Virus record (IMG/VR): IMGVR_UViG_3300036861_000464
Span: 1 to 45,950 of that record
Length of the DNA stretch: 45,950 bases
Direction: 5' to 3' (one strand)
Source of the DNA: a virus
Numbering within the stretch: position 1 is the stretch's first letter; every line of letters begins with the position of its first letter. Under the pieces are notes generated by a model that was given only the letters and a program-made list of their open reading frames with translations, made no database searches and was not told the DNA's origin. A program made the translations under genes and the position numbers. Shown piece by piece: positions 1-45,950 of the stretch.

Positions 1-1
1 G

Positions 2-115
2 ATCCTCTGCGCCGGGATGCAGCACAACCAGTCCATCCCTCGGAACGGCTGGGGGTGGCTGGTCGGCTCGATCGTGAACCTCGGGTTCCTATGGTGGGGA
101 GGGTTTTTCCGATGA
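2..115 (+). CDS. 3' part of small membrane protein split by window ends
   Basis: This is the C-terminal 37 codons of a gene whose start lies at 45891. The last 7 bases of the window equal the first 7; overlapping them gives one uninterrupted 55-codon frame. The piece here includes a hydrophobic, tryptophan-rich end (GWLVGSIVNLGFLWWGGFFR) and stops at 113-115, overlapping the ATG of the next gene at 112 as ATGA. The hydrophobic segment suggests a small inner-membrane protein. I recall similar small proteins starting with a GWPQGIYLA-type motif in other phages; their function is unknown to me. The continuity and the coupled stop are visible; circularity is inferred. Confidence 0.72.
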   Translation: MLCAGMQHNQSIPRNGWGWLVGSIVNLGFLWWGGFFR

Positions 116-321
116 CGATTCTCATAGAAGGGGTGAAGGAGTCCGAGAGCGGGTGGACGAAAGCGGAAGATCACGTATACGCGGAGATCGACCGCTATGG
201 CGGGCCAGCGAAGTGCGTCGTGTGTGGCGGGGCCCTGGCGTTCTCGATTGAACGAGCGGCGATAACCGCCAAGTGCTGCGGCTACATGTACCGCGCTATC
301 GAGAAGCGGGGGGAGCGATGA
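112..321 (+). CDS. Small cysteine-containing hypothetical protein
   Basis: 69 codons. ATG 112 is preferred over the GTG at 55 because it overlaps the preceding stop as ATGA. The product has a CVVC pair at mid-length and a KCC pair near the C-terminus, spaced like a small zinc ribbon. It belongs to the rightward early operon and its stop overlaps the next start at 318. Function unknown. Confidence 0.7.
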   Translation: MTILIEGVKESESGWTKAEDHVYAEIDRYGGPAKCVVCGGALAFSIERAAITAKCCGYMYRAIEKRGER

Positions 322-572
322 GCGTACCGACGAAGTACCCAGTGACCTACTACAGCGAAAGCAAGAAGCGGGATGTCGTGCTCGAGGATATGGCAACGCC
401 GCACCTGATGCACGCATGGCGCAAGCTCGGCGGCGAGGATGCGCGCCGCGTCCCGGCGATGCGCGGGCCGCTGCTCGAGTCGATGGAAGCGGAACTCGAA
501 TCCCGCGGCTGCACCTACGATGCGGAGACCGGGCAGTGGGCGCTGCCGCCGAAGGAGGAGGCGGCGCCGTGA
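318..572 (+). CDS. Hypothetical early protein
   Basis: 84 codons, starting at an ATG that overlaps the upstream stop. The soluble product is rich in charged residues, with a probable helical centre (MHAWRKLGG to LLESMEAELESRG) and an acidic/proline tail. No family is recognised. The gene sits between two cysteine-containing small genes of the early operon and overlaps the GTG start of the next by 4 bases. Confidence 0.68.
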   Translation: MSVPTKYPVTYYSESKKRDVVLEDMATPHLMHAWRKLGGEDARRVPAMRGPLLESMEAELESRGCTYDAETGQWALPPKEEAAP

Positions 573-802
573 GCCGCTCGGATATGGTGCTCGGCGGCCC
601 TTTTCGTCCGCTGTACTATACGGTCTATCCTATCCCGCTTGGCCGCCAATGCGGTTGCCCGAAGTGCGACCCGAGCGCTGAGGCATTCTGTCTTTGCTTC
701 CCCCCGCCAGTCCCGACATACATTGTGGAATGCGACCCAGCGGAGCCGTCGCGCCTGACGTGGTGGCAGAAACTCAAACGATGGCTTTGGAGGGAAGTGT
801 GA
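569..802 (+). CDS. Small Cys-rich hypothetical protein, GTG start
   Basis: 77 codons. GTG 569 overlaps the previous stop (GTGA) and follows a good ribosome site (GGAGGAGG at 554-561); an in-frame ATG at 584 is the alternative. The middle holds CGCPKC followed by a CLC, a possible metal site, and the end is tryptophan/basic-rich (WWQKLKRWLW), which could bind membrane or nucleic acid. Function unknown. Confidence 0.6.
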   Translation: MSRSDMVLGGPFRPLYYTVYPIPLGRQCGCPKCDPSAEAFCLCFPPPVPTYIVECDPAEPSRLTWWQKLKRWLWREV

Positions 803-803
803 C

Positions 804-1589
804 ATGACTTCAGCGGACCATAGAGCGGGAGAAAGGAACGGTAGGTCCATGAGAGAGAAAGAACTGACCGGCGCGCTTGTCCAAACCACAGCCGGCGAAT
901 ACGGGTTGCAAACCGAACTTGCCGTCGCCATGCGCGGGGTTGGACATCTGATCATCGTCCGCCCGGAGGTCACGCGCGCCATCGCTGCGGCCGAGCAGCT
1001 CAAGGGCGGCTACGTCATTACCAACGAGGCCCAAGCGATCGAGGTCGCGGATCTCGCGGCCCAAGTCATCGACGGCGAGCGCGCGCTCGAGGGGCAGGTC
1101 AAGGACGCCCTTCGCATCCCAAAACAGATGGAAGCGGCCCTCAGGTCTGCCGTTGAGCCGACCCGGGACCGACTTGCCAATGCCCGCCAGATCGGCAACG
1201 CGGCCCGTGTGGCGTGGCAGTCTGAACTCCGAAGGCGAGCTATCCAGGAGGAGGCGAAACGTCGCCAAGAGGCTCAGGAGGCGGCTAGAAAGGCGGCGGA
1301 GCAGGCGTCCGAGACCGGGGACGACGCTCCGCCGGTCGCGGAGGTAGCCCAGGTCGAGATTCCGCGTATCGTTTCGGGCGGCACCGGCAAGATGGGGACG
1401 CAAATCAGGATTGAGCCGGTCGGGATCGAGGATTTCTCTGTGTGCCCGAAGGAGTGGCTCGAGCTGAACACGGCGGCGGCACGCACGATGTTCCTGGCGA
1501 TGAAGGTCCAGAAGCCCGAGCCGGGGGAGTCGGTGGTCTGGCAAGGGGTGAGGTTTAGGGCCGTGGAATCGGCGATCAATCGGAGGTGA
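804..1589 (+). CDS. Coiled-coil early protein, possible recombination accessory
   Basis: 261 codons from ATG 804; an in-frame ATG at 849 (MREKELTG) would give 246. The N-terminal part is a mixed soluble domain, followed by a long charged helix (roughly residues 130-175, with RRRAIQEEAKRRQEAQEAAR) predicted to form a coiled coil. The C-terminal part is compact and beta-like (residues 190-261, ending RFRAVESAINRR). The gene lies between the RecT-like gene, reached through the window ends, and the exonuclease and resolvase genes, so a role in DNA metabolism is plausible. That role is inferred only from context. Confidence 0.75.
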   Translation: MTSADHRAGERNGRSMREKELTGALVQTTAGEYGLQTELAVAMRGVGHLIIVRPEVTRAIAAAEQLKGGYVITNEAQAIEVADLAAQVIDGERALEGQVKDALRIPKQMEAALRSAVEPTRDRLANARQIGNAARVAWQSELRRRAIQEEAKRRQEAQEAARKAAEQASETGDDAPPVAEVAQVEIPRIVSGGTGKMGTQIRIEPVGIEDFSVCPKEWLELNTAAARTMFLAMKVQKPEPGESVVWQGVRFRAVESAINRR

Positions 1590-1789
1590 TGATGCTGAAA
1601 ATTGCCAGTGCGAGCGACGTGAACCGCGCCTTTGAGGCCCTTTACCTCGCAGTGGGATCGGTCACGGGAAAGATAATAGAGGTGCCGCATGTGTTCGTCC
1701 CGCATACGCCAATCGTCGGTGAGCACATCGTTCAAAATATCCACGATGCCGCAGCCGAACTTGAGGAATGCCACCGGAGGAACGCATGA
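1589..1789 (+). CDS. Small hypothetical protein
   Basis: 66 codons from ATG 1589; ATG 1592 is equally possible. A strong GGAGGT ribosome site (1582-1587) lies close upstream, which slightly favours 1592. The soluble product contains VPHVFVPHTPIVGEH and a helical end. No recognised family. Its TGA overlaps the ATG of the next gene at 1786. Confidence 0.65.
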   Translation: MMLKIASASDVNRAFEALYLAVGSVTGKIIEVPHVFVPHTPIVGEHIVQNIHDAAAELEECHRRNA

Positions 1790-2091
1790 CCAAACCACAA
1801 GCAGACGCACCGCCGCAGGCCGAGCAGGCCGAGGACCCGTTCGAGAACCTAGTCCCAGGGCGCATCGTCCACTACTGGCCCAGCCTCCATCAGGAACGCT
1901 CGGCGTGCCCAGGTCCGTGGCCCGCGATGGTCACAGCTATCGGCCACGCCGGGGGTCCGGGCATTGTGGTCCTGAACATCAATTTACCGATGCCGACTCC
2001 GATAGGAGACGACCCGGTGCAGCGCCTCTCTGGCGTGGAGTACGCGGGCGACGGCGATAAGGCCGGGAAGTGGACGTGGCCGGAGCGATGA
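1786..2091 (+). CDS. Hypothetical phage protein with HYWP motif
   Basis: 101 codons. ATG 1786 overlaps the previous stop and follows GGAGG. After a short charged N-terminus the product contains GRIVHYWPS, then PWPAMVTAI and IVVLNINLP, which looks like a small beta-barrel. From memory, such proteins recur in tailed phages without a known function. It is coupled by ATGA to the next gene at 2088. Confidence 0.7.
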   Translation: MTKPQADAPPQAEQAEDPFENLVPGRIVHYWPSLHQERSACPGPWPAMVTAIGHAGGPGIVVLNINLPMPTPIGDDPVQRLSGVEYAGDGDKAGKWTWPER

Positions 2092-2369
2092 ACGGCGTGC
2101 TGTGGAATCCGCCTGGAACGGGTCCTACGCTTCAAGAGAGACTTGAAGTGTGGATCGCTGCTTATGGGAACATCGCGCCAGGCGGCCCCGTAGCGCACGA
2201 TGACATCGCGCGGCTGATGCGTGACGCCCTCGGCACTCTCCGAGCAAGGGACGAGCAGATCGCTTGGTACGAAACCGTCAGGAGAACCCTAGCGGCGAAG
2301 CTAGAAGACGCGCACCGCGAGATCGGAGAACTCCGCGCCGAACTCGTAATGAAAACGAGGCTCAAATGA
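2088..2369 (+). CDS. Small protein with C-terminal coiled coil
   Basis: 93 codons, starting at an ATG overlapping the previous stop. The C-terminal half (about residues 48-90) is a heptad-like charged helix ending EDAHREIGELRAELVMK, likely a coiled coil that makes the protein oligomeric. The N-terminal half has no recognised motif. Its TGA overlaps the exonuclease start at 2366, so the two are translationally coupled. Confidence 0.66.
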   Translation: MNGVLWNPPGTGPTLQERLEVWIAAYGNIAPGGPVAHDDIARLMRDALGTLRARDEQIAWYETVRRTLAAKLEDAHREIGELRAELVMKTRLK

Positions 2370-3001
2370 CTCGCCTTCTCGTCGATGGCACCGGGGTCGC
2401 GCACCGTTGCTGGTGGGCATCTACAAGCAACGTGGTGAGTCGCTTCCGGGCAGCGATCGAGCGCGCGAAGCCGAGCTCTGGCGCCGATGTCATCGTGTGC
2501 TGGGACGGGCCCGGATCGTGGCGCCGAGACATTTTCCCAGCCTACAAGGCAAACCGTGGCCAGAAGCCGGAGGCGCTCGTGAGGGCGCTAGAGGAGTGCC
2601 GCAGCGTCTTTCCTGGGTACGTTGCACCAGGCTTCGAGGCCGATGATCTGATCGCGACGTTCGCGCGGCAGGCCCCGCACGCGCATCCAGTCGTAATCCT
2701 GAGCGAGGATAAGGACATAATGCAGCTCGTGGGGATGCACTGCTTCCTAGTGACGAGCAGGGGCGAGGTCTACGATGTCGCGCGAGTTGAGGCGAAGTTC
2801 GGAGTGCCCCCGAACCGATTGCGCCACCTGCTCTCGTGGACCGGCGACAAAGTGGACGCCCTGGATGGGATCGTCGGGTTCGGCCCTAAGCGAGCAATTG
2901 CGAAGGCGCTCGCCGGCGAGATCGGGAATCGACTGACCTACGACCTGACGGAACTTGCAAATGTGCCGCGCGAACTGATGATAAGGAGGGAAAGGTGGTG
3001 A
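2366..3001 (+). CDS. 5'-3' exonuclease, PolA N-domain / FEN type
   Basis: 211 residues, the size of stand-alone phage flap/5'-3' exonucleases. Metal-site motifs are all present in order: LLVDGTG (Asp7), CWDGPGSWRR with Asp47 followed by PAYKANR, FEADD (Glu91, Asp93, Asp94), SEDKD (Asp115, Asp117), and a helix-hairpin-helix-like GDKVDALDGIVGFGPKRA with Asp161 and Asp164. The expected activity is removal of 5' flaps or RNA primers, or recombination processing. ATG 2366 overlaps the upstream stop. No polymerase domain follows and none is found elsewhere in the window, so it presumably works with host polymerases. Confidence 0.93.
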   Translation: MTRLLVDGTGVAHRCWWASTSNVVSRFRAAIERAKPSSGADVIVCWDGPGSWRRDIFPAYKANRGQKPEALVRALEECRSVFPGYVAPGFEADDLIATFARQAPHAHPVVILSEDKDIMQLVGMHCFLVTSRGEVYDVARVEAKFGVPPNRLRHLLSWTGDKVDALDGIVGFGPKRAIAKALAGEIGNRLTYDLTELANVPRELMIRRERW

Positions 3002-3390
3002 CTATTGTCGGTATATTCCTAATTGCGATCGGCGTTTTGTTTCTCTCAATTGGCAACCGCCCGGTGCGCGAGATTGAAAAGCCGGCCATCCGAGAATTGC
3101 CGAAGGAATGGGATTGGCCGTCTGGCACCATGGCAATGCTTGCGAGGACCGGAGAGGAAGCAGAAGCCGCAAGTAAGTTTCTTATCAACGGTGGGCAAGA
3201 GGGGATAGTCGTTCTCGCTCCCGCTGGACAACCAGGAACGGTACTCCATGTTAAGAAAGGCGGGGGCGGAAAGGGCGTTTTCTTGGATTCAGTGAGGACC
3301 GGAACTCTTCAAGAGCTTGAACTTATTCCTGACATTCCGCCTTGGATGGTTGGCAACACCCGGACTAAGCCACGAGGAGAAGGAAAGTGA
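2998..3390 (+). CDS. Membrane-anchored hypothetical protein
   Basis: 130 codons from GTG 2998, which overlaps the exonuclease stop (GTGA) and sits 8 bases after AAGGAGG; GTG 2995 is the alternative. The product begins with one strongly hydrophobic helix (TIVGIFLIAIGVLFLSIG) followed by a soluble domain of about 100 residues facing one side of the membrane. No family is recognised. The base composition is slightly less GC-rich than its neighbours. Confidence 0.66.
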   Translation: MTIVGIFLIAIGVLFLSIGNRPVREIEKPAIRELPKEWDWPSGTMAMLARTGEEAEAASKFLINGGQEGIVVLAPAGQPGTVLHVKKGGGGKGVFLDSVRTGTLQELELIPDIPPWMVGNTRTKPRGEGK

Positions 3391-3662
3391 GCCGATGGGA
3401 AAGTTTTATGTTGTCCTTCGTATTCGCGACGTGCCTCAGCGCGTGGTTCATACTCGCGCTCAGTGGTTGCAGCAGCCCACGACTTGCAGCGGGGGGCACG
3501 TTCGCCGTGCCCGATTCGCTAGTCGTTGGAAGATATCCAGGATATGACTCGAAATGGGAGATGATCCGAACCATTAAGGTCGAGGACAGTGAGTCACGTG
3601 AGTGGACGATCCACCTTGGCCCCGGCGACACACTCGTCGTCATCCAGGATCGCGGACGCTGA
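3387..3662 (+). CDS. Predicted lipoprotein
   Basis: 91 codons from GTG 3387, overlapping the previous stop as GTGA. The N-terminus has a signal sequence (FVFATCLSAWFILALSGCSS) with the lipobox LSGC; Cys at about residue 28 would be lipidated, leaving a mature protein of roughly 64 residues that is probably beta-rich. It lies just after a membrane-anchored protein, so the pair may act at the envelope, for instance in superinfection exclusion. That role is a guess from position. Confidence 0.7.
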   Translation: MSRWESFMLSFVFATCLSAWFILALSGCSSPRLAAGGTFAVPDSLVVGRYPGYDSKWEMIRTIKVEDSESREWTIHLGPGDTLVVIQDRGR

Positions 3663-3665
3663 ACC

Positions 3666-3908
3666 GTGATATGGAACATGTGGGAGCACCAAGGCTGGGG
3701 CGACTCGGTGCACTTCTTGAATTGGAACAAGCGCCAAATTGCTGGCCGCCTTACACCTCTGCCACGAGCGGGAGACGAAGTGCGGGTAAAAATGGAGAGC
3801 GGCCGCGTGGCTCGATTCGAGATCGTTGATGTTGATTACATGATGGGATCCCACGGACATGTTCTTCGCCACGGTCAACGACCTAGGGTGGAGGAGACCG
3901 AGAAGTGA
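3666..3908 (+). CDS. Small hypothetical protein, beta-barrel-like
   Basis: 80 codons from GTG 3666; ATG 3678 is an alternative. The sequence contains RAGDEVRVKMESGRVARFEI, a pattern typical of small beta-barrels. No recognised family. Its TGA overlaps the GTG start of the RusA-like gene (GTGA at 3905). Confidence 0.6.
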   Translation: MIWNMWEHQGWGDSVHFLNWNKRQIAGRLTPLPRAGDEVRVKMESGRVARFEIVDVDYMMGSHGHVLRHGQRPRVEETEK

Positions 3909-4303
3909 GGGCCGCAACGCTGCTTGAAGTCTTTGTGCCGGGCAAGCCGATCGCGCGGCCAAGCGCGCGAATGTGGAAGCGCCGAAAGGATCTCTACGAA
4001 TGGTCGCGCACCGTGGCCTGGACCGTGAGAGCGTGCATGGTCGGGAAGCCGCTGGTCGATGAGCCGGTCGCGCTGTGGCTCACGTTCTACACTCAACACG
4101 CGGCCGACCTTTCAAACCTCGTGAAAACGGTGGAGGACGCGATGACGAAGGTCTTCTACACCGACGATCGCCACGTGAAAGAAATTCACGCTTGGATCGA
4201 GAACGGCGCGCGCGAAGGCGTGGCGATCGTCGCGTGCCGTAGGGAGGAGGAAAGACGGCCCGGATCGTTGATGGCAGGCGAACGGCTTGGGAAACTTCGA
4301 TGA
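3905..4303 (+). CDS. rusA: RusA-family Holliday junction resolvase
   Basis: 132 residues, the normal RusA length. The family signatures are VPGKPIARPSAR at the N-terminus and the catalytic block ADLSNLVKTVEDAM...YTDDRHVKEIHAWIE. The expected function is cutting four-way junctions formed during phage recombination and replication before packaging, which fits the RecT-like and exonuclease genes in the same operon. Visible acidic residues are Asp68, Asp78, Asp87 and Asp88. The position that is a second catalytic Asp in E. coli RusA (DLDN) is Ser70 here (DLSN), which may alter activity. The GTG start overlaps the preceding stop. Confidence 0.88.
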   Translation: MRAATLLEVFVPGKPIARPSARMWKRRKDLYEWSRTVAWTVRACMVGKPLVDEPVALWLTFYTQHAADLSNLVKTVEDAMTKVFYTDDRHVKEIHAWIENGAREGVAIVACRREEERRPGSLMAGERLGKLR

Positions 4304-4331
4304 GTCGAGAGCGTGAACGGGAGGTCCCAAA

Positions 4332-4544
4332 ATGAAAGAACTGTGGGGAGGTGCGGAGCAGTGGAACGCGGAGGTCGCCAGGGCGGAAAGCGCCAAGGAC
4401 AGGCTCGGGGCTTGGTATCTCAAGCAGGAACGTGAGCTCGCTCGGCCCGGGAACATCATGGGGCTTTTCTTCGCCGGGATCATAGTGGGCATGGCGGTCG
4501 TTGGAATTATCTGGCTGACCGTCGCAATCATCGAGGGAGACTAG
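4332..4544 (+). CDS. Small single-pass membrane protein
   Basis: 70 codons from ATG 4332 after the ribosome site GGGAGG. The N-terminal 42 residues are charged and helical (EQWNAEVARAESAKDRLGAW), followed by one membrane helix (IMGLFFAGIIVGMAVVGIIWLTVAII) and a short acidic tail. It lies at the distal end of the rightward early operon. The function is unknown; short early membrane proteins often act in exclusion or host takeover. Confidence 0.68.
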   Translation: MKELWGGAEQWNAEVARAESAKDRLGAWYLKQERELARPGNIMGLFFAGIIVGMAVVGIIWLTVAIIEGD

Positions 4545-4546
4545 GA

Positions 4547-4657
4547 CTGAGACCGCTCGAGGCGCGTTGGGTGGCTCTTTGGCTCGTTGTCGGCCTTCTG
4601 ATGTGGACGGTCTTGGGTCTCGCGTTTGTAGGGCTTCTGAAGATGATCGCTGGCTGA
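4547..4657 (+). CDS. Possible 36-residue membrane peptide, non-ATG start
   Basis: A short open frame encodes an almost entirely hydrophobic peptide (WVALWLVVGLLMWTVLGLAF) ending KMIAG. A CTG at 4547 lies about 7 bases after a GAGGGAGA-like ribosome site; GTG 4571 would give 28 residues. Hydrophobicity this consistent is unlikely by chance, but the start codon is poor. It is the last gene before the convergent hairpins. Confidence 0.35.
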   Translation: MRPLEARWVALWLVVGLLMWTVLGLAFVGLLKMIAG

Positions 4658-4680
4658 ACTTCGCCAGGGTGAAAAGAAGC

Positions 4681-4748
4681 GGGGCGGGCGCGCGGTCGCG
4701 CACCGCCCCCGTGGTCTCCGGGACCGCCCGGCCCGCCGGCTAGGGCGG
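4681..4748. terminator. Paired hairpins between convergent operons
   Basis: Two strong inverted repeats fill the gap between converging genes. The first pairs GGGGCGGGCGCG (4681-4692) with CGCGC-A-CCGCCCC (4697-4709), 12 bp with one bulged A and the loop CGGT. The second pairs CCGCCC (4724-4729) with GGGCGG (4743-4748); a small GGTC/GACC hairpin lies between them. There is no U-tract, so they may work as pause/Rho-assisted or bidirectional terminators. Confidence 0.5.
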
Positions 4749-4753
4749 CAGGA

Positions 4754-4927
4754 TCAGATGCGCCCGGAATCGGTGACGCCGATACCGTGGTCGAGCCTGG
4801 CAACTAGAGCGATGAGAGCGAGCGCGATTGCCCTCCGGTAATCGTCTGCGATCGCGGCCTGATACGCCTGGCGAATGAGTGTGTCGATTACAGGATATTC
4901 GGCTCCACGGTTCTCTTGAGTGCTCAT
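4754..4927 (-). CDS. Small helical protein, last gene of leftward operon
   Basis: 57 codons from the ATG at 4927, after a GGGGGAC ribosome-site-like stretch. The product is mostly helical and alanine-rich (IRQAYQAAIADDYRRAIALALIALVARL). Its start overlaps the stop of the preceding gene (ATGA), which decides the start over longer upstream alternatives in this frame. Function unknown. Confidence 0.6.
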   Translation of the reverse strand: MSTQENRGAEYPVIDTLIRQAYQAAIADDYRRAIALALIALVARLDHGIGVTDSGRI

Positions 4928-5097
4928 TTTGTCCCCCACAGAAGCGCGAGCGCCACCCCAAGCACGAGCAGCGCCCCCGCAATGCATGTCCACAGGCCGA
5001 ACTGCTCCCGCCTCTGCCGTTGCTCCCGCGCCCGGCGCGCGTCGCTCCACCCCTGCGTGTAACGGATCGGGTGGTCGTCCCATCGGCGCGGGGTCAT
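4924..5097 (-). CDS. Small membrane protein
   Basis: 57 codons from the ATG at 5097. A basic N-terminal half (DARRAREQRQRRE) precedes one membrane helix (CIAGALLVLGVALALLWG). Both ends show 4-base stop/start overlaps with the flanking genes, which supports reality despite the small size. The topology is probably N-in. Function unknown. Confidence 0.66.
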   Translation of the reverse strand: MTPRRWDDHPIRYTQGWSDARRAREQRQRREQFGLWTCIAGALLVLGVALALLWGTK

Positions 5098-5309
5098 TCC
5101 TGGTCATACTCGGCCTTGCGGCTCAAGCGCCCCGGGTTGTGGTTCGCGTTCCAAACGCGGCAGGTGTCGCGCGCCTCGTCTTCGGTGCAGTGCCGGGCAA
5201 TCGTCGTTTGTCGTCCCGCATGCGGCTCCAAACCGTTCGGCCATCCTGGATTGTTGCGCCACCAAATTCGCGTGAAAACTCGGTAGGTTACTGCGGTTCG
5301 TGTCTTCAT
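5094..5309 (-). CDS. Hypothetical basic protein
   Basis: 71 codons from the ATG at 5309 with a GGGGGCGAGG ribosome site. The product is compact and basic, with RVFTRIWWRNNPGWPNG near the N-terminus and ARDTCRVWNANHNPG in the centre. It reads like a small nucleic-acid-associated or modification-related protein, but no family is recognised. It is coupled on both sides by 4-base overlaps. Confidence 0.64.
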   Translation of the reverse strand: MKTRTAVTYRVFTRIWWRNNPGWPNGLEPHAGRQTTIARHCTEDEARDTCRVWNANHNPGRLSRKAEYDQE

Positions 5310-5533
5310 CCTCGCCCCCGGATAGTCGCGAGCGGCTCATTCTGGTCCGCGCCGGAGGATCCGCCCGTCTTGCGGATCTCGATCACGTCTTCGCCGGTTG
5401 CACTGTCATGCCAGCACGAAACGCGGACGCCGACATGCCACCCGCGAACGTGCGCCCACATACCGCTCGCCTTGGTTCCCATCCGGGAGGCGGCCCCCCG
5501 GTTCCCCTGAACCTCTGCATAGAACTGCGACAT
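5306..5533 (-). CDS. Conserved phage protein, MSQFY-EVQGNRG family
   Basis: 75 codons. The ATG at 5533 is preferred over 5539 because the AGGGGG ribosome site is well spaced only for the former, and the product then begins MSQFYAEVQGNRGAASRMG. From memory, short proteins with this opening and a following GMWAHVRGWHVGVRV segment are widespread in tailed phages, with no established function. Its stop overlaps the next gene's start. Confidence 0.72.
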   Translation of the reverse strand: MSQFYAEVQGNRGAASRMGTKASGMWAHVRGWHVGVRVSCWHDSATGEDVIEIRKTGGSSGADQNEPLATIRGRG

Positions 5534-5608
5534 CTTCATCCCCCTAGCAGGATGCGAGACGCGCCGCCGCGCGCCCGCCGTGAACGTCCGGCCCGGCGGA
5601 GCCGTGCA

Positions 5609-5893
5609 TCAGAAAGTCCGATCGTCGGCCGACGCTGGCCGTGCGCTGTCGATTGCCACCGTACGCCGCGCAAGGGCATCGGTGGCGACTCGGTAGCCGT
5701 CTCTGAGCGCGTCGGCGAACTGTCGCTGCGTTACGTCGTGGATCGCTTCCAATGCGCCACCGAGCAACTTGCGGTCGCTGTGGTACGTCGTAACGTGATT
5801 CCGGTCTACTCGAATGCTGATGCGGCGCGTGCCATCTGCCATCAACCGCACGATGGCGCGAAACCCCGCTATCCGTTCGCTTCCCTTTTTCAT
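5609..5893 (-). CDS. Hypothetical protein
   Basis: 94 codons from the ATG at 5893 after GGGGGAG. The product has an N-terminal beta-rich section (IAGFRAIVRLMADGTRRISIRV) and a helical C-terminal section (GALEAIHDVTQRQFADALRDGY). No recognised family. It is separated from the next leftward gene by about 75 bases, one of the longest gaps in this operon, in which no gene is visible. Confidence 0.62.
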   Translation of the reverse strand: MKKGSERIAGFRAIVRLMADGTRRISIRVDRNHVTTYHSDRKLLGGALEAIHDVTQRQFADALRDGYRVATDALARRTVAIDSARPASADDRTF

Positions 5894-5901
5894 GGCTCCC
5901 C

Positions 5902-6225
5902 CTAAAAGAGCGATAAAGGCGGCTTCGGGGCCACATGCGCGGCTACCATGCCGTCCAGGCGTAGTTGCCCTTCGGCCTCGCGCTCGCGCGCCTCAGCGGC
6001 TCGCTTGCGGTCTGCGAGGGTTTGGAGCTTCTCGGCGTGCGCGGCTGGGCGGCAGTCATCGCAGAGCCAAAACCGGCGCCCGTCCGCATCGTCGAACGGC
6101 ATAACGTCGCGCGACCACTGGCAGCCCTGGCAGCGATCCGCCGGTATAGAATGCCGCCATCCGTGGCCGTCATGTTCTTCACGACACTCGCACCGCGTTC
6201 CCGGCTTGATCTGTGGGCTTGTCAT
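5902..6225 (-). CDS. Cys-rich protein with one IKPGT module
   Basis: 107 codons from the ATG at 6225 with the ribosome site AAGGAAGG. After five residues comes IKPGTRCECREE, then CQGCQW and LCDDCRPAAHAEK, followed by a charged helix rich in Arg/Glu. The spaced CxC, CxxC and CxxC groups suggest one or two zinc sites. The same IKPGTRCxC opening and xCxxCAxxAE ending recur three times in the protein encoded just upstream, so these form a module family (see findings). The role is unknown; nucleic-acid or protein binding is likely. Confidence 0.7.
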   Translation of the reverse strand: MTSPQIKPGTRCECREEHDGHGWRHSIPADRCQGCQWSRDVMPFDDADGRRFWLCDDCRPAAHAEKLQTLADRKRAAEAREREAEGQLRLDGMVAAHVAPKPPLSLF

Positions 6226-6338
6226 CGCGCACCTTCCTTCTCCGCGTGGGAATATTGGGGCGGTGCGGTTCGATTGGTCGGCATGCCGTTCGGGCCATCG
6301 GCGCAGCATTTATCGCATGCGTAGCAGCGTCGTCTCAT
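6222..6338 (-). CDS. Very small Cys-rich protein
   Basis: 38 codons from the ATG at 6338. The product begins MRRRCYACDKCCADG and ends in a polar tail. Both its start and stop overlap neighbouring genes by 4 bases (ATGA), which is the main support. It could be an independent peptide or a fragment left by rearrangement of the IKPGT-module gene, because the same frame just upstream reads a module-like ending out of frame with the neighbour. Confidence 0.5.
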   Translation of the reverse strand: MRRRCYACDKCCADGPNGMPTNRTAPPQYSHAEKEGAR

Positions 6339-6946
6339 GGCCTTGCCCTCTTGCTCGGCGCATGGGGCGCACATAGGAATTTGCTTGGGATGGCGTGGCG
6401 CTCCGCCCAATCGGCACACGGGTCGCACATGGCGATGCCCATGAAGGAGCGCAGCCCACGGCCGTCGTGCATGTCGGCGCAGTAGGCTTGCTTCGGGTTC
6501 ATGCCGTCGCACGGCACCGTCACCATGCGAACGGCATCGCGCCGGCATTCCACGCGACTCGGCCCGCGCTCACATGAGCCGCAATCGGTGTGGACTTTTC
6601 CAAGCATCCTGCCCTGACACCCGCATCGCGTTCCCGGTTTGATTGTGTTCTTCTCCGCGTGGGCGGCGCAGGTGGTGCACATTGGAATATCTTTTGGGTG
6701 TGTTGGTGCGAGTCCGTAGTACTGTTCTTGTGGCCAGTAGGTAAGCACCGTCACCATGCGGACGGCCTCGCGGGTACACGGCCTGTGTGTATCTTCTCGG
6801 TTGTGGCTGTCTCCGCAGTTCCGGCACTCACAACGTGTTCCAGGCTTGATCGTGCAGCACAACGCACGATGTTCCCTTGATGAGTGGAGCCCACAAATTG
6901 GACACGGTCCCCATTCGGTCCCCGGCTTGATCGTGGGCTCAGACAT
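6335..6946 (-). CDS. Three-copy IKPGT zinc-module protein
   Basis: 203 codons from the ATG at 6946, chosen over 6976 because it overlaps the upstream stop and follows a G-rich site. The product contains three IKPGT starts: IKPGTEWGPCPICG near residue 6, IKPGTRCECRNCG near 32 and IKPGTRCGCQG near 100. The second and third are followed by an REAVRMVTV or RDAVRMVTV strand and an IPMCTTCAAHAEK or IAMCDPCADWAER ending. At least 14 cysteines are paired in CxC/CxxC spacing, so several zinc ions are likely. The family is unrecognised and the function unknown. Confidence 0.72.
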   Translation of the reverse strand: MSEPTIKPGTEWGPCPICGLHSSREHRALCCTIKPGTRCECRNCGDSHNREDTHRPCTREAVRMVTVLTYWPQEQYYGLAPTHPKDIPMCTTCAAHAEKNTIKPGTRCGCQGRMLGKVHTDCGSCERGPSRVECRRDAVRMVTVPCDGMNPKQAYCADMHDGRGLRSFMGIAMCDPCADWAERHAIPSKFLCAPHAPSKRARP

Positions 6947-7190
6947 GGGGCACCTCGAACACCTCGTATCGCGCATGCCGCGTCTCGCGGATCAAGACGT
7001 GCGTCCCAGCCGGCCAGGCGCCTACTCTGAGGGCCAGCGCGAAGACGGGCCATTCCGCAGAATATGACCACGGTGAAGGAATGTCCGCGCGCGCCGGAAT
7101 CTCGCCGACCGGACCGCGCAGCAAAGCGTTGAAGCGCGCGTGCTCGGTATGGCCCCTAAGCACGCGGATACGACGAAGGCTCGTTCTCAT
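6939..7190 (-). CDS. First gene of distal leftward operon, hypothetical
   Basis: 83 codons from the ATG at 7190 with AGGGGG upstream. The product starts with basic residues (RTSLRRIRVLRGHTEHARF) and continues as a beta-rich domain (PAGTHVLIRETRHARYEVFEV). It lies about 45 bases after the predicted start of the leftward promoter at 7242-7270, and a degenerate operator overlaps its ribosome site. It overlaps the next gene by 8 bases. Function unknown. Confidence 0.66.
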   Translation of the reverse strand: MRTSLRRIRVLRGHTEHARFNALLRGPVGEIPARADIPSPWSYSAEWPVFALALRVGAWPAGTHVLIRETRHARYEVFEVPHV

Positions 7191-7198
7191 CGTGAACC

Positions 7199-7214
7199 CC
7201 CTAGCGGTCAAGGG
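7199..7214. promoter_or_regulatory. Degenerate operator copy in leader of leftward operon
   Basis: CCCTAG-CGGT-CAAGGG is a near-symmetric 16-mer resembling the consensus CGCTTG-N4-CAAGCG. On the minus strand it reads CCCTTGACCGCTAGGG and covers the ribosome site of the gene starting at 7190. It could be a third, weaker operator. Confidence 0.4.
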
Positions 7215-7241
7215 CGCGAGACCATCCCGCACCTACCATCA

Positions 7242-7273
7242 AGACTAGCAGACGTTCCCCTTGCTGTCAAGCG
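7242..7273 (-). promoter_or_regulatory. Leftward promoter with overlapping operator
   Basis: On the minus strand TTGACA (7270-7265) is followed by a 17-base spacer and TAGTCT (7247-7242), a sigma70-like promoter that would start near 7235 and drive the genes from 7190 to 4754. The -35 lies inside the inverted repeat CGCTTG-ACAG-CAAGGG (7273-7258), one mismatch from the perfect operator. Binding there would block RNA polymerase. Confidence 0.68.
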
Positions 7274-7293
7274 CCAATCCGCACGCGATCTCG

Positions 7294-7309
7294 CGCTTGA
7301 TCGCAAGCG
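7294..7309. promoter_or_regulatory. Perfect operator copy
   Basis: CGCTTG-ATCG-CAAGCG is a perfect inverted repeat centred 36 bp upstream of the operator that overlaps the leftward promoter. Two sites separated by a near-integral number of helical turns would allow cooperative repressor binding. Confidence 0.65.
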
Positions 7310-7726
7310 TTCCACAACGCCCGAAAAGCCTCGCGCGCGCCTACGCGCGGAAAAGACCTTTACGGTAGTACGCAGACGCTGGCATACGGGCGTAGGTACG
7401 CTATTGGCTGGAAAAGGAGGGAAGTTTCTGCGACTCTGTCTCAATAAGGGAATGTGGGCGCGCGATCGGAGGGAAATAGCCGAAATCGCGTCAAACCGGC
7501 CTGCGGGGCGTTCTGGGACACTCGGAGGTGAAAACCACCCCGAGGTAGCGCCGGCAGGCGATATGCGCCCAGAAGGCAACGCTGGAGGTCTGGCGGGCAT
7601 CCAGGCTCTGGCCCCTGCTCGGGGACCGGGTTCGGGCGGCCCCGCTCCCCTAGGAGTCCCACGCGGAGCGGTTGGGCAGAGTGGGGCGGGGGGCCCCATC
7701 CTTGTCTCCCCCTCACGTTGGGTCCC
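7310..7726. other. Gene-free structured region in leftward block
   Basis: About 415 bp with no convincing gene; the open frames here have Pro/Arg/Ala-rich, shadow-like products, and some run across the operators. Several strong inverted repeats occur: CTCGG-A-GGTG/CACCCCGAG (7521-7544, loop AAAAC), flanked by TTCTGGG/CCCAGAA and CCTGC/GCAGG, and a GGGGCCCC-type palindromic stretch near 7685-7697. It could hold the terminator of the replication operon, a structured RNA, or the upstream part of the leftward control region. Confidence 0.45.
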
Positions 7727-7930
7727 CTATTTTGGTGGGGTGGTTTCCGGGTGGGTCCCGTGGCGTTTCCCGCAGGTTTGGCTGCGGTGTCCTTCTTGGC
7801 CGCAGCGGGTACATCGTTTACCACGTTTGAGCCCGCCTTTGCGCCCCTGCGTTCGCTTTGTGTTCAGTTCCTCCCGCGTCGGTTCCACGCCAGAGACCCC
7901 GGGCAGGACAATCCGGATCCTGACCATCAT
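7727..7930 (-). CDS. Zinc-knuckle (CCHC) protein
   Basis: 67 codons; the ATG at 7930 overlaps the previous stop. The basic region GRKGGLKRGK is followed by CTRCGQEGHRSQTC, exactly the C-x2-C-x4-H-x4-C zinc-knuckle pattern known from retroviral nucleocapsids and other single-strand nucleic-acid binders. The tail is short and polar. Binding to ssDNA or RNA is likely from the motif. It is the last gene of the replication-initiator operon, so a role in replication or transcript control is possible. Confidence 0.72.
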   Translation of the reverse strand: MMVRIRIVLPGVSGVEPTREELNTKRTQGRKGGLKRGKRCTRCGQEGHRSQTCGKRHGTHPETTPPK

Positions 7931-8382
7931 TCGAGCCAAACCAGGTTCGCGCCCGCCATGGCGCGCAAGCACAGGTCGATGAACGCCTCCCCGTCCTTGC
8001 TAGAGTCGCCTATTTCGACAATGCCTCCGCGCCAGACTCCGTTCCGTCGGAAGTTTTGGCATGCCTTCCAGACGGTGTTTTTGGGGTAGCTGGACCACCG
8101 AAGGAGAGGTTGTTCGTAAGGACCGACCTCTAGCGCGCCGAAGAACAGCGTGGCACAGACAGACACCACGCCGAAGTCTGGTTCTAGACCGAGTTCCCGG
8201 ACCATGGTCTCGGTTTCCCAGCGCGTGGGTGGTTTGGAGTGCCCTTTCTCGCGTTTCTGTGTGCGGACGCTGGGGGCGAGGTGTTCCGCTCGCACGCCCG
8301 CGCGGATATCGTTGTAGGAGACTTCTGGCCGCAGACGGACGGTTTCAGGCACGCTTCGAGGCTTCCGGAGCTCGGCGCCCAT
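7927..8382 (-). CDS. Hypothetical protein, possible winged-helix
   Basis: 151 codons from the ATG at 8382, which is 7 bases after AAAGG; the ATG at 8388 is closer than ideal. The N-terminal 60 residues are basic and polar. The C-terminal part (from about residue 62, RELGLEPDFGVVSVCATLFFG) is a compact domain with a helix-turn-helix-like stretch PKNTVWKACQNFRRNGVWRGG. No family is assigned. It overlaps the neighbouring Cys-rich gene by 38 bases at its start and is coupled to the zinc-knuckle gene by ATGA. Confidence 0.62.
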   Translation of the reverse strand: MGAELRKPRSVPETVRLRPEVSYNDIRAGVRAEHLAPSVRTQKREKGHSKPPTRWETETMVRELGLEPDFGVVSVCATLFFGALEVGPYEQPLLRWSSYPKNTVWKACQNFRRNGVWRGGIVEIGDSSKDGEAFIDLCLRAMAGANLVWLE

Positions 8383-8560
8383 ACGCATACCTTTGGGGGC
8401 GGGGGATGGGTCCAATGCGGCAGACTGGGCCTACTGGGGAGTTGTGGCGGGCGGTCCAGACTTTGGGGATAGTTCTTAGGCACAGGCAGCAAACGTGGGC
8501 GTCGTGGGTGGAGTGTGGGTGCCGGAGGCAGTGGAAGTGGAAGTTGGTGGGTTGGTTCAT
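8345..8560 (-). CDS. Small His/Cys-rich protein
   Basis: 71 codons from the ATG at 8560, which overlaps the stop of the preceding gene as ATGA. The product opens NFHFHCLRHPHSTHDAHVCCLCLRT, written here only in part (HCLRHPHSTHDAHVCCLCL), a dense Cys/His cluster, with a further GPVCRIG. Third-position GC is high, which supports coding. It overlaps the next gene's start by 38 bases. Metal binding is likely; function unknown. Confidence 0.52.
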   Translation of the reverse strand: MNQPTNFHFHCLRHPHSTHDAHVCCLCLRTIPKVWTARHNSPVGPVCRIGPIPRPQRYAYGRRAPEASKRA

Positions 8561-8739
8561 GGTTTGGGGAATTGGTTGAGGCTTAGGAGGGCCCGGCGTT
8601 CTTCGTCGGCGAGGAGGCGTTGGGCGCGTTGGGTGGCCGCGTCTAGGGCCTCCGAGCCGGGGTGGGCGCGTAGTTTCGCTTCTGCGGATGTCAGGTCGCG
8701 GCGGAGTCGGTCGAGTTTGGAGACGGGTCCGCTTCTCAT
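8557..8739 (-). CDS. Short helical protein
   Basis: 60 codons; the ATG at 8739 overlaps the previous stop. The product is almost all charged helix (VSKLDRLRRDLTSAEAKLRA then ATQRAQRLLADEERRALL), likely a coiled coil. No recognised family. It is in the replication-initiator operon. Confidence 0.6.
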   Translation of the reverse strand: MRSGPVSKLDRLRRDLTSAEAKLRAHPGSEALDAATQRAQRLLADEERRALLSLNQFPKP

Positions 8740-9242
8740 GAGGCGGGTCCTCCTTGTTGGTGTCGCTGTTCCGGGTGGGTTGGGGCCCCTGTCTCTGGGG
8801 TCTCCTCAGCGGTGATGAGGACGGCGCCTGCCGCCGGGTCCCGATGGAATCGGACGGTCCATCCTCGGTACCCGGAGACGATGGCGGAGTCGATGGAGAT
8901 GCCTCCGGAGCGGGCGGCGGTCGCGGCGAGGGCGCACATGATCTGGGACTCCGCAATCAACCAGCCCTCTTCCTGGGACTCGAGGAGCTGGTCGTAGCAG
9001 CGCTCGACCCAGGGGTATCCGCACATGCCGCATTGGCGGTGAAGGTGGTCGCCGTCGACCTCACATCCGGTGACGCGCGGGATCTCGCTCTGACCGGGAC
9101 GGCAGAAGACGATGTGGTGGTTCTTGCTCGAGCACTTGGGGCACACTCCGTCGGTGTGGTTGAACGGGTGTGGGACGGTCTCGTCGTGCCCTGTGGGGCG
9201 CGGCATGAGGACCAGGCCGTCGTTGGGTCTCTTATTTGCCAT
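8736..9242 (-). CDS. Zinc-ribbon protein
   Basis: 168 codons from the ATG at 9242. A zinc ribbon spans about residues 33-85: CPKCSSKNHH, then a CxVDGDHLHRQCGMCGYPW segment and ERC. The C-terminal half has a helix (EGWLIAESQIMCALAATAA) and a strand pair (RGWTVRFHRD, AVLITAEE). The ribbon resembles those in small phage proteins that bind DNA or RNA, but no precise family is claimed. It overlaps the gene at 9232-9504 by 11 bases and is coupled to the following gene by ATGA. Confidence 0.7.
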   Translation of the reverse strand: MANKRPNDGLVLMPRPTGHDETVPHPFNHTDGVCPKCSSKNHHIVFCRPGQSEIPRVTGCEVDGDHLHRQCGMCGYPWVERCYDQLLESQEEGWLIAESQIMCALAATAARSGGISIDSAIVSGYRGWTVRFHRDPAAGAVLITAEETPETGAPTHPEQRHQQGGPAS

Positions 9243-9504
9243 TTGGGGCCCCCACTTCCGTGTAGGTGGCGTCGAATATATTCGGCTCAACTGGGTAGAA
9301 CTCGCCCTTGATTCCACGGACGATCCACCACCGCGGAGGCGCACGATGGTCGCCCTCCAGTGTCGGAATCATTAGGTCTGGCGTGCCGTCGCCGGCGAAC
9401 CGCAACTTGTTACAGCCCATCGCGTAGATCGCCTCTAGGCTGGTGTCATCGTTCAGATATTGCACCGCCTCGACGACTATGGGTTTCTTCCGGAACCACG
9501 GCAT
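9232..9504 (-). CDS. Conserved phage protein, IRG-GEFYP family
   Basis: 90 codons. The ATG at 9504 is chosen because GGAGG lies 7 bases upstream; the GTG at 9510 overlaps that site. The product has the hallmarks of a widespread phage family: FRKKPIVVEAVQYL at the start, TLEGDHRA and WWIVRGIKGEFYPVEPNIF in the second half, ending with a DATYTEV strand. The family has no experimentally assigned role that I know of. It is part of the replication operon. Confidence 0.8.
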   Translation of the reverse strand: MPWFRKKPIVVEAVQYLNDDTSLEAIYAMGCNKLRFAGDGTPDLMIPTLEGDHRAPPRWWIVRGIKGEFYPVEPNIFDATYTEVGAPNGK

Positions 9505-9506
9505 CC

Positions 9507-9875
9507 TCACACCTCCGGTGGCGGTGGCAGATCCTCCGCCGGTTCGAGTTCGTTGCCCTCCCAGGCGTCCCCGCGCGGCAGCACCGGATCCGGCCTCGCC
9601 CAGCCCGTGGGCGCGGGCCTCGTCTCGGGGATTGGAGCCAGCTCAATTGGCGGCATGGTCCACTGCGGATCATGGCGCATCTGGAACGCCGACCGGCAGG
9701 TCTCGGGTCCGTGGTTTCCACACAACGCTCCGTTTTTCTTGATCCACGCCACGTACGCCCTGCACTCGATCGAGGAGCGGATCTGTGCGTTCGTGTCCCC
9801 GATGGGCTTGAAATCCTCGTCGATAAGACCCTCGAGCCGGTAGGTCTCCAGTAGCGTTGCGTTCTCGGGCGTCAT
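9507..9875 (-). CDS. Hypothetical protein, Cys-containing
   Basis: 122 codons; the ATG at 9875 overlaps the initiator's stop and follows AAAAGGAGC. The N-terminal 75 residues form a compact domain (ATLLETYRLEGLIDEDFKPIG, ECRAYVAWIKKNGALCGNHG) with three to four cysteines. The C-terminal 45 residues are proline-rich and disordered (IPETRPAPTGWARPDPVLP). Immediate coupling to the initiator suggests a replication partner, such as a helicase loader, but no ATPase motif is present, so this is only a guess. Confidence 0.66.
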   Translation of the reverse strand: MTPENATLLETYRLEGLIDEDFKPIGDTNAQIRSSIECRAYVAWIKKNGALCGNHGPETCRSAFQMRHDPQWTMPPIELAPIPETRPAPTGWARPDPVLPRGDAWEGNELEPAEDLPPPPEV

Positions 9876-10717
9876 TTCGCGTGCTCCTTTTCCCACTCGA
9901 GCCGGTCCCTCTGTGCCTTCTCCAGGGCCGAGTAGTCCCCCCCTCCACGTGGTGGCTCCGGACGTCCGGGTGGGGCGCCGTTCCCGACCGTCGAGCGTTC
10001 CCACGTCCGAACCGCGGCCTTCCAGGACTTCATCGGGTTCCGTCCCACGCGCCAGCCGTTTGACTCGTAGTGGTCCATCCAGCTCTGCGGGTCGACGCTG
10101 TTTCTCCTTTCAAGGCAGTAGTCTGCGACCTCTTTGAGACTTGGTCTCAGAAATGGTGCGCGTGAAGCGACAGTACGTTCGCTATTCACAGACGATCGAA
10201 GACCCAAAGACGCTTGCATACCGCCTACGTTCCTTTCTGCCTCTTCTTCTGCTTCTTGCTTACTGCTTACTGCTTGTGGTAACTGAGCGTTACCGTGCGT
10301 AACAGTGACGTTACGTAACGTTACATCACGTGACGTGCGTGACGATTCTCGGAGCTTTTGTCGGTACTTCCGGACGCGGAGCTTGGCCTGTTCTCTCATC
10401 TTTTCTATGTCGTTCATGTTTCGATACTTGTCGTAGTTGATGATGAGCCATCCCCAGTCCCGGTGCTCGTCCAGGCGCACGATCCTAGCCCCTCGCGCTT
10501 CGGGCGAGCGGCTGGACGGGTCCTCGGACTCAAGCCGCAGGATCACGGCACGAACTTCGTGAGTGGGGAGGCCGGTGGCGTCGGAGATGGTCTGGTGGGT
10601 GAAATCCGCGACGCCATTCGCGTCGGAGTTGGAGCACATAAAGACGAAGACGAGCTGGTCGTTCGGTTGCCCCCGCATCGAGCCTTCCCAGAGCGAGCGG
10701 TAGATTTTCGCGTACAC
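9872..10717 (-). CDS. Replication initiator / replisome organiser, O-like
   Basis: 281 codons from the GTG at 10717 with a strong AGGGGGTG site. The N-terminal domain (residues 1-100) is a winged-helix of the phage replication type: MYAKIYRSLWEGSMRG, SDATGLPTHEVRAVILRLE, GWLIINYDKYRNMN. The middle is a low-complexity linker. The C-terminal segment SLKEVADYCLERRN...DHYESNGWRVGRNPMKSWKAAVRTWER matches the DnaD/O-like C-terminal pattern. The expected role is binding the phage origin and recruiting host helicase. Iteron-like repeats lie within the linker-coding part, as in lambda O. This is family-level recognition by eye. Confidence 0.78.
   Translation of the reverse strand: MYAKIYRSLWEGSMRGQPNDQLVFVFMCSNSDANGVADFTHQTISDATGLPTHEVRAVILRLESEDPSSRSPEARGARIVRLDEHRDWGWLIINYDKYRNMNDIEKMREQAKLRVRKYRQKLRESSRTSRDVTLRNVTVTHGNAQLPQAVSSKQEAEEEAERNVGGMQASLGLRSSVNSERTVASRAPFLRPSLKEVADYCLERRNSVDPQSWMDHYESNGWRVGRNPMKSWKAAVRTWERSTVGNGAPPGRPEPPRGGGDYSALEKAQRDRLEWEKEHAK
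10279..10343. repeat. Iteron-like cluster, candidate replication origin
   Basis: Six copies of GTTAC or its complement GTAAC start at 10279, 10289, 10299, 10310, 10315 and 10320, mostly at 10-11 bp spacing, with GTGAC copies at 10305, 10330 and 10339. A perfect GGTAAC-N5-GTTACC inverted repeat opens the array. Next to it (10230-10277) is a pyrimidine-rich, relatively AT-rich strand with TGCTTAC repeats. The array lies inside the initiator gene, as the lambda origin lies inside O. Confidence 0.58.
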
Positions 10718-10866
10718 GGTTCACCCCCTGGTGAGATTTCCCCCGCCCCGTGGTACGCGAATCGCGTCACGCTGTGGGCGTAACTGCACACTGCCCTAGG
10801 CGCTATTTAGCGTCAAGGGAAATCTTCGCTTGACCGCAAGCGCCGCGGTTGGTAGCGTCCGCCATC
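10718..10866. promoter_or_regulatory. Divergent control region with operators
   Basis: This gap separates the leftward initiator gene from the rightward regulator. It holds a perfect operator, CGCTTG-ACCG-CAAGCG (10827-10842). The rightward promoter TTGACC (10830-10835), 17 bases, TAGCGT (10853-10858) would start near 10865, just 2 bases before the ATG at 10867, giving a leaderless message. On the minus strand, TTGACG (10816-10811) inside CCCTTGACGC could serve the initiator operon, with only a weak -10 (CAGTGT). A CGCTA/TAGCG repeat lies at 10801-10812. Confidence 0.62.
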
Positions 10867-11346
10867 ATGGTTGATTCGCGTTTCGAGGGAGATGTCCTGC
10901 CCGACGCCACCTGGGGAATCTGTAAGATCCACGCCCCAATTGATGTGATCCGGCTCGTCGACGAGGAGGGGCGCCCAGCCCCGAACGGGATGTGTCGGAT
11001 GTGCTGGGAGGAGCTGAGAGGCGATGGCTACTTCAGCTGTCCGGTCCACGGAATCCAGCCCAAGGCACCGGGTCGCGACGGGTGCCCTTTCCCAGACTGC
11101 TTGGGAGAGAGTCCTGGACCAACTGAGGCTGAAATTGAAAGGGAGGCCGAGTCGTACAGCCATATTTGGCCGGGCGGGCCTCCGGCACGGAAAGATGTAC
11201 TGGATGCGCCGAAACCCAAACCTGCGAGCGGACGTGATCGTGAAGCTCTCGAAGGCGCTCAGAGTGAAGCCCGGGAAGTTCCTGGACCTGATGCACCGGG
11301 AAGCGTCGTGGTCGCCGGATGGAGAGATCCATTTTTGAACCCGTGA
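10867..11346 (+). CDS. Zinc-ribbon N-part of split regulator
   Basis: The frame runs 159 codons from ATG 10867, but only the first 78 codons (to 11100) look coding by third-position GC and content. They contain CKIH, CRMC, CPVH and a C-x4-C pair (CPFPDC), consistent with two zinc sites. After 11100 the GC-rich third position moves to the +1 frame, where an XRE helix-turn-helix begins. No ribosome site precedes the ATG, and the predicted transcript starts 2 bases upstream, so translation is probably leaderless, as for lambda cI from PRM. The real product may be a zinc-ribbon/XRE fusion of about 158 residues, or two overlapping proteins. Confidence 0.58.
   Translation: MVDSRFEGDVLPDATWGICKIHAPIDVIRLVDEEGRPAPNGMCRMCWEELRGDGYFSCPVHGIQPKAPGRDGCPFPDCLGESPGPTEAEIEREAESYSHIWPGGPPARKDVLDAPKPKPASGRDREALEGAQSEAREVPGPDAPGSVVVAGWRDPFLNP
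11024..11338 (+). CDS. XRE/Cro-CI-like helix-turn-helix regulator
   Basis: The 104-codon frame from ATG 11024 has only its last 75 residues looking coding: WERVLDQLRLKLKGR, then AIFGRAGLRHGKMYWMRRNP, NLRADVIVKLSKALRVKPGKFLDLM. This is the XRE pattern (helices 1-5, with the RxNP turn before helix 4). The first 25 residues look like a shadow of the overlapping zinc-ribbon frame, and ATG 11024 is the only start. The site next to operator-bearing promoters makes it the best candidate to bind CGCTTG-N4-CAAGCG. Translation could come by a +1 shift near 11090-11102, by independent initiation, or not at all if the gene is broken. Confidence 0.68.
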   Translation: MATSAVRSTESSPRHRVATGALSQTAWERVLDQLRLKLKGRPSRTAIFGRAGLRHGKMYWMRRNPNLRADVIVKLSKALRVKPGKFLDLMHREASWSPDGEIHF

Positions 11347-11362
11347 AAGTGAGGTGGGAACC

Positions 11363-12094
11363 GTGGTCCGCGTGTTGTTGCTACTCGCGCTGCTCGTCAC
11401 TGGCTGCTCGATCCGCGAGCGGGAGGCCGATGCACCCAAGGAGCGATTCCCACAGTCCGGAACCAACTACGAGCTGGACACGTTACGCTCGGTCGGCAGC
11501 GTCGACTCGCTGCTCATCACGGTCTCGAGGCAGCGCGACGACGCCCTCGCGCTCGCCAAGAAAGCGGTCGATCAGCGGGACGCGAACACTTACAGAAGTG
11601 AGAGACTCGCGCGCCTGCTTGTGGACCACTTTGCCAAGGACAGCATGAAGTTTCGCATGCCAGACGGGTCCACGCTGGCACTCTATCCCACCGGGAAGGA
11701 CTCTCTGGTTGAGATCAGCCCTCGCCGCATAAGCGATTCACTCCGAATTGTTATTGAGCCGCTTCTATCCTGGCGATCGGAAGTCGCGAAGAACAAGCCG
11801 AAACCCGGCGAACTCCGCCGTGCGGACTACGCCTACGACGCAGGCGGGATGTACGATCGCGGTGAGATCGACGGGAGATTCCGCATCGCGGACATTCAGG
11901 TCGTGTACCAGACCATCGGGTCAGTGGTCATTCCCGACACGCTGCTAATCGTCGCCCCGTTCAAGGCTGACTCTCCCGAATGGAGAGAGCGGATCGTTCC
12001 GGGCCGCTACACCGTCGTTGACACGGTGTTCGAGGTATACACTACGAGCGAGCCGTCGCGTATCGACACCACCCTGATCGTGAGGCCCCATTGA
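11363..12094 (+). CDS. Predicted lipoprotein at head of virion block
   Basis: 243 codons from GTG 11363, 4 bases after GAGGTGGG. The N-terminus VRVLLLLALLVTGCS is a lipoprotein signal with the lipobox VTGC at about residue 18. The mature part of about 225 residues has a helical section (SLLITVSRQRDDALALAKKAVDQ) and a beta-rich C-terminal half with repeated VVxPDTLLIV / VVDTVFEVY / IDTTLIV strands. A lipoprotein in first position of a virion block is unusual; it may be a lysogenic-conversion or exclusion gene. No family recognised. Confidence 0.68.
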   Translation: MVRVLLLLALLVTGCSIREREADAPKERFPQSGTNYELDTLRSVGSVDSLLITVSRQRDDALALAKKAVDQRDANTYRSERLARLLVDHFAKDSMKFRMPDGSTLALYPTGKDSLVEISPRRISDSLRIVIEPLLSWRSEVAKNKPKPGELRRADYAYDAGGMYDRGEIDGRFRIADIQVVYQTIGSVVIPDTLLIVAPFKADSPEWRERIVPGRYTVVDTVFEVYTTSEPSRIDTTLIVRPH

Positions 12095-12441
12095 CCGAGA
12101 CCCCTTGGCTCCTCGTCCTCATCGCCGCGGTAGGTGCCGCATGCTTCTGGGCTGGCTGGCGGTCGGCTCGCGCCTATCTTCAGGCCGCTCAGGCAGTGTC
12201 CGAACTCACCAACGCGATAGCCGAGCAGAGCAACTCCTACGGCGCGGCGCTGGACAAGTCCACCTCCGAGTACGCACTATTGCGCGCAGCGGTGAACTCG
12301 AACACGGAGGTCGTGGGTGACAAGCTCGGAAGAATCGAAGATTCCCTCGTCACCCTCTTCACGGGATTCCAGAGAGCGGGCATTGTCGGAAGCCCAGGCC
12401 GCTCGCCGGGCCGCCAAGTTGGAGAGAAGGGCCCAGAATAA
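12091..12441 (+). CDS. Small membrane protein with coiled coil, TTG start
   Basis: 116 codons from TTG 12091, which overlaps the lipoprotein stop (TTGA). One membrane helix near the N-terminus (WLLVLIAAVGAACFWAGW) is followed by a helical/coiled-coil region (AQAVSELTNAIAEQSNS and KLGRIEDSLVTLF). The last 25 residues are polar. The shape resembles a spanin or holin accessory, but the position before the terminase is not a lysis position. Its 3' end overlaps the terminase frame by 59 bases or more. Confidence 0.6.
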   Translation: MTETPWLLVLIAAVGAACFWAGWRSARAYLQAAQAVSELTNAIAEQSNSYGAALDKSTSEYALLRAAVNSNTEVVGDKLGRIEDSLVTLFTGFQRAGIVGSPGRSPGRQVGEKGPE

Positions 12442-14548
12442 GGCTGCGTGGGCTCGTCTACTGGCCGAGCAACGCCAGGCACAAAAGGAGGCGAGAAATG
12501 AAATTCGCATGCAGTGTCGTGGGCCACGAGACGATCTTCAAGAAGGACCAGGTGCTCGTGAAGGTGAAACTGACGAACGAGGTCCAGGGCCTGAAGGCTC
12601 AGCTGATCGTGGACGAGGAGGATCGGGTCAACTATCCGTTCGGCTCAAGCGCCGTTCTCGACTTCGAGGTTCAGCAAAAAATCCCCTTCGGGACCAAGCA
12701 GTAGCCTCCCGGCGCGGGGCGGCCAAGGACGAGCCGCCCCCGCCTAAGTTCCCCGGCCTCGACTACTACGCAGACCTGGATCACTTTGAGGAATTCTGCC
12801 GCGACTGCCTCGTCATCATTACGAAGCAGGGCGCGCGCGTCCGTTTCGTCCTGAACAGCAGTCAAAAACTCGTCCTCGGCAGGATCCGCAAGCTCGTAGC
12901 CGCAGGCGTTCCGCCACGCATCCTGATTTTGAAATCCCGACAAGTGGGCATCTCTACGCTGATCGAGGCGGTCCTCTCTTGGGACTGCCTCATGCAAGCG
13001 AACCGATCGGCGCTCGTGATCGCCCACACGCTCAAGAGCTCGAAGGCCCTGTTCCGCATGAGCCGCAACTACCACCGATTCCTCACGGGCCAGATGCAAC
13101 AGGAGACCCGGATCCAGAATGTCCATGAGATCGAGTTCGACTCGGGCTCACGTCTCCAGGTTGAGGTCCAGGGAGACCCGCGCGGGTACACGGCGCAGAA
13201 GGTCCACCTGAGCGAGTTCGCCTACTTCGAGCAGGCCGAGGACACGCTAGCCGCGATCATGCAGACGGTCCCGCTGACGATCGACTCCCTGGCGGCCATC
13301 GAGAGCACGGCGAACGGAATGGGCGGGATCGGACAGAAGTTTCACAAGATGTGGCAGCGAGCCGTCGGCCTGGCGATCGACGAGGACGTGCCGGAGGACG
13401 AGAAGGGCTGGACGCCCATCTTCATCCCTTGGTTTCAGCACGAGGAATACGAACTGCCGCTGAGGGGCGAGCGATTCTTCCGCAACGCAACCGAGCAGGC
13501 TCTCTGCCGGGCGCATCCCGAGATCACAAACCAGAAGCTCAAGTGGCGCCGGTGGTGCATCAGCGCGAACCTGGACGGAGACGAAGGCCGGTTCGCGCAG
13601 GAGTACCCGGCGACCGATCAAGAGGCGTTCTCGCTCTCCGGTCGGCCAGCGTTCGACATCGAGGCGATCACCCACTACACGAAGGCCCTCGCGACTCTAG
13701 TGCAGGAGCACAAGCTCCCGCCGCAGTCGGAGATAGAGGCCGACCCTCCGGGATTCGGAGTGCCGCAGATCGTCGTTACGGATCGCGGAAGGCTGCGGAT
13801 CTTCTTCGAGCCCGAGCCGCGGCACACCTACGTTATCGGCGCCGACCCGTCCGAGGGAGATCCGGGGTCCGATCCCTCCCCGCTTGCGGTCCTGGACGAC
13901 CAGACGTTGGACCTCGCGGCGACCTGGTACGGCAAGGCTCCGCCGGACGTGCTCGCCATGCACGCCATCGACCTAGCGCGCTACTACAACGAGGGACTCA
14001 TCATCAACGAGGCGAATAACCACGGCATTCTCTTCCACGAGACCGTCATGCAACTCGGGTACCCGAGCCTCTACTTCCGACTCGTGAGCGCGGACTCGGT
14101 CGCCGGCGAGGTGACGGAGAAGCCCGGCTACCTCTCGACCACGAAGAACCGTCAACACCTCTTCGACACGCTCAGGAAGTACGTGCGGATGAAGATGGGG
14201 CGGATCCACTGCCCACACGCCGTCCAGCAGATTCAAACGCTCGTCTACGTCGAGGACAAGGTGCAAGCCGGGGTCGGCTCGGATAAGGACCTAATGGTCG
14301 CGATTGGTCTCTGCCTCATGGCCCACCGCGGGTCGATGCAGAATCCGCTTGTGCCGCACCCGGAGCTCCTGGTTCGCTCGACCGCGACGACGGCCTCGCT
14401 CCTCAAGGAGCGGGAAGGCGTGGAGGTTGCGGCGCAGTTCGTAAAAGTGAAAACTGGAATGACAATGGACGAGGTCCTCAAAATGGAGGATGCTATCGTG
14501 GCGCGCGAGGCGAGGCAAAAGAAGTTCGGGGTGGGAGGGATGCGGTGA
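12383..14548 (+). CDS. terL: Terminase large subunit (packaging ATPase/nuclease)
   Basis: 721 codons if translation starts at TTG 12383; GTG 12317 gives 743. With the TTG numbering: Walker A KSRQVGIST at residue 184, Walker B VHLSE with Glu278, motif III AIESTANG near 307. The RNase H-like nuclease has Asp488 (GADPSEGD), Glu543 (INEANNHG) and Asp636 (DKDLMVAIG). The set is complete, so both packaging ATPase and headful nuclease should be active. The first 40 residues are a basic helix (AQAARRAAKLERRAQNKAAW). Residues about 43-107 are a Gly/Arg-rich stretch read through an internal gene in another frame. No good start lies between that gene and Walker A. No small terminase was recognised. Confidence 0.9.
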   Translation: MSEAQAARRAAKLERRAQNKAAWARLLAEQRQAQKEARNEIRMQCRGPRDDLQEGPGAREGETDERGPGPEGSADRGRGGSGQLSVRLKRRSRLRGSAKNPLRDQAVASRRGAAKDEPPPPKFPGLDYYADLDHFEEFCRDCLVIITKQGARVRFVLNSSQKLVLGRIRKLVAAGVPPRILILKSRQVGISTLIEAVLSWDCLMQANRSALVIAHTLKSSKALFRMSRNYHRFLTGQMQQETRIQNVHEIEFDSGSRLQVEVQGDPRGYTAQKVHLSEFAYFEQAEDTLAAIMQTVPLTIDSLAAIESTANGMGGIGQKFHKMWQRAVGLAIDEDVPEDEKGWTPIFIPWFQHEEYELPLRGERFFRNATEQALCRAHPEITNQKLKWRRWCISANLDGDEGRFAQEYPATDQEAFSLSGRPAFDIEAITHYTKALATLVQEHKLPPQSEIEADPPGFGVPQIVVTDRGRLRIFFEPEPRHTYVIGADPSEGDPGSDPSPLAVLDDQTLDLAATWYGKAPPDVLAMHAIDLARYYNEGLIINEANNHGILFHETVMQLGYPSLYFRLVSADSVAGEVTEKPGYLSTTKNRQHLFDTLRKYVRMKMGRIHCPHAVQQIQTLVYVEDKVQAGVGSDKDLMVAIGLCLMAHRGSMQNPLVPHPELLVRSTATTASLLKEREGVEVAAQFVKVKTGMTMDEVLKMEDAIVAREARQKKFGVGGMR
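12498..12704 (+). CDS. Gene nested in 5' end of terminase frame
   Basis: 68 codons from ATG 12498 with an excellent AGGAGG site 6 bases upstream. Third-position GC is high here and low in the overlapping terminase frame, so this is the main coding frame of the interval. The product is beta-rich and soluble (VLVKVKLTNEVQG, LKAQLIVDEEDRVNYPFG, LDFEVQQKIPFGTKQ). Near its end is a run of six A (12675-12680), a possible slippage point into the -1 frame, which is the terminase frame. Function unknown. Confidence 0.66.
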   Translation: MKFACSVVGHETIFKKDQVLVKVKLTNEVQGLKAQLIVDEEDRVNYPFGSSAVLDFEVQQKIPFGTKQ

Positions 14549-14769
14549 AGAGGCCGCCGAAGATCAGCGACGAACTGGACGAAGAGACGCTGGCCCTAAT
14601 CATTCGCAAGCAGACCTATCAGGATTCACGCGGCAGCATCGGCAACTGTGAGTGCTGCGGAGTTGCTCTGGACGGGAGCGCCTACGACGTGCTGCGCCAG
14701 GGCGAGAGGCGTTGCCAGGTGTGTAGGATGCTCGGCAATCGAAAGGACAAGTTCCAGTCTGGGGAGTGA
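14545..14769 (+). CDS. Small zinc-finger-like protein
   Basis: 74 codons from GTG 14545, overlapping the terminase stop as GTGA. The centre contains CECC and, 26 residues later, CQVC, a typical four-cysteine zinc site, followed by a basic helix (RMLGNRKDKF). A small DNA- or terminase-associated protein is plausible by position; no family assigned. Confidence 0.68.
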   Translation: MKRPPKISDELDEETLALIIRKQTYQDSRGSIGNCECCGVALDGSAYDVLRQGERRCQVCRMLGNRKDKFQSGE

Positions 14770-14777
14770 GGTGGCGG

Positions 14778-15062
14778 ATGGGCGGTGAGAGACCCTTCGA
14801 CGACGACCGATGGCCCGATCAAGAGGGCTTCGCTGTCTGCTTCCTCTGCGGTCGCAGGGTCGATCCGCGCGACTCCCATCGCGGTACGTACACCTCCAAC
14901 GCCTCGGCCTGCGAGCCCCTGCCCCTCCACCTGCCATGCCTCGATGGCCGAGACATGCTCCAAGTCGAAACGGCCTTCATGCGCGCGTTACTCCAGATGG
15001 GCGACGCGAACGCGAAGAGGGCCCGAGAAGCGGCGCGGTGCGCTTCGGCGGAGAGCCACTGA
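14778..15062 (+). CDS. Small Cys/His protein
   Basis: 94 codons. ATG 14778 lies after GAGGTGGCGG; the GTG at 14766 is an alternative overlapping the previous stop. The product has CFLCGRRVDPRDSHRG, then CEPLPLHLPCLDGRD, giving a C-x2-C...C-x8-C arrangement with nearby histidines, and ends with a helix (TAFMRALLQMGDANAKRAREAA). It lies between terminase and portal with two other zinc-ribbon-like genes. Confidence 0.66.
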   Translation: MGGERPFDDDRWPDQEGFAVCFLCGRRVDPRDSHRGTYTSNASACEPLPLHLPCLDGRDMLQVETAFMRALLQMGDANAKRAREAARCASAESH

Positions 15063-15064
15063 TA

Positions 15065-15367
15065 ATGTGCCCCCTCTATGAGTACGCTTGCGATCGAGGG
15101 CACACCACCGAAAGATTCTACGGCATGCGCGATCCGCACCCTTCGCACATCGACTGCGAGAGCTGCCCTCATCTCGCCTACCGGGTCTTCAGCCCGGCCG
15201 CGGTCGTTGATGACTTCCCGGAGCACTACAACTGGTCGCTGGGATGCGTGGTCAAGAGCCGCAAGCATCACGAGCAGATCCAGCGCGAGCGTAATTTGCA
15301 AGACTGGGTTCCCGTGAAAGAGGCCCCGATGTTCGGCAAACTCCGGAAGGAGGGGCATCAGATCTAA
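15065..15367 (+). CDS. FmdB-like zinc-ribbon protein
   Basis: 100 codons from ATG 15065. The product starts MCPLYEYACDRGHTTERFYG and has CESCPHLAYRVFSP, matching the FmdB-type putative regulatory zinc ribbon (P-x-YEY-x-C...C-x2-C). Phage copies beside terminase and portal are common, and their role is not established. The TAA overlaps the portal ATG. The C-terminal 50 residues are charged and helical. Confidence 0.75.
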   Translation: MCPLYEYACDRGHTTERFYGMRDPHPSHIDCESCPHLAYRVFSPAAVVDDFPEHYNWSLGCVVKSRKHHEQIQRERNLQDWVPVKEAPMFGKLRKEGHQI

Positions 15368-17208
15368 TGCCCGGCACCGCCTTCACCCTCGCCGACGGTT
15401 CGATCTTCTCCGCCACCGAACGGCACGTGCCGGAGACGCCGCCCTTCGGCTCCTTCGGGGACGGAGACGAGGCGAGGGCCAAGCTCATCGCCTGGGTCGT
15501 CGATAAGTGGAACACCTGCTTCCAACTCAAACGTGGCGAGCAGGAGAGGCTGAAGACCTGCGAGCTCTTCTACGCCGGCTTCCACTACATCGACCCCTGG
15601 GAGAACCGGAACAACCCAGTCACGAACTACTGCTTCTCAGGTGTCGAGACGGTCTGGCCGATCCTCACGCAGTCGAGGCCGCGACCGGAGCCCGTGCCGC
15701 GCAATTTCATGGACGCGGACAAGGTCAAGCGACTCGCCGAGTACGCGACCTACAAGATGGACAGCTCAGGGTTCGACCGGATCTTCCGAGTCTGTACGCG
15801 CGACCTTCTCAAGTACGGCTGGTGCTGCCCGATGATCGGCTGGGACGCGCAGGGCCGGGCGATCCCGAAGTACCTCTCGCCGTTCGATTACTACCCGGAC
15901 GCAGCTACCGACGAATCGGAGCTCGAGTGCTTCTTTATCGCGCGCCCGGTCTCCGTCCGCCGTCTACGAGCGGCGTTCCCGAAGGTCGCCGACCAGATCA
16001 AGCCCGACAACATCGCGAGCCCGAGCTACGAGGTCCTGGTGCAGCCCTATCTCGACATCGCCGGGATGTTCGGCGGACTCCACGGACCGCAGATGATTGG
16101 CACGATGCCGTCGGCCATCTTCGAGGGTTCCCCGGCGGCAACGACGAGCGGGGAGTACGGCATCGACACTGGCTCTTTCTCCGTGTTCGGCCAGACGGCG
16201 TTCCTGCTCCAGATGTTCGTTCGCGACTACACCACGATGTCCGTGAGGTACCAGGGAAGCCGCTTCATCGACCATCCGACCGGCGAGCTCGAGGTGCCGC
16301 ACTCGATGACCGTGGAGGAGCCGTGCTGCCCGTCCGGCTGGCGCATGATCCCGATGACGGCCACCGGCGTCCTGCTCGACATGCCGAAGCCCGTGGACCC
16401 GGCGCTGGGTGGGGTTCCTGTGGTGATCGGTCGAGATTACGAGCAGGGCGGGCGCTTCTATCCCAAGGGCGAACTCGACGACATCATCCCGATCCAGCGG
16501 GACATCAACCGGAGCGACGCCATGATCTCTCGCGCGCTCGAGCTTCAGGGAAACCCGCCAGTCAAGACCAGCACCGACTCCAGGCTCTCCACCGACAAGT
16601 CCGCAGTCGAGGGTGGCGAGATCCTCCGCATCGCTCGCGGGTCGATCCTCGAGTACCTTCAGCCGCAGGGATTGGCTGAGTCACACTTCGTTCGCCGCGC
16701 CGGCCGGCGGCAGGACATCCAGATCGTCGCGGGAACGCCTGACTCGCTCCAGGGGCAGAGGCCGATCGGGGTCGAGGCCGCTTCCGCGATCCGCCAACTG
16801 ACCGAGTCCGGTGCCAGCCGAGCTCGCGCGAAGGGCGCGGCCATCAACGAATGGGCGGCGCTCCTTCTCCAGAAGATGATCCACGCGGACATCAAGAAGA
16901 GCGTGGACCCGATCTACTGGCGGGGCAGCAGCGGCCAGGACATGTGGTTGAACCCGGACGACTTCCGTGCGGACGATTTCGAGGTGCGTTGGGCCAGCCA
17001 GAGCGGAGACGCCCAAGGCGAACAGGATCGGCAGGATCTCAACATGCAACTGTTGCAACTGGGAGTGATCGACCCGCAGCAGGTTCTCGACGACTTGGAC
17101 TACCCTGGAAGGGCGAACATCCTGGCGCGCGTAGGACTACAGCGTATGCAGGCAGCTCAGCTCGCAGCCGCTGCGAACGGCGGCGGGCCAAAGGGAGGCA
17201 GACGGTGA
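15367..17208 (+). CDS. Portal protein, P22-like
   Basis: 613 residues, in the usual range for portals of short-tailed phages. Recognisable features are LFYAGFHYIDPWENRNNPVTNY near residue 60 (ribose-like portal start), LKYGWCCPMIGWDAQG and YLSPFDYYPDAATDE in the wing region, and DIIPIQRDINRSDAMISRAL followed by LQGNPPVKT in the stem/crown region. The product forms the dodecameric ring through which DNA is packed and ejected. It follows the terminase and precedes scaffold and coat, the canonical order. The C-terminus is Ala/Gly-rich. Confidence 0.9.
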   Translation: MPGTAFTLADGSIFSATERHVPETPPFGSFGDGDEARAKLIAWVVDKWNTCFQLKRGEQERLKTCELFYAGFHYIDPWENRNNPVTNYCFSGVETVWPILTQSRPRPEPVPRNFMDADKVKRLAEYATYKMDSSGFDRIFRVCTRDLLKYGWCCPMIGWDAQGRAIPKYLSPFDYYPDAATDESELECFFIARPVSVRRLRAAFPKVADQIKPDNIASPSYEVLVQPYLDIAGMFGGLHGPQMIGTMPSAIFEGSPAATTSGEYGIDTGSFSVFGQTAFLLQMFVRDYTTMSVRYQGSRFIDHPTGELEVPHSMTVEEPCCPSGWRMIPMTATGVLLDMPKPVDPALGGVPVVIGRDYEQGGRFYPKGELDDIIPIQRDINRSDAMISRALELQGNPPVKTSTDSRLSTDKSAVEGGEILRIARGSILEYLQPQGLAESHFVRRAGRRQDIQIVAGTPDSLQGQRPIGVEAASAIRQLTESGASRARAKGAAINEWAALLLQKMIHADIKKSVDPIYWRGSSGQDMWLNPDDFRADDFEVRWASQSGDAQGEQDRQDLNMQLLQLGVIDPQQVLDDLDYPGRANILARVGLQRMQAAQLAAAANGGGPKGGRR

Positions 17209-17402
17209 AAGCGGTCAAGCATATCGGCTTCAAGGCGGCGGTCGAGAAAGCGCGTGCTGGCGGTGCCACGAATCCGGCGGGAGCCATCGCCGCGGCGGCT
17301 CGCAGGGCCAGCCCGGCGGCCGTGGCGAAGAACCCGCGGCTGCTCAAGGTGAAGCGCGGGAAGAAACGCGCGAAGATCGCCGCGATACGCGCGGGATACT
17401 GA
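17205..17402 (+). CDS. Small basic Ala-rich protein
   Basis: 65 codons from GTG 17205, overlapping the portal stop. The product is very basic and alanine-rich (GAIAAAARRASPAAVAKNPRLLKVKRGKKRAK), written here only in part, resembling a small DNA-binding or capsid-internal protein. The function is not recognised. Confidence 0.6.
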   Translation: MKAVKHIGFKAAVEKARAGGATNPAGAIAAAARRASPAAVAKNPRLLKVKRGKKRAKIAAIRAGY

Positions 17403-17403
17403 C

Positions 17404-17610
17404 GTGCCGGCGGTCTCGAAAGTCCAACAGGAGATGATGGGCGCGGACCTCGCGCGAGCCCGAAGGGGAGAGCCGACGCGGACTGGAATGAGCGTCGCCC
17501 AGCTAAAAGAATTTGCCAGCACGCCCAGAGGCGGTCTACCGTATAGAGCGGCATCGTCCAAGAAGAAGCGCCGGAACCGGATCGCGGCAATCCGATCCGG
17601 CAACCGATAG
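17404..17610 (+). CDS. DUF3008-like small phage protein
   Basis: 68 codons from GTG 17404. The start MPAVSKVQQEMMGADLARA and the central GMSVAQLKEFASTPRGGLP match, from memory, the DUF3008 family of short proteins found beside phage capsid and portal genes. The tail is basic (SSKKKRRNRIAAI). Role unknown. Confidence 0.74.
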   Translation: MPAVSKVQQEMMGADLARARRGEPTRTGMSVAQLKEFASTPRGGLPYRAASSKKKRRNRIAAIRSGNR

Positions 17611-17618
17611 GAGGCAGA

Positions 17619-18173
17619 ATGGCAGGCGAAGACTCGAGGGGAATACTCCCGGGCTACGTGGCACTGCCGTCGGCCGGCGACGTGTACGCGCGCGCCGATA
17701 GGGTGGCCGCTGTTCGCATTGATGGCCCGTTTCTGGTACGCGGCAAGACTAGCGTTGAACACGTCAAGGATGGCTGGCTGGTCAAGGGTGCGGACGGCTA
17801 CCTATTCGGGTTGGAACACGCCGATTTCGCGCAGAGATTCACGTATTTTGGCAACAATCCACCCAACAACTTGTTCGGCGGAGTCGTCTACGGCCTGGGA
17901 CAGATGACCGAGGGCGTGGCGTTGGCGGACTACGTGGTCACGAGCCCGCTCGGAAACCCTGGAGCCACCATAGCATCCATAGCCAAGACTTTCGGGGACC
18001 TTCCAACCGGAACAACCTTCGTTGGTTCGACTCCGACCAGCCCCACCATAACTGGTACGCCGGGCGCGGGTACCGGCAGCACCCTCTACTACTTTGAACT
18101 CACTTCTCTGTGGGACGATGGCGCCTCAGTCTTGAGTCGTTATGTCTTCGGCGTAGACCCGCCAGGCGCGTAG
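17619..18173 (+). CDS. Hypothetical virion-region protein
   Basis: 184 codons from ATG 17619 after AGGAGG. The first 110 residues form a mixed domain (RVAAVRIDGPFLVRGKTSVEH, YFGNNPPNNLFGG). The remainder is Gly/Thr/Ser-rich and beta-like (TSPTITGTPGAGTGSTLYYF), as in small fibres or decoration proteins. It lies between portal and scaffold. No family recognised. Confidence 0.65.
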   Translation: MAGEDSRGILPGYVALPSAGDVYARADRVAAVRIDGPFLVRGKTSVEHVKDGWLVKGADGYLFGLEHADFAQRFTYFGNNPPNNLFGGVVYGLGQMTEGVALADYVVTSPLGNPGATIASIAKTFGDLPTGTTFVGSTPTSPTITGTPGAGTGSTLYYFELTSLWDDGASVLSRYVFGVDPPGA

Positions 18174-18182
18174 GAGTCCTCA

Positions 18183-18509
18183 ATGACAATGAGCCCGGAA
18201 ATGGTAGTCGGTCCGACGCAGGACGCGCCACCAGATCGCCAAACCCAGGGGCTCGAGCAGCTCCTGTCCCAGGCGCTCGCGATCATTGGCGGGGACCGCA
18301 GGCTCGACCAGAACGAGAAGCAAATCGTCCGAGTCTTCGTTGAGCAGCTCTACCTCATGCAGACGCAGGGCGGCGGCATTGGCATCGGGGGCGCGCCGCA
18401 AGCTGGCGGGCCGCAGGCGCTACCGCCGAGCCCGGCCGAGATGAACCAAAACACTGAAGACATGGGAACCGCCGAGGGTGCCCAACCCGAATACGAAGGA
18501 GCCTACTGA
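18183..18509 (+). CDS. Small protein before scaffold
   Basis: 108 codons from ATG 18183 with TAGGAG upstream. A helical N-terminal half (GLEQLLSQALAIIGGDRRLDQNEKQIVRVFVEQLYLMQ), given here only as GLEQLLSQALAIIGG and QIVRVFVEQLYLMQ, is followed by a Gly/Pro/Gln-rich tail. Its stop overlaps the scaffold start (TGATG). It may assist head assembly. Confidence 0.62.
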   Translation: MTMSPEMVVGPTQDAPPDRQTQGLEQLLSQALAIIGGDRRLDQNEKQIVRVFVEQLYLMQTQGGGIGIGGAPQAGGPQALPPSPAEMNQNTEDMGTAEGAQPEYEGAY

Positions 18510-19348
18510 TGCCAGCGCCAAACCCTGCGATGATTCCGCCCGGTGCGGCGGAGAAGGCCGAAGAGACGGCGAAGACGCGCGACTACTACGCTGAACTGAC
18601 CGATGAGGAACGTGCCGCAGAGGGGTTGCCCCCGCGGGAGCCTGCAAAGGCTGACGCCGCGCCCGGCGAAAAGCCCCCAGAGGAGAAACCGGAGGTCGAG
18701 GAGGAGAAAGAGGAGGCGGAGGAAGAGTCGGTCGAGGCCCAGGATGCTGCGACCGAGCGGCTCTTCGAGGAGATCGCCGGGCTGCGGGAGGACATCGACT
18801 CCAAGCTCGGGAAGACGGAACCGGCAAAGACCGAGCGGCAGGTCGACGCGAGACTCAAGGCGGCGCTGGAAAGCGACGACGAGTCGATACGGTTCCTAGC
18901 AGAGCAGCTACAGGCGGCGAACCAGCGCGTGGAGAAGGTCGAGAGCGACGCGCGCGCGGAACGGATCGCCAGGCAGGAGATCAAGGACGACGCCGATTTC
19001 GACGACGTGCGAGCGAACTACACGATCGGCGGAAAGCCGATGACCAAGGCGCACGTGGAAGAGGTCGAGAACTACATCCTGAAGAATCCAGAAGTGGGCA
19101 GTCGGCTCACCATCGAGGAGGCCACCTTGGTCGTATTCAAGGGCGCCGCGGTGAGAGCCGGCCCCAAGTCGCCCCCGGCCAAGGGCCCCGGCGGCTCAGT
19201 GAACGGAAAGGGCTCCTCCGTCGCTACGATCGTGGACGAGGGGAGCGCTGGCGGAGTTGCCGCCGGCCCTTGGAAGCCAAGGCCCAACGAGACCATTGAG
19301 TCGGCGATGAAGGTCGCAGGCGAACGCCTGCTCGGCGTGAAGCGCTGA
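18509..19348 (+). CDS. Scaffolding-like protein
   Basis: 279 residues. The sequence is highly acidic and Ala/Glu/Lys-rich (EEKPEVEEEKEEAEEES around residue 55), with long predicted helices (LAEQLQAANQRVEKVESDARAE). A final segment of about 100 residues is less biased, with KAHVEEVENYILKNPEVG. Composition, length and location directly before the coat gene fit a head scaffold, which would chaperone coat assembly and leave the maturing capsid. There is no protease gene, as in P22. Confidence 0.75.
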   Translation: MPAPNPAMIPPGAAEKAEETAKTRDYYAELTDEERAAEGLPPREPAKADAAPGEKPPEEKPEVEEEKEEAEEESVEAQDAATERLFEEIAGLREDIDSKLGKTEPAKTERQVDARLKAALESDDESIRFLAEQLQAANQRVEKVESDARAERIARQEIKDDADFDDVRANYTIGGKPMTKAHVEEVENYILKNPEVGSRLTIEEATLVVFKGAAVRAGPKSPPAKGPGGSVNGKGSSVATIVDEGSAGGVAAGPWKPRPNETIESAMKVAGERLLGVKR

Positions 19349-19370
19349 CCGCAAATAGGGGCACACAGAG

Positions 19371-20423
19371 ATGACCTCATCCTTTCCCTGGAACCAGGTG
19401 AACGTCATGGTCCAGGACTACATCATCCCCACGATCCAGGACCAGATCTTCCTGTCGAACGCGATGCTGAATCGCATGAGGGGACGAGTAAAGCACTTCA
19501 CCGGGGGGCGTCGCATTGTCGTGCCGCTCGCCTGGCGCACGCAGGGCGGACTCAAGTGGTTCGCTGGTGCGGACGTGTTCGCTCCGACGATTCGCGATCC
19601 GTTCCAGGCGGCGGAGTTCACGCCGAAGAACGCCAACGTCGACCTCACGATCGACTGGGACGAGGAGATGACCGCCTCGGGCCCGGAGAAGGTGATGGAT
19701 CTGATGGAGGCGAAGGGCGAGATGGCCCGAAACACGTTCTTCGACGGCATGGCGGGCGAGATCTACAACGACGGCACCGACACGCGCGCTCTCGCAGGTC
19801 TCCAGTACGCGCTGAAGGAGGGCGCCGTGGGGGGCACGAACCCCCCGACGATGACCTACGGCGGGATTTCTCGGAGCGCCACGCTGAATACGTGGTGGAA
19901 CCACAACTCCGACAACCCGACCACGGCCTACGTCACCGGCGCCTCGAGCACCTTCGCTGGCCCTGCGTCCACGGGACCGAACTTCGCCCCGATCAACAAG
20001 ATGTTCGCGAACATCAAGCTCCGGTCGGGGAAGCTCCCCACGCTCATCCTGAGCAACGTCGGGGCGTGGAGCGACATCCACTACAACCTCGTGAAGAACG
20101 AGCGCTACCAGCGTCCGCAGCAGCAGTCGGATCTCTTCAAGGCCGGGTTCGAGAACTTCATGTTCCGAAACGCGACCTGGGTGCAGGACGAGAAAGCACC
20201 CCGGGACACGAGCGCGAACAAGTTCGAGAAGGTCTACCTGATCTACGAGCCGTCGGTGAGGTTGCACGTCGACTCCCGGGCGGACTTCGCGTTCGAGCCC
20301 TTCCGGAAGCCCCACAACCAGATGGTTCGCACCGCCTATATCCTCTGGCGGGGCGAGCTCATCATCAACGAGCCGCGTGCGAACGGGGTCATGCCCCGCA
20401 TCGACACGAGCGGCGTCTCGTAA
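19371..20423 (+). CDS. Major capsid protein, HK97 fold
   Basis: 350 residues, right for an HK97-fold coat. Recognisable stretches are RRIVVPLAWRTQGGLKWFAG (N-terminal/E-loop side), TIDWDEEMTASGPEKVMDLM, AGLQYALKEGAVGGTNPPT (typical of this coat family), PTLILSNVGAWSDIHYN (A-domain) and MVRTAYILWRGELIINEPRANG (P-domain end). It sits right after the scaffold. The start ATG 19371 has only a weak ribosome site, although the protein should be abundant; a transcript-level or coupling effect may compensate. Confidence 0.85.
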   Translation: MTSSFPWNQVNVMVQDYIIPTIQDQIFLSNAMLNRMRGRVKHFTGGRRIVVPLAWRTQGGLKWFAGADVFAPTIRDPFQAAEFTPKNANVDLTIDWDEEMTASGPEKVMDLMEAKGEMARNTFFDGMAGEIYNDGTDTRALAGLQYALKEGAVGGTNPPTMTYGGISRSATLNTWWNHNSDNPTTAYVTGASSTFAGPASTGPNFAPINKMFANIKLRSGKLPTLILSNVGAWSDIHYNLVKNERYQRPQQQSDLFKAGFENFMFRNATWVQDEKAPRDTSANKFEKVYLIYEPSVRLHVDSRADFAFEPFRKPHNQMVRTAYILWRGELIINEPRANGVMPRIDTSGVS

Positions 20424-20438
20424 GGGAGGTGGCCTGAC

Positions 20439-20993
20439 ATGTTGAATATCGGACTGGAACTACAGCAGCAGATTCGCGGCGCGGACGGCACCCTCCTCTG
20501 GAGCGGCGCTCAGGTCCTAGCCAATACGTTCATTATTCAAGTCGATGCTGCGGGCGCGGCCATCAAGATGGCCGACGCGGTACAATACGACTCCACGAAC
20601 AGCGTCATCCCGAGGCCGGAGACGACCGCGGCGGGAGCAACGCCGAGCTCGGACCTTCCGATGTCTCTAGCTATCTTCGGCGTGATCTCGCCCGCTAGCA
20701 TCAATGCGGTCAACCTGATCGGAGTCGCTCAGGAGCCGATCGCACCCGGCAAGCGCGGCCTGATCGCTGGATCGGGCAGTCTCGTATGCGTGGCGAGCAC
20801 GGCGACGCTCCTCGCTGTCGGCGTGTTCGTCGGAAGCTCGGCGACCGCCGGGGCCGTGGCGCTCCAAGCGGTCGGCGGCACCAACGCGGTCCTCGGGGCC
20901 GTGTTCAAGATCAACCAAGTGGCCTCTCCAGGCACCGGCAGCACGACTTTTGTCGGAATCCTGGTGAAGGGCGGTTCCTCGTCGGTTAGCTAG
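20439..20993 (+). CDS. Capsid decoration or head-associated protein
   Basis: 184 codons from ATG 20439 after a strong GGGAGGTGG site. The product is small-residue-rich and beta-like (VNLIGVAQEPIAPGKRGLIAGSGSLVCV, quoted in part as EPIAPGKRGLIAGSGSLVCV; later STATLLAVGVFVGSSATAG), as in phage decoration proteins. It lies directly after the coat gene and before a terminator, so it probably belongs to the head-gene transcript. No exact family. Confidence 0.66.
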   Translation: MLNIGLELQQQIRGADGTLLWSGAQVLANTFIIQVDAAGAAIKMADAVQYDSTNSVIPRPETTAAGATPSSDLPMSLAIFGVISPASINAVNLIGVAQEPIAPGKRGLIAGSGSLVCVASTATLLAVGVFVGSSATAGAVALQAVGGTNAVLGAVFKINQVASPGTGSTTFVGILVKGGSSSVS

Positions 20994-21028
20994 AACGGTT
21001 TGAGGCGAGGCCGTCGCATGGAACGGAG

Positions 21029-21062
21029 CGCCGTGCGCGGTAGGATTACGCGCACGGCGTTT
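21029..21062 (+). terminator. Intrinsic terminator after head genes
   Basis: CGCCGTGCGCG (21029-21039) pairs perfectly with CGCGCACGGCG (21049-21059) across a 9-base loop and is followed by TTT, with weaker extension of the stem by AG/TT. This is the best intrinsic terminator seen in the window. It would separate head genes from the tail/fibre genes, so some read-through or antitermination is expected. Confidence 0.75.
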
Positions 21063-21082
21063 CAAACTATCGGGAGGTCTGG

Positions 21083-21307
21083 GTGGCGTTCAGCGCCGCT
21101 TCGCTCAACATCGTGTTACAGGCTGCGACCGACCTCCAGCAGCTCGTAACCCTGCGCCAGCATGCCAAACTGTCCATCCAAGACGGCGCGTTGATCCAGT
21201 TGAGTCCCGCAACGACTCAGTCAGTGAAGGACGACGCAAAGGCGCTGGCCAACTCCCTCATCACGGCCGTCAAAACTGAGACCGCGGCCTGGGGGCCGAT
21301 ACCGTAA
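21083..21307 (+). CDS. Small helical phage protein
   Basis: 74 codons from GTG 21083 after GGGAGG. The product is mostly helical (LNIVLQAATDLQQLVTLRQHA, quoted in part as LNIVLQAATDLQQLV; later DDAKALANSLITAVKTE). Its last base overlaps the next ATG (TAATG). It is the first gene after the terminator. Function unknown. Confidence 0.62.
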   Translation: MAFSAASLNIVLQAATDLQQLVTLRQHAKLSIQDGALIQLSPATTQSVKDDAKALANSLITAVKTETAAWGPIP

Positions 21308-22356
21308 TGGTCGACAACACTCTTCTCAACCTCGGCACCGGAGGCGACACCGTCGCCTCCGACGACATCGCCGGAATCAAATTCCAACGAGTGAAGCTGA
21401 TTCACGGTGCCGACGGGGTGAACGCCGGGGACGTGGCGACCGGGAATCCGCTCCCCACCGTCCAGACCGGCGCACTGCCTGCGGGCACGAACAATATCGG
21501 CGATGTTGACGTTCTCACCCAACCTCCCCTATCCCACGCGACTGATTCGGTGCGAATCGGGGACGGGACGGACCTCGCGCTCGTTTCTGCGGCAGGAGCG
21601 CTCTTGGTAGACGGCGCCGCGGTCACGCAGCCCGTGAGCGCGGCATCTCTTCCGTTGCCAGCTGGCGCCGCGACAGCGGCACTCCAGACCCAGCCGGGCG
21701 TAGACGTCGGTGACGTAACGGTCAATAACGCGGCCGGCGCTTCGGCCGTGAACGTCCAGGACGGTGGGAACTCGATCACCGTGGATGGGACCGTCTCCGC
21801 AAACCTAAATGCGGGGGCGAACAACATCGGGGATGTCGATGTCCTGTCCGGTCCCACAGGCGCGAGCGCACTCCAGCATCAGGGGGAAGTGGCGCACGAC
21901 GGGGTTGACGCGAACAACCCCACCAAGATCGGCGGGCAGGCTCGGCAGACCAATCCAGCCGCCGTAGCTGACCTGGACCGCACCAACGCGATCTTTGATG
22001 ATGTGGGCCGCCAGATCGTCGTGTTGAATCACGCGCGCGACCTCGTCACCAAAAACAAGATCACGCTTTCCAGCACGACGGAGACAACGCTTCTAGCGGC
22101 CGGGGCCGCCGGAGTCTTCCATGATCTCACGCTGCTCGTCATTACGAATTCCAGCGCAACTGCAGTCCGAGTGGATATCCGGGACGCCACCGCAGGAACG
22201 ACGGTCATGGAGATTGCGATTGCTGCGAACGGAGGAGCGGTAATCCCGTTCTCAACTCCGCTCCCGCAGGCGGCGGCGGCCAATAACTGGACCGCGCAGC
22301 TCAGCGGTGCCGTGACAGACGTTCGCATTTTCGTCCAGGCGGTGAAGAACGTATGA
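21307..22356 (+). CDS. Beta-rich phage structural protein
   Basis: 349 residues. The opening NTLLNLGTGGDTVASDDIAG is, from memory, a widespread start among phage structural proteins. The central part repeats NNIGDVDVL twice (near residues 60 and 170), separated by a module with VTVNNAAGASAVNV and ITVDGTVSANLNAG. The final 120 residues form a jelly-roll-like domain (LTLLVITNSSATAVRVDIRD). It is probably a fibre, spike base or decoration component on the virion surface. Confidence 0.72.
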   Translation: MVDNTLLNLGTGGDTVASDDIAGIKFQRVKLIHGADGVNAGDVATGNPLPTVQTGALPAGTNNIGDVDVLTQPPLSHATDSVRIGDGTDLALVSAAGALLVDGAAVTQPVSAASLPLPAGAATAALQTQPGVDVGDVTVNNAAGASAVNVQDGGNSITVDGTVSANLNAGANNIGDVDVLSGPTGASALQHQGEVAHDGVDANNPTKIGGQARQTNPAAVADLDRTNAIFDDVGRQIVVLNHARDLVTKNKITLSSTTETTLLAAGAAGVFHDLTLLVITNSSATAVRVDIRDATAGTTVMEIAIAANGGAVIPFSTPLPQAAAANNWTAQLSGAVTDVRIFVQAVKNV

Positions 22357-22523
22357 CGCCGTCTGTAACGGAATCCTTGCCGACTGAGGCCATCGAGGTC
22401 GTAGCCGGTACAGTTCTCGGACCCAAGCCTGCCTACTATATGAGTGGGCTCTGGTGGGAGCCGGTGGATGGGCCGGACCATCTGCTGGTCGATGCCGTGC
22501 TTTCATGGGAGCCCAAGACCTAA
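22353..22523 (+). CDS. Small hypothetical virion-region protein
   Basis: 56 codons. The ATG overlaps the preceding stop (ATGA), and the next gene starts at GTG 22524 immediately after its TAA. The product has AGTVLGPKPAYYMSGLWWEP and VDAVLSWEPKT. It could be a chaperone or a small tail part. Tight packing on both sides is the main evidence. Confidence 0.58.
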   Translation: MTPSVTESLPTEAIEVVAGTVLGPKPAYYMSGLWWEPVDGPDHLLVDAVLSWEPKT

Positions 22524-23204
22524 GTGTCGATCTCCTTTGTTGCAGCTTCGGCGAACGCCGCTGCGGCGAGCGGCAATCTGAGCGTTACGCCTCCAACCAC
22601 TCAAACCGACGATATCATGGTCTGCGCTGTGACAACGCACGACAACGTTGCCGTGACCTTTCCGGCAGGGTGGACGATCTATCAGGAGGGAAACAACACG
22701 ACCGCCATGCGCTCGACTCTCGCGTGGAAACGCGCCGTCGGCGCGGAAGGCGCCTTCACGATCACCCACGCGGCCGGAGACGGGATCGTCGCGAACGTGG
22801 CGGTCTATCGTGGTTGTCTCAAGACGGCCACCCCGATCAATACGAGCGTGCTGACCCATAACGCCTCCTCCAGCACCTGCACGGCGGCGACGATCACGAC
22901 GACCAAGGACGGTTGCATGCTCGTCTTCACCATGCACGACTCCGACAATGGAGCCTCCTCGGCGCAATCGAGCGCAAATCTCGGCTCGATGACCGGGCGG
23001 TTCGACAATGCCTCCACCCTCGGGCTCGACGAGGCCGTTTCCGGCGCCGATGTATTGCAGAGCACTCAGGGAGCCACTGGTGCATCGACCGGGACACTCA
23101 GCCTGGGGCCGGATGTCAACAGCGGCGGCAACACGGCGCTCGAGCCCGCGCCCCCTCCAGCGATTCCACCGAACAGTCTTATGACGACTGGGGCGGGGAT
23201 TTGA
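22524..23204 (+). CDS. Beta-rich hypothetical structural protein
   Basis: 226 codons from GTG 22524, abutting the preceding stop. A Ser/Thr/Ala-rich beta-sandwich-like sequence: TDDIMVCAVTTHDNVAVTFPAGW, quoted in part as TDDIMVCAVTTHDNVAV; then STLAWKRAVGAEGAFTITHAA; and DGCMLVFTMHDSDNG. This pattern is common in phage receptor-binding or structural beta-proteins annotated by similar repeats. It probably belongs to the tail or fibre. Confidence 0.66.
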   Translation: MSISFVAASANAAAASGNLSVTPPTTQTDDIMVCAVTTHDNVAVTFPAGWTIYQEGNNTTAMRSTLAWKRAVGAEGAFTITHAAGDGIVANVAVYRGCLKTATPINTSVLTHNASSSTCTAATITTTKDGCMLVFTMHDSDNGASSAQSSANLGSMTGRFDNASTLGLDEAVSGADVLQSTQGATGASTGTLSLGPDVNSGGNTALEPAPPPAIPPNSLMTTGAGI

Positions 23205-25109
23205 TTGCTTCTACCACTACAAATACAGCTCAACCTACCCTCGATTCCGGGTGGGATCACCCAGCCGACCCCTAACGGCGGGGACATCTTCTACCAGAGC
23301 GACACGCACCCGGACGCCTCGCTTGACGGTGTTGCCGGGTCCTACCACTTCGAGGATCTCTACCAGAAGAGCCAAGCAAACGGATGGAAGGCGGCCGATG
23401 CGATCACTGCGGCCGTAGAAAAGTGGGGCGGAGCCGTGTTCGGACTCTTGCCCGAATACTGGTTCCACGTGCCTATCCAAAACGGGGACGGGGTCCTCAC
23501 CGATACCACCACGCTCAAGGTCTCTCGGTGCAACTTCAAGTTCGATGCCGGGAAGACCATGAAGGTAAGCGCCGTCGGGATCGCGAATCGCTGGACAATC
23601 ATGGGACTGCTCCAGCAGGCGGGGACCGCCTCCCCAGTCGGTTACGACGGCTGCGACGGGACGATCGGCGCGACGATGACGATAGACGGCAACCATCAGA
23701 TCTACGGATCGAAGTTCCGGAGCGTTGGGACGGGCGCGCAAATCAACATCCGCAGGAGCAGCACGTCGGCTGCCGGCGATGCGGTGAACGTAACGTGCGA
23801 GAGCCTTGGCGCGAGCATCGCGTCAATCTCGTTTGGTACCTCCGCGGTCCCCACGGCACGGGCGCATCATATCTATATGAATACGCTGGGCTCCGCGACG
23901 GCCGGCGTGGCCCTCTTCAACGTGGTCGACGCGAGGGACATCCACGTAGACGGCATCGCGAACAACGCAATCAACGTGGTCAATGCCTACACGCTCATCC
24001 GGGACGGCGTAATCCACGGAACTCCGGGGTCGGTAGACCTCCGAGGAAGCAGTGGGGTCACGGATCTCATCGACTTCACCTGGTCCGGAACGGCGGCGCA
24101 GCAGACAAGTTCGAGTCCCACAAACGACTGGCGCACTTGGTCGCCATCCGTGGTGGACGCGAACGGCAATCCATCGGCCGGTCGGCTCATCGAACTTCTC
24201 GACGGCTCGATGTCGGTCGTCGTTTCAGCCGTCTCGGATTCTGCGGGTCAGATTAGTTACACGACCCCCGGCTTCACCGGCATCGCGATTGCCAATGCCG
24301 TCAAGACTCGGGTTCGCGGTGCCGCATGGGTTGAGCAGGGGCCTTTCACCGTGCGTCGAGATGGTGTGGTCGTCCAGCAATTCGTCTGGCCGAGAACCTC
24401 TTATGTCGTTGCCGGAACGACGTATTACCAGCTCCTACCAGGCAGCGACAACATCGGGCCGGCGGAGACTCTCAAGGCCAACTTCAGCGTCTACCCGGGC
24501 GGAGGACCGCCGCCACTGGCTGTGCAGTTCACCGACCGCAGCACGACCGCACCGGGAAACGCGATCACGGCCTGGCTCTGGAACTTCGGGGACGGTCAGA
24601 CGAACACCGTGCAGAACCCGATCCACGTCTACAGCGCGGCGGGGCTCTACCAGGTGACGCTGACCGTCACGGACGCGAGCGGGCAGGCGACCGAGAGCGA
24701 CATTGCGGCGGTGTACGTCGCGGCTGTGCCCGGTGGCTACGTGCGGCGCGCAGTCCCGACAACGCCGTTCGTGGCAGGCGACGTGCCTGGGACGCCGTTT
24801 GTAGCCAAGGACGTGCCGGCGACCGCCTTTGTGCGCGGTGTCGTGCCTGGGAGCCAGTTCACTCCCTGCGAGCCAGTCGAAGTTGTGGAGGCCGAGGAAG
24901 AGTTCATAATCTTCGGCGGCGCCATCTTACCCGCGGGACCGGGCGCGTCGGCACCAGCGTTCACGCATCGCTCCGCGCCATCGACCGCCTTCGCGCACCG
25001 CTCTGTTCCGGCGGTCTCATACGGCGAATGTGGAACGCCCAGCCCCGAAGTTGTTGAGACCGAGGGGGAGTTCATAATTTTCGGGGGAGCCGTGGAACCT
25101 GTAGAATAG
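23205..25109 (+). CDS. Fibre-like protein with PKD domain and C-terminal repeats
   Basis: 634 codons from TTG 23205, which follows the previous stop directly. Residues about 20-300 are beta-rich, with several right-handed-helix-like turns ([20 protein letters not shown]). Residues 427-510 are a PKD domain ([41 protein letters not shown]). The C-terminal 120 residues contain two related units, each ending EVVE[15 protein letters not shown], preceded by VPxTPFVAxDVP repeats. PKD domains often bind glycans or proteins at cell surfaces, so attachment to host polysaccharide is likely. Confidence 0.76.
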
Positions 25110-25117
25110 GAGACAGC

Positions 25118-28117
25118 ATGACCAAGCGAACGGGGATGGTTCACAAGAGCGCGAGAACGCTGCTCGTCGTCTTCTGCGCTGCGCTGATCTGGGCCGGGTC
25201 TGTCTTCGGCTTCACCGGCACCGGGTCCGGTTCTATCTGGGCCATGCGTTCGGGCGACTTCGTCGCGAAGAACTTCTCAGGGGATACGGCCGGGCGCGAC
25301 CTCGCGTACTCCTACTGCGGGTCCAGCGGGTTCATCCAGATAGGGCCGGGTCTCGAGGCGATGGACCTCGGGACGATACCGGCCGGCATTACGGTGATAC
25401 GGGCCACGAAGAACGGCTGGGAGGCCCTTGGCACGGGAATCGTCACGCCGCGTCTCGGTCCCTCATCAAGCGCGGGCATCGGTGGAGCGATCCGCGTTGT
25501 GGACGGGGTCACATTCCCTCAGACCATTGCCGGGATCCAGCTTGCGATCAACGATTTGCCGGCGACCGGAGGGCGGGTCGTCGTACCGGCCGCGACCTAT
25601 CTTGGAACCGCCCAGCTCTCACTCAGAAGCAACCTCTGGCTGGACGGCGCCGGTATCGGGAACGCAATTCTCCGTCGTAACGGCTCCAGCGCCTACGTCG
25701 TTCTGGCGAATCCTACGTGGGTCGGCACGCCCGACAGCAACATCGTTGTCTCCGGCTTTACGATCGACGGCCAGCGAGTCCTCGGAACCGGCGCGCAGGG
25801 CGTCCGCATCACCAACGCGAGAAAGGTCACGTTACGCGATCTGAAGATCGTCGAGACTGGAGCCACTTCGCTCGTTCTCTACGGCAACACGGCTGCGGGG
25901 CCCGGCATCAATCGGGACATCGCGATCGAGCACGTAATCATCGACGGCTCGGACGACGCCGGAATGGACCTGTCTGATGCGTGGGGCCTGGATGTCTCGC
26001 GATGCGAGGTCTACAACACCAAACACATCGCGATCAACCTCGAGCCGAGGAACGACGGCGGGCTACTCGAGTCGCTGAAAGGCGTCAGGGTAGTGAGCAA
26101 TTTCATAAACAACACGGCTCCGCCAACGGGTTCGTTCCAGCCGTTCGGGATCCACGTGAACGGCAACCACGGAGGTGTCTTCAACGGAGAGATGGATGGA
26201 GTTGTCGTCTCGGAGAATACGATTCTTGGGACGAAAAACGGCATCGTCGCGAGCGGGCCGAATCTGCGCGGCGCGATCATCGCCAACAACACCGTCCAGG
26301 GATCGCGCAAGGAGGGCATCGCGCTATGGAATGAGGGTTCGTCGGCGCTCACCAAGAACGTTTTGGTCATCGGGAATCACGTCCTCAACTGCGCGATCGA
26401 CGCTACGAACACGTTTTCGGGGATGGTTGACTCAAACGCGGTCAACTGCTCCTTCATCGGCAACTATGTTATCGACACCAACGGCTCTCCGAAGCACAAA
26501 TACGGCATCGAGCAGAAGGGCGCGTCATCGACCGGCAACTCCTACGCTTTGAACTACGTGTCTGGCTACGCCACGGCACCCGATAACTTCGGCACCACCG
26601 CCGCAGTCAACGCCACCGGCAGGGGCGTGCTTGAAATCACGTCCAAGGCCGCGAATCCTACGGAGCCGTCGCTCGCCCTTCGCCCATTCGTCAACGACGG
26701 CCGGACTTCGCTTGCGTGGCTTGCCAGGAATCCGGTTTCGCTCGGATATCGACCGTACGGGAAGATCGACGCAGCCGGGCCGAACGGCGGCAACCTGGGG
26801 CTCGGATACATGTCCTGGTATACCTCCGCGGACACCACGCAGGCGAACCTCGAGAAGCGCATGGACATGGGCATCAACGAGAACCCCACGTTTCTGAACT
26901 GGGTCAACTTCAAGAACGTGCGTTACTACTCGCCTACCCTGAATCCTGGTGGGTTCACCATGAGTTTCCTCGAGTCGCTCATGACGGTGGCTGCCGATAC
27001 GACCGGCTGGGCCGGCCCCAGCATTTCGCTGTCGCCCAGGAGCAAGATCTACTGGCGGTCGAACGCCTTCCCATGGACCGCCTATCCGATCTTCCAGAAG
27101 GACAACCAGAACATCTTCTACATCGCCGACATCAACACCCCTCGAGTGATCGTTAGCCCGAACGGGGTTGGCGCGATGGTGGCGACCGGGCTGAACGGAA
27201 TACCTGGCGTGAGGATTGGTGACACGCAGGCACCGTCCAGCTCCAACAGATTGGAGGTCGCCGGACAAGCAAAGACCGAAGGCAACCTGATCGTCACCGG
27301 CAGCGTTCTCGCGACGGCCAAGGGGACGTTCCCGGACTCTCTCCGCTCCGGGCCGGCGAATATCAACGGAAACCTGACCGTAAGGGATAGCATCACTGCC
27401 GGCAGCCTGGTGAAGTCCAATCTGAGCGGATTCTGGGCCGAGGGCTCTGGCGGCCAGAGAGTCCAGGTGCTCGGGGACCAAGGCCTGGAAATGCGCATCT
27501 CAGGCGCCGGAGCATGCAAGATCAGGAATGCCCTGGGAGACCTCACGCTTCAGGGATTCTCTTCCGCATACCTTGGCAACATTACGAATCCGCAGGCCGT
27601 GTCGGTTACGGCCACGGGCGGCGTCCAGACCACCGACCTCTCGATTCTAGGGAAGCAGACCGTGCGGGATTCAAGCCGAGTGGATGGGAACTCCTTCTGC
27701 AACGGCTGCGCCGTCTTCTACGGCAAGGTCTTGGTTCGGGATTCGCTCCGCGTCAAGGGGCCGGCCGATGTCGTAGGCAAGGCGACCGTCAAGGACACGC
27801 TGCGTGTCGGCGGTACCGCCGACTTCAACTCTACCGTCACGCAGTTTCAGGGAGCGGACGTAGCCTCCACGGCGAGTATGACACTAGGGGTCGGGAACGC
27901 CTTCAACATCACCGGCACAACGACCGTGACGAGCATCACGGCGAAGCCGGCCGGAACCTTCGTTACGCTCTTCGTTCCAGGGGCGCTCCAATTCACGAGC
28001 GGATCGAATCTCAAGTTGAACGGCAACTTCGTGGGGAACGGTACCGGCAATGACGACGTGCTGAATCTCTACTGCGACGGAACGAACTACAAGGAGATCG
28101 GGAGGGTACAGCCGTGA
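25118..28117 (+). CDS. Large beta-helix protein with signal peptide
   Basis: 999 residues from ATG 25118 (ribosome site AGGAGA). The N-terminus has a Sec-type signal (basic RTGMVHKSAR, then TLLVVFCAALIWAGSVFG). Residues about 130-470 form a right-handed parallel beta-helix of the pectate-lyase-3/NosD kind: INDLPATGGRVVVPAATYLG, LWLDGAGIGNAILRR, VVVSENTILGTKNGIV, VLVIGNHVLNC. The C-terminal 280 residues carry repeated VRDSxRVxG turns and end in a short globular cap. It resembles a tailspike/depolymerase, but a signal peptide on a phage tail protein is unusual. It could act after export rather than as a virion part. Confidence 0.76.
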   Translation: MTKRTGMVHKSARTLLVVFCAALIWAGSVFGFTGTGSGSIWAMRSGDFVAKNFSGDTAGRDLAYSYCGSSGFIQIGPGLEAMDLGTIPAGITVIRATKNGWEALGTGIVTPRLGPSSSAGIGGAIRVVDGVTFPQTIAGIQLAINDLPATGGRVVVPAATYLGTAQLSLRSNLWLDGAGIGNAILRRNGSSAYVVLANPTWVGTPDSNIVVSGFTIDGQRVLGTGAQGVRITNARKVTLRDLKIVETGATSLVLYGNTAAGPGINRDIAIEHVIIDGSDDAGMDLSDAWGLDVSRCEVYNTKHIAINLEPRNDGGLLESLKGVRVVSNFINNTAPPTGSFQPFGIHVNGNHGGVFNGEMDGVVVSENTILGTKNGIVASGPNLRGAIIANNTVQGSRKEGIALWNEGSSALTKNVLVIGNHVLNCAIDATNTFSGMVDSNAVNCSFIGNYVIDTNGSPKHKYGIEQKGASSTGNSYALNYVSGYATAPDNFGTTAAVNATGRGVLEITSKAANPTEPSLALRPFVNDGRTSLAWLARNPVSLGYRPYGKIDAAGPNGGNLGLGYMSWYTSADTTQANLEKRMDMGINENPTFLNWVNFKNVRYYSPTLNPGGFTMSFLESLMTVAADTTGWAGPSISLSPRSKIYWRSNAFPWTAYPIFQKDNQNIFYIADINTPRVIVSPNGVGAMVATGLNGIPGVRIGDTQAPSSSNRLEVAGQAKTEGNLIVTGSVLATAKGTFPDSLRSGPANINGNLTVRDSITAGSLVKSNLSGFWAEGSGGQRVQVLGDQGLEMRISGAGACKIRNALGDLTLQGFSSAYLGNITNPQAVSVTATGGVQTTDLSILGKQTVRDSSRVDGNSFCNGCAVFYGKVLVRDSLRVKGPADVVGKATVKDTLRVGGTADFNSTVTQFQGADVASTASMTLGVGNAFNITGTTTVTSITAKPAGTFVTLFVPGALQFTSGSNLKLNGNFVGNGTGNDDVLNLYCDGTNYKEIGRVQP

Positions 28118-30516
28118 GGTCGAGAATTGTCTCTATCGCTCTGATGTTGCTTCTCGCCTCCGGGGCTGAGGCCGCTACCCGGTTCGTGGACAACTCCTGC
28201 ACGAACAACGGAGACGGGACGACCACGACATGTGCCTCTGGGGCGGGCCAGCCAGGCCCGTTCAAGACGATCGGCGCTGCCGTGGCCGTCGCCGTCGCCG
28301 GAGATGTCATTCGAGTGAAACGTCAAGCGGCCGATTACATCGAGAACGTCACGACGGCCGCCGCGGGAACGGCGTCCAATCCCATCACGCTGACGTGCTA
28401 CGTCGGGGACACGGTCAAGCCGACCTGGAAGCGCTCCAGCGGCACGCAGTTCACGATCAACCACGCCTACTGGGTGATCGACTCGCTGGAGTTCTTCGGC
28501 AGTGACATCAATTCAGCCCAGATACGGGTTCGCGCCGCCAATATCACGTTCCAACACTGCCTCATTCGCCGGAATATCGGCCACGGGTTCAGTCTCGCCG
28601 GCAACACGGGCGCGGGCATCACGGCCAATAATTTCACGATTCAATGGTGCACCCTGGACAGTCTTGGAGCTGGGGGGGACCGCCATGCGCTGACCACGGG
28701 ACACGCCGGCGAGGATTCCTTCGCGTACAGCGTCCAGAATATCAAGATCCTGAACAACACCTTCCGTAACGGAGGCGCGGACCTGATCCAGTTCTTCGAG
28801 GACGAGATCGGGACCCCATGCCGCTCCGCCCACGTCAGCGGGCTCATCCAGTTCAACGCCTTCATTCGAGGAAGCCGCGATCCGCTGGTCGAGAACGCCA
28901 TCGACATAAAGGCGGCCGCGTGGGTCGATCAACCGATGTACATAACCGACAATACTTTCTATGGATGGGATGGCATTGGTGGCATCGTTACAACTGCGAA
29001 TGCCGGCAAGACGATCACCACCCAGCACTGCGCTGAGTACACCAAGGTCGAACGAAATATCTTCGACAAGGGGAACGGTGTAGGGGCTTGCAATCCATGC
29101 ATGGGGATTGATTTCCAGGCCGATAACACTGGCGCTGGGCCAAATGTCAGAGGCAACCGGATCGTTCAGAACACGTTCGTCGGCTTTAGGTATAGCACTC
29201 GATTGGCGTCCAGCGGGCATCTGGATAGCCTCTACGTCTACAACAACACCTCCGACAGCCTCTTCGCTGCCGCCGAGGCATTCATGCGGATCGAGGGGCC
29301 GATCAACAAGCTCATTTGCCGTAACAACTTGACTAAGGGAATCGTACTGAACTGCTCGAGCGGAGCGAACATTTCCGGAGTCGTGGCCGATCACAACGGA
29401 TGGTTCGGAACCGGCGTGAATTGCGATGAGTCTCCGTGTACGGCTCCGAGCGATGTGTGCGACGCCGCGACGGACAAGACCGGCACCAATCCTGGGTGGA
29501 TCGACCCGGCCAGTGGAAACTACAACCTCGCGGCGAGCAGCACGGCCATCGACGCGGGTGTGAATGTGGGGCTTCCCTTCAATGGTTCGGCGCCCGACAT
29601 GGGGGCGAAGGAATCTGGGAGCACAAACAACGCCCCCGTGCTGACCCAGCCCAGTGCGATGGTGGTCAATGAGGGCTCCACGGCCGACCAGACGATCACC
29701 GCGACGGACGCTGACGGAGACCCGCTCACTTTCTCCAAGCTCTCTGGTCCTGCCTACGCCACCGTGACGACGACGAGCCCTGGGACGGGGACCGGAACCG
29801 GCAACATCCATCTTGCTCCCGGCTTCTCGGATGCCGGCGGTAACAGCATGGTCGCGCGCGCAAGCGATGGCGTAGCCGTGAGCGATAAGACGGTGACGCT
29901 CACGGTCAACAACGTGAACACCGCGCCCACCTTGACGCAGCCCTCCAACATGACCGTGGATGAGAACGTTACCGCCGATCAGGCGTTGAACGGGAGCGAT
30001 CCAGAGGGGGACGCGCTCACGTTCACGAAAGTCTCCGGGCCTGCGTATATGACGGTGACAACCACGACCTCCACGACTGGGAACATCCACCTTGCTCCGA
30101 GCTACACGGACGCTGAGGTCACGACCGGAACAGTCCGGGCGAGCGACGGGACTCTGACCAACGACAAATCCTTCTCGATCACCGTGAACAACGTGAACCG
30201 AGCGCCGACGCTCACTCAGCCCGCGAACATGTCCATGTCCGAGGGAGCGGTAGTCGATCAGACAATCAGCGCGACAGATCCGGACAACGACGCGCTGACC
30301 TTCTCGAAGGTGTCCGGAGGCGGGACCTTCACAACCGTTACCACGGTCAACTCAACCACCGGGAACATCCATTGCGCTCCGGTAGGCGGGGACGCTGCGG
30401 GATCTCCCTACAGCGTTGTCGTTCGAGCGAGCGACGGAACACTCAACAGCGACAAGACGCTCACGGTGACGGTAACGGCCGTGCCGCCGTTCATTGACGC
30501 CTGCACGCCTTTCTAA
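28114..30516 (+). CDS. Secreted beta-helix protein with cadherin-like repeats
   Basis: 800 codons from GTG 28114, overlapping the previous stop. A clear signal peptide (IVSIALMLLLASGAEA) is followed by a beta-helix (residues 25-500: RFVDNSCTNNGDG, FKTIGAAVAVAVAGDVIRVK, IKILNNTFRNGGADL, VERNIFDKGN). After that come three cadherin/Ig-like repeats of about 95 residues starting near 504, 601 and 694, each with APxLTQP, VxEGxxxDQT, DxDGDxLTFxK, TGNIHxAP and VRASDG motifs. Such tandem repeats are typical of bacterial surface proteins and suggest acquisition from a host. Its tail role is uncertain. Confidence 0.76.
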   Translation: MRSRIVSIALMLLLASGAEAATRFVDNSCTNNGDGTTTTCASGAGQPGPFKTIGAAVAVAVAGDVIRVKRQAADYIENVTTAAAGTASNPITLTCYVGDTVKPTWKRSSGTQFTINHAYWVIDSLEFFGSDINSAQIRVRAANITFQHCLIRRNIGHGFSLAGNTGAGITANNFTIQWCTLDSLGAGGDRHALTTGHAGEDSFAYSVQNIKILNNTFRNGGADLIQFFEDEIGTPCRSAHVSGLIQFNAFIRGSRDPLVENAIDIKAAAWVDQPMYITDNTFYGWDGIGGIVTTANAGKTITTQHCAEYTKVERNIFDKGNGVGACNPCMGIDFQADNTGAGPNVRGNRIVQNTFVGFRYSTRLASSGHLDSLYVYNNTSDSLFAAAEAFMRIEGPINKLICRNNLTKGIVLNCSSGANISGVVADHNGWFGTGVNCDESPCTAPSDVCDAATDKTGTNPGWIDPASGNYNLAASSTAIDAGVNVGLPFNGSAPDMGAKESGSTNNAPVLTQPSAMVVNEGSTADQTITATDADGDPLTFSKLSGPAYATVTTTSPGTGTGTGNIHLAPGFSDAGGNSMVARASDGVAVSDKTVTLTVNNVNTAPTLTQPSNMTVDENVTADQALNGSDPEGDALTFTKVSGPAYMTVTTTTSTTGNIHLAPSYTDAEVTTGTVRASDGTLTNDKSFSITVNNVNRAPTLTQPANMSMSEGAVVDQTISATDPDNDALTFSKVSGGGTFTTVTTVNSTTGNIHCAPVGGDAAGSPYSVVVRASDGTLNSDKTLTVTVTAVPPFIDACTPF

Positions 30517-30525
30517 GGGGACAAG

Positions 30526-31194
30526 ATGAGCACGCTAGTCAGCTATCTCGTTGACGACGCCGCGCAGGCCATTGGCGACCCGAACAAGCAGCGCGTCCAG
30601 ACCTCGCAGTGGCTCTCGATCTACAACCGGAGCAATCGGGAGCTCTGCCAGAAGGCGAACATCTTGAAGTTCCGAGACAGCTTCAAGCTAGTCGCCAACC
30701 GGCGGATCTACGACTATCCGGAACAAATGACGGTGATGACCGACATTCATGTCTCCGAGACCCCGACCGACGAGAGCTCGTTCCGTTACCTGAGCGAATA
30801 CTTCGAGGACGAGTTCAGGGAGAGGACCTCGGCCCTGTATCCGGCAGCCACGCTGCCAACTCACTACCACGCAACGTCCGGCTGGTTCTATCTCGTGCCG
30901 ATGGTGTCCGCCGACATCGTCGATGGGGGTTGCATCACTTACTTCGGCCTGCCTGACCGGCTCGCGGAGATTGGGACCAACGTGATGCAGGTCGACGACC
31001 TCGCCCAGGATTACCTGATCCGCCGCATGATCATCCACGGCCTCGAATCGAGGAATCGCTTGGTGGAGGCGAGGGCCGCGCTGGAGATGTGGAATGCGGA
31101 CCTGGAAACTCTTCAAGACAAGCTGGACGACCGTTCGCAAGATCGGCGCTCCTCCATCGCGCCACGGCGCAATAGGTTCGCAGGGATGCACTGA
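30526..31194 (+). CDS. Head-tail adaptor (gp4-like)
   Basis: 222 residues from ATG 30526 after AGGGGACA. The opening STLVSYLVDDAAQAIGDPNKQRV and QWLSIYNRSNRELCQ match, by eye, the adaptor/head-completion proteins that sit under the portal of P22-like phages. A central beta section (YPEQMTVMTDIHVSE, GWFYLVPM) and a helical end (YLIRRMIIHGLESRNRLVEA) follow. It overlaps the next gene (TGATG). Unusually, it lies downstream of the fibre-like genes rather than next to the coat. Confidence 0.76.
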   Translation: MSTLVSYLVDDAAQAIGDPNKQRVQTSQWLSIYNRSNRELCQKANILKFRDSFKLVANRRIYDYPEQMTVMTDIHVSETPTDESSFRYLSEYFEDEFRERTSALYPAATLPTHYHATSGWFYLVPMVSADIVDGGCITYFGLPDRLAEIGTNVMQVDDLAQDYLIRRMIIHGLESRNRLVEARAALEMWNADLETLQDKLDDRSQDRRSSIAPRRNRFAGMH

Positions 31195-33326
31195 TGCCTC
31201 GGCTCGCCACGCAGGAAATCACGCTCGCGATCCGCGACTTTAGTCGGGGCATCGTGGGCGGCATTTCTGAGCGCGGGCTGAGGGATATCAACTGGCTCGC
31301 CGTAGCCGACAACCTCTACGGTAGGCCATACCGAGGGCTGAGGGTTCGCCCCGGATCTCGGAACCTTTCGACCGCGCTTCTCTCCGACGAGCCCCACAGC
31401 CTGATGGGCTTCTACTCTTCCGGCGGCAATAAGTTGTTCGTCGGAGCGGCCGCCAAAATCTTCGAGGTGACGGCGAGTGCGTTCACGCTCCAGACGCTTC
31501 CAGGCGGTCATCCAGGCTCGTCGGACATCTTCGCACACACAAACCTCGACGGGGTTCTGGTGGCGACTCAGCGGACAGGATCGCTCACCCCGCTAATGTA
31601 CGACGGCGCCTGGAAGGAGCTGAAACTTCCGAAGCCCACGGACGCCATCGGGTTCGCAGCGGATACCGCTGGGCTGGTTGATATCGGAAACCATTACTAC
31701 CGAATCCGCTGGCGGTTCGCGAAGGGATCGAGCCTTGTCGGGCCCGTGAGCGCGGTCCATACGATCGCCACGACGACGAAGACGGTCAATGTCAACGCCG
31801 GCCTCGCGGCCTCGGGGCGGAGCGACTACGTAGGCTGGACGCTCGAGCGGACGAAAGTAAACGGTACCGCAGCCGGCCCGTTCTGGTTCGTGGCCGACGG
31901 CACCGGGACTACATTTGCCGACAACATCCCGGACGCCTCGCTAGGCTATCTGGCCGATGAGGGACTTCACGGTGAACCGCTTCACTTCGATGGGATCACG
32001 AGTTTCAGTGGGCGCCTGTGGGGTTGGGCGGGATCGACCCTCTACGCCAGCCAGGCGATTGGGGACCTGGAAGCCACTGGCATCGCAAACTTCGATGCGG
32101 ACCTTACCTTTCCGGTGGCGAAGGACGATGGCGACACCGTGCAGGTCTGCCTGGTCGTGCTGGACGAGCTTCTGATCCTGAAGAAACGAAGCGTCCACGT
32201 CATCTCTGGCGTCGATCCTGAGAGTTACGTACTGACTAGCGTCGTGTATGCCGACCCGGCTCGTGGAAGCGAAGCGGGATGCGCTGGCCCTCGGGCAGCG
32301 TGCGTCATCGGTGGGGTGGCCTACTTCTGGGGCGAGTCGGGCGGCCTGTTCACGTACTCAAGGGGAGCGGTTAAGCCAACGGGCTGGACTGAAATCGGCC
32401 GCTACTTGGACGAGGTCAATACGGCGGCGTTGGACAATCTGCTGCTCATCAACCACCAGGGCAATTACATGCTCGCGTGGTATCCGAAGGGCACGGTGAG
32501 CGTCGCCAAAGACCAGATCGTTCGCGATGTAAGGTTCAGGGATCAGTGGTGGCACTGGAGGGGTTGGGGGGCCCGCGACGCGATCGAGCTCAAGTCGGGG
32601 ATCCTGGGAGCGGCCTCGTTGGCGATTGCCGATCCCACCAACTTCTCTTTCTTCTTCAGCATTCCGAATGGTTCCTCCATCACCGGGCCCGGTATCCCTG
32701 GCGGGACAACTGTGAGCGGCGCGGTCACTGCTGGCGCGACGACGCTGACCATGAGTGCCAACGCTACGGCCACCGCCCAGGATGTGACGCTCACGATCGC
32801 CGGCATCACAACGGTGCATTGCAACACCGTGTCCGGTTCGCCGATCGTCACGACCACGCAATACCATTGCTGGTCGGCCTTCGAGTCGTTCGGGGACTTC
32901 AAGACCTCGAGCGGTGGGGGCGGGCAAGCCGTTCCGGTGTCGCTCGAAACCCCTTGGCTGGATGCAGGGATGCCCGACGATTGGAAGGATCTGGACCGTC
33001 TTTCGTTCAGCGCCGATGGCGACGCGACAACCGTTTCGGTGTCGATAACGAGCGATCCCTTCGGCGGGTCATCCGGCCTGAGTCTGACGCTCTCCGGCCA
33101 AGGTGCCGATTGGGCTCCGGATAGCGGAAGCGGAACGAATGATTTAGAATGGGATATTGGAAACTGGACGGGGGACATCCCCAGCACGATCGCCGCTGGC
33201 GTGCCTGCCGGTACCATTGGAAGGCGGTTCAAGATTACTGCGGTGGCAAACCCAACCGGGGACTTTCGGCCGACGGGAATCGAGATGGTCGCAACGCTAC
33301 TTCCGGATAAGGAGTACAACACGTGA
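31194..33326 (+). CDS. Tail hub / stabilisation protein, beta-propeller-like
   Basis: 710 residues. The N-terminus DFSRGIVGGISERGLRD and DNLYGRPYRGLRVRPGSRN is typical of tail hub proteins of short-tailed phages. The body shows repeated WD/beta-propeller-like blades: LMGFYSSGGNKLFVGAAAKI, RLWGWAGSTLYASQAIGDLE, LLILKKRSVHVISGVDPESY, GVAYFWGESGGLFTYSRGAV. Residues about 480-550 hold a Gly/Thr-rich insertion (TLTMSANATATAQDVTLTIA) like an Ig or fibre graft. It likely plugs or stabilises the portal-adaptor complex. Confidence 0.74.
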   Translation: MPRLATQEITLAIRDFSRGIVGGISERGLRDINWLAVADNLYGRPYRGLRVRPGSRNLSTALLSDEPHSLMGFYSSGGNKLFVGAAAKIFEVTASAFTLQTLPGGHPGSSDIFAHTNLDGVLVATQRTGSLTPLMYDGAWKELKLPKPTDAIGFAADTAGLVDIGNHYYRIRWRFAKGSSLVGPVSAVHTIATTTKTVNVNAGLAASGRSDYVGWTLERTKVNGTAAGPFWFVADGTGTTFADNIPDASLGYLADEGLHGEPLHFDGITSFSGRLWGWAGSTLYASQAIGDLEATGIANFDADLTFPVAKDDGDTVQVCLVVLDELLILKKRSVHVISGVDPESYVLTSVVYADPARGSEAGCAGPRAACVIGGVAYFWGESGGLFTYSRGAVKPTGWTEIGRYLDEVNTAALDNLLLINHQGNYMLAWYPKGTVSVAKDQIVRDVRFRDQWWHWRGWGARDAIELKSGILGAASLAIADPTNFSFFFSIPNGSSITGPGIPGGTTVSGAVTAGATTLTMSANATATAQDVTLTIAGITTVHCNTVSGSPIVTTTQYHCWSAFESFGDFKTSSGGGGQAVPVSLETPWLDAGMPDDWKDLDRLSFSADGDATTVSVSITSDPFGGSSGLSLTLSGQGADWAPDSGSGTNDLEWDIGNWTGDIPSTIAAGVPAGTIGRRFKITAVANPTGDFRPTGIEMVATLLPDKEYNT

Positions 33327-33958
33327 GCCTGGTGATCCCGAACACGTTTGTCGCCGGCAGTAAGGCGCGCGCCTCGGAAGTCAACGCCAACTTCACGGCC
33401 GTCTCGGCGAAGTTCACGGAGGGCGCCGGAGGAATATCCGACGGGGATGTCTCCTCGGCGGCGGGCATCAAGAATACCAAACTCTCGACCGTGTCCGGAA
33501 ACCGCATCACTCAGGCCCAGCTCGAGGACGATGCGGTAGATCTCAGGGTTCTCCGCGACGATGCAACGGCCGGCTCTCCGAACGCTGCGGTGAACACCGC
33601 CGACCACATCAAAGACGGAATCATCACGAAGGCGAAACTCACCACGACGGCCGGCTCGAGGATCACGAAGGCGCAGACCGAGATCGTCGTGCAGACCCAA
33701 CTCGTGACCTTCTCGGGACTCGTGACCGGCGTGGCGCAGGTGTTCTCAGTGACACCGACTCCGGCGATCTCTAAGGCGACCAACGCTATACTCGGCACCT
33801 ACATGTCCGGCATCAGCAACCCTACGGGCTTTCAGGCCATCTCGATTCAGGTCGATACGACTGACCCAACGAACTACCTATTCAAGATCACGGTATTGCC
33901 GTCTTTCACTGGGTCGTTCACTGGGAATTTGGTCGTGTCCTTTTTGCCGGCGTCCTAG
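33323..33958 (+). CDS. Tail fibre/needle-like protein
   Basis: 211 codons from GTG 33323, overlapping the previous stop. The start LVIPNTFVAGSKARASEVNANFTAV is, from memory, a common opening of phage tail fibre or needle proteins. Next come heptad-like stretches with repeated ITKAKL/ITQAQL/ITKAQT motifs, a likely trimeric fibre shaft. The final 90 residues form a beta-rich knob (TGFQAISIQVDTTDPTNYLF, FTGNLVVSFLP). Confidence 0.72.
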   Translation: MSLVIPNTFVAGSKARASEVNANFTAVSAKFTEGAGGISDGDVSSAAGIKNTKLSTVSGNRITQAQLEDDAVDLRVLRDDATAGSPNAAVNTADHIKDGIITKAKLTTTAGSRITKAQTEIVVQTQLVTFSGLVTGVAQVFSVTPTPAISKATNAILGTYMSGISNPTGFQAISIQVDTTDPTNYLFKITVLPSFTGSFTGNLVVSFLPAS

Positions 33959-34335
33959 TGAGGGCCAAATGGCGCGGCACGACGAGAAGCGTGCCGGGTT
34001 CGGATCTCGCGGACCGCTCGCTTGGCGTCGGCGACCCCAACTCGGCCAGCAAGGCGTCTGGCAAGCACAAGGCTACCTGGTCCAGCGTCGACCTGACCGG
34101 GGGCGGTGCCGTTGCTGGGACGGTGGTCGAGTACGACATCCTGCATGACCTCGGCGAGATTCCGACGGTCTGCACGCTGGCCAAGTTGGAGAACGCGGCG
34201 GTTCCTGGTACGTTCATCGAAGCGAACGCGGTCCGAGTGGAGAACTGGAGCCACTCGCACTGCCACATGAGCCTTCGGCTGGTAGCTGGTTCCTTCGATG
34301 GATGCCGGGCGAGTTTCAGGGTGCAGGGGAAATAG
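33958..34335 (+). CDS. Small tail-associated protein
   Basis: 125 codons from GTG 33958, overlapping the previous stop (TAGTG). The N-terminal third is basic and polar, followed by a beta-rich domain (TVVEYDILHDLGEIPTVCTL, HCHMSLRLVAGSFDGCRASF). Similar short proteins follow fibre genes in several podovirus-like genomes, I think, but no family name is claimed. Confidence 0.62.
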   Translation: MRAKWRGTTRSVPGSDLADRSLGVGDPNSASKASGKHKATWSSVDLTGGGAVAGTVVEYDILHDLGEIPTVCTLAKLENAAVPGTFIEANAVRVENWSHSHCHMSLRLVAGSFDGCRASFRVQGK

Positions 34336-34347
34336 GGGGAGGCGAAC

Positions 34348-34992
34348 ATGGCCGTACCGATCGCCGCGATCGCAGCAGGCTACGGCGTTGCAAAGAAGCT
34401 CTTCGGCAAGAAGAGACGCCCAGACATTCGCGGAGCCATCGCGCGGCTGCGGGCGTCTCGGCCTGTCGGCTATCTGACGCCGGAGGATCTTCGGGCGGCG
34501 GAACTCACGCGAGGCCGGCTCACGGAGGGCGTACAAGCGCAAGGACAACTGGGCGGCTACGAAATCGGCCGCAGGTTCAGGGCGCGCGGCCTCGCTGGGT
34601 CTCCGTCTGAGGAGCGATCCCGCGCCAGGCTCGAGCAGCAGACCCTACTCGGCGCGCAGCACGCCGGAGAGACCTCCGAAGAGCAACTCTACAACATCCG
34701 CACTGGGCGCGAGGCGTATCAGCGCCAGCAGGAACTCGCGATCTTCGGCGCCGAAGTCGGCCAGTCTCAGCAGGAGCAGGAGAGGCAGCAAGCCGAGGAC
34801 GCCGCGTTCTGGAACAGCCTGAACGAGTTCATCCCAACCATTAATTCCGCACTCGGCGGCGGGACCGCAGCGACCGATTACAGCGGATGGACGCTCGGTC
34901 CGGATGGTAAGTACCACCCGCCCCAGCAGGGGCCTCCGGGTTCGGAGGCGCCAGGGTTCAATCCAGAAGCGCCACCGAAACGAGTGTTCTGA
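34348..34992 (+). CDS. Internal virion (ejection) protein, small
   Basis: 214 residues from ATG 34348 with GGAGGCG upstream. The hydrophobic Gly/Ala start (AVPIAAIAAGYGVAKKLFGKK) is typical of injected proteins. It is followed by a long Gln/Arg/Glu helix (QLYNIRTGREAYQRQQELAI, SQQEQERQQAEDAAFW) and a proline-rich tail. It resembles gp7-type ejection proteins of P22 by position and composition and overlaps the next gene (TGATG). Confidence 0.68.
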   Translation: MAVPIAAIAAGYGVAKKLFGKKRRPDIRGAIARLRASRPVGYLTPEDLRAAELTRGRLTEGVQAQGQLGGYEIGRRFRARGLAGSPSEERSRARLEQQTLLGAQHAGETSEEQLYNIRTGREAYQRQQELAIFGAEVGQSQQEQERQQAEDAAFWNSLNEFIPTINSALGGGTAATDYSGWTLGPDGKYHPPQQGPPGSEAPGFNPEAPPKRVF

Positions 34993-35846
34993 TGCCGTCC
35001 GCGCTCCGGGTGTCCCGAGATTTCGCCAGGCGGGCCATTGCGAACGTTCGCTCCGCCGCGAGCAACTACGAGCGGCAACTGGGCGAGCAGGGACCAGAGA
35101 TCAAGGTCGAACCCTTCGACGCGCACAACGTCTCCACGTCTGCGGCGCTCATCAAACTGGGGACCTCGATCGCTGCGGCCAGGCGCCATAGGGCGAACTT
35201 CGAGGCAGCCCAGCAGGACGTTGCGCTCGCTCGCGAGAAGACCCGCGCCGAGATCGCGCGTCTTCGCGCGGAAGCAGCGTACAACCTGGGGCAGGGACGG
35301 CAGCCCGTTGGACGCTCGACCGAAATCACCCCATACCAGTCGGCCACGCTCGACCTGTCGAGGCAGCGCCTGGATCTGTCCAGGAGGTCGACAGCGGAGA
35401 GAACCAGGAACCGAGGGCGGCTCGCCAAAGCGCAGGCCGGCCTGAGACAGATAGACCTAGCGATCGAGCGCGACACGCGGAACCGCGCCACCCAGGCAAT
35501 GGCAACCACCGTCCCGGTCTTCAACGCCGTGATGAGCGACGACAACGATGTCCGCAACAGGGCTCTGACACAACTCGGGATCAATCCTGACGACTACGAA
35601 GACATGAGCAGCCCCGAGAGAGCGAGAACACTCGAAAGCGCGAGGCAGAGGCTCCACGAACAGTACCTCACCAAGCATAGGTTCTACATTTCGCGCTATT
35701 TCCAGCCGCGCCGGCAGAAGTATCAGGCGGTCATCGACGAAGGCATCGCTGATCTTGGGGCCGAGGACACCGGCGCGGAGGAACCGTTGCCAGTAGAGGC
35801 TCCAGACCAAGGGGATCCGTTGGATGCCTTCTACGGCGGCCAGTAG
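34992..35846 (+). CDS. Internal virion (ejection) protein, helical
   Basis: 284 residues. Almost entirely helical and charged (SNYERQLGEQGPEI, IAAARRHRANFEAAQQDVALAREKTRAE quoted in part as NFEAAQQDVALAREKTRAE, DLSRQRLDLSRRS), with an acidic C-terminus. This fits a second ejection protein that would line the DNA-translocating channel. Its last 23 bases overlap the start of the giant polyvalent gene. Confidence 0.68.
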   Translation: MPSALRVSRDFARRAIANVRSAASNYERQLGEQGPEIKVEPFDAHNVSTSAALIKLGTSIAAARRHRANFEAAQQDVALAREKTRAEIARLRAEAAYNLGQGRQPVGRSTEITPYQSATLDLSRQRLDLSRRSTAERTRNRGRLAKAQAGLRQIDLAIERDTRNRATQAMATTVPVFNAVMSDDNDVRNRALTQLGINPDDYEDMSSPERARTLESARQRLHEQYLTKHRFYISRYFQPRRQKYQAVIDEGIADLGAEDTGAEEPLPVEAPDQGDPLDAFYGGQ

Positions 35847-38800
35847 CCCGCTCAGATTCGACTACGTCGGTGCCAGAAGGGCTGGCTTCACCGACCAGCA
35901 GATCGCCCAGTCCCTGGGTCGGAAGCGCGCCCAAGGCCTCGACGTGTACGTCGACCGGACCGAGGTCCAGACCTACCGCCGCACAGCGGGCACGACACCG
36001 CCCACCGCTCTTCCCCAGGACGCCCGCACAGCCGCTGCCACCGTCCGTGCGGGCCTAACGCCGCCCAAAGCACCATCCACCCAGCCGGTCGGTCCTGAAG
36101 CCATCCACGGGGCTCTGCCGGGGTTTGGCGGCATCTCCTCTCCCGGCGTGTCCAGGACCGAGGGGATCCCTGAAGTGATTGGCGGAATTGCGAGGGGGGC
36201 AGGCCAGACGGCCATCGACTTCGTCCGTTCGATTCCAGAACAGCTGCGGCAGTTCTACGAACAGGGCGGCCAGCCCCCCGCCTTGCCCGGAGAGCCGCCG
36301 GAGGCAACGGCAGCCCGCGGGGCGGCCTATCAGGAGGCCGCACGCACGATCGCCGGGTACACGCCTCTCAAGACCCCGATCGGGGCGGTGCTGCCTCTGA
36401 TGGCAGCCCAGGGCGCCACTCAGGTGATCCAGGCCGGCGCGCCGGTGGAGACTGCGGCGGGTCCAGCGCCGCCGACTGCCGGAGAGGTGGGAGAGCGGCT
36501 CGGGGCCGGCGCGGCCGGCCTCGCGATGGGGGTGCCCGGGCTCCTTCACGGTGTCGTTGGGCGCGTCGTCCAGAAAGCGAAGCCGCCCACAGCGGCGGAG
36601 ACGGCGGCTGTCCGAAGGAACATCGTGCCACCGCCGACGCTCAAGCCTCAACTCCGGTCAGTCAGCGAGACTGCGAGCCTGGAGCTGGGGCACTCGATCG
36701 ACCAAATGCAGAAGAGGGCCACCGTTCCGATACGATTCGACGCTCCGGGAATCCTCACCGTTGAGGACGCCCACATCGTTCCGAACCTAGTCCGGGTCTT
36801 CCCGGGCGACGTGAACCCGGTGCGCGTCACGGTGGTCGACAACGCCACGGGAGAGATCCACTCTATCGCGTTGCCCAGCATCGGCTCCCTCCGCGAGGCT
36901 CTCAAGGCCGGCCGACCCAGGCCCGCTCCAAAACCGGAGGCCGCGGCCCCACAGGTCGCTGTCGAAGAGGTGCCAGCGGCACCCGAGAAACCGGGCCCGC
37001 CCAGGAAGCGCACTCGAGAGGAGTACGCGGCGCAGCAGGCAACGATCCGCCAGGCCGTGGCGCAAGTACCGGAGAGCATCGCGCGGGTCAAGGAGAGGAC
37101 GGCGGAAGCGCCAAGGGCCATTGCCGCGCTCGAGCGGCAGATCGCCGAGAATCCTGGCGATAAACGGGTCGGCCGGTGGAAGCGGAGGGTCGAGAAGCTC
37201 AAGTCGATCGCTCCCGAGCCGGAACGCGCCGCTGTCCCGCCGCCGTCGGCGAGGGCAACTATCCCCGCCGCCGTGAGCACGGCGCCTCCAGTGGAACCCA
37301 CGACAGCGAAATCACCGGAGCCTGCGGCCGCGCCTGCGCGTCCGGCACGAGCGCGGCCCACCGCCGCGCCAATCCCACGCGAGAAGGCCGCGGCTCCAGC
37401 CCGCATGCTCGTGCCCAACATGCAGTTCCGGGACGAGCGATCGGCCTCTAGCTTTGCGGTCCACGTTGCTAGGGGCGAACCTGGCTCCGAGCCGAAGGTT
37501 GTCAAGACGCGCAAGGGATACGAAATCGAGATCAACGAAACGCCGGGGCCTGCGGAACAGCTCGCAGGGGGTAGAGAGAAGTTGGGTGTGTCCACGCGGG
37601 AGGCCGCGGCCCCGGCTGAAGAGATCGTTGCTGGCCGCTCCAAGGTAGCCAGAGAGCCGACGGCCGAAGAGGCCGCCACGATGAAGCCCGGGGAAACCAA
37701 GGTCATAAAGGGCCACGTCGTTCATCGCACGACGCCTGAGTTCGAGCAGCGGATCGCACGGACCGAGCGGCGGACTGCCGGAGCCACAAGTCTTGAGGGC
37801 GGAGTCGCGATCGCCGAACGCCGTGTTCCCGAAGCGCCAGGACGACGGGCTGAAGACGCGAAACGATTCCGCGAGATCCAGTCGGAAGCCGAGAAGACGA
37901 TTCGGCGCATCCGTGCGGCTAAGACCCATACCGACCTAGTTGCGCTCCACGAGGAACTGCACCCCGGGGTGTCGACCAAGTACCTCAGCTCGAGGGAACT
38001 CCACGAGATCCTGCTGCGCGAGGCCCAGGCTGCGGTGCGTGGCGCGAAAGAGGCGGGGACCGCGGAGCCCGTTTCTGCTACCGGCAAGGCGGAGCGGGCC
38101 AAGCCAGGCGAGCCGACCGCCCCTGCGGCCCCGCCGAAGGTCCCCAGCCGATCGTTCACCGAGGTATTCGAGGATCTGGCCCGGCAAGGCAGGACTCTCC
38201 AGGAGGCCACCGAGCAGGCTCGAGCCGCCTCCGGCAGCGAGCCACCGGCCGGGCTGGACCTCGAGTCAAGATGGTCTCGAGTGCAGCGCGAGGCGAGAGA
38301 AGGCGCAGGCCAGACGGACATCTTTGGTGGTGCGGCGATGTTGGGGAGACCGGCGGGCGAGAGGACTGAGGCCGACATAGACATGCCGGAGCGCGCGGCG
38401 CCACCGTCGGTGTCCGAGGTCGCTACGCGCGCGGCAAAGCCTTCCGAAGCTAAGGACGTGCCCTTGGAGGGCCTGTGGTATTGGCGCGGGTTCCAGAACC
38501 GTGATGTCGCACGTGGCACGGAGCCGACACAGGAGGCGAGGGAGCTTGTGAACGCCGCTCACGTGAAGATGCTGTCGGAGACGCGCGGGGGCTTCGATCT
38601 GGACGAGGTCGTGCGCCGGCCGATCCTTGTCTGGCGAGATGCGGCGGGAGAGCTTGGACCGGCTGGCCGTAGATACGTAATCGACGGGCACCATCGGGCC
38701 TACATGGCGAAGGAGGCTGGGGCCAAGATGCTACCCGCAGTCGAGGTCTTTGGAGACCTAGCCTACGCGAAGGATCAGGCGAGGCTCAGCAACCTGGCGT

Positions 38801-41379
38801 CGGTGCCGAACACGTTCTACGAACAGGCAAGGATCGCTCGAGAGCTGAGCGAACGCGGGGATTCCTGGGAGAAAGTGGCCGCCCAGCTGCGGGTCCGCAT
38901 CTCTAGGGCGAAGGCGATGGTGGATTTCGCACATCTGGATCCCGAGATACGCGGCACGTTCTTTCCGCCCGGAAACGAGACCCTGATCTTCAACGGCACG
39001 GCACACGGTGAAGCTGTGGGGAGGTACGCGCGGGAATCGCCCGAACTGATGACTTCCAACATGCAGCGCCAGTGGCTGACCCACGCGATCGACGACGACG
39101 TGAGCGCGACCGCCTTCACGGAGGAAGTAAGGCGCTGGCACACGCTTCTCAAGGCTGCGCGTCAGGAGATCATCAATCTCGGCGCGGAACTTCGCGGCAC
39201 CAGCCTGTCCATGACACCGAAGCAGTTCGCAGACACCTCGGGCCGGCTCACCGCGGCCGTGGATTCGCGCAGGCGACAGGCGGAGGCGGCTGTCCGGGCG
39301 CTCGAGACCGTCTCGGAGATGGCCCGCGGAGAGGGGCACAACGAGGCCAAGGCGTTCGTAGACCGGAAAGCGATCGAGGCGGCGGAGGAAGGCGCGAGGC
39401 TTTCCAGGGCGAGGAGAGAGATCGACACGGCGATCCTCGAGGCCCTCTCGGCCGCAGCCAAGGGAGAGCGAGACCTGCCCACATCCTTCGATGCGATCCA
39501 GAAACGGGTTGACGATATCGTGGGGCCGTCTCCTCCGCGCCGCGCGCTCGCTGGCGAGAGCGGGATCGTCAGGGCCCGGCAGGGCGATCTGATCCAGGCG
39601 ATCCTCAACGCACGCCGCAGGCTCACCGGCATCGCTCGCCGCGACCGGATCGTTAGGCAACTGGCCAAGGGCCCACCGCCGCCAACGGGCGCCGCGGCCC
39701 GCATCCTGGAGGCGCTGAAGAAGGCCGCGCCCACTAGGGAGAGACAGGAGGCCTCGTACACGGCGGAGAGAATCCGGCGAATCAAGCTCGCGAGGGAAGC
39801 GGAGCGCGGCAAGACCGGCATGGCCCGGCACATCGCGCGCCTTCAATCGCTTAAGGGGCCATACCAGAAGATCGACTTCGAGAGCATCGCGAAGGCGCTG
39901 AGCCAGGCCGATATCAACGAGCTCGTGAACGCGATCTACGACCACCCGGCACTTCAGTTCTTCGAGAAGGCCAACGCTGGCCGAGCCCTTCGGAAACTGA
40001 TCGGAGAAGAAGGCGTGGAGGTCCCGCAAGCGAACGAACTGGCGCTTCTTGAGGTCGTTTTTGGGAGCGACTTCGTCGACACGATAGCTGGGCTGCGCCC
40101 GCAGTTGTTGAAGCTCAAGGACCTGCCGTACGCGATCGGAAGCGTCTCGCGGGCACTGCGAACTTCGTTCGATCTGAGTGCGGCACTCCGGCAAGGACTT
40201 TATCTCGGGGCATCGTTCCCCAAGGAGTGGGGCCGGGCTTGGCTCGATCAGCACCGCTACTGGTGGACCGAGGAGAATTTCAAGGAGGGCATGCAGGAGA
40301 TCTACAACGACCCGGCCTACGGGCTGGCCCGCAAAGCAAGACTCTCCATCACGCGATCTGCGAGCGCGCTTCTCCAGGCCCAGGAGGAAGCCTTCTTTGG
40401 AGCGAACCTCGCAGAGAACCTACACGGGCCGGTCGAGAAGTTGATCCCGGGCAAGGTCGGAAAGATCGTGGCGTCTCCCCTTCGGGTGGTGAGCAGTGGA
40501 GTTCGCCGGTCGGATCGCTCCTACACCGGCTTCCTGAACAAGCTCCGGTTCGACGTGTTCAAGGCGCTCGTCGGCATGGCGAAGAAGAGCTCGCGCGCCA
40601 AGTACCTCAAGGCGCTGAAGCGTGGAAGGGGAATCGCCGACGCACGCCGAACGGCCGACCGCTGGGACCCGGAGAAGAATCTCGACCTCGCGCGCGGAAT
40701 CGCCAAGTTCGTTAACAGCGCCACGGGACGCGGCGACTCCAAGTTCATCGGGAAGTACGCACCGCTGCTGAACTTCATCTTCTTCGCGCCCAGGCTCATC
40801 AAGTCGAGGCTCGACCTGCTGAATCCCAGGAATTACGTGGCCGGCCACCCCTTCGTGCGCCAGCAATACATCCGCTCCTCTGCGGTTTTCGCCGGAGAGG
40901 CGGCGCTCGTGCTGACCCTCGCCAGTTGGGCGGGAGCGCGCGTGGAGCACGAGAGGCGAAACGGCGACTGGGGGAAGATCCGGGTCGGCAAGAACGTCTA
41001 CGACATCCTGGGCGGGCTAGTACAGTACCTGCGCTTCTTCCCGACCGTGGCGGAGGCGCTATACGAGCAGGCCAGAGGCAAGAAGCTCCGATACGGCAAC
41101 GCAGCGGAGATCACGTCGCGGTTCATAGAACACAAGCTCGCCCCGGTGCCAGAATTTCTACTCGGCTGGTACCGTGGGCTCGCGACGGAAAGGGACATCC
41201 GCAAACGCGGCAAACGCGGCAAGTTTCAGATCGGCCCGGAGCTGATGAAGCTCTTCACGCCTATGGTGGGCGAGGATTTCTTCGAGGTGATGAAGAGCGA
41301 TCCGAGGCAAGCCCCCGTCGCGCTGCCGGCGGCGGTCTACGGCGTGTCGGTCGGCACCTATCTGAGGCCGAGGAGGTAG
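35824..41379 (+). CDS. Giant polyvalent ejection protein with ParB-like domain
   Basis: 1851 residues. The N-terminus includes GARRAGFTDQQIAQSLGRKR, a helix-turn-helix-like start, then a long Ala/Pro/Glu-rich region (to about residue 860) with low complexity. Residues about 880-1010 form a ParB/sulfiredoxin-like domain: VPLEGLWYWRGFQNRD, YVIDGHHRAYMAKEAGAKMLPAVEVF, followed by a helical ARIARELSERGDSWEKVAAQLR. The last 450 residues resemble large-polyvalent-protein-associated domains (VNAIYDHPALQFFEKAN, LRTSFDLSAALRQGL, YTGFLNKLRFDVF, AKFVNSATGRGDSKF) and include a hydrophobic patch near 1690-1707. It probably enters the cell with the DNA and may act there on host DNA or plasmids. Confidence 0.8.
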   Translation: MPSTAASSPLRFDYVGARRAGFTDQQIAQSLGRKRAQGLDVYVDRTEVQTYRRTAGTTPPTALPQDARTAAATVRAGLTPPKAPSTQPVGPEAIHGALPGFGGISSPGVSRTEGIPEVIGGIARGAGQTAIDFVRSIPEQLRQFYEQGGQPPALPGEPPEATAARGAAYQEAARTIAGYTPLKTPIGAVLPLMAAQGATQVIQAGAPVETAAGPAPPTAGEVGERLGAGAAGLAMGVPGLLHGVVGRVVQKAKPPTAAETAAVRRNIVPPPTLKPQLRSVSETASLELGHSIDQMQKRATVPIRFDAPGILTVEDAHIVPNLVRVFPGDVNPVRVTVVDNATGEIHSIALPSIGSLREALKAGRPRPAPKPEAAAPQVAVEEVPAAPEKPGPPRKRTREEYAAQQATIRQAVAQVPESIARVKERTAEAPRAIAALERQIAENPGDKRVGRWKRRVEKLKSIAPEPERAAVPPPSARATIPAAVSTAPPVEPTTAKSPEPAAAPARPARARPTAAPIPREKAAAPARMLVPNMQFRDERSASSFAVHVARGEPGSEPKVVKTRKGYEIEINETPGPAEQLAGGREKLGVSTREAAAPAEEIVAGRSKVAREPTAEEAATMKPGETKVIKGHVVHRTTPEFEQRIARTERRTAGATSLEGGVAIAERRVPEAPGRRAEDAKRFREIQSEAEKTIRRIRAAKTHTDLVALHEELHPGVSTKYLSSRELHEILLREAQAAVRGAKEAGTAEPVSATGKAERAKPGEPTAPAAPPKVPSRSFTEVFEDLARQGRTLQEATEQARAASGSEPPAGLDLESRWSRVQREAREGAGQTDIFGGAAMLGRPAGERTEADIDMPERAAPPSVSEVATRAAKPSEAKDVPLEGLWYWRGFQNRDVARGTEPTQEARELVNAAHVKMLSETRGGFDLDEVVRRPILVWRDAAGELGPAGRRYVIDGHHRAYMAKEAGAKMLPAVEVFGDLAYAKDQARLSNLASVPNTFYEQARIARELSERGDSWEKVAAQLRVRISRAKAMVDFAHLDPEIRGTFFPPGNETLIFNGTAHGEAVGRYARESPELMTSNMQRQWLTHAIDDDVSATAFTEEVRRWHTLLKAARQEIINLGAELRGTSLSMTPKQFADTSGRLTAAVDSRRRQAEAAVRALETVSEMARGEGHNEAKAFVDRKAIEAAEEGARLSRARREIDTAILEALSAAAKGERDLPTSFDAIQKRVDDIVGPSPPRRALAGESGIVRARQGDLIQAILNARRRLTGIARRDRIVRQLAKGPPPPTGAAARILEALKKAAPTRERQEASYTAERIRRIKLAREAERGKTGMARHIARLQSLKGPYQKIDFESIAKALSQADINELVNAIYDHPALQFFEKANAGRALRKLIGEEGVEVPQANELALLEVVFGSDFVDTIAGLRPQLLKLKDLPYAIGSVSRALRTSFDLSAALRQGLYLGASFPKEWGRAWLDQHRYWWTEENFKEGMQEIYNDPAYGLARKARLSITRSASALLQAQEEAFFGANLAENLHGPVEKLIPGKVGKIVASPLRVVSSGVRRSDRSYTGFLNKLRFDVFKALVGMAKKSSRAKYLKALKRGRGIADARRTADRWDPEKNLDLARGIAKFVNSATGRGDSKFIGKYAPLLNFIFFAPRLIKSRLDLLNPRNYVAGHPFVRQQYIRSSAVFAGEAALVLTLASWAGARVEHERRNGDWGKIRVGKNVYDILGGLVQYLRFFPTVAEALYEQARGKKLRYGNAAEITSRFIEHKLAPVPEFLLGWYRGLATERDIRKRGKRGKFQIGPELMKLFTPMVGEDFFEVMKSDPRQAPVALPAAVYGVSVGTYLRPRR

Positions 41380-41388
41380 GGGAGGCAT

Positions 41389-41841
41389 ATGACAGCGTTT
41401 GAACTCGCAAGCCGGTACGTGGGAATCCACGAGCTCGCATCCGGGGACCACCCGCTGATCCAGTGGTGGCTCTCGCTGTGCGGCATGCCAACGGACGTGA
41501 AGGATGAAACGCCGTGGTGTTCTGCGTTCGCGAACGGGATCGCCTGGGAGTTGCGGCTCCCGAGATCCAAGTCAGCGGCTGCGCGGTCGTGGCTCGCCGT
41601 CGGCGAGGTGATCGGACTCGAGCAGGCGCGGCCAGAGAATGATGTCGTCATCCTCAAGCGTGGCCAAGGCCAGCAGCCCGGGCCGGAAGTTGTGAGAGCA
41701 CAGGGACACGTTGGTTTCTTTGCCGGAACGCACGGTGATTATGTGATGGTGCTGGCCGGCAACCAGGGCGACGCCGTCTCAGTGAAGCCGTTCTCGGTGG
41801 GACTCGTTTTAGGGGTCCGAAGGCTTTCCGCCGTCGTCTGA
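41389..41841 (+). CDS. Endolysin, TIGR02594/CHAP-like peptidoglycan hydrolase
   Basis: 150 residues with ATG 41389 after GGGGAGGC. Motifs match the TIGR02594 family of NlpC/P60-type hydrolases: DETPWCSAFANGIAWE with catalytic Cys44, SAAARSWLAVG, GHVGFF with His107, and VLAGNQGDAVSV with Asn125. It probably cleaves peptide cross-bridges to release progeny. It has no signal peptide or membrane segment, so it depends on a holin. It is first in the lysis cluster. Confidence 0.85.
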   Translation: MTAFELASRYVGIHELASGDHPLIQWWLSLCGMPTDVKDETPWCSAFANGIAWELRLPRSKSAAARSWLAVGEVIGLEQARPENDVVILKRGQGQQPGPEVVRAQGHVGFFAGTHGDYVMVLAGNQGDAVSVKPFSVGLVLGVRRLSAVV

Positions 41842-41890
41842 GGTCGAACCGTTCCCGCGTGCGCCGCGGAGAAGAACCAATAGGGTGGAG

Positions 41891-42184
41891 ATGGGGATAC
41901 GCAACGGAAACGGCGACTTGCTCAAATGGGTTGCGAACCTCGCGAAGGTAGTCTGGTACGTTGGCGTTATCGCCGGGGCGACTTGGTATGTGTCCAAGTG
42001 GGACACTCGCATGACTGATCTCGAGAGGGGCGTCGCGCGCTTAGAAAATCAGATGGCGCAACTCAGAACCGACACGATCCAGAGATCCGAATACGAGCGC
42101 GTCAAGAGGATGGCTGATCGCGAGCATCGCAGGATCTGGACCGCAATCGGTCGCAAAGAAGACGCTGAGGACCTGGGCCAATGA
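41891..42184 (+). CDS. Membrane-anchored coiled-coil protein, possible spanin
   Basis: 97 codons from ATG 41891; the GTG at 41885 is an alternative. One membrane helix (VVWYVGVIAGATWYVSK) lies near the N-terminus, followed by a coiled-coil-like region (TRMTDLERGVARLENQMAQL and EYERVKRMADREHRRIW). This is the shape of an inner-membrane spanin (Rz) or a holin-like protein. It is located right after the endolysin and coupled to the next gene by ATGA. The precise role is inferred. Confidence 0.6.
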   Translation: MGIRNGNGDLLKWVANLAKVVWYVGVIAGATWYVSKWDTRMTDLERGVARLENQMAQLRTDTIQRSEYERVKRMADREHRRIWTAIGRKEDAEDLGQ

Positions 42185-42699
42185 GGGCTGCTTCGCTGGC
42201 GATCCTCCTGCTGACAGCGATGATCGGGACCGCCGCGGCCGACGAGGTCCTACACTACACGCTGCCTTCGACCTATGCTTTGGCCGTCGACGAGACCACG
42301 CTCGTATGCTCTGGCGGGCTGCCGATGAAGGACCTGGACACGCTTCGGCTCTATGCTTGGCCGGTTGCTGGCGGTGGTGCGAGAGTAATGCGGAGAATCT
42401 ATGTCGGAGGGCGCGAAGGGGAAAGCGACACCTTCATGGTGCCGAACGGCTACGCCTACTGGGCAACGACCACGGCCGCTGGATCGAGCGAATCCTGCGT
42501 CTCTGATATCGTGTACAAAGTGGCTGGGGTTTCGGGAGTGGAGGACCCGACGCCGGGGAGTTCCGTTATCAAGGTCGAGCTGTTCGATGTCCAAGGCCGG
42601 CTCGTCGATGGGGCGCCTAGGGCGTCCGGCGTTTACTACCGCAGAACTACGTACAGCGATGGCAGCGCGAGAAAGAAACTGGTGGTGTTTTTGAAATGA
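42181..42699 (+). CDS. Exported protein with FlgD/T9SS-like C-terminal domain
   Basis: 172 residues, coupled to the preceding gene. The N-terminus has a signal peptide (LAILLLTAMIGTAAA, cleavage before DE). The middle has about 90 residues of beta-rich sequence with three cysteines, then VKVELFDVQGRLVDG-like strands (VIKVELFDVQGRLVDG), SGVYYRR and a final KKLVVFLK. This end resembles FlgD Ig-like or type IX secretion-sorting domains of FCB-group bacteria (ending x-Gly-Val-Tyr-x-x-x...KLVVLK). A host-derived exported moron is the likeliest reading. Confidence 0.66.
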   Translation: MRAASLAILLLTAMIGTAAADEVLHYTLPSTYALAVDETTLVCSGGLPMKDLDTLRLYAWPVAGGGARVMRRIYVGGREGESDTFMVPNGYAYWATTTAAGSSESCVSDIVYKVAGVSGVEDPTPGSSVIKVELFDVQGRLVDGAPRASGVYYRRTTYSDGSARKKLVVFLK

Positions 42700-42715
42700 A
42701 CGCGGAGGAGGGATC

Positions 42716-43006
42716 ATGGAGAACTTGATGTTCGCGGTCGGCTTCATCTCACAGTGGGCGAAGGCGAATCCGAAGGTGCCGAACATCCTGGTGGTGCTCG
42801 GCGTCTGCGCGATCGGCTATCTCGGCTATTGGGTGACGGACGAGGCCGCACTGGCCCACGGCGTGAGAGGGTTCCTGAACGGCGGCTTCGAGTGGGCGCT
42901 CAAGGGAGTGTTCGCGCTCCAAGGGACGAGCGCGGCGGCCAGTGGCCTCAGCGGGCTGAACCTACCGGCGGGCATGGCGAACGCGCTTCCCGTCACCAAG
43001 AACTGA
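42716..43006 (+). CDS. Membrane protein, holin candidate
   Basis: 96 codons from ATG 42716 after GGAGGAGGG. One clear membrane helix (ILVVLGVCAIGYLGYWV) and a second weaker hydrophobic stretch (GFEWALKGVFALQG) fit a small holin. It is in the lysis neighbourhood and its soluble end is Gly/Ala-rich. Holin function is inferred from position and topology only. Confidence 0.55.
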   Translation: MENLMFAVGFISQWAKANPKVPNILVVLGVCAIGYLGYWVTDEAALAHGVRGFLNGGFEWALKGVFALQGTSAAASGLSGLNLPAGMANALPVTKN

Positions 43007-43016
43007 AGGAGGATTC

Positions 43017-43511
43017 ATGCGAAGGATTGCGTTTTTCGTTCTGGCGCTTCTCATGTGCGCCATCCCAGCAAGCGCGCAAACCGCGGTGCCACTTGGGAAG
43101 ATCTCCGAGCGCGCACACGTCACGGCTAACGCCGGCGTGATGGTGCTCACTTCCGGGGAAGACTGGTCCGGTGCGAGCCTCGGCGGGACGGTGCTTTACA
43201 ACCTGCACCCAAAGTTCTCCGTGTTCGGCGGGTACGACCACGGCATTCCCGTTAACGACGTGGACAAGAGCCTGAACCTGTGGCGCGCCGTGGGGAGTCT
43301 ACGAGTCCATCCGAACGGATTCGTTGGATTCGGTTATGCCTGGTTCGACAAGCACACGGACGGGGCGCTCGCACAACTGCTCTTGACCAAGCAGGTCATG
43401 CCTCGGCTCGCCCTGAGCGGCGTCTACGCGCACATCTTCTCGAGCGGCGACCAGGACGACTTTGAGTACCTGCGCGTGTTCGTGAACTACCACTTGATCG
43501 GGAAGGAGTGA
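43017..43511 (+). CDS. Predicted outer-membrane beta-barrel protein
   Basis: 164 residues from ATG 43017 (AGGAGG upstream). A signal peptide (FFVLALLMCAIPASA, cleavage before QT) precedes alternating hydrophobic strands: SLGGTVLYNLHPKFSVFGGY, AVGSLRVHPNGFVGFGYAWF, LALSGVYAHIFSS, and a final FEYLRVFVNYHL that could serve as an outer-membrane insertion signal, although it does not end on the aromatic residue. This suggests an 8-strand barrel (like Lom/OmpX). It may alter the host surface or block superinfection. Confidence 0.68.
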   Translation: MRRIAFFVLALLMCAIPASAQTAVPLGKISERAHVTANAGVMVLTSGEDWSGASLGGTVLYNLHPKFSVFGGYDHGIPVNDVDKSLNLWRAVGSLRVHPNGFVGFGYAWFDKHTDGALAQLLLTKQVMPRLALSGVYAHIFSSGDQDDFEYLRVFVNYHLIGKE

Positions 43512-43516
43512 CTGCG

Positions 43517-43798
43517 ATGGCATTCGATCTACTGTCCTTCCTGAGCACGGTGTTCGGTGGGCTGAACCTGCCAGGTATCCAGGACAAGGTTGTCGCTTGG
43601 CTGAAGGAGGAGGGGGAAGAGTATCCCGATCTCCAGGAGAAAGCCGACGCGCTCGCGGCATGGCTCGCCACGACGCTCGCCGAGATCGCGCCGGAGCTCG
43701 ATCCAGCAACGCTAATGAACACGATCGAGGGCATCGCGACGGACATCGTTCGAGGCGCATCCGGGGTTGATCCCGACGCTTGGCAAGGCGGAGGCTGA
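43517..43798 (+). CDS. Small helical acidic protein
   Basis: 93 codons from ATG 43517, 8 bases after AAGGAG; the GTG at 43508 overlaps the previous stop but lacks spacing. The sequence is helical and acidic (LKEEGEEYPDLQEKADALAA, TLAEIAPELDPATLMNTIEG). It is the last gene of the rightward virion/lysis block, immediately before the early promoter. Role unknown. Confidence 0.6.
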   Translation: MAFDLLSFLSTVFGGLNLPGIQDKVVAWLKEEGEEYPDLQEKADALAAWLATTLAEIAPELDPATLMNTIEGIATDIVRGASGVDPDAWQGGG

Positions 43799-43811
43799 GC
43801 CGCAAAAATAA

Positions 43812-43843
43812 CGCTTGACATCAAGCGCCACTGGGCCGATAGT
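43812..43843 (+). promoter_or_regulatory. Rightward early promoter with overlapping operator
   Basis: A perfect -35 TTGACA (43815-43820), exactly 17 bases, and GATAGT (43838-43843) make a strong sigma70-like promoter with a start near 43850. The -35 is embedded in the perfect inverted repeat CGCTTG-ACAT-CAAGCG (43812-43827). Downstream lie the RecT-like gene and the early operon running through the window ends. Confidence 0.72.
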
Positions 43844-43849
43844 TATGTG

Positions 43850-44350
43850 TGGGCCTAGAGGGCGGCGATCTGAAGCGCGGCGCCGAAGCCGACTCGAGTT
43901 CCTCTAGGCTCCCGGGTTGGTGGAGGTGCCGCGCTCGTTGTTTGTGGGTGGTCCCTGGCCGAGAGAGACATAGAGAGGGGCCGATGCTCCGAGCACTGAT
44001 AATAGGTTCCTCGTCCGATTGGCGCACTGGCGTCCGGGTCCGAGCTGCGGCACACGACCTACGGGAGCCCAGGGTAGGGGCGGGCAGTCCTACTTTTCTA
44101 GGAGACCGCGGCATTGTGGGACCACCCCGATTTGTGGTGCGCGGTGAGCCGCATGGAAGCGGTGAAACCGACTCTAGCTGGTCTACGGGGGCCAAACCGG
44201 ATGGTCGCGATCCTGGCTCATGACACGCGAAAGCCCCGATGCCAGATCCGACTACCCGCGACACTGGTTGGGACTGGTGGCTCGAGACAGGGGCGAGTAG
44301 AAAAGTGAACCGTAGCGCCGCGCACCACGCCGATTGAAAGGGGCCTAGAC
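43850..44350 (+). other. Structured early leader without convincing gene
   Basis: About 500 bp between promoter and first good gene. The predicted RNA begins with a hairpin: GCCTAGAGG (43853-43861) pairs with CCTCTAGGC (43901-43909), enclosing a CGGCG/CGCCG inner stem. A competing GGCTCC/GGAG pairing and an ACCAC/GTGGT hairpin (44121-44138) follow. Weak frames exist (for example ATG 43984 and TTG 44114), but their third-position GC is mixed and their products unremarkable. It could be an attenuator, an antitermination site or a small RNA. Confidence 0.5.
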
Positions 44351-44575
44351 ATGGATCAAGGCAATCTCACAGGTACGATTTCGATGTCGCGCAAGGTCAA
44401 TCTCGGCAACTACGAGTCCGCGGACGCCTTTATGAGCGTCGGCGGGATCACGCACGAGACAACAGAGGCCGACGTGATCGCTTTGCTTGATGGCCCGGTG
44501 AAGGAGACATTCGAGATTCTCAAGGCTCGACTCCGCGCCCAGGTCGCGCGGATGCGGAACGAAGGGGGCCAGTGA
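44351..44575 (+). CDS. Small early protein
   Basis: 74 codons from ATG 44351, 9 bases after AAAGGGG. The product has SMSRKVNLGNYESADAFMSV, then a helical end (VKETFEILKARLRAQVARMR). The first half resembles small phage proteins preceding recombinases, possibly an annealing-protein partner. Its TGA overlaps the RecT-like start. Confidence 0.66.
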   Translation: MDQGNLTGTISMSRKVNLGNYESADAFMSVGGITHETTEADVIALLDGPVKETFEILKARLRAQVARMRNEGGQ

Positions 44576-45894
44576 TGGCGGCAGCGAAGGAAACGAAAGG
44601 TACGGCGCTAGTGGCGACGCCGGACCGGAGCAGGCTCGGGGCGCTGGTTGGAACGATCGAGGAGCGTATTCGCGCGTTTGACCAGATCGCAGCCAACCTC
44701 GCGTCGTTGCAGCTGAACGGGTGGGATACCGTGCAGAGGATCAAGGCGGCATGTTGGCTCTCGGATGGAGCGGGGATGCATCCGGCCACGTTCGTGCAGA
44801 ACCACTACTGCATGACCGTCCAGGAAAAGCTCATCGTAGAACCAAAAATGGAGTTTATCTTGGGAGTGCTCCAGTCGAGGATCCCCGGGTTTCGGTTCGT
44901 GATCGAGGAAGAGGAAGACGACCACGCCAAGGTGTGGATGACGGATGGCAAGTCCGAGGTGCGTAAGAGCTACGATCTCGACGACGCAAGGCGGCTGGGG
45001 CTCTTCTCGCGACGCGGCAATATGCTGACGGGTGGCGCTACCCGCGAATGGTGCCTCAAACAAGCGGTCAAAAAAGCGGGAAGGATGATTGGCGCGGCCG
45101 CGTTAATGGACCTGCCGGTCGGCCTGGACACCTACGAGATCGCGGACGGTGCGGCTCCGGCCCCGACTCCCACCGAGGCTATAGACGCGGCCATCGAGAA
45201 GGCGACCGGCAAGCCGGTGGACGTGGAGTTCGAGGAAGAATCGGCGGGGGACGACACTCCCAGATCCAGCGGCGCACGGTCGGAAGCGCAGTCTCCGGCG
45301 CCGGCAGTCGGTTCCGAGCGCGCTGCGGCCCCCGCCTTCAAGAATCCGCGCATACGTCTAGCAAAATTGATGTTCGAGCGCTTCGGCAATCTCTCTAAAG
45401 CTGAGACTGCGGCCAAGGTGAGCGAGTTATACAACGCGATGATGCAGGTGCGGACTGGTGTGCCGCACGAGGGGACGGCGAAGATCGGCCCTATCGAAGC
45501 CGAACAGCTCATCGCCTATATCGAGGGGCTGGGGGGCAGTAAGACGGCGGACGCCCCGATGGCGACAAGTTCCGCTGGCCCCCAGCCGCCAGAAGCAGAA
45601 GCGCCCGAACCCGAGCGGGAAGCCAATGACAGGACCACGGCTGACGCCTACATCGAGCTGATGGGCACGGTACTGCGCGCTCGGAAGCTCTTCGGCCGGA
45701 AGTTCGTTCAGGAAGCGCCCGAGGGAAGCGGCAAATACTGGTTCGTGGATCTCGCCACATTTTCCCAGGCTGGAGAAGCCGCGTCGGTCAAGCTCCAGGT
45801 CGGACCGGACGTGGTAGCGCCGATCGAGAAGATAGAGCAACTGAACCGGATCTTGGGCGCCGCGTGTGACTTCAAGGAGCGAGGCGGTCGATGA
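44575..45894 (+). CDS. RecT-like ssDNA-annealing protein
   Basis: 439 codons from ATG 44575 (TGATG overlap; AAGGGGG 7 bases upstream). The N-terminal 200 residues show the RecT-family layout: GAGMHPATFVQNHYCMTVQE, KLIVEPKMEFILGVLQSRI, a beta hairpin with FRFVIEEEEDDHAKVWMTDG, SYDLDDARRLGLFS, GGATREWCLKQAVKKAGRMI and LMDLPVGLDTYE. A long acidic/Pro-rich linker and an additional C-terminal domain of about 110 residues (from DRTTADAYIELMG) follow. It likely binds ssDNA and promotes annealing during phage recombination, working with the 5'-3' exonuclease and RusA. The family call is by eye. Confidence 0.68.
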   Translation: MAAAKETKGTALVATPDRSRLGALVGTIEERIRAFDQIAANLASLQLNGWDTVQRIKAACWLSDGAGMHPATFVQNHYCMTVQEKLIVEPKMEFILGVLQSRIPGFRFVIEEEEDDHAKVWMTDGKSEVRKSYDLDDARRLGLFSRRGNMLTGGATREWCLKQAVKKAGRMIGAAALMDLPVGLDTYEIADGAAPAPTPTEAIDAAIEKATGKPVDVEFEEESAGDDTPRSSGARSEAQSPAPAVGSERAAAPAFKNPRIRLAKLMFERFGNLSKAETAAKVSELYNAMMQVRTGVPHEGTAKIGPIEAEQLIAYIEGLGGSKTADAPMATSSAGPQPPEAEAPEPEREANDRTTADAYIELMGTVLRARKLFGRKFVQEAPEGSGKYWFVDLATFSQAGEAASVKLQVGPDVVAPIEKIEQLNRILGAACDFKERGGR

Positions 45895-45950
45895 TCCACA
45901 TTGGATGGCCGCAGGGCATCTATCTCGCGTGGACCGTACTCGGGATCCTC
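45891..45950 (+). CDS. 5' part of small membrane protein split by window ends
   Basis: The ATG at 45891 overlaps the RecT-like stop (ATGA). The 20 codons here read IHIGWPQGIYLAWTVLGIL and run off the window. Overlapping the final GATCCTC with the identical first 7 bases continues the frame at 8 (CAGMQHNQS) to the stop at 113-115, giving 55 residues. See the feature at 2-115. Confidence 0.72.
   Translation, partial: MIHIGWPQGIYLAWTVLGIL

Follow-up and report, generated by a model that had tools for sequence, protein, structure and literature searches.

A putative operator shared by three main promoters of an uncultured tailed phage, and a candidate Cro/CI-fold repressor encoded in a nested gene

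Introduction

In temperate phages, immunity is defined by groups of repressor–operator specificity. The closest described parallel to the locus reported here is Cro of phages PY54 and N15: its operators are 16-bp palindromes that vary between phages only in their peripheral base pairs, the part that sets phage specificity, and the mRNAs lack leaders (PMC4488713). We analysed a virus contig of 45,950 bp (63% GC), referred to below as the window, in which a 16-bp palindrome recurs at three distant promoters. The resemblance to Cro and OR3 of PY54, N15 and phiKO2 lies in the 16-bp palindrome with a shared core and outer letters that differ between phages, a small protein of predicted Cro type and a probably leaderless mRNA. 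Those phages, however, are temperate linear-plasmid prophages (telomere phages) with divergent cI/cro genes and OR/OL sites (PMC4488713), whereas the window phage yielded neither a protelomerase nor a ParA match, and its sites lie at early, leftward and structural promoters.

Other well-described systems share some of these features. As with CI and Cro at OL/OR of phage lambda, a few palindromic operators cover early promoters on both sides, and a Cro/CI-fold protein would control its own synthesis. Lambda has three sites per promoter, whereas the window phage has one to two, perhaps three; moreover, no integrase was found in it, and its candidate repressor lacks a CI-type C-terminal domain and is encoded by a nested gene that heads the structural operon. 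In Cluster A mycobacteriophages (L5, Bxb1), operator letters likewise agree within a phage and differ between related phages, and the Pleft promoter is among the sites (PMC6550527, PMC9283540). Their sites, however, are 13-bp asymmetric operators/stoperators, more than 20 per genome, read by a two-domain monomer in temperate phages (PMC6550527, PMC9283540); the window has 4-5 palindromic sites (4 at up to one mismatch), which do not qualify as stoperators. The restriction-modification controllers C.BclI, C.AhdI and C.Esp1396I are the nearest solved folds of the candidate and are also small self-controlled helix-turn-helix (HTH) proteins, but no restriction-modification genes were recognised in the window, and its sites are at three distant phage promoters. 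A literature search on nested repressor genes and on repressors in lytic phages returned nothing useful.

Results

The genome and its relatives

The two ends of the record (1-7 and 45944-45950) share the 7 bp GATCCTC. Once they are joined with this overlap counted once, an ORF running across the join matches an uninterrupted gene of a related contig, G003, without a single difference over 38 aa. Because 7 bp are common to both ends and a gene is continuous across the join, the record appears to be a complete circular map, even though no end repeat is recorded for it, and the operator counts given below are therefore genome-wide. The window encodes a terminase, which is about 28% identical to its best isolate matches, together with portal, major capsid, internal virion and tail-lysozyme-like proteins, and its early region encodes a 5'-3' exonuclease and a RusA resolvase. 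The source is a tailed phage without a close isolate.

With the terminase, capsid, portal and operon-A gene as queries, we retrieved relatives among viral metagenome contigs (G001 to G008, plus those from which L180 and L189 come). Searches of viral contigs with the HTH protein, using sequence patterns, retrieved no relative. G003 and G007 are probably complete genomes, since their ends are identical over 127 and 123 bp, respectively; G008 is the fourth near-complete genome, beside these two and the window. No relatives of the operon-A proteins were present in the isolate-phage collection, nor was any relative of the operon-A gene found in 84,980 bacterial and archaeal species genomes (one genome per species).

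A palindrome confined to a few non-coding gaps

The first-pass annotation had listed perfect copies of CGCTTG-N4-CAAGCG at 7294, 10827 and 43812, a one-mismatch copy at 7258 and a degenerate one at 7199, with no further full copy in the window. All five are present in the record. The 16-base palindrome occurs exactly three times in perfect form (7294-7309, 10827-10842 and 43812-43827), and a search of the whole record at up to one mismatch adds only the copy at 7258-7273, making four. All four fall in the few non-coding gaps. Two mismatches bring in two further copies (15085 and 29200), both within coding sequence, and at three mismatches there are 39 matches against 35.7 expected by chance. 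As this last count equals chance, the three-mismatch copy at 7199-7214 (CCCTAGCGGTCAAGGG) has no support from the sequence taken by itself; it is supported by G002, in which a like site, CTTGACTGCTAG, lies the same 59 bp downstream of the promoter site. No other palindrome with 6-bp arms (spacers of 0-10) is as common in the window as CGCTTG/4, with its 3 copies. In 200 order-3 Markov sequences it was never present more than once, although 11 of the 200 had some palindrome that reached 3 copies. The putative operators are as follows.

10827-10842, + strand: operator A, CGCTTGACCGCAAGCG, exact; covers the -35 of the structural-operon promoter; same-promoter site in 7 relatives
43812-43827, + strand: operator B, CGCTTGACATCAAGCG, exact; covers the -35 of the rightward early promoter; same-place site in G003, G008 and G007
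7258-7273, - strand: operator C1, CGCTTGACAGCAAGGG, 1 mismatch; covers the -35 of the leftward promoter; same-place site in G002 and G003
7294-7309, - strand: operator C0, CGCTTGCGATCAAGCG, exact; lies 36 bp upstream of C1 and lacks its own promoter
7199-7214, - strand: degenerate site C2, tentative, CCCTTGACCGCTAGGG; just ahead of the first leftward-operon gene

Promoters and transcription units

The copies at 10827, 43812 and 7258 each contain the -35 of a sigma70-like promoter (A, B and C, respectively) with 17-base spacing, just as the annotation had described, and in all three the -10 begins exactly 10 bp past the palindrome. The palindrome centre falls near -30 relative to the expected start. 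The promoters and the units that they would serve are listed here.

10830-10858, + strand: promoter A, TTGACC-17-TAGCGT
43815-43843, + strand: promoter B, TTGACA-17-GATAGT
7242-7270, - strand: promoter C, TTGACA-17-TAGTCT
10867-11346, + strand: first gene of operon A; encodes a Cys-rich, zinc-ribbon-like protein of 159 aa and has the HTH gene nested in it
11024-11338, + strand: candidate repressor, a 104-aa Cro/CI-type HTH protein, nested in the +1 frame of 10867-11346
11354-43798, + strand: structural (late) operon of promoter A; terminase, portal, capsid, internal virion and tail-lysozyme proteins
44351-45894, + strand: first early-operon genes of promoter B; the operon continues across the circle join to 4544 and includes the 5'-3' exonuclease (2264-3001) and RusA (3905-4303)
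4754-7190, - strand: leftward operon of promoter C; small genes, several conserved in G002 and G003

Shared palindromic operators are thus found at both the leftward and the rightward early promoters, as in a lambda-like circuit. Operator A sits between a replication-type gene (9872-10717, - strand) and the Cys-rich/HTH genes (+ strand). Promoter A drives the structural operon and not just an immunity gene. At this promoter the start codon of the first gene lies 8 bases past the -10, and for this reason the operon-A mRNA is probably leaderless; a similarly short gap between -10 and gene is seen in G001, G002, G003, G006, G008 and L189.

The sites in related phages

In G003 the motif takes the form TGCTTG-N4-CAAACA (TGCTTGACAGCAAACA). 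It is present at promoters A (1961), B (32461) and C (42162, with a second C copy at 42198) and nowhere else in that genome at up to 2 mismatches, and the 36-bp spacing of its C copies is exactly that of the window (7258/7294). G007 carries a CTCTTG-N4-CAAGAG version at A and B (8579, CTCTTGAGCGCTAGAG, and 22590, CTCTTGCGCTCAAGAG, respectively), again nowhere else at up to 2 mismatches; its site A is displaced, lying between -35 and -10 and over the -10. The A site was also found in G001, G002, G004, G008 and L189, the C site in G002 and the B site in G008. In the three more distant relatives G005, G006 and L180 the HTH gene is present, but no clear CTTG-N4-CAAG was seen at promoter A. The core that stays constant across relatives is CTTG-N4-CAAG, of which 12 exact occurrences were counted in 257 kb against 3.2 expected; the simulated maximum was 9, and none of 200 simulations reached 12. 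Only one of the 12 lies away from these three promoters (A, B and C).

The letters outside this core change together. Across 17 sites from 8 genomes, we compared the three outer positions of each arm (6 letters) and found 0.73 mismatches of 6 within a genome versus 3.07 of 6 between genomes (permutation p=5e-5, the lowest value that the test can return). Since some sites were first found through the CTTG/CAAG core, arm position 3 is partly preselected in this comparison, and positions 1 and 2 are not. The four spacer letters showed no genome effect (1.33 vs 1.58, p=0.17), nor did grouping the sites by promoter rather than by genome have any effect on the letters. Such joint change of outer letters at three distant promoters is as expected if a single phage-specific DNA-binding protein reads all of them; promoter strength does not explain it.

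A search of all viral contigs for the combined promoter-plus-operator pattern gave 32 matches, about half of them from an AT-rich lineage unrelated to the window phage. In that lineage (about 16 viral contigs, L195-L218, for example L205 and L209), CGCTTGAC-NN-CAAGCG lies over the -35 ahead of one gene, and the promoter is a near-perfect TTGACN-17-TATAAT.

A candidate repressor nested in the Cys-rich gene

The HTH gene lies just downstream of operator A, inside the 159-aa Cys-rich gene, and there is no gap between it and the next gene of the structural operon. The outer gene is conserved in the relatives examined: its frame stays open and ends in a conserved C-terminal tail, WRDPFL. Upstream of the overlap, variation in the outer frame is highest at the third codon position (0.557). 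Within 11102-11330 that same position, which is the second position of the nested frame, is the least variable (0.218), and the third position of the nested frame varies most (0.327). Substitutions follow its codon phase, which shows the nested frame to be truly coding, and both frames are conserved in relatives.

AlphaFold modelled the 104-aa protein as a five-helix fold of the Cro/CI type, with a core pLDDT of about 90. The nearest solved folds in Foldseek were C.BclI, P22 c2, C.AhdI, SinR and 434 Cro, with probabilities of 0.97-1.0 but weak E-values (0.04 at best); for C.BclI, P22 c2 and 434 Cro the probabilities were 0.99-1.0 and the E-values 0.04-0.3. As the Pfam HTH_26 match (15.9 bits) is below the curated cut-off of 22, the Cro/CI assignment rests on the predicted fold. 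A search for HTH_3 elsewhere in the window found none. HTH_3 matches in G007 and G008 were considered as alternative regulators and rejected, as they sit in HNH-endonuclease-like ORFs; these ORFs, with an HTH tail, lie between phage genes (G008, L163:13478-13981; G007, L160:15534-15974, - strand) and were not seen in the window. Over 8 genomes, no significant correlation was seen between how far the operators had diverged and how far the HTH protein, or its recognition helix, had (Mantel r=0.17, p=0.29), and the assignment of the protein therefore draws on position, fold and the lack of alternatives. Given these, the product of 11024-11338 is the most likely binder of the palindrome, as judged from its modelled structure and location.

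Discussion

We consider it likely that a single dimeric repressor, encoded by the phage and of the Cro/CI fold, uses the palindrome as its operator at the three main promoters, with the 11024-11338 protein as the likeliest candidate. What we infer, namely binding by the HTH protein, repression, and roles in timing and exclusion, would run as follows. At entry, all three units would be transcribed by the host sigma70 polymerase. The HTH protein, made from promoter A, would then repress its own synthesis; as a dimer it would sit on the -35 of all three promoters and keep RNA polymerase off, and the second copy upstream of promoter C, C0, might provide tighter or co-operative binding. As the protein accumulates, it could damp all three units and so set their timing and level in the fashion of Cro in lambda; exclusion of closely related phages is a possible additional role. 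The palindrome centre near -30 fits occlusion and not a usual activator. The displaced site A of G007, over the spacer and the -10, likewise fits a blocker rather than an activator or a part of the -35.

How far the parallel with lambda extends is a separate question. The first-pass annotation had proposed that one repressor silences the rightward early and leftward operons and controls its own gene, as CI does at OL/OR. Its one-repressor part is supported by the shared operator over the -35s, the Cro/CI-fold gene downstream of A and the outer letters in relatives, and a mode of action like that of a Cro/CI operator set is well supported. The lambda-like lysogeny part is not supported. Searches of the window, G003, G007 and G008 for tyrosine or serine integrases, ParA-type ATPases and protelomerases (PF00589, PF00239, PF13614, PF16684) found none; no prophage relative turned up among the 84,980 species genomes, one per species; there is no divergent cI/cro pair with OL/OR triplets, only one HTH candidate being present; and promoter A drives the structural operon.

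A full temperate switch, in which a CI-type prophage repressor acts and the phage is kept by unrecognised genes or as an episome, is improbable in our view. In its favour, all main promoters carry the one operator and the gene is probably leaderless and self-controlled, both of which befit an immunity repressor. Against this, beyond the lack of integrase, ParA and protelomerase in the four genomes and of any relative in the 84,980 species genomes, the repressor gene stands at the head of the structural operon and is followed without a gap by the next gene, and the candidate protein has no cleavage or oligomerisation domain. It is also unlikely that the sites are operators for another phage product, such as the Cys-rich 159-aa protein or an unrecognised small early protein. 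The Cys-rich gene is indeed the first of operon A and conserved in relatives, and the Mantel test gives the HTH protein no preference. Yet the Cys-rich protein has no match to a DNA-binding family, its model is of low confidence and shows no clear DNA-binding fold, and a Cro/CI-fold dimer such as PY54 Cro reads just this kind of target, a 16-bp palindrome with its specificity in the outer bases (PMC4488713).

The two remaining explanations dispense with a phage-encoded binder. The phage might be making use of a transcription factor of its host that recognises the palindrome, an idea left some room in that no relative which could point to the host turned up in cellular genomes. However, the operator-plus-minus-10 pattern has 81 matches in 257 Gb of cellular genomes against about 90 expected from a simple calculation, one per record, and no cellular genome carries a set of such sites; moreover, the outer letters agree within each phage and differ between related phages. 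We therefore regard a host factor as highly improbable. Barely plausible, finally, is the notion that the palindrome is a by-product of strong TTGAC -35 promoters and no protein operator at all. TTGAC does lie within most copies, but C0 keeps both the palindrome and the 36-bp spacing without any promoter, site A of G007 is displaced from the -35, and the outer letters, which lie outside the -35, follow the genome. The promoterless C0 and the G007 site led us to reject the operator as a mere part of the -35.

Returning to a phage-encoded Cro/CI-fold repressor as the preferred reading, one that also shuts a structural operon is unusual. The lack of correlation between operator and HTH-protein divergence, the sub-threshold Pfam match, the weak Foldseek E-values and the distant relatives that have the HTH gene but no clear site at A likewise weigh against it. 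The combination of a constant core with jointly changing outer letters is found here in an uncultured phage genus without recognisable lysogeny genes, and the specificity signature extends to the structural promoter too. Were the proposed binding true, these phages would offer a small, testable natural set of repressor–operator pairs and an example of a regulatory protein whose gene is nested within another, and they would let one ask why a repressor that diversifies should be retained by a lytic phage. A broader idea, conceivable though doubtful, is that an apparently non-lysogenic genus keeps its whole genome, structural as well as early operons, under one small self-limiting repressor, its gene hidden in another frame of the Cys-rich gene, and that members have split into operator specificities, that is, immunity-like groups without lysogeny, perhaps to exclude or to tolerate co-infecting relatives.

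Other features near the operators

On the - strand at 10788-10816 there is a candidate divergent promoter, TTGACG-17-CAGTGT, for the replication-type gene at 9872-10717. It falls within a 26-bp imperfect palindrome, CCCTAGGCGCTATTTAGCGTCAAGGG, which is also present in G001.

The transcript from promoter B would begin with a long non-coding leader (43850-44350), which is conserved in G003 and G008; counterparts are at L158:12485-12814, L164:16160-16490 and L161 near 2480-2580. The leader in the window bears an insertion of about 190 nt absent from relatives. It matched no known RNA family in Rfam, and the whole leader folds no better than shuffled sequence (z -1.2). Its first ~85 bases can form an H-type pseudoknot, with the pairing read by eye, and the helices keep pairing despite differing sequences in four phages, G007 included.
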